Origin: Duodenibacillus massiliensis
GTDB lineage: Bacteria > Pseudomonadota > Gammaproteobacteria > Burkholderiales > Burkholderiaceae_F
Length of the DNA stretch: 64,000 nt
Reading direction: 5' to 3'
Assembly: GCF_900128485.1 (NCBI RefSeq)
Contig: NZ_LT635861.1
Location: forward strand, 478,542-542,541
This document shows, in pieces, positions 1 to 64,000 of the stretch. Numbering within the stretch: position 1 is the first letter of the stretch; each line of letters starts with the position of its first letter. A program made the translations under genes and the position numbers. The notes beneath the pieces were generated by a model that was not told the DNA's origin, did no database searches, and saw nothing but the letters and a program-made list of their open reading frames with translations.

Positions 1-145
1 GCCTGAATGCGGTTCTCCACGGACGGCGCAAGCCAGCCCTTGTGCTTCGATCGAACGTGGTTGTCGAAGCGTGGTGCGCGGTGGCGCGTCTTGCGGTTGC
101 GTCGGGCGCGGCGAAGTGCCAAGCGATTCGAGAGCAAGCCCGTCA
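1..145 (-). pseudogene. Internal fragment of an iscB-type (RRXRR) nuclease gene
   Basis: Read on the minus strand, this stretch matches, with some divergence, the part of the iscB-like gene at 18216-19411 that encodes the arginine-rich bridge-helix region and the segment after it. The arginine-rich part (RRARR) and the SVENRI block are recognisable. The match stops exactly at 145, where the TnpB element begins: both iscB copies read CCCGTCA, after which the intact sequence continues CGTCC while this copy continues with the transposon end CAGAATTT. The rest of this iscB copy is not found to the right of the transposon, where a GntR gene follows, so the locus has also suffered a deletion or rearrangement. 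The fragment runs off the window start, so its C-terminal half may exist upstream. Confidence 0.8.
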
Positions 146-200
146 CAGAATTTCCCGCAGGAAGCCCGGGGCTTGAGCCCCGGGAGGAATGCGGGCTTTC
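146..200 (+). repeat. Left-end hairpin of TnpB element copy 1
   Basis: An imperfect palindrome centred on CCCGGGGCTTGAGCCCCGGG, flanked by CCCGCAGGAAG on the left and GGAATGCGGG on the right. Subterminal hairpins of this kind are the substrate recognised by Y1 transposases of the IS200/IS605 family. The same hairpin opens the copy at 6281, stands alone at 28526-28587, and has a related version at the right end of the IscB element near 19400. Confidence 0.8.
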
Positions 201-272
201 GATTTTTTTAATCTTGGCTCAAACGCAGCCAAACCATGCACATAGTTTTCGCTTAAGGCATATTCAGCCGCT

Positions 273-1877
273 ATGAAATCGTGTACACCGTCCTTTGTCA
301 TCGAGCTGGGCCTGAAAATCGGAGAGGATCAGGAAAGTGCACTGGAGACCTACTTCTCCGATGCACGCCAGCTCTTCAATGCTGTTCTTGGAACAGCAAA
401 GAAACGCGTGCGCGCCATGAAAAGCACTGAAGCATGAAAGCTCACGGCCGCGATGCCCAAGGGCAAAGACCGTAACAACCGGTTTAAGGAAATTCAGAAA
501 GTCCGCCCACCTTTCCGAGTATGTCCTGCATGATGTCGTGAAAGAGCACCGTACCAAGGGCGGCTTTACAAAGCGCATCGGCATCAACGAAGCGCAGAAA
601 ATTGCCACACGTGTCTGGCAGGGCATTGAGCGCCGGCTGCTTCATCAGGGCGGTCAGCCGCGGTTTAAGAGTGCTAAACGGGGCTTGCACAGCGTTGAGG
701 GAAAATCAAACAAAACAGGGTTGCGTTGGAAGGCTAAGACGTGGACGCTCGAGGTTCTGGATCTGGTGATAAAGGCTGAAGCGCCGGATGCCTGGCAGAA
801 AGAAGCTCTTCTTTCAGCAACAGATCCGTCCGGCTTTAAGCGTGTCAAATACTGCCGTCTTGTCCGGCGGATGATCCGCGGCCGTATGCGCTACTTTGTT
901 CAGCTCATTGTCGAAGGCGTACCGCCCGTCAAGCACGTTTATGCTCCCAAGGATCTCAAGGTGGCTGTTGACCCGGGCCCGAGGACCATGACTTTTTACA
1001 GCCCCGAGTGGCAGCAAAAGATTTTGGTGAGCGCGGGCACTGTCTCTCAGGAAAAGGAGATTGCGCGTCTTTTACGTGCCATGGACCGCTCCCGCAGAGA
1101 CACGAATCGGGAGTGCTGCAACGCGGACGGCACCGTTAAAGCCGCCGGAAAAACGATTGTCTGGAAGGAATCCAAGACCTATAAGGCAACAAAGGCCAAA
1201 CTTGCGGATCTGTACCGCCGCCAGGCGGAAACCCGCCGTTGCCTGCACGGCGAAGTGATTAACCAGGTGTTCGGCAGGGCCGGCACCGTCATTGTGGAGA
1301 AGAACTCATACAAAGCATTTCAGAGAGCCGGATACGGCAAGAGTTTGGGCAAAAGCGGTATTGCAGGATTGATAACCCGGATGACAAGTAAGGCTGAAAG
1401 CGCCGGCTGTTGTGTGGTGAAAGTCAGTCCCCGCAAAACTGCGCCCGAGTCAGCACGATCCCGAAACGGGAACGTACCGTAAGAAGGCTCTTTGGGAGAG
1501 AAGTCATCAGTTGGGAGACACGGACTGGTACATGGACCGCGACCTTGCGGCCGCCATGAGCCTGTATTTTGCGGATCCCGCCACTGACAGCTACGATCTG
1601 AAGGCTAAGCAATCAGCGCTTGCGAGGCTCAAACAAGTCTCAGGGAACGCCGGATCAGTAGTGCAGTACAAACCAGCGAATCGGCAAGATGAAGCAGTCC
1701 TTCGCCGGAACCGACGGATCGAGCTGATGAAGCCCGTACCCGTAGAGCGGTTGCGTTTTAAATGTTCCTGTGGCGCAGGGGACGCCCGGGCAGACAAGGC
1801 CTCAAAAACCTTGGCTGTTTGCGGGAAAGCCTGCACCGTGTCAGGAAACCCCGCGCTTTCAAGCGCGGGTTGGTTAG
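273..1877 (+). pseudogene. tnpB: tnpB, broken copy
   Basis: Aligned with the intact gene at 6410-8029, this copy starts with an equivalent ATG at 273 but carries at least three lesions. An early TGA (near 436) replaces the Trp codon of the EAWKL segment. A frameshift near 499-510 separates the N-terminal piece from the long middle reading frame (538-1482). A one-base insertion near 1438 (CAAAAC against GAAAC) ends that frame before the third RuvC motif. Most of the remaining sequence, including the RuvC-I Asp and RuvC-II Glu codons, is still nearly identical to the intact copy, so inactivation looks recent. It cannot make a full-length nuclease. Confidence 0.85.
1734..1877 (+). ncRNA. Putative TnpB omega-RNA (reRNA) scaffold, copy 1
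   Basis: In TnpB elements the guide RNA is made from the 3' end of tnpB and the transposon right end, with the guide taken from the sequence just outside the element. This 144-nt segment, from CCGTACCCGTAGAGCGG to the TTAG end, is conserved almost base for base at 7869-8013 and at 45118-45260. It finishes with a strong hairpin (CCCCGCGCTTTCAAGCGCGG). The sequence just outside, which would be the guide, starts AGCGCCATTGCCG and lies inside the truncated GntR gene. The RNA itself is inferred from family knowledge; no transcript evidence is available. Confidence 0.6.
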
Positions 1878-1898
1878 AGCGCCATTGCCGAAGGGACC

Positions 1899-2549
1899 GT
1901 GCGTCCCAAAGAGCAGCTGCCGCCCTTAAGAAGCCTTGCCGGCATTCTGAAGGTGGGTTTATCTACCTTAAAGCGCAGCGTGGATGAGCTTACGAGCGAA
2001 AACTTTCTTGAAAGCCGTCCGCGTGAAGGCGTCTTTGTCGCAAGCATCAACTTGCACGGTTTGGTGAACCGCTTTGATCGCTTCCAGGACCGTGACAGTA
2101 ACTTTTATGCGTTTGATCATGAGGTGTTTGCGGTTGTCAGAGTGCCCGCAGAGCCTGAAATTGCCGAAGTGCTCGAGCTCGCTCCTGACACTGATCATGT
2201 CTGGAAGATTAAGCGGCTTCTTAAAAGCAACGGTGAACTCATCATTCTCGACGAGATGTTTTTGAATCCCCGCTGCTTCGGTGAGGAGGTCCGCGAAAAG
2301 ATTGAAAGACTTGATCCCGGGCAGTCGATGTACGCTTACTTCGAATCGGAGTTCTGTCAGAAGATTGCCTCCTGCAGTGACGTGCTGCGCGCCTCGTTTG
2401 CCCAAGGAGACCTCGTGGGTTACGGTTTTCTTGAAGGCAGCTGCGTCGTTATTCTTGAGCGTGTAGCACCTAACCCCAAGGGTGAGGTGCTTGAATTTCG
2501 CCGCATGACGGCGGTGGCTTCAAAGGTTCAGTTTGCTGTTGAGGATTAA
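1899..2549 (+). CDS. GntR/HutC-family transcriptional regulator, 5'-truncated
   Basis: A regulator with an N-terminal winged helix-turn-helix and a C-terminal UTRA ligand-binding domain (about residues 65-215), the HutC/FarR type that senses small metabolites. The reading frame is homologous upstream of the GTG at 1899 (AIAEGTVRPKEQLPPLR spans it), but a TAG at 1875-1877 inside the TnpB element closes the frame. The natural start and about 15-25 N-terminal residues, including most of the first DNA-binding-domain helix, have therefore been removed by the element. The rest of the HTH (LSTLKRSVDELTSENFLESR) and the UTRA domain are intact. It is followed after 2 bp by a short-chain dehydrogenase, so the two may form an operon. 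DNA binding is probably impaired; any expression would have to start from the GTG or from the transposon. Confidence 0.75.
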   Translation: MRPKEQLPPLRSLAGILKVGLSTLKRSVDELTSENFLESRPREGVFVASINLHGLVNRFDRFQDRDSNFYAFDHEVFAVVRVPAEPEIAEVLELAPDTDHVWKIKRLLKSNGELIILDEMFLNPRCFGEEVREKIERLDPGQSMYAYFESEFCQKIASCSDVLRASFAQGDLVGYGFLEGSCVVILERVAPNPKGEVLEFRRMTAVASKVQFAVED

Positions 2550-2551
2550 TT

Positions 2552-3343
2552 GTGGCGAAGTGGTGCATCGTAACGGGAGCGACATCAGGTATCGGCCGGG
2601 AGCTTGCGCTTCTGGCCGCAGCGGACGGATTTTCTCTGATTGTCGCTTCCCGCAGCGGCGAACGCTTAAGGTCGGCTGCCGATGAATTCAGGCGGGCAGG
2701 AAGCCCGGAGGTTCTGTTTTTCCCCATGGATTTGAGTAGCGCAAAAGCTGCTCAAATGCTTTGGGCATATGCGCAGGAGAAAGGCATCACGCCTGAGATT
2801 TTGGTTAACAACGCAGGCTTTGGCGTCTACACCGATGCGGCTGACGCGGATAACCTTGAGCGGGTCACCCGTATGATGGGACTTAACGTGGAAGCGCTTA
2901 CCGTGCTTTCAATGCTGGCCGCGCACGCGATGCGTGAGGCCGGCAACGGCCGGATTCTCAATGTGGCTTCGGTTGCAGCCTTTGCGGCGTGCCCGAAACT
3001 AGCGGCCTATGCGGCCACAAAGTCCTATGTGCTTTCCTTTTCCCGGGCGCTTGCCGAAGAACTCAAGAGTACGGGCGTCACTGTGACGGCGCTTTGCCCG
3101 GGCTATACGCTCACGCACTTTGCCGATGCCGCGGGTGTGGCGCCCTCAGCGGGCTCAGACATCATCGCGCGTTCAGCCCGCGAGGCGGCTTTAACCGGCT
3201 GGAAAGCTTTGCGTTCCGGAAAACCCGTTGTGATTGACGGTGCCCTCAACCGCCTTTGTGTCGGGCTCATCAGGCTTCTTCCCGCGGGATTTGTGACCCG
3301 GATTGCGGGCAGGCTTCTCACGCGTTTTGCCCGCGCCGCCTAA
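2552..3343 (+). CDS. Short-chain dehydrogenase/reductase (SDR family)
   Basis: A classical SDR of 263 residues that would catalyse an NAD(P)-dependent oxidoreduction. The cofactor motif TGATSGIG lies near the N-terminus, NNAG follows near residue 88, and the catalytic Ser and Tyr-x-x-x-Lys (YAATK) are present near residues 135-153. It most resembles the YqjQ/DltE-like group that keeps a hydrophobic C-terminal tail. The substrate cannot be told from sequence. It starts with GTG two bases after the GntR-type regulator, suggesting co-transcription. Its stop overlaps the convergent sensor kinase gene by 4 bp. Confidence 0.85.
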   Translation: MAKWCIVTGATSGIGRELALLAAADGFSLIVASRSGERLRSAADEFRRAGSPEVLFFPMDLSSAKAAQMLWAYAQEKGITPEILVNNAGFGVYTDAADADNLERVTRMMGLNVEALTVLSMLAAHAMREAGNGRILNVASVAAFAACPKLAAYAATKSYVLSFSRALAEELKSTGVTVTALCPGYTLTHFADAAGVAPSAGSDIIARSAREAALTGWKALRSGKPVVIDGALNRLCVGLIRLLPAGFVTRIAGRLLTRFARAA

Positions 3344-4827
3344 AGCGCTTTTTTCAGTGTGAGCGTTACCGTGAGGCCGGTCTTTTTCACCGCATCGGTC
3401 CAGTCAAGACTGATTTCGGTGCCGGTTTTCTGAGCGATGGTCTTCACGATGGAAAGCCCGAGGCCGGTGCCCGTTTCTTTGCTGCCCAAAATCCGGTAGA
3501 AAGGATCGAAAATCCGCCCGCGCTCTTCGGGCGCAATCCCCGGGCCGCTGTCGGCCACGCAGATGCGGATACAGTCGGCAGCATCTGTGACGCTTACTTT
3601 GACCGTGCCGTTTTCAGGCGTGTACTTGACGGCGTTCTGAACGAGGTTGCGCACCATCGTAAAGAGGTCGCTCTCCCCGACGGCCGCTGTGAGTTTGTCC
3701 GCGCCCGGTGTGTCAAGGCCTTCGGCCTCAAAGTCAATTGACTTTTCATCGGCTGCCCAGTAAAGCTCCTCCATCACCGAGGCAATCACCGTAAGGCACC
3801 CGGCACGCGCGGGTGCAGCGGACTGGGTGCCGTCTGCAGCCTGAGCGCGTTTCAGGGCCAGAAGCTGCGTAATGAGGTCGGTTGCGCGGCTAATGCCGTT
3901 TTGCAGCGATGTGACGCGGTCTCTGACGTCTTTACTCATTTTGCAGGCGGCAAGGCGCTCGGCCTGCAGTGAGAGCGCCGTCATCGGACTTCTTAATTCG
4001 TGCGCGGCGTCCGCGGTAAAGCGCGCTTCGCGTTCCCGGAGCGCCTGCACGCGGGCTAGAAGCCGGTTCATGGCTTCAACCGAGGGTTTTATCTCCTGCG
4101 GAATGCCTTCCGTCCTGATTTCAGAGAGGTCTTCGGGCTTGCGGGCGTTGATTTCCTGTGCAAAGGTTTTTAAGGGTCTCAGGCTCTTCCAGAGCACAAA
4201 ACCCAGTATGAGAAGCATCACGGGCGCAAGCATCAGAAGGGGCGCCGTGGAGACAAGGGCTGTGAAAAGCACCATTTCGTTACGCTCTTCAAGATTTTGC
4301 GCGGCGGCAACGTGCGTGCCATCGGAAAGCGTTCTGAAGTAGATGCGGTAGGGCTGACCGAAAAGTTCAGCGGTGTGCGCGCCGTCTTCATAGGTTCGGG
4401 TAAAGGTGGTCGTTAAGGCGCGGCCCCTGCCGTGTAGAAGCCGCACCGTTACGGGTTGCCCGGCCACAAGCACGGCGTTACCGTTGTCGTCATCGGCTTC
4501 ATAGCGGTCTTCAAAGTCATCGTCATCCATCGTGAGTGCGGCAATGGAGGGCTTTGACGGGTCGTAGCCCGGGGCGCCCGGGCCGTAAAAGCCGCCGACG
4601 GGTTCGGGCGGAAGGACTTCCCCCATATCCATGCGGCCTGCAACGACGTCGCGGGAAATGAGCCCCACAACCTGTTTGAGGGTGTGGTCCTGTTCGTCTT
4701 CGGCACGCTCCCAGGCGGCAAAAAAACTCACCGTGCAGGCAACGACGAGAAAGACCGCGAGCGTGGCGCTGCACCACAAAAGAGAGCGCCGGATGAGCGA
4801 ATTTTTTTCAAAAAGCGTGCTTTTCAT
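3340..4827 (-). CDS. qseC: Sensor histidine kinase, QseC/PmrB-like
   Basis: A membrane sensor kinase of 495 residues. Two transmembrane segments (about 15-38 and 190-214) flank a periplasmic sensor region; a HAMP-like linker, a HisKA domain with phospho-acceptor His near residue 276 (AAHELRSPMTAL), and a HATPase domain (N-box NLVQNAVKYTP, G1 DSGPGIAP, G2 GTGLGL) follow. The AAHELRSPMTAL motif and the linked YgiW-type gene point to the QseC subfamily, which responds to catecholamines/AI-3 or metals in enterobacteria. The periplasmic loop holds a dense acidic cluster at residues 101-115 (DDDDFEDRYEADDDN), compatible with cation binding. It overlaps the response regulator by 4 bp, so the two are translationally coupled. 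The actual signal is unknown. Confidence 0.8.
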   Translation of the reverse strand: MKSTLFEKNSLIRRSLLWCSATLAVFLVVACTVSFFAAWERAEDEQDHTLKQVVGLISRDVVAGRMDMGEVLPPEPVGGFYGPGAPGYDPSKPSIAALTMDDDDFEDRYEADDDNGNAVLVAGQPVTVRLLHGRGRALTTTFTRTYEDGAHTAELFGQPYRIYFRTLSDGTHVAAAQNLEERNEMVLFTALVSTAPLLMLAPVMLLILGFVLWKSLRPLKTFAQEINARKPEDLSEIRTEGIPQEIKPSVEAMNRLLARVQALREREARFTADAAHELRSPMTALSLQAERLAACKMSKDVRDRVTSLQNGISRATDLITQLLALKRAQAADGTQSAAPARAGCLTVIASVMEELYWAADEKSIDFEAEGLDTPGADKLTAAVGESDLFTMVRNLVQNAVKYTPENGTVKVSVTDAADCIRICVADSGPGIAPEERGRIFDPFYRILGSKETGTGLGLSIVKTIAQKTGTEISLDWTDAVKKTGLTVTLTLKKAL

Positions 4828-5516
4828 GCGGCTTTCTCTTTCTGCACCATCCAGCCAAGGCCCCGGATGTTGCGGATGACGCCTGCGCCGAGCTTTTTTC
4901 TCAGGCCGTAGAGAATAAATTCCAGGGCGTTGCTTTCGGGTGTTTCGTCCGGGTAGAGGCGCTCTTCAAGAGCCTGGCGCGAGAGAATGGTCCCCGGGCG
5001 CGTCAAAAGCGCTTCCAGAAGCTCAAACTCTTTTTTGGAAAGAGCGGTTTCTTCTTTTCCGGCCGGGCCCGTGACGGTCGCGGTTTTGGTGTCAAGCCGC
5101 AGGGTCACGATGCCGTTGGTAAGTTCTGCGGCAGCCTGTGTATCCGCGGGCGCCGGGGCTTTGCGGCGCAGCACCGCCCGCATGCGCGCAAGAAGCTCAC
5201 TCATGTGAAAGGGTTTTAAAACGTAGTCGTCGGCGCCCGCGTCAAGCCCGGCTAACCGGTCTTCAAGCGCGTCGCGGGCGGTCATCACCAAAACCGGCGT
5301 TGCCGTATCCTTGGTCCGCAGGTCCCGCAAAAGCGCCATCCCGTCGCGGCCGGGCAGCCCCAGATCAAGAAACACAACGTCAAAGGTTCCCGCCGCAAGC
5401 ATGCCGCCCGCTTCCCAGCCGCTTTTGGCCCAGAGAACATCGTAACCCTCGTCCGTGAGGGCTTCGCGGACGGCTTCACCGATCATCGGATCGTCTTCAA
5501 CAAGAAGTATGTGCAT
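4824..5516 (-). CDS. qseB: OmpR-family response regulator, QseB-like
   Basis: A 230-residue DNA-binding response regulator. The receiver domain (about 1-115) has the acidic pocket EDD at 7-9, phospho-acceptor Asp51 (FLDLGLPGRDG), and the conserved Lys of YVLKPF near 100. The C-terminal winged-helix Trans_reg_C domain ends with NIRGLGWMVQ, typical of OmpR/PhoB proteins. It is the partner of the kinase it overlaps. The upstream gap to the OB-fold gene contains a 12-bp hairpin, so part of its transcription may be read-through from that gene. QseB is the best match by context; PmrA and TctD are the alternatives. Confidence 0.85.
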   Translation of the reverse strand: MHILLVEDDPMIGEAVREALTDEGYDVLWAKSGWEAGGMLAAGTFDVVFLDLGLPGRDGMALLRDLRTKDTATPVLVMTARDALEDRLAGLDAGADDYVLKPFHMSELLARMRAVLRRKAPAPADTQAAAELTNGIVTLRLDTKTATVTGPAGKEETALSKKEFELLEALLTRPGTILSRQALEERLYPDETPESNALEFILYGLRKKLGAGVIRNIRGLGWMVQKEKAA

Positions 5517-5557
5517 GGCGGACTCAGAAGGTTGGGTGGCTGCAAAATACGGACAAA

Positions 5558-5588
5558 GCCGAAGTATTCGCGACCGGAATACTTCGGC
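5558..5588 (-). terminator. Hairpin between the YgiW-like gene and qseB
   Basis: A perfect 12-bp stem (GCCGAAGTATTC paired with GAATACTTCGGC) with a 7-nt loop lies between the two minus-strand genes. Only a short T-run (CTTTG) follows on the minus strand, so it may be a partial terminator or processing site that lowers expression of qseBC relative to the upstream gene. Confidence 0.55.
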
Positions 5589-5611
5589 AGGATTTTAAGA
5601 AGCGTATCCGG

Positions 5612-5968
5612 TTAGCGGATCACGGTGAGGCGGTGGGCTTCGACTTCGTTGGGTTTCATGATTTCCGCGTCGATTTCGCCTTCAACGCGCACCTTTGTGT
5701 TGCTGTCGACGCGCTGGCCGGCAAAGATGCGGTCATCAATTTCCACGACGATCGTGCCGGTTGCATCACGCAGCGTGTACTTGTCGTTGCGGACCTGGTT
5801 GATGAGGTTGCCTTCAAGCACCACCATCTGGTCGTCGCGGCCGTTGTCCAAAACCTGTTTGACGGTCGTCACGGGCTGGCTCTGGCCCACAAACTGAGCC
5901 TGGGCGGCGCCGATCGAGAAAACGGAGAGAGCAGCGGCAGCGAAAGCAAGGGGCTTCATGTTGGTCAT
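5612..5968 (-). CDS. ygiW: YgiW/YdeI-family periplasmic OB-fold (BOF) protein
   Basis: A 118-residue exported protein with a signal peptide ending near AQA (residue 24) and a single bacterial OB-fold (QVLDNGRDDQMVVLEG ... DRIFAGQ ... VEAHRLTVI). E. coli YgiW sits beside qseBC and belongs to a stress-tolerance family whose ligands are unresolved. The same arrangement here, upstream of a QseBC-like pair, supports both assignments. A hairpin separates it from qseB. The upstream region holds an inverted repeat at 6095-6109 that could be a regulator site. Confidence 0.85.
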   Translation of the reverse strand: MTNMKPLAFAAAALSVFSIGAAQAQFVGQSQPVTTVKQVLDNGRDDQMVVLEGNLINQVRNDKYTLRDATGTIVVEIDDRIFAGQRVDSNTKVRVEGEIDAEIMKPNEVEAHRLTVIR

Positions 5969-6280
5969 TTTTGTGTTTCCTTATTAAGGGTTGGTTTTTT
6001 CGGTTTCGTTTCAAGACTCAGCGGTGCTGTGTCTTTCTTTGTGCTTCGCAGTTTATGGAGCCGGAATTAGCCGACACCTAGATGCGGCCTAAGTCTTCAC
6101 TAAGTGAAGGTAACGAATTGTTTCTGCTAGGCGCTTTTCCACCCGAAACGCATTCTTAAAGGTGCTCTGCGTATACCTTTGTATCGTCCGCCGGTGCCTT
6201 ATTTTCTCTATTTAAATCAGTTAATTAAATAAACTGATGGTCTGTTGCAGATGACGGGGAGAGAGAAGTTTTCTCCGTCA
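5969..6280. other. Non-coding region upstream of ygiW-qseBC
   Basis: No supported gene lies in this 312-bp stretch. It is AT-richer than its surroundings (for example TTAATTAAATAAACTGA near 6219) and should contain the ygiW promoter on the minus strand. It holds the palindrome at 6095-6109. It ends at the CCGTCA target next to TnpB element copy 2. Confidence 0.6.
6095..6109. promoter_or_regulatory. Inverted repeat CTTCAC-TAA-GTGAAG upstream of ygiW
   Basis: A perfect 6-bp inverted repeat with a 3-bp centre, about 130 bp upstream of the ygiW start. Its size and position fit a dimeric regulator site. Assignment to QseB, which autoregulates in enterobacteria, is inference from context only; the site does not match a consensus I can state with certainty. 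Confidence 0.35.
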
Positions 6281-6336
6281 CAGAATTTCCCGCAGGAAGC
6301 CCGGGGCTTGAGCCCCGGGAGGAATGCGGGCTTTCG
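6281..6336 (+). repeat. Left-end hairpin of TnpB element copy 2
   Basis: Same imperfect palindrome as at 146-200, centred on CCCGGGGCTTGAGCCCCGGG. It directly follows the CCGTCA flank. Confidence 0.8.
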
Positions 6337-6409
6337 AAATTTTTTTAATCTTGGCCCAAACGCAGCCAAACCATGCACATAGTTTTCGCTTAAGGTATAT
6401 TCAGCCGCT

Positions 6410-8029
6410 ATGAAATCGCGCACCCCGTCCTTTGTCATCGAGCTGGGCCTGAAAACTGGAGAGGATCAGGAAAGTGCACTGGAGACCTACTTCTCCGATG
6501 CACGCCAGCTCTTCAATGCTGTTCTCGGAACGGCAAAGAAACGCGTGCGCGCCATGAAAAGCACTGAAGCATGGAAGCTGACGGCCGCGATGCCCAAGGG
6601 CAAAGACCGCAACAAGCGGTTTAAGGAAATTCAGAAGGCCGCCCGCCTTTCCGAGTATGCCCTGCATGATGTCGTGAAAGAGCACCGTGCCAAGGGCGGC
6701 TTTACAAAGCGCATTGGCATCAACGAAGCGCAGAAAATTGCCACACGTGTCTGGCAGGGCATTGAGCGCTGGCTGCTTCATCAGGGCGGTCAGCCGCGGT
6801 TTAAGAGTGCTAAACGGGGCTTGCACAGCGTTGAGGGAAAATCAAACAAAACAGGGTTGCGTTGGAAGGCTAAGACGTGGACGCTCGAGGTTCTGGATCT
6901 GGTGATAAAGGCTGAAGCGCCGGATGCCTGGCAGAAAGAAGCTCTTCTTTCAGCAACAGATCAGTCCGGCTTTAAGCGTGTCAAATACTGCCGTCTTCTC
7001 TGGCGGATGATCCGCGGCCGTATGCGCTACTTTGTTCAGCTCATTGTCGAAGGCGTACCGCCCGTCAAGCACGTTTATGCTCCCAAGGATCTCAAGGTGG
7101 CTGTTGACCCGGGCCTGAGGACCATGACTTTTTACAGCCCCGAGTGGCAGCAGAAGATTTTGGTGAGCGCGGGCACTGTCTCTCAGGAAAAGGAGATTGC
7201 GCGTCTTTTACGTGCCATGGACCGCTCCCGCAGAGACACGAATCGGGAGTGCTACAACGCGGACGGCACCGTTAAAGCCGCTGGAAAAAAGATTGTCTGG
7301 AAGGAATCCAAGACCTATAAGGCAACAAAGGCAAAACTTGCGGATCTGTACCGCCGCCAGGCGGAAACCCGCCGTTGCCTGCACGGCGAAGTGATTAACC
7401 AGGTGTTCGGCAGGGCCGGCACCGTCATTGTGGAGAAGAACTCATACAAAGCATTTCAGAGAGCCGGATACGGCAAGAGTTTGGGCAAAAGCGGTATTGC
7501 AGGATTGATAACCCGGATGACAAGTAAGGCTGAAAGCGCCGGCTGTTGTGTGGTGAAAGTCAGTCCCCGGAAACTGCGCCCGAGTCAGCACGATCCCGAA
7601 ACGGGAACGTACCGTAAGAAAGCTCTTTGGGAGAGAAGTCATCCGTTGGGAGATACGGACTGGTACATGGACCACGACCTTGCGGCCGCCATGAACCTGT
7701 ATTTTGCGGATCCCGCCACTGACAGTTACGATCTGAAGGCTGAGCAATCAGCGCTTGCGAGGCTCAAACAAGTCTCAGGGAACGCCGGATCGATAGTGCA
7801 GTACAAACCAGCGAATCGGCAAGACGAAGCAGTCCTTCGCTGGAACCGACGGATCGAGCTGATGAAGCCCGTACCCGTAGAGCGGTTGCGTTTTAAAAGT
7901 TCCTGTGGTGCAGGGGACGCCCGGGCAGACAAGGCCTCAAAAACCTTGCCTGTTGCGGGAAAGCCTGCACTGTGTCAGGAAACCCCGCGCTTTCAAGCGC
8001 GTGGGTTGTTTAGGGTGCGTTTTTCTTAA
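6410..8029 (+). CDS. tnpB: TnpB-family RNA-guided nuclease, zinc-ribbon-less variant
   Basis: A 539-residue TnpB/OrfB-family protein. The three RuvC acidic residues are visible: Asp233 (VAVDPGLRT), Glu342 (TVIVEKNSYKAF) and Asp423 (MDHDLAAAMNL, aligning with the usual DRDxNAA). Between motifs II and III, where TnpB normally carries a CxxC...CxxC zinc ribbon, this protein reads SQHDPETGTY ... LWERSHPLGD and has no cysteine. The N-terminal part (residues 1-225) is the WED/REC-like RNA-binding region. The last 80 or so residues overlap the putative omega-RNA, and the frame runs 16 bp past the element end, so the final residues come from flanking DNA. It is longer than typical TnpB (about 400 residues). 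Nuclease activity is plausible because all RuvC acids are kept, but is untested. Confidence 0.85.
   Translation: MKSRTPSFVIELGLKTGEDQESALETYFSDARQLFNAVLGTAKKRVRAMKSTEAWKLTAAMPKGKDRNKRFKEIQKAARLSEYALHDVVKEHRAKGGFTKRIGINEAQKIATRVWQGIERWLLHQGGQPRFKSAKRGLHSVEGKSNKTGLRWKAKTWTLEVLDLVIKAEAPDAWQKEALLSATDQSGFKRVKYCRLLWRMIRGRMRYFVQLIVEGVPPVKHVYAPKDLKVAVDPGLRTMTFYSPEWQQKILVSAGTVSQEKEIARLLRAMDRSRRDTNRECYNADGTVKAAGKKIVWKESKTYKATKAKLADLYRRQAETRRCLHGEVINQVFGRAGTVIVEKNSYKAFQRAGYGKSLGKSGIAGLITRMTSKAESAGCCVVKVSPRKLRPSQHDPETGTYRKKALWERSHPLGDTDWYMDHDLAAAMNLYFADPATDSYDLKAEQSALARLKQVSGNAGSIVQYKPANRQDEAVLRWNRRIELMKPVPVERLRFKSSCGAGDARADKASKTLPVAGKPALCQETPRFQARGLFRVRFS
7869..8013 (+). ncRNA. Putative TnpB omega-RNA (reRNA) scaffold, copy 2
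   Basis: This segment overlaps the 3' end of the intact tnpB, the standard location for TnpB guide RNAs. It is conserved with 1734-1877 and 45118-45260. One extra T interrupts the terminal hairpin here (GCGCGTGGG instead of GCGCGGG). The would-be guide begins GGTGCGTTTTTC immediately outside the element. Confidence 0.6.
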
Positions 8030-8068
8030 TTTGCGCTAAGCTCCTGCCGTGTATTCGCGGCAGGCAGT

Positions 8069-8968
8069 ATGCAGACTTCTTCTCGACTTGTTGGTTTTAC
8101 CGGAGCACTGACGGCGTATCTGTGCTGGGGATTTATGCCCGTGTATTGGCGGCTTCTTTCAGAGGCCGCAAGCTGGGAAGTGATTGCCCACCGCCTCATT
8201 TGGTCGCCGCTGGTGATCCTTGCATTACTCCTTCTGCGCGGAAAATTTTCCGGCATCGCGGCATCCGTGCGGCTCCTGGCACGGGAGCACCGGCAGCTCT
8301 TCTTTCTTTTTTGCGCGGCAGGTTTTGCGGCACTCAATTGGTGGATTAACGTCGTGGCGGTGCAGCAGGCCCGTGTTGTCGAACTCGGGATCGGGATGTT
8401 TCTGACGCCTCTGATGTCAATCTGTTTCGGTGTGGTGCTTTTTCGGGAAACACTGGGAAAACTCAAGGCCTGGGGCGTTGCGGCAGCAGGTATCGGCATT
8501 GCGGTGCTCATCGCCGGCTACGGCACGTTCCCGTGGATAGCTTTGGGCGTGTCTTCAACCTGGGCCGTCTACGGAGTTTTTAAGCGTGTGCTCACCTTGG
8601 ATCCCTGGATCAGCAACATGCTCGAAGCCTGCCTTCTGGTGCCTGCGGCGGTGATTTATGTCCTTTGGCTGAACCAAACCGGCGCCGGCCACTTTCTGGC
8701 GGGAAATGAGGTTCTCGCGCTTGCCTTAATCGGTACGGGTTTTGTGACGTCGGTCCCGATGATTGCCTTTGCTTACGCCGTGCAGAATCTTCCGATGACG
8801 GTCTTCGGGTTTTGCCAGTACTTAAACCCGATCCTGACAATGACCGTGGGGCTGGTGATTTTCGGTGAGCCCTTTAACGACGCATTTGCCGTGCCGCTTG
8901 CGCTGGTCCTCGCGGCCGTTGCGTGCTTTGCAGTGTCGGAAATCCGGGCGGCAAAAAGCTCGAAATGA
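8069..8968 (+). CDS. rarD: RarD-type EamA permease
   Basis: A 299-residue inner-membrane protein with about ten hydrophobic helices and two tandem EamA repeats. The opening GALTAYLCWGFMPVYWR and the internal TPLMSICFGVVLFRE and QYLNPILT segments are characteristic of RarD, whose transported substrate is uncertain (chloramphenicol sensitivity protein in Pseudomonas). ATG at 8069 is chosen because the protein then begins just before the first helix. It lies 56 bp after TnpB element copy 2, so its promoter region has probably been altered by that insertion, including possible transcription from the element. Confidence 0.85.
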   Translation: MQTSSRLVGFTGALTAYLCWGFMPVYWRLLSEAASWEVIAHRLIWSPLVILALLLLRGKFSGIAASVRLLAREHRQLFFLFCAAGFAALNWWINVVAVQQARVVELGIGMFLTPLMSICFGVVLFRETLGKLKAWGVAAAGIGIAVLIAGYGTFPWIALGVSSTWAVYGVFKRVLTLDPWISNMLEACLLVPAAVIYVLWLNQTGAGHFLAGNEVLALALIGTGFVTSVPMIAFAYAVQNLPMTVFGFCQYLNPILTMTVGLVIFGEPFNDAFAVPLALVLAAVACFAVSEIRAAKSSK

Positions 8969-9013
8969 CAGGCAACAAAAAAGCCGCTCATGCGCGGCAA
9001 TTATTGCCTGAAA

Positions 9014-9089
9014 TGGCGTCCCCATGGGGATTCGAACCCCAGTTCTAACCGTGAGAGGGTCATGTCCTAGGCCTCTAGACGATGGGGAC
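9014..9089 (-). tRNA. tRNA-Glu (anticodon CTC)
   Basis: The minus strand folds into a 76-nt cloverleaf with encoded CCA: acceptor GUCCCCA / UGGGGAC, T-arm GGGGUUCGAAUCCCC, and an anticodon loop CUCUCAC that gives anticodon CUC. The GUCUAGAGGCC D-arm is typical of bacterial tRNA-Glu. It stands alone between rarD and the RlmL-type gene. Confidence 0.93.
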
Positions 9090-9150
9090 ATCGAGGCGTT
9101 TGAAGGGCGCAATTCTATCAATCCGGGCTGACTCCTGCAAGTCGCGAAAA

Positions 9151-9177
9151 AAGCCCGGAGCGGTCGGATCCGGGCTT
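9151..9177 (-). terminator. Terminator of the rlmL-type gene
   Basis: A stem AAGCCCGGA / TCCGGGCTT, preceded on the plus strand by an A-run that becomes a T-run on the minus strand, lies just beyond the stop of the minus-strand methyltransferase gene. Confidence 0.75.
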
Positions 9178-9196
9178 TTCAAAGCTGACAGAGGCT

Positions 9197-10366
9197 TCAG
9201 GCCTTGCGGTAACTGCCGGCGACGAGATCAAACCGGAAGAAGCGGCATTCCAAGGGGCCGTTATAAAGCGGCACTTTCCGGGATTCGGAAAGCCGCATCT
9301 GACGCGGCAGCTGCCTGTCGCTGGTTAAAAGCCACGCAGTCCACCCGGCAAAGTTGTGCTTTAAGTTGTCCGAGACGTCCTTCATCATGGCGGCAACCGA
9401 TGCGCTCTTGGGGTTGGACTGTTCGCCGTACGGAGGATTGGCAATCACCAGACCGTGATCCGCGCACGGAGTCACGGCGCGGGCATCGCACTGCGTAAAG
9501 GTAAGCCGCCCGTCTTCGAGCATGGCGGCAAGGCCCGCGCGCTCTGCGTTTTCACGGGCCTTTCCGACCACAATCGTTGAAATGTCGCTGGCGGCAATTT
9601 TGACAGTCGCGTGACGGTTGACGGCCGCCTTGGCGTCGTCCTTGAGTTCCTGCCAGGCGTCCTTATCAAAGTTCACCCAGTTTTCAAAAAGGAAACGGCG
9701 GTTCAGACCTGGGGCCGTGTTGGTTGCCGTGAGAGCGGCTTCAATCGCAACAGTGCCCGAGCCGCAGAAGGGATCGGTTAACGGCATCTCAGGCGTCCAG
9801 CCCGCGATTTTCAGCAGCCCCGCAGCCATGTTTTCCTTTAAGGGGGCTTCGCCCTTATCACGCCGCCAGCCGCGCTTAAAGAGCGCCTCGCCGCACAAAT
9901 CGAGATAAAAGATGCAGTAGCGCTCGCTCACGTAGGCAAAGACGCGGATGTCGGGCGTGACGCGTTCCACGTCGGGTCTGCGGTTAAAGAAGTGCACAAA
10001 CCGGTCGCAGATGCCGTCCTTGATGCGTAAAAGCGTGAAGTCGAGCGACGTGAGGGGACTGCGGCGGGCGTTCACATCCACGCGGAAGGTCTGATCCGCC
10101 GTAAACCAGTTTTCCCACTTGGTGCGGCACGCGAAGTTGTAGATGTCTTCTTCGTCGCGGTAGTCGGAAACACCGAGACGCATCAGAATGCGGCTTGCGA
10201 TGCGGGACGTGAGGCAGGCGCGCATCGCGCAGACCATATCAGCCTCAAAGACAATGCCGCCGCGCTCGAGTTTGAGGTTTGTGCCGCCGGCATCTTTGAG
10301 TTCTTCTGCAAGATACTCTTCAAGCCCCAGGGGACAGACGGCGTAAAAAGACAGTGGTTTTGCCAT
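9197..10366 (-). CDS. rlmL: THUMP-domain 23S rRNA guanine-N2 methyltransferase (RlmL-like)
   Basis: A 389-residue SAM-dependent RNA methyltransferase. An N-terminal THUMP RNA-binding domain covers about residues 50-160. The Rossmann fold carries DPFCGSGT (198-205) for SAM and the catalytic NPPYGE (310-315) of N2-guanine methyltransferases. It corresponds to the N-terminal half of E. coli RlmKL (m2G2445); the RlmK half is absent, as is usual in beta-proteobacteria. It is the last gene of a minus-strand run lptE-holA-proA-rlmL and ends before a clear terminator. Confidence 0.85.
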   Translation of the reverse strand: MAKPLSFYAVCPLGLEEYLAEELKDAGGTNLKLERGGIVFEADMVCAMRACLTSRIASRILMRLGVSDYRDEEDIYNFACRTKWENWFTADQTFRVDVNARRSPLTSLDFTLLRIKDGICDRFVHFFNRRPDVERVTPDIRVFAYVSERYCIFYLDLCGEALFKRGWRRDKGEAPLKENMAAGLLKIAGWTPEMPLTDPFCGSGTVAIEAALTATNTAPGLNRRFLFENWVNFDKDAWQELKDDAKAAVNRHATVKIAASDISTIVVGKARENAERAGLAAMLEDGRLTFTQCDARAVTPCADHGLVIANPPYGEQSNPKSASVAAMMKDVSDNLKHNFAGWTAWLLTSDRQLPRQMRLSESRKVPLYNGPLECRFFRFDLVAGSYRKA

Positions 10367-10381
10367 AACAATACCTTTCGT

Positions 10382-11659
10382 TTAACGGCGGCACTCGCCG
10401 TGCCCGTAAACAACATATTTAAGACTTGTAAGGCCCTCAAGCCCCACGGGGCCGCGGGCATGAAGTTTTCCGGTGCTGATTCCGATTTCGGCGCCAAGCC
10501 CGTAAACGTAGCCGTCCGCAAGGCGCGTGGAGCAGTTCACCATGACGCTGCCGGAATCGACTTCCCGCAGAAAACGTTCTGCGGTCATGTGGTTTGTGGT
10601 GATGATCGCATCGGTGTGGTGTGAGCCGTGCGTTTCGATGTGGCTCACGGCTGCTTCGAAAGAAGGCACGACCGCAATTGAAATAATCGGGGCGTTGTAT
10701 TCGGTGTCCCAGTCGTCTTCAGTTGCTTTTTTAACGGTAAAACCGGCCTGGGTGAGAATTTCATAAGACGGATTGTCGCAGCGCATCTCAACGTCCTTTT
10801 CCTGCCAGATGCGGGCAATGCGCGGCAGAAACACCGCTGCCTGCTTTTCATGCACTAAAAGCGTTTCCATGGCGTTACAGGGCGAGTAGCGCTGCGTCTT
10901 GGCGTTGTCGCACACCGTGAGCGCCAAGTCAGTATCGGCTTCTGCGTCCACATAGGTGTGGCAGATGCCGTCCAGGTGCCGGATCATCGGCACACGGGCT
11001 TCGGCTTCAAGTCGGGCAATGAGAGACTTACCGCCCCTCGGAATAATGACGTCAACGTACTTCACCGCCTTGATGAGTTCACCCACAAAGGCACGGTCCG
11101 TGGTGGGCGCAACCTGCACGCTGTCGGGATTGAGTTTCACGGCGGAAAGCGCCTCAGCAATAAGTCCGGCAAGGACTTTGTTGGTTTCAAAGGCTTCCGA
11201 GCCCCCGCGCAAAATGACGGCGTTGCCGGCCTTTAAGGCAAGGGCCGCTGCGTCCACCGTCACGTTGGGGCGCGCTTCATAAATGATTCCCACAACACCC
11301 AAAGGAACGCGCATGCGGCCCACGCCGATGCCGCTTTCCTGAGGCTTCACGCTTTCGATGGTGCCTGCTGGATCGGCAAGGGAGGCAATCTGCCGGCAGC
11401 CGTCCGCCATCGTCTCAAGCACTTTCTCCGTGATCGTGAGACGGTCAACAAAGGGCGCGGGAAGGCCGGCAGCCCCGGCGCGTTTCACATCAAGGGCGTT
11501 TGCGGCAAAAATGCGGTCTTTGTGTTCCGTGAGCGCCAGAGCAAGAAGCTTCAGAGCTTCGTTTTTCTGCGCCGTGGCGGCACGCGCCATGTCGCGCGAG
11601 GCGGCCCTCGCCTTGCGGCCGATCGTTTCCATCAGTTCACGGGGATCAAGTTCGCTCAT
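10382..11659 (-). CDS. proA: Glutamate-5-semialdehyde dehydrogenase (gamma-glutamyl phosphate reductase)
   Basis: A 425-residue member of the aldehyde dehydrogenase superfamily that reduces gamma-glutamyl phosphate with NADPH, the second step of proline synthesis. Diagnostic segments are [29 protein letters not shown] and the catalytic-Cys region [11 protein letters not shown]. Length is normal. It lies 18 bp downstream of holA and 15 bp upstream of the rlmL-type gene, consistent with one operon. proB is not nearby. Confidence 0.95.
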
Positions 11660-11677
11660 GGCAGATCCTCAAAAAAA

Positions 11678-12688
11678 TTAATGTGCAAGAAAGGCGGCAA
11701 GTGACGCGAGTTCGAGCCACACATCGCTGTCGCGGTCTTTGACTTTAAGGCCCTTGCCAAGCCGGTCAAGATCCGCGCAAAGCGTGAGCGCGGCTTCAAG
11801 ACGCCGGGCATTGTTGCGGTTGACGACACTTTGAATACGCGCGGTTTTGTCAAATCCCCTGACACCTGCGTGCATCATGGCGTCACGGACATTTTCGCCC
11901 TGATCCATGTAGGTGCGGGTTAAAAGCGCTGCGCGGGTTTCATCCGTAAACTGCCAGACAATGGCGGGCATGGCCTCTCCCTCGGCCTTGAGGTTTTCGA
12001 CGATTCTCAAGGCCTTGGCGGCGTCACCCGTGAAGGTCGCGGAAATCAGATTTTCAATGTCAAAACGCGCCACGTCGCCCACCGCACGTTCAATCATTTC
12101 GGCGGTAATACGCGTGCCCTTGGGGTATTGGTACGCGAGTTTGAGAACTTCCTGCGCCGCCGCAAGAAGGTTTCCTTCACAGCGCTCGGTCAGAAGGTTC
12201 ACGGCGTCGCCGTCGGCACTTAATTCGTGCCGCGCAAGGCGCTCACGAAACCACAGGGGCAACTCTTTCACGGTCACCGCAGCGCAGTCCACAACCTGTG
12301 CGGCCGCTGAGAGCTTTTTGTACCAGGCGAGTTTTTTCACCGTCCAGTCCGAGGGCATCGAGACGATGACGATGGTGTCTTCAAGGGGGGCGGACGCAAG
12401 GACCGTGAGCGCTTCAGCGCCTTTTGTACCCACCCGGAAGGAGGCAAGCCTCAGCTCCACAATGCGCTTTTCGGCAAAAAGGCTCATCGAGGTGCAGGCT
12501 TCGCGCACCTGAGACCAGTCCCAGTTGGCCTGGCCGTTCAAAATCTGCCGCTCGCCGTAGCCCGCTTTTATGGCGGCCGCGCGGATCACGTCCGCGGCCT
12601 CGATCATCAAAAGCGGCTCTTCTCCGGTGACAAGCCACAGTTTTGCGGGCTCCCCCGTGAGTTTTCCGGCCAGTTCCTTAAAGCGCAT
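11678..12688 (-). CDS. holA: DNA polymerase III delta subunit
   Basis: The 336-residue clamp-loader subunit that opens the beta ring. It has the N-terminal Pol III delta domain (LWLVTGEEPLLMIEAADVIR) and the C-terminal helical collar domain. Length is normal. It starts 5 bp after lptE, the usual lptE-holA pairing in beta- and gamma-proteobacteria. leuS, which normally precedes lptE, is instead 7 kb away at 20316-22955. Confidence 0.93.
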   Translation of the reverse strand: MRFKELAGKLTGEPAKLWLVTGEEPLLMIEAADVIRAAAIKAGYGERQILNGQANWDWSQVREACTSMSLFAEKRIVELRLASFRVGTKGAEALTVLASAPLEDTIVIVSMPSDWTVKKLAWYKKLSAAAQVVDCAAVTVKELPLWFRERLARHELSADGDAVNLLTERCEGNLLAAAQEVLKLAYQYPKGTRITAEMIERAVGDVARFDIENLISATFTGDAAKALRIVENLKAEGEAMPAIVWQFTDETRAALLTRTYMDQGENVRDAMMHAGVRGFDKTARIQSVVNRNNARRLEAALTLCADLDRLGKGLKVKDRDSDVWLELASLAAFLAH

Positions 12689-12693
12689 GGTGT

Positions 12694-13206
12694 TTATGAG
12701 GCCTCGGGAGCGGCCGCAGGTTTGGCGGCTTCAATGCGCCGCAGAATGAGGCTTACGAGATCGGACTGCATCTCGGCAAATAAGAGCGCTTCTTCGTTCT
12801 GGCGGCTTAAGTATTCGCGCTCACTGTAGGTGACGGTCCGGGAGGTCGTCAGCGTAGTTTCCGGCACAAAGTCGCGTCCGTCGGGCGTGGTGATCCTAAA
12901 GGTCATCGTGAGCGTGAGCTCATTTTCGGCAACGTCACCCCGAAAGTTAAGCGAGAGAATGTCGCGGGACTGTGTTTTATTGACAAGCGTAAAGACGGCA
13001 TCGGCTCCTTGGGCTGAGTCCGTCAGGGTTACGCAGCTCCCCGCCTTAAGCTGTCGGGCGAGTTCCGCGTAAAGCGGCGTGTTGCGTTCAAGCGCAATGT
13101 AAAGCGTGTCAAAGGGCGCATCAAAGCGCCCCTTCATCCGGAATCCGCAGCCCGCGGCAGGAAGGGCAATCAAGGTTGCTAAAAGAGTACGGCGGGAAAC
13201 GGTCAT
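12694..13206 (-). CDS. lptE: LPS-assembly lipoprotein LptE
   Basis: A 170-residue outer-membrane lipoprotein that plugs LptD and helps insert lipopolysaccharide. The signal peptide ends in the lipobox LPAAGC with acylated Cys20; the mature start GFRMKGRF is the conserved LptE opening. The family is poorly conserved in sequence, so the position directly upstream of holA strengthens the call. Its own upstream neighbour is now the divergent mob/moe operon and not leuS. Confidence 0.88.
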   Translation of the reverse strand: MTVSRRTLLATLIALPAAGCGFRMKGRFDAPFDTLYIALERNTPLYAELARQLKAGSCVTLTDSAQGADAVFTLVNKTQSRDILSLNFRGDVAENELTLTMTFRITTPDGRDFVPETTLTTSRTVTYSEREYLSRQNEEALLFAEMQSDLVSLILRRIEAAKPAAAPEAS

Positions 13207-13316
13207 AACGCGAGTCAGGGCCCATCAACGGACGGGCCCGGTGAAGTGGTATCCGGATCCTTTATTATAGGGGGAGGCACCGCGCCTCTGCGGTAAACTG
13301 TTGCGGCTATCGGGTG

Positions 13317-13340
13317 TTTTCGGACGGGTTTTCGGACGGC
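13317..13340. repeat. Tandem 12-bp duplication in the mobB leader
   Basis: TTTTCGGACGGG is followed directly by TTTTCGGACGGC, upstream of the mobB start. The 11-mer TTTTCGGACGG also occurs once in the IscB omega-RNA region at 17997-18007. No function is evident. Confidence 0.5.
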
Positions 13341-13391
13341 ATGAAAAGAGGACCGCCGCAGCACACTCCAACCTCCATGAGGAACCACACT

Positions 13392-13901
13392 ATGTTTGCC
13401 GTAGGATTTATCGGACAGTCAGGAACCGGCAAGACCACACTGATGGAAAAAGTGGTGGCGCGGCTCGTAAGCCGCGGGCGCCGCGTCTCCGCCGTTAAAA
13501 GCACGCATCACGACACCGACATTGACCAGCCGGGCAAAGACAGCTGGCGCTTTCGCAAGGCCGGTGCGAACGAAGTAATTCTCGCAGGCAAAGACCGCTG
13601 GGCTCTGATGAAGGAGACCCCCGAGGCTGAGGTGCCGCTTTCAGAACTGTTAAAGCGCCTTGAGCCCGCCGACATCGTGATGGTGGAGGGGTTTAAGGCG
13701 GACGCTTCGATCCCGCGGATTCTTGTCTGGCGCAATCGCCCGGAGGCTGAGCCTTTTGCGCTCGAAGAAGGGGTGGTCGCGGTCGCAACCGACGACGAAA
13801 CGCTGGTGCTCCCCGAAGGCATCACGCGGCTTGACATCAACAGCCCCGGCGCTGTTGCCAACTTCATCATTACCTTAAAGGCCGACAGTGATCACGTATA
13901 A
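13392..13901 (+). CDS. mobB: Molybdopterin-guanine dinucleotide biosynthesis adapter protein MobB
   Basis: A 170-residue P-loop GTPase (GQSGTGKTT at residues 8-16) that assists MobA in making molybdopterin guanine dinucleotide. The KSTHHD motif near residue 37 and VMVEGFK near 99 are typical. The ATG at 13392 is chosen over the longer frame from 13314, because family members start directly before the P-loop and GAGGAA lies upstream. It overlaps moeA by 14 bp and opens the operon mobB-moeA-moaD-moaE. mobA is not in the window. Confidence 0.9.
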   Translation: MFAVGFIGQSGTGKTTLMEKVVARLVSRGRRVSAVKSTHHDTDIDQPGKDSWRFRKAGANEVILAGKDRWALMKETPEAEVPLSELLKRLEPADIVMVEGFKADASIPRILVWRNRPEAEPFALEEGVVAVATDDETLVLPEGITRLDINSPGAVANFIITLKADSDHV

Positions 13902-15093
13902 GGAAGCGCTGCAGGAATTTATTGCGGCTGCAAAACCCAAAAAAGAGACTGAGACCATTCCGACGCTCTACGGTGAAGGCAGGATTCTCGCAGAAGACGT
14001 TGTGAGCACCATCTGCGTGCCGCCCTGGGATAACTCCCAGATGGACGGTTATGCGCTGCGTGCCGCCGACATTGCAGCTGCGTCAGAAGGTGCTCCCGTG
14101 CGTCTTTCCGTCTCCCAGCGCATCGCCGCGGGCACGACCGGCACGGAACTCGCGCCCGGAACCTGCGCACGGATTTTCACCGGGGCTCCGATGCCCGCGG
14201 GCGCAGACTGTGTGGTGCCGCAGGAAGACGTCACGGCTGAGTCCGGGATCGTCGTCTTTACGCGCCCCGCGCCGGCAGGCGCGTGGGTCCGCAAAAAAGC
14301 CGGTGACGTGGATCAGGGGCAGACAGTGGCTCACGCGGGCGAGAAATTAACACCCGGCATTCTGGGGTTGATTGCCAGCGTGGGCGCGGCCTTCGTGACC
14401 GTGTATAAACCCCTTAAAGTCGCGGTCTTTTTCTCCGGCAGCGAACTTACGATGCCCGGTGAAGCGCTTCCTCCCGGCGGCATTTATAACTCCAACCGCT
14501 ACACGTTAAGGGCGCTCTTAAAGGGCCTTAACTGCGAGGTTTACGACCTTGCGGGCGTCACTGATTCCTTTGAAAAAACCAAGGAAGCCTTAAGTAAGGC
14601 CGCTGACACCGCCGATATCATCATCACCTCGGGCGGGATGAGCGTCGGCGAAGAAGACCACATCAAACCGGCCGTGAAGGCGCTCGGACGCATTGACATG
14701 TGGCGAGTGTCCTTAAAGCCGGGTAAGCCCGTGGCGCTCGGTGAAGTAAAGGGCGTGCCTTTTATCGGTTTGCCGGGCAACCCCGTTTCGGTCTTCGTGA
14801 CGTTTCTGATGCTTGCGCGTCCCTTTATCCTGCGCTGTCAGGGTATGAAGCACGTCGAGGCGCAGCCCCTTTCGGTGCGGGCTGACTTTGCCTGGACAAA
14901 GAAAGGCGACCGGCAGGAATTTGTGCGCGTGCGCCGTAACGCCAAGGGGGGGCTTGACCTTTACCCCACGCAGAATTCGCAGATTCTCACGAGTTGCGCC
15001 TGGGCTGACGGACTGGCCGATATTCCGGCTGGCACGAGCGTCGCCGAAGGGGACTTTGTGTCCTACTATCCGTTCCGCGATCTGTTTATTTAA
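13888..15093 (+). CDS. moeA: Molybdopterin molybdenumtransferase MoeA
   Basis: A 401-residue enzyme that inserts molybdate into adenylylated molybdopterin. Recognisable family segments are MDGYALRAADI, IFTGAPMPAGADCVV, SGGMSVGEEDHIK and GLPGNPVSV. The usual STGDEL motif reads FSGSELTMPGE here. The GTG start at 13888 lies inside mobB, showing translational coupling. Members of this family are needed by periplasmic molybdoreductases, in keeping with the anaerobic respiratory genes elsewhere in the window. Confidence 0.92.
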   Translation: MITYKEALQEFIAAAKPKKETETIPTLYGEGRILAEDVVSTICVPPWDNSQMDGYALRAADIAAASEGAPVRLSVSQRIAAGTTGTELAPGTCARIFTGAPMPAGADCVVPQEDVTAESGIVVFTRPAPAGAWVRKKAGDVDQGQTVAHAGEKLTPGILGLIASVGAAFVTVYKPLKVAVFFSGSELTMPGEALPPGGIYNSNRYTLRALLKGLNCEVYDLAGVTDSFEKTKEALSKAADTADIIITSGGMSVGEEDHIKPAVKALGRIDMWRVSLKPGKPVALGEVKGVPFIGLPGNPVSVFVTFLMLARPFILRCQGMKHVEAQPLSVRADFAWTKKGDRQEFVRVRRNAKGGLDLYPTQNSQILTSCAWADGLADIPAGTSVAEGDFVSYYPFRDLFI

Positions 15094-15104
15094 GAGAGAA
15101 AACC

Positions 15105-15362
15105 GTGCAGATTAAAGTGAAGTATTTCGCGCTTTTGCGTGAAGCATTAAACCGTGACGAAGAAACCGTTGAAGTTCCTGCAGATGTGAAAACGGCAGGG
15201 GAGCTGCGTGCCTGGCTTGCGGCCAACGATTCTGAACACAACGAGGCTTTTGCCACGGTTAAGCGCATCCGCGCGGCCGTAAACGGCACCATGGCCGGAG
15301 ACGATGCTGCGGTGGCCGAGGGCGATGAAGTTGCGTTTTTCCCGCCTGTGACCGGAGGTTAG
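15105..15362 (+). CDS. moaD: Molybdopterin synthase small subunit MoaD
   Basis: An 85-residue ubiquitin-fold sulphur carrier. It ends in the required Gly-Gly (PPVTGG), whose C-terminus is thiocarboxylated to donate sulphur to precursor Z. It begins 11 bp after moeA and is followed by moaE with a single base between the genes. Confidence 0.93.
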   Translation: MQIKVKYFALLREALNRDEETVEVPADVKTAGELRAWLAANDSEHNEAFATVKRIRAAVNGTMAGDDAAVAEGDEVAFFPPVTGG

Positions 15363-15363
15363 G

Positions 15364-15816
15364 TTGACAGTCAAAGTCGAAGTCCGCACGGAAGACTTTT
15401 CGGCGGAAAAAGAAAGTGAGGCCGTGAAGGCCGCTTCGCCCGGGGCCGGGGCGCTCGTGAGTTTCATCGGCATTGTGCGCGGAGCGGGGATCCGCTCCAT
15501 GGAACTCGAGCATTACCCGGCGATGACCGAAAATGCCGTCAGAGGCATTGTTCATGATGCCCGAAGCCGGTGGCCGGCGGTTGAGGCGGTCACCGTGATT
15601 CACCGCGTGGGAAAACTTTTGCCCGGCGACAACATTGTCCTTGTGATCGTGAGTTCGGCTCACCGCCGTGAAGCTTTTGAGGCGGCGGAATTCATCATGG
15701 ACTGGCTCAAGACCGAGGCACCTTTTTGGAAGAAAGAAACACTCACCGACGGAACGGCCCGTTGGGTGGATGCGCGTGAAAGCGACGATGCGGCCCGCGA
15801 CCGCTGGAAGAAATAA
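15364..15816 (+). CDS. moaE: Molybdopterin synthase catalytic subunit MoaE
   Basis: A 150-residue catalytic subunit that, with MoaD, converts cyclic pyranopterin monophosphate to molybdopterin. The segments SFIGIVRG, LEHYPAMTE and the catalytic-Lys region APFWKKE are present. The start is TTG at 15364, immediately after the moaD stop, with the GGAGG of the moaD C-terminal codons acting as ribosome binding site. moaA and moaC are not in the window. Confidence 0.92.
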   Translation: MTVKVEVRTEDFSAEKESEAVKAASPGAGALVSFIGIVRGAGIRSMELEHYPAMTENAVRGIVHDARSRWPAVEAVTVIHRVGKLLPGDNIVLVIVSSAHRREAFEAAEFIMDWLKTEAPFWKKETLTDGTARWVDARESDDAARDRWKK

Positions 15817-15819
15817 AAA

Positions 15820-16230
15820 ATGTTTGAAACCCGTGACGGTAATCTGTTTTTGGTACTTGCGGCGGTGGCTTCGGGCGCTGCTGTGGGCGCAAGCCTCAGA
15901 TGGGCTCTTTCCTATGGGTTTAACAAGGTCTGGGACGTGATGCCCGCGGGGACACTCATCTGTAACCTCGCCGGAGCCTTTGTGATCGGGCTTCTCACGG
16001 CCTTTTTTGTGCAGCACCCGGGGGTGCATCCGGCCGTGCGGCTTTTTGTCGTGACGGGACTTTTGGGCGGACTCACCACGTTTTCCACGTTTTCGATGGA
16101 AAACGTTTCGATGCTGATGGCGGGTGACTGGATGCGGGCATTTCTTCACGCCGGAACCCACCTTTTCGGGTCTCTTCTCATGACCGGAGCCGGCTTTTTT
16201 GTGTACAAGGCATTTTTTGCGGAGGTTTGA
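15820..16230 (+). CDS. crcB: Fluoride channel Fluc/CrcB
   Basis: A 136-residue four-helix membrane protein that exports fluoride as an antiparallel dimer. The signature GGLTTFSTFS and the conserved Asn of CNLAGAF are present. It starts 3 bp after moaE, so it is transcribed with the molybdopterin genes; I see no fluoride riboswitch in front of it. Confidence 0.92.
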   Translation: MFETRDGNLFLVLAAVASGAAVGASLRWALSYGFNKVWDVMPAGTLICNLAGAFVIGLLTAFFVQHPGVHPAVRLFVVTGLLGGLTTFSTFSMENVSMLMAGDWMRAFLHAGTHLFGSLLMTGAGFFVYKAFFAEV

Positions 16231-16234
16231 CCCA

Positions 16235-16645
16235 ATGCGCAGCCTTTTAACAGGTGTGATGCTCATCGCGCTCGCTGCAGGCGCTTTTGCCGCGGATCCC
16301 GATGATCCGGTGGCGGCCTGCTACAGTAAGGCGGGCACCCAGGTTGCTTACGGCGAGTGCCTCAGAGAAGAACTCGCGTCTGTTACGAAGCAGTACACGG
16401 CGGTTGTCGACAAGGTGATGGGCGTTGCCCGCAGCGTTGACCGCGCCGAAAAGAAAAAGGCGGCAGCCAAAGCCTTTGACGTCGCCAACAAAGCGTTTAA
16501 CGCCTACTTAAAGGCTGAATGCGATTGGACGTCCGCTTCTTACGGGTCGGGGGCCGGTGCCGGACACGCTGAAACCGCCTGCCGCATCAATCTCATGCGC
16601 CTGCGGATGGGCAGGCTGCAGGCGGAGTACCTTCAGAATCAGTAA
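16235..16645 (+). CDS. LprI-family secreted protein (DUF1311, putative lysozyme inhibitor)
   Basis: A 136-residue exported protein: signal peptide of about 20 residues ending AFA, then a helical domain with four cysteines (AACYSK, YGECLRE, AECDWT, TACRIN), the pattern of the LprI/DUF1311 family. LprI of Mycobacterium binds lysozyme; that activity here is inference. The ATG at 16235 is preferred because the signal peptide then starts at the N-terminus; it lies 4 bp after crcB. Confidence 0.75.
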   Translation: MRSLLTGVMLIALAAGAFAADPDDPVAACYSKAGTQVAYGECLREELASVTKQYTAVVDKVMGVARSVDRAEKKKAAAKAFDVANKAFNAYLKAECDWTSASYGSGAGAGHAETACRINLMRLRMGRLQAEYLQNQ

Positions 16646-16713
16646 TCCTTTCTTGGAAAGGTCAACTACCCCTGACTGAAGTCCGAGGCTTGGCAACAAG
16701 TCTTGGTTGACTA

Positions 16714-17983
16714 GTATAACGTTTGCTAAATAAGGCTATTAATTAACTCATGGACCTCGTCAAGCTTCCATCGCCAACGGAAAGGTACGGGGTCTACGTT
16801 GGTTTCATCGATCCATTTCGCAATGTGATCTCTCAGCTCCTCCTTCGAATTGACACGAAGACCGCGCAAGCTTTGGCGTGCCATCTTACTGAAGAAAGCC
16901 TCGATGAGATTGAGCCACGATGCATGCTTCGGTGTGAAGATGAACTGAAAGCGGCCTTTCCTCGTGTCAAGGTAAGCGCGCGTCTCTTTCGACGTGTGGA
17001 TCGAATGATTATCCAACACAATGAAGATCTTGCATTCTTTGGCATACGTTTCATCAATCATTTTGAGGAAGTCGACAAAGTCTGAGCTCTTGTGACGTTC
17101 GCGGATCAGACTGTGTACTTTGCCTGTAATCAGATCGATGCCGGCAAGCAGAGAAAGCGTTCCGTGGCGGCGATATTCGTAGTCACGACGCGTGAAGCCC
17201 TTCCCGGGTTGCGGCGACCGATCAGGATGAATATTCCCAATAGCTTGAATTCCCGGCTTCTCGTCATAAGAAATATAGACGGAGCCGTTCGGTTGCGATG
17301 CCCCCTCGAGCGTATCGATGAAGCGAAGGTCAATCTCTACTCGCTTGTAGAGAAGAAGGACTTCCTGCGCTTTAGCTTCAAAATCAGGGTCCTTTTTCTC
17401 CAGGTAATAGCGGATACGGTGCGGCTTGATCTCGCCTTCTTCGAGAATTGTCCAGATCGTAGACTTGGAGGCTTTCCCAAGAGAGTCCCCAAAGTGGTGT
17501 TCCTCCGCATGCTTGCGTACGTAGACCGCAAGAGTTTCCATTGACCAAAGCGCTTGCGTCGGCCCATCCGGCAAATCCTTCGGCGGCGTGCAGGCCAGAG
17601 AACGTACCCAAGTACGCGCATCATCACTGATCGTTGCAGGGCGTCCGCTGCGCTTGAGATCCTCCAGAGCCATCATTGAACCGATCTGTAATGCCTTCCG
17701 CAGAAAACGGGCGACCGCGCTCACTGAAAGCTTGGCTTCCTCTGCAAGCTCCTTTTGTGGCTTTCCGCTGGCCGCGCCTAGCAGAACTCGGGCGCGTTGC
17801 ACTTGGCGATGCTCTGCCGTGCGTGAATTGGCGATCTGAGTCAATGAGGTAACTTGTTCTGGAGTGAGAGTTAGAGGGGTAACGATGGGGCGGCCGCGAG
17901 GCATGAGGAGGCTCCAGTAGATGAGGAGCCTCCAGTTATACCAGAACCAGCTATTTAATGGCTTTATTTGCAGAACGTTATGC
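16714..17983 (-). mobile_element. IS630-family insertion sequence
   Basis: A 1.27-kb element with one transposase gene, inverted ends (left GTATAACGTT...AAATAAGGC, right complementary to GCATAACGTT...AAATAAAGC) and a TA dinucleotide directly outside each end, as expected for IS630/Tc1 insertion. It sits inside the left end of the IscB element. Confidence 0.88.
16726..17904 (-). CDS. IS630-family transposase
   Basis: A 392-residue DDE transposase. The N-terminal HTH (QKELAEEAKLSVSAVARFLR) is followed by a DDE_3 catalytic domain with Asp in SYDEKPG, Asp in IVLDNHSIH, and Glu in SWLNLIEAFFSKM. The frame is uninterrupted and spans nearly the whole IS, so the element may be active. Base composition is lower in GC than the flanking core genes, consistent with recent arrival. 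Confidence 0.92.
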   Translation of the reverse strand: MPRGRPIVTPLTLTPEQVTSLTQIANSRTAEHRQVQRARVLLGAASGKPQKELAEEAKLSVSAVARFLRKALQIGSMMALEDLKRSGRPATISDDARTWVRSLACTPPKDLPDGPTQALWSMETLAVYVRKHAEEHHFGDSLGKASKSTIWTILEEGEIKPHRIRYYLEKKDPDFEAKAQEVLLLYKRVEIDLRFIDTLEGASQPNGSVYISYDEKPGIQAIGNIHPDRSPQPGKGFTRRDYEYRRHGTLSLLAGIDLITGKVHSLIRERHKSSDFVDFLKMIDETYAKECKIFIVLDNHSIHTSKETRAYLDTRKGRFQFIFTPKHASWLNLIEAFFSKMARQSLRGLRVNSKEELRDHIAKWIDETNVDPVPFRWRWKLDEVHELINSLI

Positions 17984-17985
17984 TA

Positions 17986-18215
17986 GCCTCAGTCCGTTTT
18001 CGGACGGACTCCGTTGGTTGGGAATCCGTTCCGTCGCAAGACGGGACGCAAACAGGCACCGCGGGATGTCGATCCTAGTCCCGCGCTCTGCGGTCTGCGG
18101 TTAAAAGCTCTGAGAGGTAGGAGCGGTGCTTCAGACAACAAACCCCTTCCAACATTGGCGAAGGATCACCACCGACCGCAAGGTCGAGCAGACGGAGCCC
18201 GTGAGGTATCCGTCA
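17986..18215 (+). ncRNA. Putative IscB omega-RNA (3' part; 5' part displaced to 16660-16713)
   Basis: In IscB systems the omega-RNA lies directly upstream of iscB, with the guide at its 5' end. This 230-bp non-coding stretch is GC-rich and full of short stems: GTCCG-TTTT-CGGAC, CCGTC-GCAA-GACGG, GCGGGAT...AGTCCCGC and ACCGACCGCAAGGTCG. The order AAGACGGGACGCA, GGGAT...AGTCCC, then a conserved ATCACC near the 3' end follows the layout known for IscB omega-RNAs. The 5' hairpin (GAGGCT ... AGCCTC) has been cut by the IS630 insertion, so a functional full-length RNA with a guide is no longer contiguous. RNA identity is inferred from position and pattern. Confidence 0.6.
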
Positions 18216-19411
18216 ATGGAGAACACATTGAAAGTTTTTGTGTTGAATATGCGCGGGCAACCGCTCATGCCGTGCTCCCCGCCCAAGGCGCGTAAGCTCC
18301 TTCGGGCTGGGAAGGCCGTGCCTGTGCGCCGAACGCCCTTTGTGATTCAACTGACGGTGCCGACGGGCGAAACCAAGCAGCCGATCACCTTGGGTGTGGA
18401 TGCGGGCTACAAGCACGTCGGCCTGAGCGCAACGACCGCCAAGGAAGAGTTGTTGGCTTCCGAGGTCGAACTGCGGCAGGACGTGACGGGCTTGCTCTCG
18501 AATCGCTTGGCACTTCGCCGCGCCCGACGCAACCGCAAGACCCGCTGCCGTGCGCCGCGTTTTGATAATCGCGTTCGATCGAAGCACAAGGGTTGGCTTG
18601 CGCCGTCCGTGGAGAACCGCATTCAGGCGCACATATCGCGCATTGAAGCGGTTTGCCGAGTGCTTCCGATCACCAAAATCGTGATTGAAACCGCATCCTT
18701 CGACATTCAGAAGATCAAGAATCCCGAAGTCGAAGGTACGGACTATCAGCAGGGCGACCAGCTCAGATTCTGGAACGTGCGCGAGTACGTTCTTTTCCGC
18801 GACGGTCACGTTTGCCAAGCCTGCAAAGGCAGATCGAAAGATCTGATTCTCAACGTGCATCACATTGAGAGTCGGAAAACGGGAGGCGACGCGCCGCTTC
18901 TTTCAGGGCAGAGACTTTCATGGGCCTCATGCGTTGGACGGTGCTCAACCGCCTGCGCGAGCGCCATCCCGAATTGCCTGTCACGAATACCTACGGGTAT
19001 CTGACCAAACACAAGCGCATCGTCGCGGGCTTGCCGAAGACGCATTGCGCGGACGCTTTCTGCATTGCCGGCGTCCTCGACGCAAAACGTCGGGGCGAAT
19101 ACCTGTTTCAGAAACAGACGCGCCGCCACAATCGCCAGATCCACAAGCTGACGATTCTCAAAGGCGGTGTGCGCAAGCGCCATCAGGCTCCGTACCTAGT
19201 GCACGGCTTCCGGCTCTTTGACAAGGTGCTGTGCAAAGGGGAAGTCGGCTTTATTTTTGGCAGACGCTCCTCGGGTGCATTCGATGTGCGCCGTCTGAAC
19301 GGTACAAAGATTTCTGCCGGTATTTCCTACAAGAAACTTTCGCTTCTTGAGAAGCGAAAGATGTTTTTAACTGAACTGAGAAAGGAGGGCCGCGATTCCT
19401 CCCGCGTCTGA
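18216..19411 (+). pseudogene. iscB: iscB, with a frameshifting deletion in the HNH domain
   Basis: The N-terminal half is a clear IscB: PLMP domain (GQPLMPCSPPKARKLL), RuvC-I Asp62 (LGVDAGYKHVGLSA), arginine-rich bridge helix (RRARRNRKTR, 101-110), RuvC-II Glu159 (IVIETASFDIQ), and the first half of the HNH domain with CQAC and the His pair HH at 215-216. After GGDAP (residue 227) the frame is lost. The downstream frame resumes at AETFMGLMRW and contains the RuvC-III region (THCADAFCIAG) and a complete C-terminus. The second zinc knuckle and last HNH residues, about 30 residues, are missing. This is a deletion plus frameshift that destroys HNH and separates RuvC-III. The ATG at 18216 is chosen because it begins the conserved N-terminus. 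Confidence 0.85.
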
Positions 19412-19437
19412 AGACGCGGGTTTCCTCGCGGAATTTC
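19398..19437 (+). repeat. Right-end hairpin of the IscB element
   Basis: ATTCCTCCCGCGTCTGAAGA and its partner CGCGGGTTTCCTCGCGG form a hairpin directly after the iscB stop, followed by AATTTCTATGA. The reverse complement follows the same plan as the TnpB left-end hairpins (AATTTCCCGCAGGAA...GGAGGAATGCGGG), suggesting both element types depend on related Y1 transposases. Confidence 0.65.
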
Positions 19438-19486
19438 TATGAATACTCTGATCCCGGTTTTGGTACAGCCATGGCCGGGATTTTCT

Positions 19487-20149
19487 TTAGTCTAGAACGA
19501 GTTTCCCGGCAAACAGAAGAAAGAGGCCGCCGATGGCGGTGTTGCCGAGCTTGGCCATGGCCGGAAACCGGGCAACCGCTCTTAAGGCATCCGCACCGAG
19601 CGTCGTGAGAAAAAGAAGCCACGAGATGCTGAAAAACTGCAGCACGGCCGCAAGAATCAGGTAGGGGATCCACTTGGCCTCAAACGCCGGATCAATGAAC
19701 TGCACGAAAAACGCGACAAAAAAGAGAATGGCCTTGGGGTTGGTGAGACTCAGGATGAGCGCCGTGCGGAAGGCCTTGAAGGCGCCGGCACTGCGTTTTT
19801 CCGCACTGTTTCTGACAGTTTCCCGGTCTTCTCCGGCTGCCGTCTTCTTTTTTCCGTAGACACTGTAGAGAATCTTGAAGCCGAGCCAGGCAAGGTAGAG
19901 TCCGCCCGCCGTTCTCACCCACATAAAGAGGTCAGGGTGCGCCGCAAGCATGGCCGCCACACCCACAAAGGAACAGGTGATGAGGACGGAATCTCCCACG
20001 AGAACTGCGAGCGCGCCGGCAAGCGCCGGGCGGCGTCCTTCGGTGACGGCAGTTTTAAGGACAAAGAGCGAATTGGGGCCGGGCGCGATGATGACGGCAA
20101 ATGCGCCCAGCACATAAACCCAAAAGTTAAGGATTCCGAACTCGAGCAT
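19487..20149 (-). CDS. leuE: LysE/RhtB-family amino-acid exporter, LeuE-like
   Basis: A 220-residue inner-membrane exporter with six predicted helices. The N-terminal GILNFWVYVLGAFAVI and APGPNSLFVLKTAV match the LeuE (YeaS) branch, which exports leucine and other hydrophobic amino acids. The ATG at 20149 gives the family-typical N-terminus; a longer start at 20158 adds three residues. It lies on the same strand as leuS but is separated from it by a terminator and about 165 bp. Confidence 0.82.
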   Translation of the reverse strand: MLEFGILNFWVYVLGAFAVIIAPGPNSLFVLKTAVTEGRRPALAGALAVLVGDSVLITCSFVGVAAMLAAHPDLFMWVRTAGGLYLAWLGFKILYSVYGKKKTAAGEDRETVRNSAEKRSAGAFKAFRTALILSLTNPKAILFFVAFFVQFIDPAFEAKWIPYLILAAVLQFFSISWLLFLTTLGADALRAVARFPAMAKLGNTAIGGLFLLFAGKLVLD

Positions 20150-20270
20150 GGCTGACAATTCCGGTTGGCGGAGAAATTTTTCGAACTATAAACACCGCTG
20201 AAACGCACGGCTACGCGTTGTGTGACGGTTGCGTTAATACGGCAACTGTGCCGGCAGCGGGCCTGAAAAA

Positions 20271-20295
20271 GCAAAACGGCCCGAAGGCCGTTTTG
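20271..20295 (-). terminator. Terminator of leuS
   Basis: A strong hairpin (GCAAAACGGC / GCCGTTTTGC) directly downstream of the leuS stop on the minus strand. Confidence 0.75.
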
Positions 20296-20315
20296 CTCAC
20301 CGGTAAAAGTCCGGG

Positions 20316-22955
20316 TTATTTCGCGACGACGTTGACGAGCTTACCCGGCACCACAATCACCTTGCGTACCGTGGCTTCACCCACGAAGCGTTTGACGTCG
20401 GGGTTGGCAAGTGCCGCGGCTTCAATCGCGGCGCGGTCGGCGTCAGCCGGAACCAGAATCTGGCCGCGCAGTTTCCCGTTCACCTGCACCACGAGTTTTA
20501 ACTCATCAGCCACAAGCGCCTTTTCGTCGATGACGGGCCACGGAGCGTCGATCAGTTCGCACTCAAAGGCCTTGTCAAATCCGAGTTCCGTCCACATCGC
20601 GGTGGTGATGTGGGGCGCAAGCGGATAAAGAACACGCAGCAGAAGCGACGCGCATTCCTCAAGCGCGGCCTTGCCGAGCTCGTCCTCGGGCTTAAAGGCG
20701 TCAATGCTGTTGAGCATCTTCATCGCGGCAGAAACAACGGTGTTGTACTGCATGCGGTCAAAGTCGCTCTCAGCCTGCTTGAGCGTCGTGTAGACATCAC
20801 GGCGGAAGTCTTTGACGGACTTGGCGGCAGCCGAGTAGTCGGGAGCAGCCTTCCTGCCGATCAGGTCGGCGCGGTGCGCGTAACCCCAGTTCCAGAGACG
20901 CCGCAGGAAGCGGTACGTGCCTTCGGCACCGGAATTGGACCACGCGGCGGACTGATCGGGGGGACCGGCAAACATCACGAAGGTGCGGGCCGTATCGGCG
21001 CCGAACTGCTTGATGATGTCGCGCGGTTCCACGACGTTGTTCTTACTCTTACTCATCTTCTCGATGCCGCCGGAGACAACGGGCAGGCCGTCGTCTTTGG
21101 CCGTCACCTTGCTCGGACGCCCCTTTTCGTCGTATTCGACGTTGATTTCATAGGGGTAGTACCAGCGCTTGTGACCGTCGGGAAGCTCACGGTAGAAGCA
21201 TTCGGCGGTAAGCATGCCCTGGGTAAAGAGGCGCTTAAAGGGTTCGTCATACTTAACGAGCCCCAGATCGCGCATCACCTTGGTCCAGAAGCGCGCGTAC
21301 AACAGGTGCAGCACCGCGTGCTCAATGCCGCCGATGTACTGATCCATCGGAGACCAGTAGTCGTTGCGTTCATCGACCATGGCCTTGTCGGCGTCCGGAG
21401 AGCAGTAGCGCATGTAGTACCAGGAGCTGTCGACGAACGTATCCATCGTGTCGGTTTCACGCTTGGCATCCGCGCCGCACTTCGGGCACTTGACGTTGAG
21501 AAACGCTTCGCACTTATTCAAAGGATTGCCCGAGCCGTCCGGAATCAGGTTTTCCGGCAGAATCACCGGCAGATCCTTTTCAGGCACCGGAACCGGGCCG
21601 CAGTGCGGGCAGTTGATGATGGGAATGGGCGTACCCCAGTAGCGCTGACGGGAAATACCCCAGTCGCGCAGACGGAACTGTGTCTGCTTGTCGCCGAGCC
21701 CCATCGCTTTCAAATCCGCGGCAATCGCGTCGATCGCTTCATGAATGTGAAGTCCGTCGTACTTGCCGGAGTTGATGCAGTAAGGGTTAAGCGTCTTGTC
21801 GCCGTACCAGTCCTGCCAAGCATCCGTCGAGAATTCCTTACCTTCAACGGCGCAGACCTGAATGATCGGAATGCCGAACTTCTTTGCGAACGCAAAGTCG
21901 CGTTCGTCGTGTGCGGGCACGCCCATGACGGCGCCCTCGCCGTAGCTCATGAGAACGTAGTTGCCGATCCAGACTTCAACCTTGCGGCCGTTTAAGGGGT
22001 GCGTGACGTAAAAGCCCGTGGGGACACCCTTCTTTTCCATAGTGGCCATGTCGGCTTCAGAGACCGAGCCCTTGGCGCATTCAGCGATGAAGGCCTCAAG
22101 CTCAGGCTTACCCTGCGCAAGGCGCTTCGCGAGGGGATGCTCAGCGGCGATCGCCACAAAGGTCACACCCATCACCGTGTCGGCACGGGTCGTGTACACT
22201 CGAAGTTCCTTCTTTTCCCCGTCGATTTCGTAGGGGAAGGCAAAGTTCACGCCGATACTCTTGCCGATCCAGTGCTCCTGCATGCGGCGCACCTGTTCGG
22301 GCCAGCCGTCAAGCTGCTTGAGATCATCCAGAAGTTCCTGGGCGTATTGGGTGATGCCCAAGTAGTAACCCGGGATTTCACGTTTTTCAACCTTTGCGCC
22401 CGAGCGCCAGCCGCAGCCGTCGATTACCTGTTCGTTGGCGAGAACCGTCTTATCCACCGGATCCCAGTTCACAATCTGGGTCTTGCGGTAGGCAATGCCC
22501 TTTTCGAGCATCTTGAGAAACATCCACTGGTTCCAGCGGTAGTACTCAGGACGGCAGGTCGTCACTTCGCGCGACCAGTCAAACGCAAGCCCCAGGGGCC
22601 GCATCTGTTCCTTCATGTCGGCGATGTTGCGGTAGGTCCACTCCGCGGGCGCGACCTTTTTGCTCAAAGCGGCGTTTTCTGCCGGCAGCCCGAACGAGTC
22701 CCAGCCCATGGGGGTCATCACGTTAAAGCCCTTCATGCGGCGGTAACGGTAGAGGACGTCGTTTAAGGTGTAGTTGCGCACGTGGCCCATGTGCAGCTTC
22801 CCTGAAGGATAGGGCAGCATGGAGCAGACGTAGTACTTGGGTTTTTCCTTGCCGTTTTTGTCTTTGGCGTGCTCTTTTGCACGGTAGACGTCGTCCTTGA
22901 CCCAGCGTGCCTGGACTTCGGCTTCAATTTCCTGAGGAGAATAGGTGTCGCGCAT
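20316..22955 (-). CDS. leuS: Leucyl-tRNA synthetase
   Basis: An 879-residue class I aminoacyl-tRNA synthetase. The HIGH-type motif ([14 protein letters not shown]) is near residue 48 and KMSKSKNN near 620. A zinc-binding pair (CPHCG, CPKCG) and the CP1 editing domain lie between. The ATG at 22955 gives the standard start [11 protein letters not shown]; the frame is open further upstream but without homology. In many relatives leuS directly precedes lptE-holA; here 7 kb of molybdopterin genes and mobile DNA lie between. Confidence 0.97.
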
Positions 22956-23066
22956 GGGCGCCTTGCCTTTTCGTGAAAATGTGCGGAATTTCCGCGGGAA
23001 TAAACGAATTGAAAAGTATACCGCGTTAAGCCTTGGTGCCCAAAAGCCGGATGCGGTCAAAAAGCC

Positions 23067-23990
23067 TTACAAAAGGTCCTTTTTACGGAAATAAAGGAGC
23101 TCTCCGATGATGATGGCGGCGGCAGTAAGGCAAATCGCCGGATAAGCCCAGGGCCAGTGCAGTTCCGGCATAAATTCAAAGTTCATGCCGTACCATCCGA
23201 CAAGCAGCGTCAGGGGCAGAAAGATGACGGAGACGACCGCAAGGATCCGCATGGCGGCGGCTTGTTTGAGCTGAATCTGCAGCTGATACATTTCGCGGAT
23301 CTGCATAACGTATTCCCTCAGGGCTTCAACATGACGGTGTACGCGCTCGGCACGGTCAGAAAACCCCGCAAAGAGCTGACACTCGTCGTCGGTCAACATC
23401 TGATTGGAATTGGCGCGGATGGCAGCCGCCGTGGTCGTTAACTGATAAAAGAATGCGTGAAGCTGCAAAAGGTCCTTTCGCGCGAGGATAAGACGGCGGT
23501 AGGGCAGCTGCGAGCGCGCTTTATTGGTGAGAAATTCGTCTTCAACGGCGATGAGGTCCTGCTCGATTTTCTGCACCGCGGCGATGCTTTCTTCAATCCA
23601 GTTATTGAGAAGCGTCGAAAAAATGGCAGCTGGTGTCGGCGTCTGCGCAAACTGATTTTCCTTGAGCCTTGAGACCAGCGTTTGCAGTTTCTCGCCGTTA
23701 CCCACGAGAATCAGTGTTTCGGGCGTGAGGTAAAAGCCGATCCGCTCAAAACGTGTGAGCCGCGGCTCAAAGACGGGAAGGGCTGCAAGCCCCAGAATGC
23801 AGGCGCCGTACATTTCCGCACGCACGTTTTCCCAGAGACCGAAGTCTTTGAGAAGCTGTCTCTGATGCGGAAGGTCCTTTAAGTGCGTCCGGAATTCCTC
23901 TACTGAACAGACCCGGACGGTTTTCATTGCTTCCGTTGTTTCGCCCTCGGCGGCGTCCCGCAAAACATCGCTTAATACGTAATCTTTCAT
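23067..23990 (-). CDS. corA: CorA-family magnesium/divalent cation channel
   Basis: A 307-residue protein with a long cytosolic N-terminal domain and two C-terminal transmembrane helices. The pore signature YGMNFEFMPE is present in the loop between them. Length and motif fit CorA; a ZntB-type zinc transporter is the alternative, though GMN favours CorA. The ATG at 23990 is preferred over 24032 because of the conserved start MKDYVL. It is upstream of leuS with 111 bp between. Confidence 0.85.
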   Translation of the reverse strand: MKDYVLSDVLRDAAEGETTEAMKTVRVCSVEEFRTHLKDLPHQRQLLKDFGLWENVRAEMYGACILGLAALPVFEPRLTRFERIGFYLTPETLILVGNGEKLQTLVSRLKENQFAQTPTPAAIFSTLLNNWIEESIAAVQKIEQDLIAVEDEFLTNKARSQLPYRRLILARKDLLQLHAFFYQLTTTAAAIRANSNQMLTDDECQLFAGFSDRAERVHRHVEALREYVMQIREMYQLQIQLKQAAAMRILAVVSVIFLPLTLLVGWYGMNFEFMPELHWPWAYPAICLTAAAIIIGELLYFRKKDLL

Positions 23991-24126
23991 CGCGCCGTCG
24001 CCCCCGGTATTGATAGAACTTCTCCGCCGCAAACTTCCGCATTAATGCGGGAGTCAAGGCGGAGTCAGAAGTAAAAATTTGAACGCAAAGCATACACACA
24101 GAGTTGTTTTGCTGTAGTGTGCCGCC

Positions 24127-24650
24127 ATGCCGAAGAAAACAGCAACACCGACGTTTACTCTTGAACTGCCGCTCATTGCTGGCAGTAAGGAGCGTTTGCG
24201 TCTGGAGAAGGCGTTTGAGCTCGGTAGAAAAATCTACAACGCAACGCTGGCTACCGCCTTAGCTGGACTCAAACGGATGCGGGAAGATCCGGCTTGGAAA
24301 AAGCGGTTGCAATGCCCAAAGGCAAAGAGCGCAACAATGAATTTTCCCGGTTGCAGAAGAAGTTCGGTCTGACTCTTAACGGTCTGAGAACCATTGCCAA
24401 CAATCACCGCATCGGCTCCAAGACGCCCCTGATCTGAGCGCATGAAGCCCAGGAAATCGGGAAAACGGTCTGGCAGGCTCTGGAGGGCTACATTTTCCGC
24501 AAAGGCGGAAAGCCGCGGTTCAAGTCCTGGAAGCGTGGGCTCAACGGTATTTCCGGAACAGATAATCGGGAACTCATCTGGAAGCCCGAAGAATCGGCTT
24601 TGTACTGGCGTAAAAAGCCTTACCGGGTCAAGATCGACGACTCTCAGCAG
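24127..24650 (+). pseudogene. N-terminal remnant of a divergent tnpB
   Basis: Three frames together encode a TnpB N-terminal region: FTLELPLIAGSKERLRLEKA, then after a frameshift near 24300 AMPKGKERNNEFSRLQKKF, then after a TGA near 24436 AHEAQEIGKTVWQALEGYI and KGGKPRFKSWKRGL. These align in order with the intact TnpB at 6410 (AMPKGKDRNKRFKEIQK, NEAQKIATRVWQGIER, GGQPRFKSAKRGL) but are clearly more divergent, so this is a second lineage. The catalytic RuvC part is gone; the frame runs into a flavoprotein remnant. Confidence 0.75.
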
Positions 24651-25147
24651 CAGGTAGCGCTCATATTTGATGAAAAGACGCGGCAGGCGGAAAAGCGTAT
24701 CGGTATGTCGATGACGCTCTTTGAAAAGGCGGGCGGAGGTCTTGTTGCCGCAGATGGAATCGACGGTCTGGCTGTTAAGCTCGGAGTCCCTGCGGGGGTT
24801 TTAAAGGAGACGGTGGAATCCTTTAATGCCAAGGTGAGGGCAGACGGTACGGCGCCTGAAGCCGTGCCTCCGAAAGCCCATCTGGCGGCCAAGCTCGACA
24901 TGAAGGGCAGGCTCTACGCTTTTTACCCGCTGACACCTTCCATCACCATGGTTTACGGGGGGGGGCTTACCATCGACACCAAGGTCCGCGTCACCGCGAA
25001 GGACGGTGATGTGATCCGCGGATTGTAGCGGCGGGCGAAACCGTGAACCTCTACTATATGGACTATCACGGCGGAGGCATTTTGTCGCAGTGCCTGGCTT
25101 TCGGTCGCATGGCCGGAGAGGGTGCGACAAAGCTTGCCGGGCACTGA
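24651..25147 (+). pseudogene. C-terminal remnant of a fumarate-reductase-like flavoprotein
   Basis: The tail of an FAD_binding_2 protein (fumarate/urocanate reductase type): DGIDGLAVKLGVPAGVLKE, FYPLTPSITMVYGGGLTIDT and, after a frameshift near 25020, AAGETVNLYYMDYHGGGIL and FGRMAGEGATKLAGH. The N-terminal two thirds, with the FAD GxGxxG motif and most catalytic residues, is absent. It is fused at its 5' side to the tnpB remnant. Junction position is approximate. Confidence 0.75.
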
Positions 25148-25298
25148 GGTCGAGTGTTTTAAATATCGGTGAGGTAACACGTGGCAGCGGGCGTAAAGCA
25201 CGTCACTCTGACATCTGTTTATCGAAGACGGCGCGAGTAAAACCGCGCCGTTTCCGTTCTTAGAAAAGGCTCTTCGTGCATAGTTGTGGGTAAAAAAA

Positions 25299-26687
25299 TC
25301 AAGCAACTACACTGGAAGGCTGTTGTTTAGCGGGCTTTCCGGAGACAGCATGGTTTGGCAAAGGGATCACCAAATTTGAGCAGCATAAAAGCACCATTGC
25401 CTTGAGATTTTCAACATTACGAAACCCGTAGGCTTTCCGAATAATCAGCTTGATATTGTTGTTGACGGCTTCGACGCGTGCATTGCTCATTTTTAGCGTG
25501 ATGCTGTTGAGTATGTTTTGTTCGTGGCGGCGTATCTTGGCGGCCAAATTTTTAAGCTCATCAATACGGCTGTGCCTTGCCCTGTAATACCAACTTTTGA
25601 GCTCCTGGGAAGCCTGTTGCGGATCAGTCATTTTCAGGATTAAACGCAGGGCCTCCTTGCTGGTGTAACAGCGGAACAGTACTTTGCTTGTCCGTGCAAT
25701 CAGCTCCACTTTATGCCTCTGGTTTTCCGTCAGGTTCTCAGGGGCCTTGCCGAGGGCATACAGTGCAGATTTGATTTCATCTGCGGTCTGTTTGGCCTGA
25801 TTGAACTCTTCCCTTGTTTTATCGTCAGCCTTCGGCCTGCCGCGTTTCTTTTTGAGTTGCTTGCTGATTTGCCTGACCTCCTTGGCTGCCTCGCGCCACT
25901 CCTTTTTGCGGACAGTATCGACAGCTTCGTTAGCCCACTGAACGACATGGAAATGATCCACGCAACGCTGGCAATGAGGGACAAACTCCCGGATGCAATC
26001 ATCGATCCAGCGGGCACCATCGCCGGTGATAATTTTGATGCCGGCGCGTTGCTCCGGGGTCAGCAACTTAAAGAACTCTGAGAGGACTGCTTTGCCGTGA
26101 CCTTTGGACACCCAGACAACGGTATTGGTGTCGTGATTGACGATAACGGTGATGTAGCTGTGTCCCTTACGGTAGCTGGTTTCATCAATGCCGATGGCTC
26201 TCAGATTATCGAAGCGCGCCGAGCTGTCAGGTTCTAGAAAGTCTTTGGTCCTTTCAACGCAGCGACCTACTGTTTTCCAGTCGATGCGCATGAACTTACA
26301 TACGATGCTGCGGGGCAGACTGCGGGCCAGCCAGGCCACCGTCAGATCAAAGTCTTTGGTGAAGCGCGAGCCATGGAAGGCCCACGGCACGGCGGCGGTT
26401 ACGACGCCGTGTTTGGGGCAGCAAATACGGTAGCTCTCAGCCTGCAGATAGACACGAATGCCGTTTAAATCACCAGCGCGCCAAAGGCGAACCTGATCGT
26501 TTCGAGCAGAGTCGTACCTGGGGCTCTTCCTGTTGCAGTGCGGGCACCGGCAACGGTATCCCCGGGTGGCGTGAACCTGGACCACTGCAGATTTTGTACC
26601 GTCAGTTTCGTGAAAGAATTCAATGTCCTCGATGACGGTGCCTTTGACATTGAGAAGATGCTTGAATAAAGTGGTGTCCCGAGCCAT
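25299..26687 (-). CDS. ISL3-family transposase
   Basis: A 462-residue transposase. The N-terminal zinc-ribbon (CRCPHCNRKSPRY) is followed by the ISL3 catalytic domain: Asp of IGIDETSYRKGHSYITV, Asp of IITGDGARWIDD, and a C-terminal Glu in SNARVEAVNNNIKLI. The frame is open and full-length, so it may be active. The ATG at 26687 (MARDTTLFKHLL) is preferred; the frame extends 11 codons upstream to another ATG. Confidence 0.9.
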   Translation of the reverse strand: MARDTTLFKHLLNVKGTVIEDIEFFHETDGTKSAVVQVHATRGYRCRCPHCNRKSPRYDSARNDQVRLWRAGDLNGIRVYLQAESYRICCPKHGVVTAAVPWAFHGSRFTKDFDLTVAWLARSLPRSIVCKFMRIDWKTVGRCVERTKDFLEPDSSARFDNLRAIGIDETSYRKGHSYITVIVNHDTNTVVWVSKGHGKAVLSEFFKLLTPEQRAGIKIITGDGARWIDDCIREFVPHCQRCVDHFHVVQWANEAVDTVRKKEWREAAKEVRQISKQLKKKRGRPKADDKTREEFNQAKQTADEIKSALYALGKAPENLTENQRHKVELIARTSKVLFRCYTSKEALRLILKMTDPQQASQELKSWYYRARHSRIDELKNLAAKIRRHEQNILNSITLKMSNARVEAVNNNIKLIIRKAYGFRNVENLKAMVLLCCSNLVIPLPNHAVSGKPAKQQPSSVVA

Positions 26688-26810
26688 TCCGGTCCTTATT
26701 TTGTGAGTGTCGACAGCCACAACTTTAAAGACTGTGAATGGCTTTTTTGTTAATGAAATCTGAAGAAAGGCCGGCAGTCGTGCTGCTCGCCCTGCCTATT
26801 CGGCGGCCGT

Positions 26811-26910
26811 TACGGAGAGAGCCCCCGGTACTCGCTACGCTGCATACCTGCGCGCGGCCTGCGGCCGTGCTCGGTATTTCGCTACGCGATTACCGGGGGC
26901 TCTCTCCGTA
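26811..26910. repeat. Perfect 20-bp inverted repeat with a 60-nt GC-rich loop inside ISL3
   Basis: TACGGAGAGAGCCCCCGGTA at 26811-26830 is exactly complementary to 26891-26910. The loop contains further symmetric words (CGCTACGC, GCGCGCGGCCTGCGGCCG). It lies between the transposase start and the right inverted repeat of the IS. It could be a transposition-related structure, an RNA hairpin, or a separate palindromic element inserted in the IS. Confidence 0.7.
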
Positions 26911-27103
26911 TTTGTTAACAGGCTCTCGTTGACCAAAATCGGGGGACGAACTACCCACACATATGCCCGAAGAATCTTTCTCAGAGGGGTTTAGACGAAC
27001 GCTTCAGAGGGAGCTCCCGGTTTTGCTTGAGCCGGTTACCTGTCGTTTCTCCTTTAAAAGACGGGAGAAAACGGCATCAAAACTCCATGTCAGGCAACTT
27101 TCA

Positions 27104-27140
27104 AGCCCCGTTCCCTCAAAGAGGAAGCGGGGTCTTTTTT
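27104..27140 (+). terminator. Rho-independent terminator upstream of the HTH gene
   Basis: AGCCCCG ... CGGGGTCTTTTTT forms a stem followed by a T-run on the plus strand. No intact plus-strand gene precedes it, so it probably belongs to a lost gene or insulates the HTH gene. Confidence 0.6.
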
Positions 27141-27165
27141 ACCAGTAGCGTTTTCGGCGAAACAA

Positions 27166-27549
27166 ATGAACATGACACTCAGTGATGGTGCAGGGCAAAG
27201 CGTGCCGGCTCGTCAGAAGCCCGCGTTTTATGCCTCAGAAAAGAAGCGCCGCTGGGCCCGTGACCTTTTTGAGCACGGCTACGGCTACACCAAGGTGGCG
27301 TCGATTCTGGAACTTTCGGAAAACACTGTCCGGGACTGGCAGCGTGAGTACTGCAAGGGGCGCTTCAGGGTTCAGATTGCAGACAACCAGCTGCGTTATT
27401 CCGACGAGCTGCGTGAGAAGGTTCTGAAAATGCGCGCAGAGGGGGTCTCCTGGCGCAAGATCAGCGAATTAACCCGTGTTCCTGTTTCCACTGTCCGGAA
27501 GTGGTGTGCAAAGGCAGTAGCCAGTGAAAAGTGCGCTGCGGCACCGTAA
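27166..27549 (+). CDS. Small double helix-turn-helix protein, IS3/IS150 OrfA-like
   Basis: A 127-residue protein with two HTH units: RDLFEHGYGYTKVASILELSE...VRDWQREY (about 30-60) and KVLKMRAEGVSWRKISELTR...VRKWCAK (about 84-116). This resembles the N-terminal DNA-binding protein (InsJ/OrfA) of IS150-type elements, but no OrfB or terminal repeats are next to it. It could be an IS fragment or a domesticated DNA-binding protein. Function is not known. Confidence 0.55.
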   Translation: MNMTLSDGAGQSVPARQKPAFYASEKKRRWARDLFEHGYGYTKVASILELSENTVRDWQREYCKGRFRVQIADNQLRYSDELREKVLKMRAEGVSWRKISELTRVPVSTVRKWCAKAVASEKCAAAP

Positions 27550-27646
27550 TTAAAGCAGGGACAATGCGAGGAGAAGAAAGTTTTCCGGATGCTCAAAAAC
27601 CGCCGCAGCCAGCGACTGTAGCGGCTCTTGATCCCAAAGGAGAGGA

Positions 27647-28525
27647 TTACTGTTTTACGGCCTTAACGGCTTCCGTACCGGCAATCCGCCCGAACGTGAT
27701 GGTTTCGGAGATGGAGTTGCCGCCCAAACGGTTCTTGCCGTGCACGCCGCCCGTCACTTCACCGGCGGCAAAGAGTCCTTTGATCGGCTGCCCCTTCGTG
27801 TTGATGACGCGGGTTTTGCCGTCAATCGTTAAACCGCCCATGTAATAGTGGATCGCCGGCGTGATTTCAATGGCGTAGTACTTGGGCTTGTCCACTTTCG
27901 GGAAGCCGTCCGGACGATGAAATTCCGGATCTTTGCCGTTTTCAGCATAACGGTTGTAGTCGGTCATTGTTTTTTCGAGGTTGTCCGGATCAATACCGGC
28001 TGCCGCGGCAAGTTCGCGGATCGTGTTGCCTTCCTTGGCAAGACCGAGCTCAAAGGCCGCGCCCGTCTGCTTGACCTTGTCTCTGACTTTCTGATCGAAA
28101 ATCTCATAGGCAACGCCGCCCGTCTGTTTGCTCACCGCAGCACTTGTGACGTCGCGCGTCGTGAGTTCGCTGATAAAGCGCTTGCCTTCCTTATTGACGA
28201 ACACGGCGCGAGCGCCGCGCACTGTTTCGGAGACAATCACGGGAGAGCCCACCAGCAGCGTCGGGTTAAGCTGGATTTCCTTGGCATCGGTCACCGAAGC
28301 GCCGATTTTCTGCGCAAGCACCATGCCGTCACCCTGACTGCCGGGCTGTTTTGATGTTTTCACGTCGGCACTGATGTCGGGGCGCAGACTCTGTACGCGT
28401 TTGGCATTAGCGCCGATGCCGCCCGTTGCGAGCACAACGGCCTTGGCATTGATCTGATAAAGCCCTGAGTGTTTGCCTTTGACGAGTACGCCGGTCACGG
28501 CACGGGTTTTGTCTGTGATGAGCTT
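27647..28525 (-). pseudogene. Fumarate-reductase-like flavoprotein, 5'-truncated
   Basis: The C-terminal ~290 residues of an FAD_binding_2 flavoprotein (flavocytochrome c fumarate reductase / urocanate reductase type). Visible features are VVLATGGIGAN, the active-site Arg segment RGARAVFVNKEGKRFISEL, ITPAIHYYMGGLTIDG with the substrate-binding His, and the terminal GLFAAGEVTGGVHGKNRLGG. The N-terminal part with signal peptide, any haem domain and the FAD GxGxxG is missing; the sequence is cut at 28526 by an IS605-type hairpin. The remaining frame is open, so truncation may be fairly recent. Confidence 0.82.
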
Positions 28526-28587
28526 CACAGAATTTCCCGCATTCCTCCCGGGGCTCAAGCCCCGGGTTTCCTGCGGGAAATTCTGTG
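28526..28587. repeat. Solo IS605-type end hairpin
   Basis: A long near-perfect palindrome (CACAGAATTTCCCGCA ... TGCGGGAAATTCTGTG) whose reverse complement matches the left ends of the TnpB elements through GGAATGCGGG. It truncates the flavoprotein gene. It is directly followed by the structured segment 28588-28780, and the two may together be a small non-autonomous element. Confidence 0.75.
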
Positions 28588-28780
28588 AAAGCCGTCAGGC
28601 TCAACTCCACGGACAAGCACTGCACCGCGAATCTTTTGCGCCTGGGATTATGCCCGAGCGGGGTGGCAACACCCCCATCGGGGGCGTCTCAGGGCTAGCA
28701 AAAGAACCTTCCGGATCCGGGAGTGCTTGAGCATAGCCCAACCGAAACTTCCGGACTTAGGACTAAGCGGGTAGGGCGCT
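28588..28780 (+). ncRNA. Candidate right end / omega-RNA remnant of a divergent TnpB element
   Basis: About 190 bp without a supported gene. It contains nested stems (CCCGA...TCGGG enclosing GGGGT...ACCCC near 28654-28683). Its end, CGAAACTTCCGGACTTAGG then ACTAAGCGGGTAGGG, has the same plan as the TnpB right ends (GGAAACCCCGCG...CGCGGGTTGTTTAG). A short frame through it ends GLAKEPSGSGSA, like the degenerate C-termini that overlap TnpB guide RNAs. Together with the hairpin at 28526 it may be a tnpB-less mini-element. This is pattern-based inference. Confidence 0.4.
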
Positions 28781-28844
28781 GCGTAACCCGTTAGAATGCC
28801 CGACTCAAAAATTCATCTTCTTTGCCGGCTTTTTTCCTACGACC

Positions 28845-31295
28845 ATGCAGAATCTTCTTGACCTCGTCAACAGCCTCAATCCCATGCAGCGCTCCGCGGT
28901 GGAACTGCCTGCTGAGCACGCGCTCATTCTGGCGGGGGCGGGGTCCGGAAAAACGCGGGTTCTCACAACGCGCATGGCCTGGATTATCGCCAAAGGGATG
29001 GCGCGCCCAGCGCAGATTCTCGCGGTCACGTTTACCAATAAAGCCGCGCGCGAAATGCGCGACCGTCTGGAAGGGATGGTCAACGCCGACATGCGCAGCA
29101 TGTGGGTGGGGACCTTTCACGGGATTGCGCACAAGCTTCTGCGGCTTCACTGCGAAGACGCGGGGCTGCCCTCAACCTTTCAGATCATTGATTCCTCGGA
29201 TCAGTTGTCGCTTGTGAAGCGCCTCATGAAGGAGCAGGGCGTTGATACGGAAACAAACGATGCCAAGAGCTGGCAGGCCCGCATCAACCGCTTTAAGGAA
29301 GCGGGGCTGCGTGCCAAGGACGTTGCCGCCGAAGAAGAACCCTTGGGAGGTCAGGGCTTTTACCGCCTCTACGAGAACCGCTGCCAGAAAGAGGGGCTTG
29401 TGGATTTTGCCGAACTTCTTTTAAGAAGTACGGAGCTTCTGGAGTGCAACGCCGTTTTGCGCGAGCACTACGCCGACCGCTTCCGCTTTGTGCTCGTCGA
29501 TGAGTTTCAGGACACCAATGCCCTGCAGTTTCGCTGGATTAAGGCGATTGTGTCGCCCGCGAGCACCACAAATTCGCTTTTTTGCGTGGGCGACGATGAT
29601 CAGTCGATTTACGCCTTCCGCGGTGCGCGCGTGGGCAATATGGCCGACTTTGTAAACGACTACCACGTTAAGCACCTTGTGAAGCTCGAGCAGAACTACC
29701 GCTCGACCTCGCACATTCTCGATGCCGCCAACGCCGTCATTGCCAACAACGCCCAGCGCATGGGCAAAAACCTCTGGACTGAGGCCGGCAAAGGGGAACT
29801 GATCGGCATTTACGGCGCTGACGATGACCGTGAGGAAGCCAGAAGCCTCACGCAGGACATTCTCACGCTGCACCGCTCGGGCACTCCCTGGCGTGACTGC
29901 GCGGTCCTTTACCGCAACAACGCCCAGTCCCGCATCATCGAACAGTATTTCACCGCCAACTCCATTCCCTACCGCATCTACGGGGGCCTGCGCTTTTTTG
30001 ACCGTCAGGAAGTCAAGGACGTCACCGCTTACCTGCGGCTTTTAAGTAACCCCGAAGACACGTCCGTTCTGCGTGTCATCAATCAGCCGCCGCGCGGGAT
30101 CGGTGCAACGACGATTGAGCGCATTACGGCGCACGCCAACGAGCGCGGCGTCACGCTTTGGGAAGCAATGCACGACTGGCAGCCGAAGGACACGGCGACC
30201 GTGAAGCGTGCCGCAGGCTTTATGAAGCTTGTTGCCGATATGAAGGAAGCCTGCGAGGGGCTGCCCTTACCGGAAGTGATCGCGAGAGTCATGGAAATGT
30301 CGGGCCTTAAGACCTATTACGAATCAAAGCCCGACCACGATATCCGGCTTGAGAACATGGGCGAAATGGTGAACGCTGCCACCGGTTTTTGCCGCGAAAA
30401 CGGCATTGACGAGGAGCAGCCTGCCTTTGAAGCGGGGATTGACAACGGCATGACGCCCCTGGACGGATTTTTGGCGCAGGCAGCGCTGGAAGCCGATGAT
30501 AAAAACGAAGAGGGTGTGAGCGACTCCGTTCAGATGATGACGGTGCATGCATCCAAAGGCCTGGAGTTTCCGAACGTCTGGCTCTGCGGCCTTGAGGACG
30601 GCCTTTTCCCGCACCACGCCAGGGACGAAGCCGAAGAAGACAAGGCAATCAGCGAGGAGCGGCGGCTGATGTACGTCGCGATGACCCGTGCGCAGAAGCG
30701 CTTGAGGATCAGCTGGTGCGCGCAGCGCATGCTCTACGGCGACATCAAGTATCAGGACCGCTCGCAGTTTATTGATGAGATTCCCGAAGAACACGTCCGG
30801 GAACTCAAAGCCCCGAAAAAGGACGATGACGCGGGGGACTATCGCGGAGGCTACGGCGGCAGCCGTTACGGCAGTTACGGTAACGGCGGCTACAGCCGCG
30901 GCTACGGCAACAACGGCTATTCCCGCAGCGGTTACGCAGGCCGCGACAACAGTTACGGCGCCCGCTCTTCGGGTTACGGTCAGAAGACGGAGCGAAGCTC
31001 GGGCTGGCAGGGCGGAAAACTCGGCCGCGCGAGCGACTACCTCGCGGCAAGCCGCGCCTCGGGCGCCGGGTTCTCTTCGGACGCCTCAATTGCCGCCCGC
31101 AAGGAAAGCACTTCCAACGAGTGGGGCCTCTCCGTGGGAGACAAGGTGCATCACACCAAGTTCGGTGACGGTGTGATCGTTTCGATGGCCAACGTCGCCA
31201 AACGCGATCAGACCCGTGCGCAGATTAAGTTCACCAATCCCGCCTACGGCACGAAGGAACTGCTGCTTGCGTTTGCCAATCTCACGAAACTCTGA
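28845..31295 (+). CDS. uvrD: DNA helicase II, UvrD/Rep family
   Basis: An 816-residue superfamily 1A 3'-5' DNA helicase acting in nucleotide excision and mismatch repair. Walker A AGAGSGKTRVL is at about residues 30-40, the DEFQDTNALQFRW Walker B near 215, GDDDQSIYAFRGA near 245, and HASKGLEFPNVWLCGLEDG near 565. The C-terminus (VGDKVHHTKFGDGVIVSM) is the small beta-barrel that docks to RNA polymerase in UvrD/PcrA. Between helicase core and this domain is an unusual Gly/Tyr/Ser/Arg low-complexity linker (about residues 665-720, encoded by 30830-31010). Upstream is the mini-element; downstream is a shared terminator with efp. mutS and uvrC are also in the window. Confidence 0.93.
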   Translation: MQNLLDLVNSLNPMQRSAVELPAEHALILAGAGSGKTRVLTTRMAWIIAKGMARPAQILAVTFTNKAAREMRDRLEGMVNADMRSMWVGTFHGIAHKLLRLHCEDAGLPSTFQIIDSSDQLSLVKRLMKEQGVDTETNDAKSWQARINRFKEAGLRAKDVAAEEEPLGGQGFYRLYENRCQKEGLVDFAELLLRSTELLECNAVLREHYADRFRFVLVDEFQDTNALQFRWIKAIVSPASTTNSLFCVGDDDQSIYAFRGARVGNMADFVNDYHVKHLVKLEQNYRSTSHILDAANAVIANNAQRMGKNLWTEAGKGELIGIYGADDDREEARSLTQDILTLHRSGTPWRDCAVLYRNNAQSRIIEQYFTANSIPYRIYGGLRFFDRQEVKDVTAYLRLLSNPEDTSVLRVINQPPRGIGATTIERITAHANERGVTLWEAMHDWQPKDTATVKRAAGFMKLVADMKEACEGLPLPEVIARVMEMSGLKTYYESKPDHDIRLENMGEMVNAATGFCRENGIDEEQPAFEAGIDNGMTPLDGFLAQAALEADDKNEEGVSDSVQMMTVHASKGLEFPNVWLCGLEDGLFPHHARDEAEEDKAISEERRLMYVAMTRAQKRLRISWCAQRMLYGDIKYQDRSQFIDEIPEEHVRELKAPKKDDDAGDYRGGYGGSRYGSYGNGGYSRGYGNNGYSRSGYAGRDNSYGARSSGYGQKTERSSGWQGGKLGRASDYLAASRASGAGFSSDASIAARKESTSNEWGLSVGDKVHHTKFGDGVIVSMANVAKRDQTRAQIKFTNPAYGTKELLLAFANLTKL

Positions 31296-31314
31296 GAAAA
31301 ACAAAGCGCAGCAA

Positions 31315-31370
31315 AAAGCCCTGCACGAGCTGTTTTCTTCAGAAGAAAGCACTTCGTGCAGGGCTTTTTT
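31315..31370. terminator. Bidirectional terminator between uvrD and efp
   Basis: AAAGCCCTGCACGA pairs with TCGTGCAGGGCTTT, flanked by A-run and T-run. It can serve both convergent genes. Confidence 0.85.
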
Positions 31371-31419
31371 GATGCCTGAAGCCTCAAGGCCTCAGGCATG
31401 GGAATGCCGTTACGCCGGA

Positions 31420-31977
31420 TTACTTGATGCGGCTGCGGTATTCGCCCGTGCGGGTATCGATTTCGATCTTGTCGCCGGTGTTCACGAACGCCGGAACATC
31501 GAGCACATAACCCGTGGCGAGCTTGGCGGGCTTCATGACCTTACCGGAGGTATCACCCTTAACGGCGGGTTCGGTGTAAACCACTTCACGCACAACCATC
31601 GTCGGGAGTTCGATACCGATCACGCGGCCTTCGTAGAACACGGCTTCAGCGGTGAGACCGTCTTCGAGGTACTTCTTGGCTTCTTCCATCGTGTCGGCGT
31701 CGACTTCGTACTGGTTGTACTCTTCGTCCATCCAGACATAGTGCGGATCAGCAAAGTAGGAGTAGGTGACGGGCTTGCGTTCGAGGATGATGTCTTCGAA
31801 CTTGTCGTCAGCACGGTAGACGGTTTCCGTCACGGCGCTGTTCAACAGGTTCTTCATCTTCATCTTGACGGTGGAAGCTCCGCGGCCGCCCTTGGAATAT
31901 TCGGCCTTGAGCACAACCATGGGATCCTTGCCGACCATGAACACATTGCCGGCACGCAGTTCCTGCGCGGTTTTCAT
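31420..31977 (-). CDS. efp: Elongation factor P
   Basis: A 185-residue three-domain translation factor that relieves ribosome stalling at polyproline. The tip of domain I carries Arg32 (SKGGRGAS), not the Lys of the EpmA-modified type; Arg32 is the residue rhamnosylated in Pseudomonas, Neisseria and Burkholderiales. The modifying enzyme EarP is encoded directly upstream on the same strand. Length is normal. Confidence 0.97.
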
Positions 31978-32080
31978 TTTGAGTCTTTCCTTGAATTGGA
32001 CTGGATTGAATCGGCAGTCGGGGCACGTGTAACGGCATCCGCGTGAAGCGGCCCGACCGAGGCAAAAATTTTTCGTTAAC

Positions 32081-33223
32081 TCAGCATTTTATCTGTTTCA
32101 GTGCCTTTTGCGCAATATACTCGGGCGCTGTGGTGAGGCATGAAAGGTACGTGCGCCAGGCCTGTGCGGCCTTCTGCATCGCCGGAAAACGGTCCCGGTA
32201 TGCGCTCCAGGCCGCGGGCGTGAGAATCCTCCCGTTTAAGCCCGCTTCAAGGCCGGACCAGATCCGGGCGTCGTCCTCCGCCATGCCCCGGGTGTAGAGC
32301 TTCGTGAAGGCCGCAAGTTTCACAAGGTGCGTGTCTTCTGTCTGCGGGTAGAGCATCCATAAAAGAGGGGTGCCCGCAAGCTGCACACGCACGGTGGAAT
32401 CTTCGCCTCTTACGAGAGCGCAGTCGCACGCCAAAAGCGGCTTATCAAATTCGCACTGCGGGAGCAAAGGCAGGCGCACAGTGGTCACGTGCGCCGGATT
32501 TCCGGCAGCGGCGAGCTTTTCGGACGCAGCCCCCGGCGCAAGAAGTATCTGTAAGGGGCGCTTGTCGGAAGCAAAGGCCCCGGCAAGTGCGTCAACAGCC
32601 TCTGTGGGGTAGGTAAAGAAAAAGAGCGTGAAGGGCGCGGCGGGATCGGCTCCGGACGATTCAAGAAACGCCGTCTTGCCGCCTGCGGCCTCAAAAGCCT
32701 TTCGGGCCTCACTGATGTCGGCTTCGCGCACGATGCCGCCTGTTTTTTCGGTAAATCCCGGAAAAACAAAGGTCTTCGGATAACCGAAACGGGGGTGGCG
32801 GCTCACAAGGCCGTTGGACTCCTCGGCGTAGGTTTCCGCTGTGAGATAGTCCAGGGCAAAGACCGCCGTGGGCTTCATGTCAAAGCGATGCGAAAGCGCT
32901 TCTTCCACGCCGTCAGGCAGCCTGCAGCTGAAGGCTTCCACCGTGACGTCGGGGAGGTTCGTGGCCTTCGAAAAGAAGCGTTCCGCAGCCGTATTCCAGC
33001 GCATGACGCGGATACCGAGGGCCGTACACGCGTCGCCCGCGGCATCGACCTCGGGTACAAAAGCCGCGAGCGTCTCGGGCTTATCAATAATGAGCGTCAC
33101 GCACCAGCCGTATTCACGCTTTAAACTGCGCGCAAGCCGCCAGGCTACGCCCGCATCGCCGAAATTGTCGATGACGCGGCACCAGATGCCGGCGGTAACA
33201 GGGTTTTGTGTCAGGTTTTCCAT
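32081..33223 (-). CDS. earP: EF-P arginine rhamnosyltransferase EarP
   Basis: A 380-residue GT-B glycosyltransferase (formerly DUF2331) that transfers rhamnose from dTDP-rhamnose to Arg32 of EF-P. The N-terminal [15 protein letters not shown] carries the catalytic Asp residues, and the nucleotide-sugar site [18 protein letters not shown] lies in the C-terminal domain. The ATG at 33223 is preferred over an upstream TTG at 33238. It is located directly upstream of efp with about 100 bp between. It overlaps no gene but shares an intergenic region of 45 bp with the divergent uvrC. Confidence 0.95.
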
Positions 33224-33268
33224 GGTTTGGTTGACCAAAGCGGCAGTTGGGATTTTTGGTGCGGGATT

Positions 33269-35137
33269 ATGCAGCAGATCAGCATAAACGACTATAAGGA
33301 ACAGTTGGCGGGACTGCCGGGGCTGCCCGGCGTCTACCGTTATTTTGATAAGGACGGCAACTGCCTTTATGTCGGCAAGGCCCGCGACTTAAAGCGCCGC
33401 GTCTCCTCGTACTTTCAGAAAAATGACCTCAGCCCGCGCATCGCCATCATGGTGCAGCAGATAGCAGCCTTTGAGACAACCGTTGTGCGAAGCGAAGCCG
33501 AAGCGTTTCTGCTGGAAAACAACCTCATCAAAACCCTCAATCCCAAGTACAACATTCTCTTTCGGGACGACAAGAGTTATCCGTATCTGAGAATTTCCGC
33601 AGACACCTTCCCGCGGGTGAGTTACTACCGCGGGAGCGTGGACCGCAAAAGCCGCTTTTTCGGGCCGTACCCCAATTCCGGCGCCGTGCGGGAAGCAATC
33701 GGCGTGCTGCAAAAAGTCTTTCGTCTGAGAGTCTGCGAAAACAATGTCTTTAAAAACCGGTCGCGTCCGTGCCTCATGGGTCAGATGGACCGGTGCTCCT
33801 GCCCCTGTACGGGCGAAATCACGCCTGAAGAATACAAAGGTGACGTCGAAAACGCCTGCCGCTTCTTAAAGGGCGAGACCGATGACGTCATGCAGGGACT
33901 TCGTGACCGCATGATGGCCGCAAGCGATAGGCTGCGCTACGAGGAAGCGGCTGTGATCCGCGACCGCATCGCGGCACTTAACGACGTGATGCATCAGCAG
34001 GCTGTGGAAACAACGGGCGCGGACACTGACGCCGACATCATTGCGGTGGCGGTGACGCAAGGCGAAGCCTGCGTAAACCTTGCCATGGTTCGCGGCGGCC
34101 GGCATTTGGGGGATCACGCCGTTTACCCCGAGATCTCACGCGGAACAGGTAAGGAATTGGCAGCCCCAGACGTTCTCGAAGCCTTTGTTGCACAGCACTA
34201 CGCCGGAGGTCAGGTTCCTGAGACCGTGATCAGTTCAGATGCAGTGGACCCGAGGGCGCTGCAGGAGACGCTGACGGAACTTGCAGGCCGGCGCATTCAG
34301 TTTGTGCATGAGCCGCAGTCCGTGCGGCGCCGCTGGCTTGAGATGGCGCAGCAAAACGCAAAGATTGCGCTTGAGCGGCACATGGCCGAAGCCGGCGGCG
34401 AGAAAAAGAGGGTGGCCGCGATGATTGAGGCACTCGGACTTACGCTTGACGAAGAGCAGCGCGCCAACCTTCAGATTGAGTGCTTTGATATTTCGCACAC
34501 CGCCGGTGAAGCAACGCAGGCCTCCTGCGTCGTTTTCCGGGGACTTGCGATGGACGGCAGCCGCTACCGGCGCTTTAACATCACCGGGATTACGCCCGGG
34601 GACGACTACGCCGCGATGAAGCAGGTGTTAACGCGAAGGTATCTCCCGGCAGCCAGAGGCGAGGCGCCGCTTCCCACTGTGGTGCTTGTTGACGGCGGCC
34701 GCGGTCAGGTGCATATGGCCAAGGACGTCTTCACTGAGCTCGGGCTTCCCATTTCCGTGATCGTGGGTGTGGCCAAAGGCGAAGGCCGAAAGACGGGGCT
34801 TGAGACGCTCATCTTTGCCGACGGCCGTCCTCCCTTGGTTTTGGGCAGTGAAAGCCCGGCATTGATGCTCATTGCCATGATCCGCGACGAAGCGCACCGC
34901 TTTGCCATCACCGGGATGCGCGCCAAGCGCAGCAAAACCCGGCAGACAAGTCGTCTTGAAGACATCGACGGGATCGGCGTGAAGCGCCGGCAGAAAATCC
35001 TCACGCACTTTGGGGGCCTTAAAGGTGTACGTAATGCGAGCGTGGAGGATATCGCTAAAATAGACGGCATTTCGCGAGCGCTCGCGCAAAAGATTTACGC
35101 ACAACTTCACGGTGTTGACGGTGTCAGTTCAACCTAA
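33269..35137 (+). CDS. uvrC: Excinuclease ABC subunit C
   Basis: A 622-residue nuclease making both incisions in nucleotide excision repair. The N-terminal GIY-YIG domain ([21 protein letters not shown]) is followed by a UVR motif ([15 protein letters not shown]), a C-terminal RNase H-like domain ([12 protein letters not shown]) and tandem HhH motifs. The ATG at 33269 matches the family start; the open frame upstream to 33206 has no homology. It overlaps pgsA by 26 bp, the conserved uvrC-pgsA pairing. Confidence 0.96.
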
Positions 35138-35711
35138 GCCTTTTAATATTCCGATGGCCCTTACCTGGGCCCGGATTGCTTTCATTCCGCTCATTGTCGG
35201 CGTGTTTTATGTCCCCGACGCCCAGGTGAGTCCGCACATGAAAAATGTGCTCGCCTGCATCATGTTCATCATTGCGGCGATCACCGACGCACTGGACGGC
35301 TACATTGCCCGCAACTACAACATGGCTACGATGATGGGGGCGTTTCTCGATTCGGTTGCCGATAAGCTCGTGGTGTGTTCCGCGATTGTTGTGCTGCTTG
35401 CTTTTGACCGCGTTGACATGATTGTGGCTTTGATCATCGTCGGGCGCGAAATTGCCGTGACGGCCTTAAGAGAATGGATGGCCAAGATCGGCGCGGCCGC
35501 GACCGTGAAGGTCAACTGGTTCGGAAAGATCAAGACCATCGCGCAGATGACCGCGATTCCGATGCTCCTTTTCTTTGATCCCTTCTTCGGGATTGATATT
35601 TACCTTGTGGGGACGGTGCTTATCTGGGTTGCCGCCGTTCTCACCGTCTACTCGATGTTTGTTTATATGTCGGCTGCGTGGCCGCATATCGAGGGCGGGG
35701 ACGCGAAGTAA
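35112..35711 (+). CDS. pgsA: CDP-diacylglycerol-glycerol-3-phosphate 3-phosphatidyltransferase
   Basis: A 199-residue membrane enzyme that commits CDP-diacylglycerol to phosphatidylglycerol synthesis. The CDP-alcohol phosphotransferase signature D-x2-D-G-x2-A-R-x8-G-x3-D-x3-D is complete (DALDGYIAR ... GAFLDSVAD). The start is GTG at 35112 or GTG at 35121, both inside uvr[12 protein letters not shown] follows in either case. A terminator follows. Confidence 0.95.
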
Positions 35712-35732
35712 GTTTGTCCCGCGCCTGTTGGT

Positions 35733-35770
35733 AAAAAACGGCTGGTTCCTTTCGGACTCAGCCGTTTTTT
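35733..35770. terminator. Terminator between pgsA and mutS
   Basis: AAAAAACGGCTG...CAGCCGTTTTTT stem-loop with T-runs on both strands, between convergent genes. Confidence 0.85.
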
Positions 35771-35781
35771 GACGCTTCTGA

Positions 35782-38457
35782 TTAACCGAGGCTCTTTGCT
35801 TTTTCCGTGAGTTCGTAGAGTTTGTTCATCGCGTCCCGCGGCGAGAGGCTGTCGATGTCGATTGCCGCGACTTCATCCACAAACGCCGTGACGGCGGGGT
35901 CGACGGCGGGCATCTCTTCGGTAAAGTCTTCCTCGGTGTCTGCGCCCTCAGTTGCTGCGGCAAAAAGGTCAAGCTGCGGACCCGTGTCTTCCTTGGCACG
36001 TTCTTCAAGTTTTTTAAGAAGCGCTTTGGCGCGCCGGATGACGCGCGCGGGGATGCCCGCAAGCGAGGCGACCGCAATGCCGTAACTCTGGCTTGCCGGG
36101 CCGTCTTTAACGTCGTGCAGAAAGACGATCCCTTTTGATGTGTTTTCCGCAGAGACGTGAACGTTGACGGCCTCGCGGCACTTTTGCGCGAGCTGCGTGA
36201 GCTCAAAGTAGTGCGTGGCAAAGAGTGTCCAGCTTCTGGTGCCTTCGGCAAGTTCTTCGGCAATCGCGCCCGCAAGACTTAAGCCGTCAAAGGTTGACGT
36301 GCCGCGGCCGATTTCATCCATCAGAACGAGGGACTCTTCGGTTGCCTGCATGAGAATCGACGCGGCTTCGGTCATCTCAACCATAAAGGTGGACCGGCCG
36401 CGGGCGAGGTCGTCTGAGGCGCCGATTCGGGTGAGGATCTTGTCGACCGGTCCGATCTGGCTGGCGGCTGCGGGCACAAAGCTTCCCGCGTACGCAAGAA
36501 GCACAATGAGTGCCACAGAGCGCATGTAGGTGGATTTTCCGCCCATGTTGGGGCCGGTAATGATGAGAAGCCGTCGTCCCGGAACGAGTGAACAGTTGTT
36601 CGGGATATAGCCGTCAATCATCTTCTCAACGACCGGGTGGCGCGCTCCGGTGATGTCAATCCCGGGAGCGCTCATCAACTGAGGTCGTGTCCAGCGCATC
36701 TCAAACGCATGACGGGCAAACCCCAGAAGAACGTCTAAGGCGGCGGCTGCGTGCGCAGCGGCAAGCAGCACCTCCACCCAGCCGTGCATGTAGGTGACAA
36801 GCTCATCCCAAAGCGCGCGCTCAATCTGAGAAGCCCGCTCTTTGGCGGAAATCCGCTGATCCTCGTACTGCTTTAATTCCGGCGTGATGTAGCGCTCGGT
36901 GTTTTTAAGCGTCTGACGCCTGCGGAAATCCGCGGGAACATTTTCGCTCTGGCCCTTGGGGACCTCGATGAAGTAGCCGCTTACGCGGTTATAGTCGATG
37001 CGAAGCGTCGCGATGCCGGTACGCTCTTTTTCGCGCGCTTCCATCGCCAGAAGCAGGTCTCCGGCATGATCCCTCATACTTCTTAACTGCGTGAGTTCCG
37101 GATCGGCTTCCGAGCGGATAACGTCGCCTTCCCTTAAGAATGTTGCCGGCTCATCAAGAAGCATCGCCTTGAGTTTTTCGTAAAGCGCATCGTCGAGCTC
37201 AAGCGCCCTGGCAAGTTCGGCAAAAATCGGGGCCTGAAGCGCTGAAACGACGGCTTTGAGGGTTTTCAGGGACGGCAGATAGTCTCTCAGAGCAGCGGCT
37301 TCCTTCGGGCGGATGCTTTTAAGCGCAATGCGCCCGGCGGTCCGCTCAATGTCGGGCATTGCGCAGAGCAGGCCCTTCAGAGGCTCGAGCGCATCGAGGT
37401 TGACCATGAGTTCGGCTACCGCCTCGTGACGCTTTTTCGCTGTCGTCGTGTCGCGCGAGGGTGTGGTGAGCCAGTTTTTTAACGCACGGCTTCCCATGCT
37501 CGAAAAACAGTTGTCCATGACGGAAAAAAGCGTCGGACCGTTGTCATTACGGAGGCTCTCGGTGATTTCGAGATTTCTGCGGCTTGCGGCATCCAAAACG
37601 ATGAAGTTGGATTCCTTCTGCAGTTCCAGCGGCGCAATGTAGGGCAGGCTCTCGCACTGGGTGTTGGCAACGTAACTTAAAAGGGCGTTGCAGGCTGAGA
37701 GTACGGCAGGCTCATTTTCAATGCCCCAGGCTTCGAGGTTATTCAACCCGAACTGCTTCTTTAAAAGTTCCCTGCCGCGCTCGGCGTCAAAGTACCAGGC
37801 GGGCATTTCGTTCACGGCCGTCTCTGCTGCCGCACCCTGCACGGTTTCTCTGAGCTCTGCGGGCACAAGAATTTCCGAGGGCGTGATGCGCGCAAGTTCC
37901 GTCGCAAGATTCTGCGGCGCAATGCTTGCGGCGCAAAAGCGGCCGTTGGTGAGCGTAAGCCACACAAGTCCGAGGTTAGCCGTCGCCGACCGGCCGATTC
38001 TTGCCACCGCAAGCAGTACGGAATCAGACTTTTCGGACAAAAGCGCGTTATCGGTGAGCGTCCCGGGCGTGACAATCCGCACGATCTTGCGGTCCATCGT
38101 GGCTTTGCCGGGTTCGTTGGGGTCGCCGATTTGCTCGCAGATTGCCACCGAGACGCCGAGTTTCACGAGGCGCGCGAGGTACTGCTCCAGCGTTGCCGCG
38201 GGGATTCCGGCCATCGGAATGGGCTTGCCCTGAAAGGTGCCCCTTTTTGTGAGCGTCAGGCCGATCAAGCGGTTGATTTTCACCGCATCGTCAAAAAACG
38301 TTTCGTAGAAGTCACCGATCCGGTAGAGAAGCATCACGCCCGGATGCTTGTCCCTCAGAATCAGATACTGCCGCATGGCGGGGGTGTGCTCGCTGTAGGG
38401 CTCTTTGGAATCGGTCTCAGCCTGAGGGCGTGTGGCTTCAGTCATCGGTGTAAACAA
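35782..38457 (-). CDS. mutS: DNA mismatch repair protein MutS
   Basis: An 891-residue mismatch-recognition ATPase. The mismatch-wedge Phe-x-Glu lies in YRIGDFYETFFD; the ATPase has Walker A GPNMGGKSTYMR, Walker B SLVLMDEIGRGTSTFDG and the conserved LFATHYFELT. The C-terminal tetramerisation tail is present. Length is close to the usual 850-890. The first ATG is at 38457; MTEATRP at 38445 is an alternative. Confidence 0.97.
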   Translation of the reverse strand: MFTPMTEATRPQAETDSKEPYSEHTPAMRQYLILRDKHPGVMLLYRIGDFYETFFDDAVKINRLIGLTLTKRGTFQGKPIPMAGIPAATLEQYLARLVKLGVSVAICEQIGDPNEPGKATMDRKIVRIVTPGTLTDNALLSEKSDSVLLAVARIGRSATANLGLVWLTLTNGRFCAASIAPQNLATELARITPSEILVPAELRETVQGAAAETAVNEMPAWYFDAERGRELLKKQFGLNNLEAWGIENEPAVLSACNALLSYVANTQCESLPYIAPLELQKESNFIVLDAASRRNLEITESLRNDNGPTLFSVMDNCFSSMGSRALKNWLTTPSRDTTTAKKRHEAVAELMVNLDALEPLKGLLCAMPDIERTAGRIALKSIRPKEAAALRDYLPSLKTLKAVVSALQAPIFAELARALELDDALYEKLKAMLLDEPATFLREGDVIRSEADPELTQLRSMRDHAGDLLLAMEAREKERTGIATLRIDYNRVSGYFIEVPKGQSENVPADFRRRQTLKNTERYITPELKQYEDQRISAKERASQIERALWDELVTYMHGWVEVLLAAAHAAAALDVLLGFARHAFEMRWTRPQLMSAPGIDITGARHPVVEKMIDGYIPNNCSLVPGRRLLIITGPNMGGKSTYMRSVALIVLLAYAGSFVPAAASQIGPVDKILTRIGASDDLARGRSTFMVEMTEAASILMQATEESLVLMDEIGRGTSTFDGLSLAGAIAEELAEGTRSWTLFATHYFELTQLAQKCREAVNVHVSAENTSKGIVFLHDVKDGPASQSYGIAVASLAGIPARVIRRAKALLKKLEERAKEDTGPQLDLFAAATEGADTEEDFTEEMPAVDPAVTAFVDEVAAIDIDSLSPRDAMNKLYELTEKAKSLG

Positions 38458-38520
38458 CTCTTAAGTTCGGCAGAAGGCCCTGAAAGACCGGATCTGCCGC
38501 ATCGGGACGGAATTCATGCA

Positions 38521-38555
38521 AAAACGCCGCAGCGTTTTGTGAAAATTGCTGCGGC
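38521..38555 (-). terminator. Terminator of suhB
   Basis: GCCGCAGC / GCTGCGGC stem, followed by a T-run when read on the minus strand, just beyond the suhB stop and before the mutS start region. Confidence 0.75.
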
Positions 38556-38583
38556 ATTTTCCGGGAAAATTGTTGAATTGGCC

Positions 38584-39384
38584 TTAACCCTTGGGTGTAC
38601 CGAAGTCACCTACCTTGGCAATCAAAGGCGCAAAGATCTTGGGCGTTCCGCAGCAGATGCAGCCATCGGCGAGGAAGTTCTCACCGCCCTTAAGGTCCGT
38701 GACGAGGCCGCCTGCTTCAAGAACGATGAGGGCTCCGGCGCAGATGTCCCAGCTTTTGAGGTTGGCTTCCCAGTAGGCGTCCAAGCGACCGCTTGCGACC
38801 CAGCAGAGATCGAGCGCTGCCGAACCCGCACGGCGCAACCCCGCGGCGTCGCGTGCGACCTTCTCAAACTTTGACATAAAGCCCGTGTAGTCGTCGTTGC
38901 GGCGGAAGGGGAACCCCGTGCCGATGAGGCTCTTACTGAATTCACTGCGGCCGGAGACGCGGATGCGGGAGTCGTTCATAAAGGCGCCCTGGCTTTTTTC
39001 CGCGTAAAAGAGTTCGTTGCGGGTGGGGTCGTACACGACGCCCACGGCGAGTTTGCCGCGGTAGGTCATGCCGATGGAGACGGCGTACTGCGGAAAACCG
39101 TGCAGGAAATTCGTGGTGCCGTCCAAGGGATCGATGTACCAGACAGACTCAGCGTCGGAATGCTGCTTGAAGTCACCTTCCTCGGCGATGATGCCGTCAT
39201 TGGGGAAGTAATGGCTGATGGTGCGGCAGATTTCTTCCTGGCAGTCGGTGTCCACACGGCTAAAGAAGTCAAACTGTGTCTTTTCGTGCACTTCGAGCGT
39301 GTCAACGCGCAGACTTTCCCGGCTGATGATCTTGCCGGCGTTTAAAGCAGCCTTGATGGCTGTCTGAAGCTGAGGAGTGGCCAT
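38584..39384 (-). CDS. suhB: Inositol-1-monophosphatase family protein SuhB
   Basis: A 266-residue Mg-dependent phosphatase. The metal site is formed by EEG (IIAEEGDF), DPLDGTTNFLHGFP and WDICAGALIVLEAGG, the three signature motifs. SuhB in E. coli also joins ribosomal RNA antitermination complexes; that second role is possible but not visible here. It stands alone between two terminators. Confidence 0.92.
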   Translation of the reverse strand: MATPQLQTAIKAALNAGKIISRESLRVDTLEVHEKTQFDFFSRVDTDCQEEICRTISHYFPNDGIIAEEGDFKQHSDAESVWYIDPLDGTTNFLHGFPQYAVSIGMTYRGKLAVGVVYDPTRNELFYAEKSQGAFMNDSRIRVSGRSEFSKSLIGTGFPFRRNDDYTGFMSKFEKVARDAAGLRRAGSAALDLCWVASGRLDAYWEANLKSWDICAGALIVLEAGGLVTDLKGGENFLADGCICCGTPKIFAPLIAKVGDFGTPKG

Positions 39385-39534
39385 TTTCTCTCAAAGAATG
39401 TCGGAAACGGGGGTGTTGTGTCGCAGGGCTTTTCCGCGTTGATTGGTAAACGGGAAAAGACTGTGCTCAACGTAACAGCAAAATATCTTTTAATTGTAAC
39501 GGCTTGATGCGCGCGCGTCAGACCTCGTCTGAGA

Positions 39535-39560
39535 AAAAATTTGCCGCCCGAAGGCGGCAA
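39535..39560 (-). terminator. Terminator of the threonine-synthase-like gene
   Basis: TTGCCGCC-CGAA-GGCGGCAA followed by a T-run on the minus strand. Confidence 0.8.
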
Positions 39561-39599
39561 AGGAAAAAAGGCTTACCAGTGCGGCAAAACGTCGGCCGG

Positions 39600-40697
39600 T
39601 CAGTGATCGGACTTGATCCCGGCGCCGCAGAGCGTAATGACGACGTCGCCCTTGGGGTTAAAGGCCTTCTTGTAGGCGTCCCAGGCAACAAAGTTTGCGG
39701 CAGTGGTGTGCTCGATGTAGTAGCCCTTTTTGGCCATCGCGGCACGCGCTTCAAGGATTTTGTCTTCAGGCGCCGTGATCACGTGAATGTTGTGTTTTTT
39801 CACCATCGCGAGAATCTCGCGGTCGCGCAGGGGCTGGCCGATCGCGATTCCTTCGGCAATCGTGGGGCTCACGGTTACCGTGGTGTCGGCGTGGCCAAGC
39901 CCCTTGTCAACCGCGGATTTCAGGGGCTGACACAGTTCGCTCTGAAGCGCCACGATCTGCGGGAAGGTCTTGATCGCACCTGAGTTATAGAGATGTTCCA
40001 GAGCCTTCACTGCTCCGATAAAGAGCGTGCCGTTACCGACGGGAACGACAACGTGGTCGGGAATGCGGCCGAGCTGCTCGAAAATCTCGTAGATGTAGGT
40101 TTTCGTACCTTCGTAAAAATAGGGATTGGCGACGTGGTTGGCGTAGTAGACGCCGTCCTCTTTGACGCGAGCGCGGCAGACGTCAGCGCAGTGGTCGCGC
40201 GTTCCCGGAATCACGTGGGCCTTGGCGCCGTGCGCTTCAATCATCGTGATCTTTTTGGGGCTTGTGCCTTCGGGAACGTAAATTTCACAGGTGATCCCCG
40301 CGCGGGCGCAGTAGGCCGCAACGGAGTTGCCGGCGTTGCCGCTTGAGTCCTGCACGCAGGTTTTGACGCCGATCGCCTTCATATGCGCCACGAGCGCTGC
40401 GGCACCGCGGTCCTTAAAGGAGAGCGTGGGCATCATGTAGTCGACCTTGACGTACATCCCGGGCTCAAGTTGAACGGTCGGCGTCATGCCTTCGCCCAAT
40501 GTCACGTCTCTCCAGCTGTCCCCGTCCACCGCCATAAAGGCGCGGTAACGGAAAATCGACCATTCGGATTTGTCGATTTTGGCCGCGTCCCAGTCGGGCG
40601 GCGTGAAGTCGAGTTCAAAAAGGCCTCCGCAGGTGCAAAACGGCGCGTGTGTCGTGGTGTCGGTGAGTGCTCCGCAGTGTATGCAGCGGTAGTTCAT
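39600..40697 (-). CDS. Threonine-synthase-like PLP enzyme with N-terminal zinc ribbon
   Basis: A 365-residue fold-type II PLP enzyme. Two Cys pairs at the N-terminus (CIHCG, CTCGG) form a zinc ribbon as in archaeal-type threonine synthases. The PLP Lys lies in LSFKDRGA and the phosphate-binding loop in DSSGNAGNSVAAY. It is much shorter than the usual beta-proteobacterial ThrC (about 470 residues, no zinc ribbon). It lies in a run with a RidA protein and a YheO/DauR-like regulator, divergent from a D-serine/D-threonine-type enzyme, so a lyase acting on a hydroxy- or diamino-acid is more likely than threonine synthesis. The exact reaction is not known. Confidence 0.75.
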   Translation of the reverse strand: MNYRCIHCGALTDTTTHAPFCTCGGLFELDFTPPDWDAAKIDKSEWSIFRYRAFMAVDGDSWRDVTLGEGMTPTVQLEPGMYVKVDYMMPTLSFKDRGAAALVAHMKAIGVKTCVQDSSGNAGNSVAAYCARAGITCEIYVPEGTSPKKITMIEAHGAKAHVIPGTRDHCADVCRARVKEDGVYYANHVANPYFYEGTKTYIYEIFEQLGRIPDHVVVPVGNGTLFIGAVKALEHLYNSGAIKTFPQIVALQSELCQPLKSAVDKGLGHADTTVTVSPTIAEGIAIGQPLRDREILAMVKKHNIHVITAPEDKILEARAAMAKKGYYIEHTTAANFVAWDAYKKAFNPKGDVVITLCGAGIKSDH

Positions 40698-40715
40698 GTC
40701 CTTTCTCCCTGTGAT

Positions 40716-41096
40716 TTAGGAATGCATTTCAGCCATGGCTTCGATTTCAACGAGGCAGCCGAAGTGAAGGCTTGTGGTGGAAACGACAATGCGTGCGGGC
40801 TTGTGTTCTCCGAAAAATTCGGCGTAGACCTCGTTAATTGCGCCCCAGTATTCCGAGGACGGCGTGTAGACGCGGCAGAGCACGACATGGTTGCGGGTGA
40901 CGCCTGCGGCTTTCAGGACCCGGTCGACGTTATTTAACGCCAGAAGCGCGTGCGCCCTGATGTCTCCGGTGCAGGGTTCTCGGGTGTCGGGATCCAGCGA
41001 AAGCTGTCCAGAGACGTAGAGCATGCCGTTGGAGATAACACCTGCGCTGTAGTGACCGGGGTTTTTGCCTTTAAAGTCCGGTGTGACGATCTGCAT
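40716..41096 (-). CDS. RidA-family enamine/imine deaminase
   Basis: A 126-residue RidA (YjgF) protein, a trimeric enzyme that hydrolyses reactive enamine/imine intermediates released by PLP dehydratases. The catalytic-Arg segment CRVYTPSSEYWGAIN and the C-terminal VEIEAMAEM are typical. It is placed between the PLP enzyme (19 bp) and its probable regulator, which supports the idea that the neighbour produces an enamine. Confidence 0.88.
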   Translation of the reverse strand: MQIVTPDFKGKNPGHYSAGVISNGMLYVSGQLSLDPDTREPCTGDIRAHALLALNNVDRVLKAAGVTRNHVVLCRVYTPSSEYWGAINEVYAEFFGEHKPARIVVSTTSLHFGCLVEIEAMAEMHS

Positions 41097-41116
41097 GGAT
41101 TTTCCTCTTATGCGGT

Positions 41117-41836
41117 TTAGTTTCGTTGTTCGGTTTTGCGGCGCTTCAAAGCATCAAGGTCACTGTAGACGGTGACTTTGGAAATGCCGAGTTTGTCGGC
41201 GGCGTATTCGAGGGCGCCCTTTACAAGAAAAACGCCTCTGTCCTGCATGAAGTCAATGAGCTGCAGGCGCTCTTCGCGGGTTTTGGCGCCCGCCGCGGTC
41301 ATGCGGTCAATGAGGCGGCACACCGACGTAAAGACGCTTTCAGCGTTGCCGGAGCCAGTTTCAGCGGTAACGGAAGCGGTGCCCGTAAGGGGGGCGGCCG
41401 GGCTTTCTGAGAGCGGATTGATGCCGGCAAGGCCTGGTAAGAGCGACGCCAGACGCTCAAAATCACGCACGGCCCCCGTGACGTCAAGGTTCACGCAGAG
41501 CGCTCCCGTGAGTTCCCCCCGGCTGTTGCGGATAAAAAGCGTGGTGCTTCGCACCGGTTTTCCCTCGTGCTCGAAAAACCAGTTGGGGGTGATGTTGGGA
41601 GTTTCTCTGGGGGTGCGGATGAGTTCGCTCACCAAGTGCCGGAAGCCCTGGCCGGGTTTGCGGCCCGTGACGTTCTCTCCTGCAACATAGACAACGGAGT
41701 GCTGCGGGGTGTCGAGGTCATGCAGGACCACTTCACAGCCTTTTCCCATCAGCTGCACGATCAGATCGGCGACAGCGGTGTAGGGGAGGAGCGGCGCTCG
41801 CACGGGAGAATTTTTTTCAGACATCGGTACTTTCAT
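41117..41836 (-). CDS. YheO/DauR-family transcriptional regulator
   Basis: A 239-residue regulator with an N-terminal PAS-like YheO domain (about 15-125; GCEVVLHDLDTPQHSVVYVAGENVTGRKPG contains the conserved core) and a C-terminal HTH (AADKLGISKVTVYSDLDALK). DauR of Pseudomonas, of the same architecture, regulates D-arginine use, and related proteins sit with RidA genes. A poorly conserved, Ala/Ser-rich linker separates the domains. It is divergent to the D-amino-acid enzyme at 41958 across a 120-bp control region, so it probably controls both sides. Confidence 0.82.
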   Translation of the reverse strand: MKVPMSEKNSPVRAPLLPYTAVADLIVQLMGKGCEVVLHDLDTPQHSVVYVAGENVTGRKPGQGFRHLVSELIRTPRETPNITPNWFFEHEGKPVRSTTLFIRNSRGELTGALCVNLDVTGAVRDFERLASLLPGLAGINPLSESPAAPLTGTASVTAETGSGNAESVFTSVCRLIDRMTAAGAKTREERLQLIDFMQDRGVFLVKGALEYAADKLGISKVTVYSDLDALKRRKTEQRN

Positions 41837-41957
41837 ATAAAAATTTCTAGATATAATTCTAAGCGCATTCGCCCCTGTTTTTCCAGTTTTTGCGTGAAAT
41901 CAGCGAAAAACGGAATTAGGACGGGGTGCAGAAAAATTTCTTGAAAAGGACGAAAAG
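41837..41957. promoter_or_regulatory. Divergent control region of the D-amino-acid-like cluster
   Basis: This AT-rich 121-bp gap lies between divergent genes. It contains AGATATAATTC near 41850, which includes a near-consensus -10 (TATAAT) on the plus strand, and a good ribosome site (AAAAGGACG) before the plus-strand gene. Operator sites are not obvious by eye. Confidence 0.5.
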
Positions 41958-43130
41958 ATGACGGTTATGGAAACGGCGGATCCGGTGGGGCTGACGCTCA
42001 CGAGCCCGGAACTGATGACACCGGCTTTTGTCATTGATGACGCGAAGCTCTCGGCCAACATTGCGCGAGCCAAAGGGAGGGCCGCAGCGCTCGGCGTCAC
42101 TTACCGTCCGCACTTAAAAACGCATAAGTCAATCGGTATCGCACGGCGCCAGATGATGACGCCCGAGGGCCCCGCAACCGTCTCAACGCTTGCGGAAGCC
42201 CGCTACTTTGCCTCTCACGGCGTCAAAGACATTCTTTATGCGGTGGGTATTGCCCCGCAGAAGCTTTCCGTAGTCAAAGCGATCCGCGACTCGGGGTGTG
42301 ATCTCAAGATCATTCTCGATAATGTGGCGGCAGCGGTCGCAGTATCAGATTTCTGCCGCAGGGAAAAGACCGAAATTCCGGTGCTTCTTGAAGTCGATGT
42401 GGACGGCCACCGCTCCGGGATTAAACCCGAAAGTGATCTGCTTTTAAAGACAGCGGCGGCGCTCACCGACGGCGCAACACTCGCGGGTGTTTTAACGCAC
42501 GCCGGAGACAGCTATGGATGTAAAACGCTTGCCGCAATTAAAGCGGCTGCAGAAGGCGAACGCACAGGGATTGTGACGGCCGCCGACCGCTTAAGAAATG
42601 CGGGGTATGAAGTCAGCATTGTTTCCGTGGGGTCTTCTCCTACGTTGATGTTCAGTGAGAGCGAATCCGGCGTCACGGAAATCCGCGCGGGCGTTTGTGC
42701 GCTTTTTGATCTCTTTATGACCAACCTCGGGGTTTGTACGCTTGACGATATCGCAGGGTCTGTTGTCACAACCGTGATCGGGCACCAGGACGAAAAGCAC
42801 CAGGTGATTTGTGATGCGGGGTTCCTCGCGATGAGCCGCGACCGCGGCACGCAGCGCCAAAAGCACGACTACGGTTACGGCCTGGTGTGTGACATCGCCG
42901 GTAAACCTTTGGACGGCGGGCGGATTTTGCTCACGGGCACCAACCAGGAGCACGGCATCATCACGCTGCCGGCGGACACGCTCTTAAAGCCCTCGGATTT
43001 TCCGGTCGGCACCCGCCTGCGGATTCTTCCGAACCATGCCTGTCCGACGGTAGCGCCTTACGAAAAGCTCCTTCTGGTTAACGGCGAAGGGCGCATCACT
43101 GAGGCGCTTGATCACGTCCGCGGGTGGTAA
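41958..43130 (+). CDS. DSD1/D-threonine aldolase-family PLP enzyme
   Basis: A 390-residue fold-type III (alanine-racemase-like) PLP enzyme. The PLP Lys lies in YRPHLKTHKS, and the metal-binding His-x-Cys in LPNHACPT near the C-terminus is the hallmark of the D-serine dehydratase (DSD1) / D-threonine aldolase / D-threo-3-hydroxyaspartate dehydratase group. It would cleave or dehydrate a D-beta-hydroxy amino acid. It is divergent from a YheO/DauR-like regulator, RidA and another PLP enzyme, so the four genes are likely one catabolic unit. The substrate cannot be decided from sequence. Confidence 0.82.
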   Translation: MTVMETADPVGLTLTSPELMTPAFVIDDAKLSANIARAKGRAAALGVTYRPHLKTHKSIGIARRQMMTPEGPATVSTLAEARYFASHGVKDILYAVGIAPQKLSVVKAIRDSGCDLKIILDNVAAAVAVSDFCRREKTEIPVLLEVDVDGHRSGIKPESDLLLKTAAALTDGATLAGVLTHAGDSYGCKTLAAIKAAAEGERTGIVTAADRLRNAGYEVSIVSVGSSPTLMFSESESGVTEIRAGVCALFDLFMTNLGVCTLDDIAGSVVTTVIGHQDEKHQVICDAGFLAMSRDRGTQRQKHDYGYGLVCDIAGKPLDGGRILLTGTNQEHGIITLPADTLLKPSDFPVGTRLRILPNHACPTVAPYEKLLLVNGEGRITEALDHVRGW

Positions 43131-43207
43131 TCGGGCCGTTAAAATAGCGCACGGCGGGCATCGGGACTGTTCCCGGTGCCTTTTTATTCTCAAGCGGGAA
43201 CATTGCT

Positions 43208-44035
43208 GTGGATCACGTACCTCAGGCCTCAGAGCGCGTTCGTTTTATTTTGGTGGAACCGAGCCACCCGGGCAACATCGGGTCGGCCGCGCGGGCGGTT
43301 AAAACCATGGGCTTTACCGACCTCAGGGTTGTGAACCCCAAGGATCCGGATTTCAGAACGAATCCGGAAGCTGTGGCGTTTGCGACGAGCTCCGTGGACG
43401 TCCTTGAAAACGCCCGCACGCATGAAACGCTTCTCGACGCACTGGAAGGCGTCACGCAGGCCTTTGCTTTGTCGGGCTACAGCCGCGAGTTCGGGCCTCC
43501 GATTGAAGACTTAAGAACGAGTGCGGCAAGGGCCGCCGCGTGGCTTGAGAGGGACGACAAGCCCTGCATCGCGTTTGTGTTCGGGACGGAGCGAAGCGGC
43601 CTTACTAACGAGCAGATGGATCTGTGTCAGACGTGCTCGGCGATTGCCGCAAACCCGGAAAGCCCGAGTCTGAACCTCTCGCAGGCCGTGCAGATTACGG
43701 CCTATGAAATGCATCTCGCGCTTTTGTCGGACTCGCACCATGATCATGAGCTCTACACCTGGCAGGAGCGCTTTGAAAAGGAGCCTGCGGCAAGCGTCAA
43801 AGCCATTGAAGGGTTTTACGGACACTGGCAGCAGGCGATGACAGCCTGCGGTGCACTGAATCCCGATGAACCCAAAAACCTCATGGCGATGAGCCGCCGG
43901 CTTTTCGCGCGCAGCGGTCTCACGCAGCGCGAAGTTGATCTTCTTCGCGGGATCTGTGCGGCCGTCATCCGCTCGAAAAAAGACAGAATCGGCACCAAAG
44001 ACGCGAAAAAGAGCATGACGGACGCGAAAAAGTAA
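43208..44035 (+). CDS. trmJ: tRNA (cytidine/uridine-2'-O-)-methyltransferase TrmJ
   Basis: A 275-residue SPOUT methyltransferase that modifies position 32 of tRNAs. The N-terminal [22 protein letters not shown], the [12 protein letters not shown] knot motif and [14 protein letters not shown] are all conserved. The C-terminal extension is normal for TrmJ. The start is GTG at 43208. It lies upstream of cysE, a common beta-proteobacterial order. Confidence 0.93.
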
Positions 44036-44097
44036 GGCAGTTCGCTCTACAATCAGACTATTGGCCTCAAAGACTGCACACAAAGGACAGTTTTCCC

Positions 44098-45030
44098 ATG
44101 TTTGAACGCATCCGCGAAGATCTGAAAACCATTTTTGAGCGGGACCCCGCCGCGCACAGCAAACTGGAAGTGGCTCTGTGCTACCCCGGGTTTCATGCGC
44201 TCATCATGCACCGCTGGGCCTACTGGTGCAATCTGCAGGGCTGGCCCACGTTTGCGCGCTGGGTGAGTCATGCTGCGCGGTTTTTGACGGGGGTTGAAAT
44301 TCATCCGGCTGCCAAAATCGGGCGCCGCGTCTTTATCGACCACGGTATGGGCGTGGTGATCGGGGAGACCGCGGAGGTGGGCGATGACTGCACGATTTAT
44401 CACGGCGTGACCCTGGGCGGAACAAGCCTCGGGCGCGGTGAAAAGCGCCATCCCACGATCGGTAACGGCGTCGTGATCGGGGCCGGTGCTCAGATTCTCG
44501 GGGGCTTTAAGGTGGGTGACAACGCCCGCATCGGCTCCAACGCCGTTGTGGTGAAACCCGTTGCCGCCAACGAAACCATCGTGGGTGTGCCGGGCCGCAA
44601 GGTTGCGGAAGGCGCCGCACAGAAAAAACTCAATCACGAAGGGTTTGCGGCTTATGCAGTAACGCCCGGCGAACGCGATCCCTATGCGGCTGAAATCGCA
44701 CGGTTAAAGCGTGTGGTTGAGGAGCAGCAGGCGGTGATTGAAGCGATGTCAAAGCAGGTTGGCTTTAAACCGGAAAGCGTGAAACTGGCCGCGCCTGCTG
44801 AAGTCAAGGCGGAAGGCAAACCCGCCCGTAAGACCCGCACGGTAAAGACCGCCGCAAAGGCTACGGCCGCGGCAGCAAAGACCGCTGCGAAAACGGCCGC
44901 CAAGCCCGCAGCGAAGAAAACCGCTGCCAAAGCCAAAACAACGGCTCGTAAGACGGCAGCAAAGGAAGCGGCTCCCAAAAAGACAGCCGCCAAGAAAGAG
45001 ACGGTAAAGGCTGAAGAAAAGCAAGCCTGA
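44098..45030 (+). CDS. cysE: Serine O-acetyltransferase with a histone-H1-like C-terminal tail
   Basis: Residues 1-175 form a short, EpsC-type serine acetyltransferase: left-handed beta-helix with the catalytic Asp-His (FIDHGMG, 81-82) and the loop [21 protein letters not shown]. It makes O-acetylserine for cysteine synthesis. After a linker with a short coiled coil ([20 protein letters not shown], about 198-217), residues 237-310 are almost only Lys, Ala, Thr and Pro in KTAAK / PAAKKTAAK repeats, like histone H1 or AlgP tails. Ordinary CysE ends near residue 180-270 with an Ile that docks into CysK; this one ends EEKQA. The tail is in the same frame with no break. Likely roles are nucleic-acid binding or localisation, both inference. 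Confidence 0.88.
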
Positions 45031-45047
45031 GTTTTATAAGGCTCAGC

Positions 45048-45096
45048 AAAAGCCTGTGGCAGGGACCGGTAAAACGGATCCGGCGCAGGCTTTTTT
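45048..45096 (+). terminator. Terminator of cysE
   Basis: AAAAGCCTG ... CAGGCTTTTTTG with an inner stem ACCGG/CCGG, ending in a T-run. Confidence 0.75.
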
Positions 45097-45117
45097 GTTT
45101 GATGTCAAAACGCGTCT

Positions 45118-45260
45118 CCGTACCCGTAGAGCGGTTGCGTTTTAAATGTTCCTGTGGTGCATGGGACGCCCGGGCAGACAAGGCCTCAAAAACCTTGGCT
45201 GTTACGGGAAAGCCTGCACCGTGTCAGGAAACCCCGCGCTTTCAAGCGCGGGTTGTTTAG
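45118..45260 (+). ncRNA. Solo TnpB omega-RNA scaffold / right-end remnant
   Basis: This 143-nt segment is nearly identical to the 3' scaffold regions of the two TnpB elements (1734-1877 and 7869-8013), from CCGTACCCGTAGAGCGG to GGGTTGTTTAG, with the terminal hairpin intact. No left end, no tnpB and no other part of the element is present. Its outer flank (GGTCGAAAAAAGGCG) would be the guide. It lies between the cysE terminator and the flavoprotein gene. It is either a truncated transposon or a retained stand-alone guide RNA. Confidence 0.65.
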
Positions 45261-45370
45261 GGTCGAAAAAAGGCGATGGATCGCTCCGCCGCCTTTTCGT
45301 TTGAGACAACTGTTGAACTTAAGCGACACCTCAGGCCTAAACCACGGCCCGCAGTGTCTTAAAGCCCCGA

Positions 45371-46915
45371 TCAGGCTTCTTTATAGCCCGTGATGTAACG
45401 CCCGGCCATAAAGCCCGAGGTGTGGGCAAAACCGCAGGCGTTGCCGCCGCAGTAAAACGCGCCGTGCACGCCGGCAACCGTTTCACCCGCAGCGTAGAGG
45501 CCTCCGACGGGCTTCATATCCCAGCCCAGAACCTCAAAGTGCTCAGTGACACGCACGCCGCCGCAGGAGAGGTTGTTCCACGGGAACATGCGGATCATGT
45601 AGTAGGGGCCCTTGCCGATCTTGTACTTCTGATCGGTGCGCCCGAACTGGTTGTCAACCTTCGTGTCAACGGCCTTGTTCCAGACGGCGATCTGATCTTT
45701 GAGTCCCGCAAGATTCACGCCGCTTTCTTTGCAGAGTTCTTCAAGCGTATCGCACTTCCAGAGGTTTTCCTGCTTGGCAAACTCGGCAAGCACGCGTTCT
45801 TCAGACCAGGATGGCAAACCCACCAGTGCCGAAAGCTTGATCTTCTTTAACGTGCGTTCCCACCCGGCCTGATCCGTCAGAACGTAGTGGCAGCCGTCGG
45901 GGTTCGCGGCCAATTTCGGCGTTACGTGGCAGATGCCTTCAAGCTCGGTGACAAAGCGCTTGCCGTTTTTGTTCACGAGAATGCCGCCCTGACCGGTGAT
46001 AAACCACCAGCGGCAGTAGGGGCCGTTGCGGCCGTTAACAACAATACCGCAGGGGTAAGACGCAATGTACTGCATGTGCGAAAGCGGCACACCCACGTCG
46101 CGCACGGCAACCATGAGGGCCTCACCGGTGTTGCTGGGGCCCCCGATCACAACGCCCTTGCCTGCAACGCTCGGCACCCAGCGGTCCAGCGACTCCGCAG
46201 AGCCCGTGATGCCGCCCGTAGCCATAATCACGCCCTTTCGCGCACGGCAGGTGACTTTTTTGGCGCCCGTGCCGCATTCAACACCCAACACGCGGTTTGT
46301 CTTCGGATCAAAGAAAAAGCGGGTAAGGCCGCAGCCGTGGTGAATCACGAGCTTACGGGCCGCAATTTCCTTGGTGAGCACTTCAATGTAGTCACGTCCC
46401 TTAAAGGAATCCTGACGGTGAGCACGCACGTGCGTGTGGCCTGCGTAGGGTTCGAGGTGGTGTTTCGCGAGCCCATGGTCTTCAAGCCAGTCAAAGGCTT
46501 CGCCGGAGTGCTTTGCGAAAGCGTAGACGGGTTCTTTGAGGCTCATGTGTTCGCCGTAGGCGATGATGTCATCGGCAAAAGCCTTCCAGCTGTCTTTGAT
46601 TTTGGGATCGGCCTTCTGCATGCGGGAGCCGTAAGCAGTGAAAAGACCGCCGCAGAGGTTCGTGGCCGTGTGAAACGGGCTCATGCCCTTATCAAAAATC
46701 TCAACCTTGGCGCCGCGGTCAAAGGCCTGGCAGGCAGCCATGAGGCCTGCGCCGCCGCAGCCTAAAACGACGACGTCGGTTTCAATGTCCCATTTGGCGG
46801 GCGCGGGATTGGCAACGGAAGCAGCCTGAGCAGGAAGCGTAACGGCAGCACCCGCGGCAGCAGCGGCTGCGGTACCGAGGAAACGGCGGCGGGTCAGATC
46901 ATTGGTGCTCATCAT
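45371..46915 (-). CDS. Tat-exported fumarate-reductase-like flavoprotein
   Basis: A 514-residue FAD_binding_2 protein. A twin-arginine signal (TRRRFLG) with hydrophobic stretch and AQA cleavage site sends the folded protein to the periplasm. The FAD site is VVVLGCGGAGLMAA; the C-terminal PVGGLYAAGETVAGVHGAFYCGGN is typical. The substrate-site segment reads NNLSCGGVRVT where fumarate reductases have HxxMGG, so the substrate may differ from fumarate. It has no haem domain; electrons probably come from the tetrahaem cytochrome encoded upstream, with which it shares a TGATG stop/start overlap. The frame has a GTG one codon earlier. Confidence 0.87.
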   Translation of the reverse strand: MMSTNDLTRRRFLGTAAAAAAGAAVTLPAQAASVANPAPAKWDIETDVVVLGCGGAGLMAACQAFDRGAKVEIFDKGMSPFHTATNLCGGLFTAYGSRMQKADPKIKDSWKAFADDIIAYGEHMSLKEPVYAFAKHSGEAFDWLEDHGLAKHHLEPYAGHTHVRAHRQDSFKGRDYIEVLTKEIAARKLVIHHGCGLTRFFFDPKTNRVLGVECGTGAKKVTCRARKGVIMATGGITGSAESLDRWVPSVAGKGVVIGGPSNTGEALMVAVRDVGVPLSHMQYIASYPCGIVVNGRNGPYCRWWFITGQGGILVNKNGKRFVTELEGICHVTPKLAANPDGCHYVLTDQAGWERTLKKIKLSALVGLPSWSEERVLAEFAKQENLWKCDTLEELCKESGVNLAGLKDQIAVWNKAVDTKVDNQFGRTDQKYKIGKGPYYMIRMFPWNNLSCGGVRVTEHFEVLGWDMKPVGGLYAAGETVAGVHGAFYCGGNACGFAHTSGFMAGRYITGYKEA

Positions 46916-47262
46916 CACTCTCCCTTCATCTTGAGGTTATTAAACGTGTGGCAGTCATTGCATTCCACGCGCGACTTCGTGTGCATCTTGTGGCAGTTGG
47001 TGCATTCCTGTTCGCCGCGGTGATTGAAGTGCGGGTTGGGATTGACCTTCTGCGTCTTCTTGGCTACGGCGTCATAGCTCTGGTGGCACTGAAAGCACGT
47101 TTCCTTTTTGGGCGCGGTCATCTGACCGTTGGCATGGCACATGCTGCAGGGGACTTTGGCGTGGGGGCCTTTGGCAGCGGAGGGCATGGCCGCGTGAGCG
47201 GGAAGGCATGCCGCAAAAGCTGCGGCCAAAGCGATTGCCGTAAGCGTTTGCTTCAGGGACAT
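46915..47262 (-). CDS. Periplasmic tetrahaem cytochrome c
   Basis: A 115-residue exported cytochrome with a signal peptide of about 24 residues and four CxxCH haem sites (CSMCH, CFQCH, CTNCH, CNDCH). The pattern matches the small tetrahaem domains of flavocytochrome c fumarate reductases (Shewanella Fcc3) as a separate subunit. The ATG at 47262 has a good AGGAGA site and places the signal peptide at the N-terminus. It is coupled to the flavoprotein gene by a TGATG overlap, so the two form an extracytoplasmic reductase module, probably fed from the quinol pool by an unlinked membrane protein. Confidence 0.92.
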   Translation of the reverse strand: MSLKQTLTAIALAAAFAACLPAHAAMPSAAKGPHAKVPCSMCHANGQMTAPKKETCFQCHQSYDAVAKKTQKVNPNPHFNHRGEQECTNCHKMHTKSRVECNDCHTFNNLKMKGE

Positions 47263-47460
47263 AGGTGTTCTCCTGGGATGTTGTTCTGACGGCACAGACC
47301 GAAACCGGGATCTCGGATCTGCGACTTTTTAAGGGCTCTGATGAGCTTTTCTTAACTGATGCTTATGATATGAATTCGGCCGGCAGACCAACCCATACCT
47401 CGGGATAGGCCCATACATCCCGCGGGCGGTAGTAAGGAGTGCGGAAAACTGATAAACACA

Positions 47461-47497
47461 AAAAAACGCCGTGCGGAAAGTCCGGACGGCGTTTTTG
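47461..47497 (-). terminator. Terminator of the aldehyde dehydrogenase gene
   Basis: AAAAAACGCCGT ... ACGGCGTTTTT hairpin located beyond the stop of the minus-strand gene at 47516. The rest of 47263-47515 is the promoter side of the cytochrome gene. Confidence 0.8.
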
Positions 47498-47515
47498 AAA
47501 ACCTTTCGTCAGAAA

Positions 47516-48940
47516 TCAAAAGGTGCTGTGATCGTAGACGGCTTTTAATTGCGTGAATTCCTTTAAGCCCTCGATGCCGCCCTCGCGCCCGATGCCGCTT
47601 TGTTTGTAGCCGCCGAAGGGCGCCGTCACGTCGCGCCCGGCGTCGTTGATGTAGACGTTGCCGGACTTAATGCGGCGGGCAACGGCAAAGGCTTCGTCCT
47701 TCTTACCGAATACGGCGGCGTTCAGACCATAGATCGTGTCGTTGGCGATCTCCACCGCTTCATCGACCGTTTCATAGGTGATGATGCAGAGAACCGGCCC
47801 GAAGATTTCCTCGCGGGCAATGCGCATCGTGTTTTTGACGTCGTAAAAGACGGTCGGGGCAATGTAGTAGCCGTGCTTGGGCTCTTCGGGGACGCCGCCC
47901 GTGAGAAGCTTTGCGCCTTCCTTGAGTCCCAGACGGATGTACTCACTGATCTTTTCAAACTGCTGCTTTGTGGCAACAGGCCCGATTTTCACCGACGGAT
48001 CTTCGGGGTTGCCGACCGTGAGTTCGCCGATATGTTCAAGGATCAGGCGCTTTACCTTTTCGAGGTCCTTTGCGGGAACGAGAAGCCGGGAGAGCGCCGT
48101 GCAGGTTTGTCCGCTGTTAAGAAAGATGGAACTGAAAAGTTTCGCAAGCGCCTTACTGTAGTCCTCACTCGGCAACCAAATGTAGGGGGACTTTCCGCCC
48201 AATTCCAGACTGATGCGCTTCACGCTCGTGAGCGCCTTTTGCGCAAGGGCAATCCCGACCGGGGTGGAACCGGTAAAGCTCACCATATCCACAAGCGGGT
48301 GCGTTCCGAGTGTGTCGCCCAACTTGGAGCCACGGCCGCTCACAAGGTTCACGACGCCCGCAGGGAAGCCTGCGCGCTCAAAGGCTTCGGTCATGAGAAC
48401 CGCAGTCAAGGGCGTATGCTGGCTCGGCTTCATCACCACGGTGTTTCCGGCCAAAAGCGCCGGAATCACCTTCTGCACAATCTGCCCGAGCGGATAGTTC
48501 CATGGCGTGATGCAGGCAACGACACCCACGGGTTCACGCAGTACGGTGCTTTTGGCAAACTGCGTCTGGAATTTCAGCGTTTCCGCTGCGGCAATGTAGG
48601 ACTCAATGCGGGTGAACTGATACTCGCAGTGTGAGATTTTCCCGAAACTTACCGGAGCACCGAGCTCCCGGGCTTCAAGAAGAATAATTTCATCGCGGAA
48701 CTTCTTAAATTCCGCGAGCATCTTTTTCATAAGCGCAATGCGAAGCGACAGGGGCGTTGCCGACCAGTCGGGCAGTGCCGCGTGCGCGGCACGAACCGCG
48801 GCATCGGCGTCTTCGGTACTGCTGTCGGGAACCCGCGCAAAGTGTTCGAGCGTGGCCGGATTGATGACGTCAAGCCAGGCGTTGCTTGCCGGCCGGCACC
48901 ATTTACCATTAATGAAATTCTGCTCAAACGGGTGCTGCAT
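47516..48940 (-). CDS. NAD(P)-dependent aldehyde dehydrogenase
   Basis: A 474-residue aldehyde dehydrogenase. The catalytic Glu region LELGGKSPYIW, the Cys region NSGQTCTALSRLLVP and the FTGSTPVG cofactor loop are present. The ATG at 48940 (MQHPFEQNFINGKW) gives the family N-terminus; the long open frame up to 49108 overlaps the next gene and has no homology. It follows an aminotransferase on the same strand, with a terminator-like hairpin between. The substrate is not evident. Confidence 0.88.
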   Translation of the reverse strand: MQHPFEQNFINGKWCRPASNAWLDVINPATLEHFARVPDSSTEDADAAVRAAHAALPDWSATPLSLRIALMKKMLAEFKKFRDEIILLEARELGAPVSFGKISHCEYQFTRIESYIAAAETLKFQTQFAKSTVLREPVGVVACITPWNYPLGQIVQKVIPALLAGNTVVMKPSQHTPLTAVLMTEAFERAGFPAGVVNLVSGRGSKLGDTLGTHPLVDMVSFTGSTPVGIALAQKALTSVKRISLELGGKSPYIWLPSEDYSKALAKLFSSIFLNSGQTCTALSRLLVPAKDLEKVKRLILEHIGELTVGNPEDPSVKIGPVATKQQFEKISEYIRLGLKEGAKLLTGGVPEEPKHGYYIAPTVFYDVKNTMRIAREEIFGPVLCIITYETVDEAVEIANDTIYGLNAAVFGKKDEAFAVARRIKSGNVYINDAGRDVTAPFGGYKQSGIGREGGIEGLKEFTQLKAVYDHSTF

Positions 48941-48972
48941 CTTTGAAACTCCGCAAAACGAACGTGCAGACA

Positions 48973-49016
48973 AAAAATAACGGACTGCAGTCGAAGGATA
49001 CGCGCGCCGCAGTCCG
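48973..49016 (-). terminator. Hairpin after the aminotransferase gene
   Basis: CGGACTGC ... GCAGTCCG with a T-run on the minus strand, between the aminotransferase stop and the aldehyde dehydrogenase start. Confidence 0.65.
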
Positions 49017-49058
49017 TCTGAGAACAATGAGTGGAAAAAACTTGTTTCCGGGCTTCTT

Positions 49059-50255
49059 TTAAGCGAGTTCTTTCTTGATGAGGTCGGCAAAGATGCGCAC
49101 GCCCTCACGGATTTTTTCCGGAGGTACCGTCACAAAGGAAAGCCGCGCCTTGTTCTTCTGGGGTTTGAGAGCATAAAAGGCCTCTCCGGGCACAAAGGCT
49201 ACGTTGTGTGCGACCGCAGTCTTCATGAATTCTGTGGTGTCGATTGTGTCGGGGAGATTGACCCAGATAAACATGCCGCCCAAAGGATGCGTCCAGGATA
49301 TGTCCCCGCGCGCGGGCATAAATTCCTTGAGTGCCTCAAGCATCACAGAGCACTGGTTCTTGTAGATCGCGCGCACCTTGGGAAGGTGTTCGGTCAAAAG
49401 GCCGCTAGTGAGCACCTCAGCCGCAATCTGCTGCGTGAGTGTGGACGTATGAAGGTCCAGGGACTGCTTAAGGCGCGTGAAGTTATCGAGCACGTCGCGC
49501 CGTCCGCAGACGTATCCGAGGCGCAGGCCCGGGGCAAGAATTTTGGAGAAGGTCCCGAGTCTGAGGGTCCTTTCCGGAGCCCAGGCTCTCAGGGACTTCG
49601 GCGGCGCCTTGTCGTACCAGAGTTCGCCGTAGGGATCGTCCTCCACAAGCCAGAAGTCGTATTCACGGGCTTTGTCAGCCAAAAGCGCACGGCGCTCTTC
49701 GGTCATCGTAAGGCCCGTGGGATTCGCAAACGTAGGCATCACGTAGGCAAAGCGAGCACCCGCGACCGAAGCGTTAATTGCGGCGGGGTTAAGGCCCGCG
49801 GCGTCCGCGGGCAGCGTTTCAAACGCGGGCATTGCGAGGCGAAACGCCTGCAGGGCTCCGAGGTACGTGGGGTTTTCAACCAAAACGCGGCTTCCTTCAT
49901 CAAGGAAAACGCGCGCGGCAAGGTCCAGAGCCTGCTGCGAGCCCGAAACAATCTGCACTTCTTCCGGCTTTGTCGGCACGCCCTGCGCGGTTTCGCGTGC
50001 GGCGATGAATTCTCTGAGACGCGGCTCGCCTTCGGTGAAGGAGTACTGCAATGCGTGCGCCGCATTTTCCGCGAGCACCTTGTGTGCGGCCTCTTCGAGT
50101 TCCTTCACCGGAAACCCGAGGGGCGTGGGCAGGCCCCCTGCAAAGGAAATGACTTCAGGGCGGCTTGCAAGTTTCAAAAGCTCACGGATGAGGCTTGCCT
50201 TGGCGCCCGCCGCGGGGCGGCTTAAATGCGGCTTGGGGAGATTGGTCTGCGTCAT
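49059..50255 (-). CDS. Class I/II PLP aminotransferase, 2-aminoadipate/LysN-like
   Basis: A 398-residue fold-type I aminotransferase. The PLP Lys is in LGTFSKILAPGLRLGY, preceded by the NPTG motif (FANPTGLTMTEERR) and the Asp of VEDDPYGELWY. The opening SLIRELLKLASRPEVISFAGGLP is characteristic of the LysN/ARO8 (MocR-catalytic-like) group, which acts on 2-aminoadipate, aromatic or branched amino acids. It follows putP by 23 bp on the same strand, suggesting a shared transcript for amino-acid uptake and breakdown. Confidence 0.87.
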   Translation of the reverse strand: MTQTNLPKPHLSRPAAGAKASLIRELLKLASRPEVISFAGGLPTPLGFPVKELEEAAHKVLAENAAHALQYSFTEGEPRLREFIAARETAQGVPTKPEEVQIVSGSQQALDLAARVFLDEGSRVLVENPTYLGALQAFRLAMPAFETLPADAAGLNPAAINASVAGARFAYVMPTFANPTGLTMTEERRALLADKAREYDFWLVEDDPYGELWYDKAPPKSLRAWAPERTLRLGTFSKILAPGLRLGYVCGRRDVLDNFTRLKQSLDLHTSTLTQQIAAEVLTSGLLTEHLPKVRAIYKNQCSVMLEALKEFMPARGDISWTHPLGGMFIWVNLPDTIDTTEFMKTAVAHNVAFVPGEAFYALKPQKNKARLSFVTVPPEKIREGVRIFADLIKKELA

Positions 50256-50278
50256 ATTTTTCTTCTTTTCGTTTTGTA

Positions 50279-51757
50279 TCAGCGTTCGACCGCCACTTCG
50301 GCGATCACGCGGTCAAAATTCTTTTTGGTTTCTTCGTCGGGCTTTTCGGACATCAGGCTCGCAACCACAATCGCAATGAGGCCGAAGGCAAAGCCCGGAA
50401 TCATTTCATAGAGCCCGAACCAGCCGCCCGCGTGCCAGACGATGACGGTGACGGCGCCGGTGATCATGCCGGCAACCGCTCCGTTACGGTTCATGCGTTT
50501 CCACCAGAGGCTCAACAGAATCACGGGGCCGAAGGAAGCGCCGAACCCGGCCCAGGCGTAGCTCACCAGCGAAAGGACAAGGCTCTGGGGGTCGGTCGCG
50601 ATGAGAATTGCCACAAGCGACACCGAAATCACCATCACGCGCCCGAACCAGATGAGTTCACGGTTACTGGCCTTGGGGCGGATAAAGGCGCGGTAGAAGT
50701 CTTCGGTGAGGGTGGAAGAGCACACCAGGAGCTGGCAGGAAAGCGTTGACATCACGGCCGCGAGAATCGCCGCCATCAGAATGCCGCCGATCCAGGGGTT
50801 AAAGAGAATCTGCGAGAGCGCAATAAAGATGCGTTCGTGGTTTTCGGTGACAAGTTGCGCTTTATCGGCGTGCTCAGCAAAGTAGGCCGCGCCGAAAAAG
50901 CCCACGCACACGGCGCCGCCCAAGCAAAAGAGCATCCAGAGAATGGAGACGCGGCAGGCGCCCGGAATGACCTTAATGGATTTTGTGGCCATAAAGCGCA
51001 CGAGAATGTGCGGCTGCCCGAAGTAACCCAGGCCCCACGCGAGAAGACTCACAATCCCGATAAAGGACTGGTTCGTCATCATGTTGAGCATGTTGGGGTT
51101 TATGGACTCAACGCGCGCCACCGTTGCAGAGAGCCCCCCTAAATCCATCACAACGGCAATCGGGGTGACGATCAGCGCAATGCACATCAGCGTTGCCTGA
51201 ATCGCGTCCGTCCAGCTTACCGCCAAAAAACCGCCGATAAAGACGTAGAGGATGGTCGCTGCCGCACCGATCCAAAGGGCCGTCGAGTAGTCGAGGCTGA
51301 AGGTGTTTTCAAAAAGGCGGGCACCGGCGACCATGCCGCTGGCGCAGTAAATCGTAAAGAAAATCAGAATGACGGCGGCCGCAGCAATTCTCAGAATCCG
51401 GCTTGTGTCCTTAAAGCGGTGCGTAAAGAAGTCAGGAAGCGTCAGAGAATTGTGCTCAATCTCGGTGTAGACGCGAAGGCGCGCGGCAACGAGCTTCCAG
51501 TTAAAAAACGTCCCGATGATGAGGCCGATCGCGAGCCAGCTCTCGCTGATGCCGGCTAAAAATACGGCGCCCGGCAGCCCCATTAAAAGCCAGCCGCTCA
51601 TGTCGCTTGCTCCGACCGATAAGGCCGTGACAAGGCCGCCTAAGCTTCTTCCGCCGAGGATGTAGTCATTAAACGTACGTGTGTAGTGCCAGGCAACAAA
51701 CCCGAGCAGAATCATCAGCAGCATGTAGCCGCAGAAGGTGATGGCGGTAGGAGTCAT
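50279..51757 (-). CDS. putP: Sodium/proline symporter
   Basis: A 492-residue sodium:solute symporter (SSS family) with 12-13 predicted helices. The N-terminal ITFCGYMLLMILLG and the SVGASDMSGWLLMGLPGA segment with the sodium-site residues are typical of PutP. No putA proline dehydrogenase is nearby; substrate specificity for proline is inferred from sequence resemblance. Confidence 0.9.
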   Translation of the reverse strand: MTPTAITFCGYMLLMILLGFVAWHYTRTFNDYILGGRSLGGLVTALSVGASDMSGWLLMGLPGAVFLAGISESWLAIGLIIGTFFNWKLVAARLRVYTEIEHNSLTLPDFFTHRFKDTSRILRIAAAAVILIFFTIYCASGMVAGARLFENTFSLDYSTALWIGAAATILYVFIGGFLAVSWTDAIQATLMCIALIVTPIAVVMDLGGLSATVARVESINPNMLNMMTNQSFIGIVSLLAWGLGYFGQPHILVRFMATKSIKVIPGACRVSILWMLFCLGGAVCVGFFGAAYFAEHADKAQLVTENHERIFIALSQILFNPWIGGILMAAILAAVMSTLSCQLLVCSSTLTEDFYRAFIRPKASNRELIWFGRVMVISVSLVAILIATDPQSLVLSLVSYAWAGFGASFGPVILLSLWWKRMNRNGAVAGMITGAVTVIVWHAGGWFGLYEMIPGFAFGLIAIVVASLMSEKPDEETKKNFDRVIAEVAVER

Positions 51758-51864
51758 CTCTGGAAATTCCCTGAAACAGTGGGCCCGTCTTGAAGAAGGC
51801 GGCTTCTGCTGCCTTTTTAACAGCGAGCGTTACATTCTAAACGCGAAAAAATGAGGACTTTTGC

Positions 51865-52623
51865 CTAATTTCCGGTCTTTGTGCGCGCAGCGAGGCTTCC
51901 TTCAAAGAAGGCTTTTTCGCTTTCCGGCATGGCGATAAGGATTTCGCCTGCGGCGTTAAGCCCCGTGAGCACCCCTTCAATAGCGGTACCGCGGATTGTG
52001 AGCGTCACCGGTTCGTTAAGCCACAAAAGCTCATGCACCCAAAGGTCCGGTGCCGGTTTTCCGGGGAAACGCCTGCGAAAGGCAAGAAAGACGCGCAGAA
52101 AGTTTTCCCAAAAGGAAAGGGGATCGGGAACTGAGGAGGCCGGCAGTATCTCCGCGAGACTTGCGGCCGGTAAAGCTGCGCCTTCGCGCATGGCGGCTGC
52201 AGTGGGGCTTGTCACCAGATTAAGACCAATGCCCGCCGTGAGGAGTTCCCCTTTACGCTCCAGGAGAATCCCTGCGGCCTTACACCAGCCTTTCCCGGGA
52301 ACGTTGATCACGAGATCGTTGGGCCACTTAAGTTTCGCCTCAACTCCGAGGTCTTTCACGACGCGCAAAAGACAGGCGGAAACCAATTGCGGCGCCAAAA
52401 GTCCTGCCTGCATGAGCCCCGCATCAAGCCTGAGTGCCGCGTAGAGGTTGCCTTCGGTGCTCACCCACGTGCGGCCGTGCGTGCCGCGGCCCGCGCTCTG
52501 TGTACGGCTGATGACCGACGCATTTACCGGAAAGTTACCGGCTTCAAAGCGCCGGCGCGCCTCGTTCATGACGGTGTCGCAGGAGGAGAGTACGGCAATT
52601 GAAGTAGAGGAAAAGAGGGACAT
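51865..52623 (-). CDS. birA: Biotin-[acetyl-CoA-carboxylase] ligase
   Basis: A 252-residue biotin-protein ligase. The biotinyl-AMP loop AGRGTHGRTWVS and KWPNDLVI are conserved. The N-terminal repressor HTH of E. coli BirA is absent, so this is a mono-functional ligase. It is divergent to the flavin reductase gene. Confidence 0.9.
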   Translation of the reverse strand: MSLFSSTSIAVLSSCDTVMNEARRRFEAGNFPVNASVISRTQSAGRGTHGRTWVSTEGNLYAALRLDAGLMQAGLLAPQLVSACLLRVVKDLGVEAKLKWPNDLVINVPGKGWCKAAGILLERKGELLTAGIGLNLVTSPTAAAMREGAALPAASLAEILPASSVPDPLSFWENFLRVFLAFRRRFPGKPAPDLWVHELLWLNEPVTLTIRGTAIEGVLTGLNAAGEILIAMPESEKAFFEGSLAARTKTGN

Positions 52624-52709
52624 GGAAAGCGTGTTTTTTCGCAGAAAAAGACAATCGGAATTGAAATGTCCGGCACTACAATCGCAATCATCGTTTTGAG
52701 GAGCGAATT

Positions 52710-53297
52710 GTGTCAGCAGAAAATTTTGTGCCCGTTGCGGCCGACAAAGCCTATCGCCTCTTTAACCTCGGTGCAACTGCGCTGGTGTCCGCCGCGTACA
52801 AGGGCGATGAAGACGTGATGCCCGCAACCTGGGTGTGCCCGCTGGATTTAGTGCCCTTTAAGACAACGGCTGTGATTGAGCCTACCCATTACACGCGGCC
52901 TCTGATTGAAAAAAGCGGGCGCTTTGCGCTGCAGCTGCCGACCGTGGCAATCGTTGAAGAAACCTTAAAGCTCGGATTTGTGAGTAAAAACGACGATCCG
53001 GAAAAGCTCACGAAGAGCGGGGCTCAGTTTTTCAGAGCCCCTGGCTTTGACCAGCCTTTGGTGAAGGGCTGCGCCTGCTGGGCGGTATTTGACGTCATCA
53101 GGGAACCTCACAACGAGTCCGCCTATGACCTCTTTATCGGCACGTGCGTGGGCGCCTGGGCCGACCCCAGAGTCTTTGCCGGCGGTCACTGGAACCTTGA
53201 AGGGACGCCCAGAGAGCTGAGGCCTCTGCATTACGTTGCGGGCGGCCATTTCTACGCCACGGGTGACACGGTGGTTGTGCCCGGGTACGCTGAATAA
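52710..53297 (+). CDS. Flavin reductase-like FMN-binding protein
   Basis: A 195-residue split-barrel flavin-binding protein of the flavin reductase family (TALVSAAYKGDEDVMPATW near residues 20-40 is the typical opening). Members supply reduced flavin or act as oxidoreductases of unknown substrate. It begins with GTG at 52710 after a GAGGAGC site. A small secreted-protein frame follows. Confidence 0.8.
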   Translation: MSAENFVPVAADKAYRLFNLGATALVSAAYKGDEDVMPATWVCPLDLVPFKTTAVIEPTHYTRPLIEKSGRFALQLPTVAIVEETLKLGFVSKNDDPEKLTKSGAQFFRAPGFDQPLVKGCACWAVFDVIREPHNESAYDLFIGTCVGAWADPRVFAGGHWNLEGTPRELRPLHYVAGGHFYATGDTVVVPGYAE

Positions 53298-53363
53298 TTG
53301 ACGAAGCGTCCTTTCCGGGTGCTAAAGTCCCGTCAGTTTTTTGGGCGGGACTTTTTTCTACTC

Positions 53364-53561
53364 ATGCAATCCTTACGTTTCTTCGTTTTGGCAGCAGTTG
53401 CCGCAGCGGCACAGCCCGCGGCGGCGCTTGATCTCACGATTCTTCCCCAAGGGGCGGCAGTCGAGTGCGACGATATTCTCGAAATCGAAGTCTTTGAGCA
53501 GTACTTAAAGCGCTTTCCCGCCATCCGTAAACCCGAGACCGGGCGGATTCTCTGGCATTGA
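53364..53561 (+). CDS. Small secreted protein of unknown function
   Basis: A 65-residue frame with a clear signal peptide (hydrophobic run ending AAA near residue 23) and a mature part with one cysteine. I recognise no family. The ATG at 53364 is preferred since it places the signal at the N-terminus. It lies 66 bp after the flavin reductase gene and before the guaA terminator. It may be a real small gene or a decayed end. Confidence 0.45.
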   Translation: MQSLRFFVLAAVAAAAQPAAALDLTILPQGAAVECDDILEIEVFEQYLKRFPAIRKPETGRILWH

Positions 53562-53570
53562 CCGGTCAAA

Positions 53571-53605
53571 GAAAAAAAGCCCTGCCGGCTTGGTACCGAC
53601 AGGGC
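53571..53605. terminator. Terminator between the small secreted gene and guaA
   Basis: GCCCTGCCGG ... CCGACAGGGC stem, preceded by an A-run that becomes a T-run on the guaA strand. Confidence 0.7.
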
Positions 53606-53624
53606 GTGAAAGCACTTAAAGCGC

Positions 53625-55190
53625 TTATTCCCATTCAATGGTGGCAGGGGGTTTGCCGGAGACGTCATAGACGACGCGGTTGATGCCCTTGACTTCATTG
53701 ATGATGCGGTTGGAGACGCGGCCCAAAAGCTCATAGGGAAGTTCCGACCACTTCGCGGTCATGAAGTCGCTTGTCTGCACCGAGCGCAGGCTCACCACCC
53801 ATTCATAGGTGCGGCCGTCGCCCATGACGCCCACGCTTTTAACCGGCAGGAACACCACGAAGGCCTGGCTCACCTTGTCGTACCAGCCGCTTGCGCGCAG
53901 CTCATCGATAAAGATCGCATCGGCTTCACGCAGAATGTCGGCGTATTCGCGCTTGACTTCCCCGAGGATTCGCACACCGAGGCCCGGCCCCGGGAAGGGA
54001 TGACGGTAAACCATCTCGGCAGGCAACCCGAGCTTGACGCCGAGCTCACGCACTTCGTCCTTAAAAAGCGAACGCAGCGGTTCAAGAAGTTTGAGGTGCA
54101 GCGTATCGGGCAGGCCCCCCACATTGTGGTGGCTCTTAATGGTCTTCGCTTTCTTCGTTTTCGCGGCGGCGCTTTCAATCACATCGGGGTAGATCGTCCC
54201 CTGAGCCAGCCACTTCGCGGCAGTGAGCTTGGCGGCTTCATCCTGAAAGACGTTTACAAACTCGCGGCCGATGATCTTGCGTTTGGCTTCGGGATCGGTG
54301 ACACCCGCAAGAGCATTCATGAAGCGGTCAACAGCGTCCACGACGATGAGTTTTAACCCCATGTTCTTTTCGAAGGTTTCGCGGACCTGTTCGCGCTCGT
54401 TTTTGCGCAGCAGGCCGTTATCAACGAACACACAGGTGAGCTGTTTGCCGATGGCGCGGTGAATCAGCGCTGCGGCAACCGAGCTGTCGACGCCCCCGGA
54501 AAGGCCCAGAATCACTTCGTCGGTGCCCACTTCACGGCGGATCGTTTCAACGGCTTCGGTGATGTAGTCTTCCATGACCCAGTCGGGTTTGCAGCCGCAG
54601 ATGTTTAAAACAAAGCGGTTCAGAATTTCGCGGCCCTTGACGGTGTGCGTCACTTCCGGGTGAAACTGCACGGCGTAAAAACCGCGGGCTTCATCGGCCA
54701 TGCCGGCAATGGGGCACGAGGGCGTCGAGCACATCACCTTAAAGCCTTCGGGCATCTGAGCGACCTTGTCGCCGTGGCTCATCCAGACCTTGAGCATCCC
54801 TTCGCCGTTGGCGCCCTTAAAGTCTTCAATGCCTTCCAGGAGCTTCGTGTGGTTGTGGGCACGCACTTCGGCGTAGCCGAATTCGCGCTTGGTGCCGCCT
54901 TCAACGCGGCCCCCCAGCTGCTGCGCCATCGTCTGCATGCCGTAGCAGATACCCAAAACCGGGACGCCGGCCTTAAAGACGGCGTCAGAGACCTGGTCGT
55001 TGCTTTCTTCATAGGCGCTCATGTGCGAGCCCGAAAGGATGATGCCCTTCGGTGCAAACTGAGCGATGAATTCGGCGGAAACATCATTGGGGTGGACTTC
55101 GCAGTAGACGTGGGCTTCGCGCACGCGGCGTGCGATGAGCTGTGTGACCTGACTGCCGAAGTCGAGAATGAGAATTCGATCGTGCTGCAT
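53625..55190 (-). CDS. guaA: GMP synthase (glutamine-hydrolysing)
   Basis: A 521-residue enzyme converting XMP to GMP. The amidotransferase domain has the catalytic Cys (VLGICYGMQ) and His/Glu (QFHPEVTHT); the ATP pyrophosphatase has the P-loop GLSGGVDSS; the C-terminal dimerisation domain ends [18 protein letters not shown]. It lies about 100 bp downstream of guaB with a hairpin between (near 55232-55263), the standard guaBA order. Confidence 0.97.
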
Positions 55191-55289
55191 GTGTGGCGTT
55201 CTCGGTGAATTAACAAAAATCTTAACGAAAAGGCGCAGGTGTCAGTGGGTTTGAACGCCTGCGCCGTGGTTCCCGGATGCGGGATCCTC

Positions 55290-56756
55290 TTAGTTTTCCT
55301 GACGGTAGTTCGGGGCTTCCTTCGTGATCTTCACGTCGTGGACGTGGCTTTCACGCCAGCCCGCCGCCGTGATTTCAACGAACTCAGCACGCGCACGCAT
55401 CTCGTCGATCGTGCGGCAGCCGCAGTAGCCCATCGAGGAGCGCAGGCCGCCCGCCATCTGATAAAGGATCGTGGTGACGGAGCCCTTAAAGGGAACCATG
55501 CCTTCGATGCCTTCGGGAACGAGCTTATCGAGGTTGCCAGAGTTGTTGTCCTGGAAGTAGCGGTCGGCAGAGCCCTTAAACATGGCGCCCAAAGAGCCCA
55601 TGCCGCGGTAGGCCTTGTAAGAGCGCCCCTGGTAGAGAATGACTTCGCCCGGCGCTTCTTCAGTACCGGCAAGCATTCCGCCCATCATGACGCAGTTGGC
55701 GCCCGCGGCGATTGCCTTGGCGATGTCGCCGGAGAAGCGGATGCCGCCGTCGGCGATCAGCGGCACGCCCGTGCCTTCGAGGGCTTCGGCGACGTTGCTG
55801 ATTGCGGTGATCTGGGGGACGCCCACGCCCGCGACAATACGCGTCGTGCAGATGGAGCCCGGGCCGATACCGACCTTGACGGCGTCGGCGCCGTTATCAA
55901 CGAGCGCACGTGCTGCGGCACCGGTGGCGATGTTGCCGCCGATCACCTGCAGCTTCGGATAATTCTTCTTCACCCAGGCCACGCGGTCCAAAACACCTTT
56001 GGAGTGGCCGTGCGCCGTATCAACGACAATCACGTCAACGCCGGCTTCAACGAGAAGCTCGAGGCGCTCTTCGGTGCCGGCACCGACGCCGACGGAAGCG
56101 CCCGCAAGGAGCTTGCCGTCCTTATCTTTGGCGGCGTTGGGGTGTTCGGTGGCTTTGATGATGTCCTTGACGGTGATAAGGCCCGAGAGGTTGAAGTCCT
56201 TGTCCACGACGAGAACACGTTCGAGACGGTTTTCGTGCATCAGGCGCTTGGCTTCATCAAGCGATGCCCCTTCCTGCACGGTGACCAAACGTTCGCGCGG
56301 CGTCATGATTTCACGCACCGGAGCCTGCATGCGGGTTTCAAAGCGAAGGTCGCGGTTGGTGACCATGCCCAAAACGCGGCGGCCTTCCACAACGGGCACA
56401 CCGCTGATGCGGTGTTCAAGGCACATGCGGATCACGTCGCCGACGAGCATATCCGGGCCCACGGTGATGGGGTCGCTCACAACGCCGGATTCATGGCGCT
56501 TAACCTTGGCGACTTCCGCGGCCTGCTGTTTGGCGGAAAGATTCTTGTGAATAATGCCAACACCGCCTTCCTGCGCCATCGCAATGGCGAGATTGGCTTC
56601 GGTCACCGTATCCATGGCGGCCGAAATCATCGGGATGTTGATGCTGATTTCACGGGTGAGTTTGGTGGAGAGGAGAACGTCCTTGGGAAGAACTTCCGAG
56701 TATGCCGGAACGAGCAGGACGTCATCGAAGGTAAGAGCCTTCTGAAGGAGCCGCAT
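55290..56756 (-). CDS. guaB: IMP dehydrogenase
   Basis: A 488-residue enzyme, the first committed step of GMP synthesis. The catalytic Cys lies in GPGSICTTR, the flap in RGMGSLGAM, and two CBS domains (about residues 95-200) carry the regulatory nucleotide sites. The N-terminus [22 protein letters not shown] is canonical. It is upstream of guaA on the same strand. Confidence 0.98.
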
Positions 56757-56873
56757 TTTTTTACCTCAAACGCAAAAATGAATTATATCGCGCCGGTCAG
56801 GCGCCTTTCAAACCCGCCCAGAAACTGCGGTTAACCCATCATTTTAAGGCTGAGTGTCCGTCTTGACAAGGTG

Positions 56874-56901
56874 TGCGGGCACGAAAAAAACCGTGCCCGC
56901 A
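56874..56901 (-). terminator. Terminator of the NUDIX gene
   Basis: TGCGGGCACG-AAAAAAAC-CGTGCCCGCA hairpin beyond the minus-strand stop at 56911. Confidence 0.7.
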
Positions 56902-56910
56902 GGGGCGATT

Positions 56911-57507
56911 TCAAAGGCTGCGGGCCTGCGTCAGGCGCCCGCGGATGTAGTCTTCGGCCCACATCAGACCGATGATGGTTTTGACGTCAGAAATTGTGCC
57001 GTCGCGGCAGGCCGCAAGAGCCTCTTCAAACGGCACGCGCGTGAGCGTCAGAAATTCGTTTGCATCGAGCCTTTGCTCACCCTGGGTCAGCCCCCGGGCA
57101 AGATAAATCTCGATGTGCTCGTCGCTGTAGCCGATTGCGTTGCGGATCGTGCCCAGAAACACCCAGTCGCGCGCCGTGAGCCCTGCTTCTTCCTTCAGTT
57201 CGCGGCGTGCCGTGACGGCGTGCTTCTCACCCGGATCAATTTTTCCGGCAGGGATTTCCCAGAAGGCGCCGCCTGCGGGGGTGCGCCACTGACGCTCAAG
57301 CACGACGCGGTTTTCGTCATCCAAAACAACGATTGCAGCCGCTCCAGGATGCCGGATCATTTCGCGGGTACTTGTTTTGCCGTTGGGAAGCGTCACCGTC
57401 AGCCGGTGCACCTTCAAGAGGCGCCCGGTGAAGACCGTATCGTCAGCGGTAACGGTCTCGGCAAGACGTTTGTCGAGCTTATCAACATCAGCGGAAAACG
57501 AAGCCAT
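56911..57507 (-). CDS. nudF: NUDIX hydrolase, ADP-ribose pyrophosphatase type
   Basis: A 198-residue NUDIX protein that hydrolyses nucleoside-diphosphate sugars such as ADP-ribose. The NUDIX box GX5EX7REUXEEXGU is complete: G-KIDPG-E-KHAVTAR-REL-K-EEAGL. It is 3 bp downstream of smpB, so probably co-transcribed. Substrate choice among NUDIX members is inferred. Confidence 0.83.
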   Translation of the reverse strand: MASFSADVDKLDKRLAETVTADDTVFTGRLLKVHRLTVTLPNGKTSTREMIRHPGAAAIVVLDDENRVVLERQWRTPAGGAFWEIPAGKIDPGEKHAVTARRELKEEAGLTARDWVFLGTIRNAIGYSDEHIEIYLARGLTQGEQRLDANEFLTLTRVPFEEALAACRDGTISDVKTIIGLMWAEDYIRGRLTQARSL

Positions 57508-57510
57508 GAC

Positions 57511-57993
57511 TTAATCCTTGTAATTCTGACGCGGGCGGCCTTTGGTCATATCGTTTTTCATCAGGCGCTCCTGATCGCGCTTCCATTCTTTCTTGCTTTC
57601 GTCCTGGCGTTTTTCAAAGTCGCGTTTGCCGCGCGCAAGCGCAAGGCTCAGTTTCACGCGGCCCCGCACAAAGTGAAGGTCCAGGGGAATCAACGCATAG
57701 CCCGAGCGTTCGACCTTACCGATCAGACGCATGATTTCCTTGCGGTGCATCAAAAGCTTGCGGGTGCGCGCCATCTCGGTCTTTTCGTGCGTGCAGACCT
57801 GATCGGCGGGGGTGAAGTGGGCGTTACAGAGAAAGAGTTCCCCTTCCCGCGCATAGACGTGCGCAAGATTGATGGTGGCGCGTCCGGCACGCACACTTTT
57901 GACTTCCCAGCCTCTGAGGACGAGCCCCGCCTCAAAGCGCTCTTCAATGAAATAGTCAAAGGTGGCGCGTTTGTTCTTAATTACTCCGGCCAA
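57511..57993 (-). CDS. smpB: SsrA-binding protein SmpB
   Basis: A 160-residue beta-barrel protein that brings tmRNA to stalled ribosomes. FDYFIEERFEAGLVLRGWEVKS and the C-terminal basic tail are conserved. The start is TTG at 57993: it has AGAAGG upstream and gives the usual length; the frame extends to 58053 without homology. rnfH lies divergently upstream, the common smpB/rnfH arrangement. tmRNA itself is not in the window. Confidence 0.94.
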   Translation of the reverse strand: MAGVIKNKRATFDYFIEERFEAGLVLRGWEVKSVRAGRATINLAHVYAREGELFLCNAHFTPADQVCTHEKTEMARTRKLLMHRKEIMRLIGKVERSGYALIPLDLHFVRGRVKLSLALARGKRDFEKRQDESKKEWKRDQERLMKNDMTKGRPRQNYKD

Positions 57994-58086
57994 TTTGTTT
58001 TGTATCCTTCTGAGAGCAAAATCTTTTTTGTGCGGGCATTCTAAAGGACGCACCTTGAGTCCGTACGCTCAAAAGGAAGTGAGATT

Positions 58087-58401
58087 GTGAGAATTTCCAT
58101 CGCTCATGTTGATGCGTCGGGGCACGTGACCCTGACGGAAACCGAGGTCGCGCAAGGGGCGACTGCGGCTGACGTGCTTGCTCGCCGCGGCATTGATGCG
58201 GGCGCAGGGATCGCCCTTTTCGGAGAAAGAATAACGCCTGAGACCGAACTGCATGAGGGTGACCGCCTTGATGTGGCGGCGCCGCTTACGATTGACCCTA
58301 TGGAAGCGCGGCGCCTGAGGGCGCAGAAAAAAGCCGCACTCCGTGACGTGAGCCGCGGCCGCCACGGCGGACGCCACCGGCTTGCGGTTTCGGATGTCTG
58401 A
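58087..58401 (+). CDS. rnfH: RnfH-family ubiquitin-like protein
   Basis: A 104-residue beta-grasp protein of the RnfH/UPF0125 family (VLARRGIDAGAGIALFGERI ... LHEGDRLDVAAPLTIDPMEARRLRA). The last 20 residues are basic. It begins with GTG at 58087, 93 bp from the divergent smpB start. Its function in the family is unclear despite frequent linkage to smpB. Confidence 0.88.
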   Translation: MRISIAHVDASGHVTLTETEVAQGATAADVLARRGIDAGAGIALFGERITPETELHEGDRLDVAAPLTIDPMEARRLRAQKKAALRDVSRGRHGGRHRLAVSDV

Positions 58402-58404
58402 CGG

Positions 58405-58439
58405 TTTATGGTGTGCTTAAAAATTAAGCACACCATAAA
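58405..58439. terminator. Perfect 16-bp AT-rich inverted repeat after rnfH
   Basis: TTTATGGTGTGCTTAA - AAA - TTAAGCACACCATAAA, directly after the rnfH stop. It is perfectly symmetric and followed by AATC without a long T-run. A terminator is the simplest reading; an operator or inserted palindromic unit is possible. A second weaker hairpin (CACCCTTTTCC...GGAAAAAGGTG) follows at 58478-58511, and the rest of the gap to 58550 shows no gene. Confidence 0.6.
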
Positions 58440-58550
58440 AATCAACGCTTAGCAAAAATTGCTGCGTGAGTTTTTCACCCTTTTCCACAAAACCTGCGGA
58501 AAAAGGTGAATAACCCGGCCTGACATCAGGTTATCAGCCGTCAGGCCTTG

Positions 58551-59570
58551 TTACTGCGCGGCATTGTTTCTTTTCCTGTTCGTGTAAGACCACATGAGCT
58601 TGAAGGCGGCCGGAATCAGAAACATTGAAAGAAGCGGTGCCGTGATCATGCCGCCCACCATGGGCGCGGCAATGCGGCTCATGATTTCGCTGCCAGCGCC
58701 GGTTCCGATGAGAATCGGCACAAGCCCCACCACAATCACCGAAACCGTCATCGCCTTGGGGCGGACTCTTAAAGCCGCACCGTGGTAAATCGCCGCGTCA
58801 AGCTGCGCTTCCGTCCACGGTCCCGTACCGTTTAAAACGGGATCGGCTTTAACGGCGTGATGCAGGTAAATGAGCATCACAACGCCGAACTCGGCCGCAA
58901 GGCCCGCAAGGGCAATAAAGCCCGTGCCCGTTGCGACCGACAGATGAAAGCCCGCCAGGTACACAAACCAGATGCCGCCGATCAGAGCAAAGGGCAGGGT
59001 CGCGAGAATCAGAAGCGACTCACCGATTTTGCGGAAGGCGCAGTAAAGGAGCGTGAAGATGATCACAAGCGTCATCGGCACCATGAGCGCCAGGCGCTTG
59101 TCGGCTCTTTCCATCATCTCGTACTGACCAGAATAGGTGATGCTCACGCCCGCGGGGACTCTCACATCACGCCCGACGGCTTTTTTGATGTCGGAGACAA
59201 CGCCTGCCAAGTCGCGATCCCTTGCATCGATATAAACCCAGCCGGTCAGCCGCGCGTTTTCCGTCTTAATCATCGGAGCGCCCGTTGTCACCCGAATCTC
59301 GGCGACGTCAGACAAGGTGATGCTTTGCTTTAAGGGCGTGAGAACCGGAAGGTTTCTCACCGCCTCCAGATTGTCGCGCAAGTCCGCGGGGTATCTGAGC
59401 GCAATGGGGTAACGCGCCACACCTTCGACCGTCTCGCCGACTTTGGCGCCTCCGAGCGCAGACGACACAAAAAGCTGGACGTCGGCGACATTCATCCCGT
59501 AACGCGCCGCTTTTTCGCGGTTGATTTTCACTTTGGGAATTACCCCATGGGTGAAGGTGACCGTTAAAAA
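58551..59570 (-). pseudogene. cusA: C-terminal remnant of a CusA/CzcA-type RND efflux pump
   Basis: The last third (about 335 residues) of a heavy-metal RND transporter: [20 protein letters not shown] (docking domain), then [16 protein letters not shown] and the transmembrane half with [34 protein letters not shown] and [16 protein letters not shown] full CusA is about 1040 residues. The 5' two thirds are missing and the sequence changes abruptly near 59570 into a plus-strand kinase remnant. The remaining frame has no internal stop. Confidence 0.85.
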
Positions 59571-59572
59571 AC

Positions 59573-59809
59573 AAAGGAACACCGATTCCCGCGGACAAGA
59601 TCGCGCACGTCTTTGAGCGGTTTTTCAGGGCTGATCCCGCACGAAGCCGTACCGACGGCGGCACCGGTATCAGACTTGCAATGGTTGAGTCCATTGCCCG
59701 TGTGCACGGCGGGCGCGTTTGGGTGAGGTCTGACGCCGAGGCAACCGTTTTTGCCTTTGAGAGGCCGCAGAATGCCGCCGGCCGTACGGCAGCTTCTATA
59801 GGAGAGTAA
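59573..59809 (+). pseudogene. C-terminal remnant of a sensor histidine kinase (CusS-like)
   Basis: The plus strand encodes the last part of a HATPase domain: [39 protein letters not shown] (a G2 box variant of GTGLGLAI), ending VFAFERPQNAAGR and TAA at 59807. Typical heavy-metal sensor kinases of the CusS type have exactly this tail. All upstream domains are missing. It abuts the cusA remnant head to head. Confidence 0.75.
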
Positions 59810-59959
59810 GGATTCCCCGAAGGTTGTAGGTAAAAGAGCTTAATAAATCCTTCTCAGCGCAAAACGGCGGGGTAACTTTAACCTTTTAACAGCAGACGAA
59901 ATACCAAAAGGGGAGTATGTTTACGGGTGCTAAGACTCCAACCGTAATAGGTATAAAAA
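59810..59959 (+). promoter_or_regulatory. Upstream region of fumarase
   Basis: 150 bp between the kinase remnant and the fumarase start, AT-richer than the genes. It should hold the fumarase promoter. The start codon at 59960 is preceded by TAGGTATAAAAA, a weak ribosome site. No regulator motif is identified. Confidence 0.4.
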
Positions 59960-61612
59960 ATGGCACAAGCACCTGAATTCAAATACGCGCCGATGTTCCA
60001 GCTCGGTAAGGACGATACGGAGTACTACCTCCTCACAAAGGAGTACGTCTCCGTCGGTGATTTCGAAGGTCATCCGATCCTGAAAGTCGAGGCCGAAGGT
60101 CTCACCCAGATGATCAACACCGCTTTCCGCGATGTGTCCTTCCATCTGCGCCGCGCGCACAACCTGCAGCTTGCGAAGATTCTGAAGGATCCGGAAGCAA
60201 GCGAGAACGACAAGTTTGTTGCGCTCACGTTCCTTCGTAACGCTGAAGTGGCCGCCAAGGGACAGCTCCCCTACTGCCAGGACACCGGTACCGCCATCGT
60301 TCACGGCGAAAAGGGCCAGAGCGTCTGGACCGGTTTCTGCGATGAAGAAGCGATTTCCAAGGGCGTCTACAAGACCTATACGGAAGAAAACCTGCGTTAT
60401 TCGCAGAACGCCCCGCTCACGATGTACGACGAAGTGAACACGAAGTGCAACCTTCCTGCTCAGATCGACATCGAAGCCACCGAAGGCATGGAATACAAGT
60501 TCCTGTGCGTCTGCAAGGGCGGCGGCTCTGCCAACAAGACCTACCTCTATCAGGAAACGAAGGCTGTTTTGAATCCGGCCAAGCTCGTTCCCTTCCTCGT
60601 TGAAAAGATGAAGACCCTCGGCACGGCTGCCTGCCCGCCGTACCACATCGCCTTCGTCGTGGGCGGTACCTCCGCTGAGAAGAACCTTCTCACCGTGAAG
60701 CTTGCTTCCACCCACTACTACGACAACCTCCCGACGACCGGTGACGAAACGGGCCGCGCCTTCCGCGACGTGGAACTCGAAAAGAAGCTTCTCGAAGAAG
60801 CCTGGAACATTGGTCTGGGTGCTCAGTTCGGCGGCAAGTACATGGCCCACGACATCCGCGTGATCCGTCTGCCGCGTCACGGAGCTAGCTGTCCGATCGG
60901 CATGGGCGTGAGCTGCTCTGCGGACCGCAACATCAAGTGCAAGATCAACAAGGACGGCTTCTGGATTGAAAAGCTCGACACCAACCCGGGCGAACTCATT
61001 CCTGAGGAATACCGCAAGGCCGGCGAAGGCAAGACCGTTAAGATCGACCTCAACCAGCCGATGAAGGCGATCTGCGCTGAACTCTCCAAGTACCCGGTTG
61101 CCACGCGCGTCTCGCTCACGGGCACCATCATTGTGGCCCGTGATATTGCGCACGCCCGCCTGAAGGAACGCCTTGACAAGGGTGAGGATCTGCCGCAGTA
61201 CATGAAGGATTACCCGGTTCTCTACGCAGGCCCGGCCAAGACCCCGAAGGGCATGCCCTGTGGCTCGATGGGCCCGACCACTGCTAACCGTATGGATCCC
61301 TATGTTGATCTCTTCCAGAGCCACGGCGGCTCGATGGTGATGATTGCCAAGGGTAACCGTACTCAGGTTGTGACCGATGCCTGCAAGAAGCACGGCGGCT
61401 TCTACCTCGGTACGATCGGCGGCGTTGCTGCGGTGCTCTCTCAGTCTTCGATTAAGAGCATTGAATGCATCGAGTTCCCGGAACTCGGCATGGAAGCCGT
61501 CTATAAGATCCAGGTTGAAGACTTCCCGGCCTTCATCCTTGTGGACGACAAGGGCAACGACTTCTTCAAGCAGATTAAGCCCCGCTGCGAAATCTGCGCC
61601 GCCAAGAAGTAA
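59960..61612 (+). CDS. fumA: Fumarate hydratase, class I ([4Fe-4S])
   Basis: A 550-residue class I fumarase interconverting fumarate and malate. Iron-sulphur-ligand regions PYCQDTGTA and RHGASCPIG and the C-terminal domain segment [25 protein letters not shown] are conserved. Codon usage appears biased to preferred codons (frequent AAG, CTC, GAA, GGC), as in highly expressed genes. It is single-gene, between its own promoter region and a terminator. With the exported flavoprotein it points to fumarate-centred respiration. Confidence 0.96.
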
Positions 61613-61629
61613 TCGGCCGAAGCAAAAAA

Positions 61630-61654
61630 GCCTGAGCGCAACAGTCGCTCAGGC
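61630..61654. terminator. Hairpin after fumarase
   Basis: GCCTGAGCG / CGCTCAGGC with a 7-nt loop; the A-run lies on its left, so it terminates best on the minus strand. Confidence 0.55.
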
Positions 61655-61671
61655 TCACCGAACTTAAGTTT

Positions 61672-61709
61672 TCGGACAGGGTTGTTTCAAGCTCTGTCCG
61701 ATTTTTTTG
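61672..61709 (+). terminator. Terminator of fumarase
   Basis: TCGGACAG ... CTGTCCGA followed by TTTTTTT, a classical rho-independent terminator on the plus strand. Confidence 0.85.
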
Positions 61710-61904
61710 CCTAGTCCTTTTGCACCGCTGATTTTCTGCGGAAAGTTCTCCTTGCTACGCCGTTCGGTGGGTATCGGATTACGACTTTTGCGGCGTTGAC
61801 GGCGTCAGGAATCGGCCTATGCTGAACATCAACGAAACGGCTTTATCGGAAGTCGTTTTTCAATAGCTAACAGTTATTACAAGCAATTGTCCGGAGGTTC
61901 CGCA

Positions 61905-63371
61905 ATGACAAAGAATCTGATTGATGCCCGTTACGGTCTTTTCATCAACGGTGAATGGGTGGATGCCGAAGACGGCAAGACCTTTGTGACCACAAACCCC
62001 GCTACCGGCGAAAAGCTCGCTGAGTGCGCAGACGCGTCGGCCGCCGACGTCGACCGTGCCGTTAAGGCTGCGCGCGCCGCTTTTGCAACGTGGTCCAAAA
62101 CGAGCGTGCAGGAGCGAAGCGAAATCCTTCTTAAAATCGCCGACCTCATTGAAGCCAACGCCGAAAAGCTCGCGATGGTGGAAACGCTCGATAACGGTAA
62201 GCCCATCCGTGAAACGACGCTTGTGGATGTGCCGCTTGCCGTGGATCACTTCCGCTACTTTGCCGGGTGCCTGAGAGCCGACGAAGGTTCCGCAACAGTC
62301 TTTGACGAAAACACGCTCTCCCTTATTATCCGTGAGCCGATCGGCGTGGTGGGGCAGATTGTTCCCTGGAACTTCCCGTTCCTGATGGCTGCCTGGAAGA
62401 TTGCGCCGGCCCTGGCGGCGGGCGACACGGTCGTGATTAAGTCTTCTTCCACGACGCCCCTCTCATTAAACGAGTTCGGCAAGCTCCTTGCCAAGGTGCT
62501 GCCTGCCGGTGTCGTCAACATTATCACGGGCCGCGGTTCCGTGAGCGGTCAGGCAATGCTTGATAACCCGGGCTTTGACAAGCTTGCCTTCACCGGTTCC
62601 ACGGAAGTGGGCTATACGGTTGCGGAAGCCGCCGCCAAGCGCCTCATTCCCGCTACGCTTGAATTGGGCGGCAAGTCCGCCAACATCATCTTTGATGACG
62701 CTCAGCTTGATAAGGCGATTGAAGGCGCTCAGATCGGCATTCTCTTTAACCAGGGCCAGGTCTGCTGCGCGGGTTCCCGCATCTTCGTGCAGGAAGGGAT
62801 TTATGACAAGTTCGTCGCGGCACTTACCGAAGCCTTTAAGAAGGTGAAGGTGGGCGATCCCACGGATATGTCCACGCAGGTCGGTGCGCAGATTAACGAA
62901 CGTCACCTTCAGAAGATCATCGACTACGTCAAACTCGGCGAAAAAGAGGGGGCGAAGGTTGTCTGCGGCGGCGAGCGTGCCTGCCCGACCGGCGCCTTTA
63001 TGAAGCCCACGCTGCTCGCCAACGTCGACAACAAGATGCGTGTTGCGCAGGAAGAAATCTTCGGGCCGGTTGCCTGCGTGATTAAATTTAAGACCGAGGA
63101 AGAGGCGGTGCGCCTTGCCAACGAAAGCGAATACGGTCTCGGCGGCGCCGTCTGGACCCGCGACATCAACCGTGCGCTTCGTGTGGCGCGCGGCGTGAGA
63201 ACGGGCCGTATGTGGGTCAACACCTACAACGAACTGCCCGCGGGCACGCCCTTTGGCGGCTACAAGAAGTCCGGTATCGGCCGCGAAACGCACAAAATGA
63301 TGCTTTCTCACTACAGCCAGGTGAAGAACATCTACATCTCGATGTCCGAAAAGAAGCGCGGTTTCTTCTGA
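61905..63371 (+). CDS. NAD-dependent aldehyde dehydrogenase, AldB/ExaC-like
   Basis: A 488-residue tetrameric-type aldehyde dehydrogenase. The double Cys at the active site (GQVCCAGSR), LELGGKSANIIF, and FTGSTEVGYTV are typical of acetaldehyde dehydrogenases of the AldB/ExaC group. The ATG at 61905 has GGAGG seven bases upstream. It is followed by a strong terminator and precedes bamD on the other strand. Acetaldehyde as substrate is inferred. Confidence 0.88.
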   Translation: MTKNLIDARYGLFINGEWVDAEDGKTFVTTNPATGEKLAECADASAADVDRAVKAARAAFATWSKTSVQERSEILLKIADLIEANAEKLAMVETLDNGKPIRETTLVDVPLAVDHFRYFAGCLRADEGSATVFDENTLSLIIREPIGVVGQIVPWNFPFLMAAWKIAPALAAGDTVVIKSSSTTPLSLNEFGKLLAKVLPAGVVNIITGRGSVSGQAMLDNPGFDKLAFTGSTEVGYTVAEAAAKRLIPATLELGGKSANIIFDDAQLDKAIEGAQIGILFNQGQVCCAGSRIFVQEGIYDKFVAALTEAFKKVKVGDPTDMSTQVGAQINERHLQKIIDYVKLGEKEGAKVVCGGERACPTGAFMKPTLLANVDNKMRVAQEEIFGPVACVIKFKTEEEAVRLANESEYGLGGAVWTRDINRALRVARGVRTGRMWVNTYNELPAGTPFGGYKKSGIGRETHKMMLSHYSQVKNIYISMSEKKRGFF

Positions 63372-63400
63372 TTGATTGAAAAACTCAAGCTCTGAAAAAA

Positions 63401-63430
63401 CGAAAGGATCCCAAAATCGGGATCCTTTCG
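63401..63430. terminator. Terminator between the aldehyde dehydrogenase and bamD
   Basis: CGAAAGGATCCC-AAAATC-GGGATCCTTTCG, a perfect 12-bp stem between convergent genes. Confidence 0.8.
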
Positions 63431-63452
63431 CATTACCGGCGGCTTAAAAATA

Positions 63453-64000
63453 TCAGCGGGCGCGGTTTTTGTTCATTTCCATCACGCGGCGCATGTCGGC
63501 CTCAAGGTCCGTGAGCCCGAGCTCATGGTAGCTGTCGGCGATGATCTGCATGGCCTCATCCGAGGCGGATGTCTGCTGAAAGTCCGTGAGCACTACCTTA
63601 GCGCGGTTAATTGCCGCCACATAGGCCTTGCGGACAAAGTAAAAGCGCGCCGTGGAGAGTTCATGATTGGCCTGGGCGATGACAAGTTCATGCATGCGGC
63701 GCCTGGCTTCGGCTGCATAGCGGGAATCCGGGAAGCGCCCTGCAAGTTCCTTAAAGAGGTCAAACGCGTCACGTGCGGCCTGGGCGTCACGCTCGGAGAG
63801 ATCCTGACGCGTAAAGGAGGAGAGCCACCCGTCGCGTTCGTTAAGCGTGGCAAGCGCCTTTAAGTAAAGCGCGTAGTCGCTGTTGGGGTGGTTCGGGTAG
63901 GCGCGCAGGAAACGGTCCAGGGTCTGCACGGCACTTGCCGCATCGTCATCCTTAAAATACACATACGCGAGGTCGATCTGAGCCTGCTGCGCATAGGCGC
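63453..64000 (-). CDS. bamD: Outer membrane assembly factor BamD (3' part)
   Basis: The C-terminal ~180 residues of BamD, the TPR lipoprotein of the BAM complex. Conserved segments are RFLRAYPNHPNSDYALYLKAL, ARDAFDLFKELAGRFPDSRYA and ANHELSTARFYFVRKAYVAAINRA. The frame continues to the window edge (AYAQQAQIDLAYVYFK), so the N-terminus with lipobox lies outside. Confidence 0.92.
   Translation of the reverse strand, partial: AYAQQAQIDLAYVYFKDDDAASAVQTLDRFLRAYPNHPNSDYALYLKALATLNERDGWLSSFTRQDLSERDAQAARDAFDLFKELAGRFPDSRYAAEARRRMHELVIAQANHELSTARFYFVRKAYVAAINRAKVVLTDFQQTSASDEAMQIIADSYHELGLTDLEADMRRVMEMNKNRAR

Follow-up and report, generated by a model that had tools for sequence, protein, structure and literature searches.

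A solo omega-RNA scaffold beside cysE in Duodenibacillus massiliensis: the right end of a tnpB-only IS200/IS605-type element, probably truncated by chance

The window, that is, the whole 64,000-nucleotide stretch of Duodenibacillus massiliensis DNA analyzed here, contains a 143-nt piece that is very probably a young insertion sequence remnant truncated by chance, the right end of a tnpB-only element of the IS200/IS605 type. By sequence type, positions 45118-45260 carry a TnpB omega-RNA scaffold. The alignment of this site to the element opens at 45118 (element position 1592), and the piece ends at 45260 in ...GGGTTGTTTAG, the end common to the copies of the element. Similarity-search E values far beyond chance were obtained for the solo site (3.6e-70) and for the copies closest to it (1.2e-68), and the solo scaffold is 1 base off five end-to-end copies (L002-L006). 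The flank to the left of 45118 contains neither a left end (TCACAGAATTTCC...) nor tnpB coding sequence. These coordinates bear out the original prediction of a lone scaffold and right end from which the other ∼1.6 kb of the element is missing. Measured against a whole IS200/IS605-type element, the terminal hairpin and the fixed right end are present at the solo site, and the left end and an inner tnpB frame are both lacking. The features of the locus and of its parent element are collected in Table 1.

Table 1. Features of the solo scaffold locus and of end-to-end element copies in the window
Feature	Coordinates	Strand	Basis or remark
End-to-end element copy, disrupted tnpB	143..1877 (C22:478684-480418)	+	
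End-to-end element copy, open tnpB frame (6410-8029)	6278..8013	+	
cysE (serine O-acetyltransferase), left neighbor	44098..45030	+	
Likely cysE terminator, hairpin and T run	45048..45096	+	sequence and fold; not in the short-loop terminator scan
Truncated right end of tnpB element, omega-RNA scaffold remnant	45118..45260	+	element positions 1592-1736
Helix 1, small 5' hairpin of scaffold	45119..45139	+	fold and covariation; begins 1 base inside the break
Scaffold main stem, site of the private pair-breaking change	45149..45231	+	fold, consensus structure
Right-end terminal hairpin, then TTGTTTAG	45233..45252	+	fold; also terminator-like in automatic scan
"Guide" flank GGTCGAAAAAAGGCG..., inverted repeat 45268-45280/45285-45297 with A run and T run	45261..45300	+	
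FAD-binding oxidoreductase (flavocytochrome c-like), convergent right neighbor	45371..46918	-	

Parent element and scaffold RNA

The full element comprises 1736 nt and belongs to the tnpB-only IS200/IS605 type, beginning with TCACAGAATTTCC and a hairpin and ending with a hairpin followed by TTGTTTAG. We take such a tnpB-only element to be IS1341-like. It shares with known tnpB-only IS200/IS605 elements the subterminal right-end hairpin, a left end that starts with TCA and carries a hairpin, and a TnpB homologue; it differs from them in that its TnpB is divergent and that the solo piece is reduced to the element's final 143 nt. A single genome with numerous complete and partial copies, as found here, is also described for Halanaerobium hydrogeniformans in the available text of PMC7290912. 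The TnpB encoded in the window has 539 amino acids and matches the NCBIfam family guided_TnpB with an E value of 2.7e-19, yet below the cut-off of that family, and no Pfam family is assigned at E 0.001. TnpB residues 1-532 or more are free of stops in five copies of the genome. A separate, tnpA-bearing element of the IS200/IS605 type with similar ends (TCATAGAATTT..., ...TTGTTTAC) is found at L061-L065 and could mobilize the tnpB-only element.

The structure of the scaffold was modeled with a covariance model (R1) built from 22 copies of the genome's own element, an alignment (A1) holding 22 of the 31 right ends after exclusion of six near-duplicates and of L027, L029, and L092. At E < 0.01, this model matches 12 of 28 loci with tnpB relatives in the same bacterial family. 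According to their coordinates, each of the 12 relative scaffolds is on the strand of its matched tnpB, at the 3' end of that gene or just beyond it; at L110, the locus read in detail, the scaffold overlaps the end of the tnpB frame. With two own copies and the 12 relatives, two-sided changes occur in 34 of 43 pairs, a value reached by none of 500 shuffles, and 87.5% of cells are paired compared to 67.3% after shuffling and 38 to 47% in slid controls, in an alignment that was fitted to the model and therefore leans toward structure (the spurious antisense row L001 being left out). The own copies by themselves show two-sided changes in 0 of 43 pairs because they are too alike. Helix 1 covaries in the relatives, less firmly than most stems (78% of cells paired). 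Together, the divergent TnpB and the covarying scaffold mark a tnpB/omega-RNA group of this bacterial family. An antisense match of the model at 45225-45294 (21.3 bits, E 0.004) was taken as an echo of the palindromes and rejected.

As in described TnpB omega-RNA (reRNA) scaffolds, the homologues of this scaffold occupy the 3' end of tnpB and stop where the guide begins. A hairpin at most 10 nt from the guide is reported for almost all TnpB orthologues studied in the available part of PMC10278001. The solo scaffold departs from the known ones in having no tnpB mRNA for processing and no Rfam family at gathering score; the element's scaffolds in the window likewise reach no Rfam gathering score, the weak listings of CsrC and STnc40 falling in the flank. 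Among the 31 flanks compared beyond the right end, no two of the 30 that follow a true end are identical, as expected if the guide is the insertion site itself; L029 has lost its true end.

The 143-nt solo piece folds with a z score of -3.6. In sliding 100-nt windows of the element, the fold z score is +0.9 just upstream of the break (1492-1591) and only -0.5 within the scaffold (1592-1691); an unrelated tnpB segment (192-291) gives -3.1. The break plausibly lies near the 5' start of the structured RNA. The scaffold had been predicted to be intact, which holds for the terminal hairpin and the right end and fails at one position of the main stem: a private G-to-T change at scaffold position 45 converts a consensus G-C pair into U-C. 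The predicted folding energy is -63.4 kcal/mol for the solo scaffold compared to -66.5 kcal/mol for the end-to-end copy L002, a cost of ∼3 kcal/mol for the private change. The automatic terminator scan that includes the terminal hairpin reports 3 sites versus 2.5 expected and covers short loops only.

Outside its own genome, the scaffold model finds seven matches in 4 of 66 genomes. Four lie beside TnpB as located by tblastn, one follows an N stretch with a TnpB-like tail still readable, one is at a contig end, and the seventh adjoins, judging by motifs, what is presumably another TnpB-like frame. The same solo scaffold had been thought worth seeking elsewhere, and no proven case emerged from the 66-genome scan, whose stricter filters recover 3 of the 12 known relative scaffolds and thus miss diverged ones. 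Searches by peptide patterns confirmed no TnpB relatives in the genome_contigs and viral_contigs collections. The site C20:66297-66430 (31.8 bits), considered as an old second solo scaffold, was rejected, as little of it matches beyond the terminal hairpin; we take its remainder to resemble the 5' part of a group II intron.

Truncated copies in the genome and the cysE junction

The 2.35-Mb genome holds 37 right-end matches at E 0.001, 31 of which are at least 111 nt long with 90 to 100% identity; the RNA model gives 32 matches, and 11 elements are complete from end to end. The 35 right-end pieces that were classed comprise 11 that continue as full copies, 1 that begins at a contig edge, 9 with N at the break, and 14 that are N-free, full or internally rearranged copies making up 20 of the 35. 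In nine of the 14 N-free pieces, the break leads into a further fragment of the element; the breakpoints are 639 (twice), 1119 (twice), 1154, 1258, 1358, 1389, and 1522. The other five have other DNA at their left: the solo piece (1592), L015 (1425), L093 (1696), L094, and L095. L015 keeps a tnpB tail, and its left flank is covered for 660 nt. Since breakpoints are spread along the element, the solo break is one point in a scatter. Six N-free left-end pieces lack a right end (L096, L097, L099, L100, L101, and L107; the left-end palindromes L102 and L103 and the N-ending pieces L092, L098, L104, and L105 are excluded), compared with 2 comparable gap-free right-only pieces, L015 among them. Small as these numbers are, the excess of left-only pieces indicates that truncation shows no preference for keeping the scaffold. 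With dozens of tnpB-element pieces in the genome, a solo scaffold can arise by chance. The scattered breakpoints and the 6 left-only versus 2 right-only pieces thus favor chance truncation, one of the two readings offered by the original prediction.

Six N-free internal joints of other copies overlap by 3 to 12 bases; no clear microhomology was found at the solo break. The left flank shares short stretches with the element, the longest being 11 nt at 45093-45103 that match its minus strand at 1163; these are attributed to chance. Deletion junctions are shared at different genomic sites by L010 and L016 (498/639) and by L007 and L029 (432/1119); the recurrence of one internal-deletion junction at several sites indicates that internally deleted copies moved or were copied.

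Several smaller derivatives of the element ends accompany these pieces. A near-perfect palindrome of 64 nt at window positions 28525-28588 consists of the left end and its mirror image (TCACAGAATTTCCCGCA...TGCGGGAAATTCTGTGA) and sits at the truncated start of a FAD-oxidoreductase-like frame, and a similar left-end palindrome is found at C21:358533 (L102). The left-end palindromes are possibly minimal one-end mobile palindromes. Right-end palindromes of ∼36 nt occur in L094 (around 855-891) and L095 (around 716-758), in which the right-end hairpin lies between CTAAACAA and TTGTTTAG and the element body is missing. In L093 (around 1-793), an apparent group II intron adjoins the right-end hairpin as if the hairpin were its insertion site; its assignment as a group II intron presumably follows from a reverse-transcriptase N terminus and a GTGCG-like start.

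The gene order mutS-suhB-trmJ-cysE is seen in most congeners, and the gene after cysE varies: ilvE in G005, G007, and G009, an aldehyde dehydrogenase gene in G002, and other genes in the remainder. Where it matches, the cysE DNA of nine congeners is 70 to 75% alike; the downstream genes differ. Orthologues of the FAD gene at E 1e-100 are present in 4 of the 9 congeners and adjoin cysE in none of the 8 congeners whose cysE is covered on its downstream side. The congener G003 is left out of these eight because contig ends fall at both genes, one cutting cysE and another lying 56 nt from the FAD orthologue. A FAD-family gene downstream of cysE in G008 was rejected as an orthologue, being ∼30% identical and not directly adjacent. 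Among the congeners that could be judged, the truncation thus sits at a cysE/FAD junction found only in this species. The CysE protein itself shows a long lysine- and alanine-rich C-terminal tail (44750-45030), and its C-terminal length differs among congeners.

No scaffold DNA match at E 0.001 occurs in the nine congeners among the candidates scored (at most 40 per genome), from which the expansion of the element looks recent. In 11 end-to-end copies, diversity is 1.75% in the last 146 columns compared to 1.76% elsewhere. Distinct substitutions fall in paired sites in 29 of 45 cases, where paired sites account for 90 of 143 positions (p = 0.88; L029 left out). The substitutions are not biased to unpaired sites, and the copies are therefore without a sign of structural selection since the expansion. 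Judged from these comparisons, the solo piece is young and bears no sign of selection of its own, selection being hard to detect at such youth.

Chance truncation and competing explanations

The proposed history of the locus has few steps. A tnpB-only IS200/IS605-type element would have inserted recently, and a deletion or rearrangement at the junction of cysE and the FAD-oxidoreductase gene would have removed the first 1591 nt of the element, including its left end and tnpB, so that the omega-RNA scaffold was left behind by chance. In the simplest version, we infer that the event that made the junction also removed the left part of the element. The order of events and the chance nature of the loss are likewise deduced from the present arrangement. 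With its left end gone, the remnant should be unable to transpose, and, having no promoter-like sequence of its own, it would probably be silent and improbable as a source of useful RNA. A scan for sigma-70-like sites found no promoter-like site in 44600-45700. The inverted repeat of the flank is plausibly a terminator shared by the convergent genes and not a chosen guide; this reading comes from the arrangement of the repeat, which is absent from the automatic terminator list.

Stand-alone guide RNAs acting in trans are known for IscB, and the original prediction had offered such a role, possibly regulatory, as the other way to explain the solo scaffold. Scaffold and flank would then be transcribed, loaded into TnpB, and directed to cut or repress a target. 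The structure of the scaffold is real and conserved, the five stop-free TnpB copies could serve as partners, and TnpB has been combined with a separately made scaffold-guide RNA in in vitro screens for the TAM, as the available text of PMC10278001 describes. Selective retention would likewise put the cut at the 5' edge of the structured RNA, and this one break may fit chance and retention equally. Against a trans-acting guide stand the missing promoter-like site together with the likely terminator upstream, and the private change that breaks a stem pair. According to the same available text, TnpB in vitro turns the mRNA that encodes it into guide RNA by trimming on the 5' side (PMC10278001), and the tnpB mRNA as a source is missing at the solo locus. 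The search for the TCA motif followed by the flank, which had been suggested as a check, is equally adverse: with the motif read from the left end of the element and hence predicted, TCA joined to the flank's initial 14 nt matches the genome only with 3 or more mismatches, except at the flank's own site, which carries TAG where TCA is expected. At 3 mismatches there are 14 genome matches versus 36 for the reversed control, and an exact search of the viral contigs for TCA followed by 15 nt of the flank gives nothing; no TAM-flanked guide target was thus found in the own genome at up to 3 mismatches or as an exact match in viral contigs. The junction sequence of the solo piece has no match in viral contigs, nor do the right-end region and its flanks match plasmids and phages. 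TldR guide-RNA regulators, as presented in the available portion of PMC13418256, are the model for a regulatory reading; here, in contrast, no TnpB-derived, nuclease-dead protein lies beside the solo piece and no target was found. Taken with the lack of extra conservation and of a proven solo scaffold in the genomes scanned, these results make a retained trans-acting guide or regulator very unlikely. A related scenario, slightly less probable still, has cysE read-through supply remnant RNA that TnpB trims to a fixed guide (GGTCGAAAAAAGGCG...), which would either titrate TnpB as a decoy or protect against DNA with TCA and the flank sequence.

The remaining explanations concern the origin of the break. 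An assembly artefact, in which only the final 143 nt of a full copy survived a collapse, would agree with the N found at the break in 9 of the 35 right-end pieces, a sign that assembly stumbles in this repeat. The window and the solo break are free of N, however, and after a collapse the left flank should still show left-end sequence, which it lacks. A repeat of 143 nt is also shorter than usual read-pair spans, and this origin is accordingly unlikely, if somewhat less so than the trans-acting guide. A miniature nonautonomous element (MITE- or PATE-like), bounded at 45118 by a short left end of its own, has a precedent of sorts in the two-ended internally deleted copies and tiny one-end palindromes of this genome. 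It is contradicted by the other 34 right-end pieces, none of which begins at element position 1592, and by the break itself, where there is no left-end sequence and no pair of ends repeated as a unit; such an element ranks with the read-through decoy as highly improbable. Chance truncation of a recently inserted element is left as the preferred explanation of the solo scaffold.

As a remnant, the solo piece has little importance in itself. It serves as a warning that a free-standing, well-folded omega-RNA scaffold alone does not prove a domesticated guide RNA. The analysis also yields, as a by-product, a covariance model that describes the scaffold in a divergent group of TnpB. If it were true that the solo scaffold acts in trans, a tnpB nuclease family could be re-aimed by scattered guide genes.
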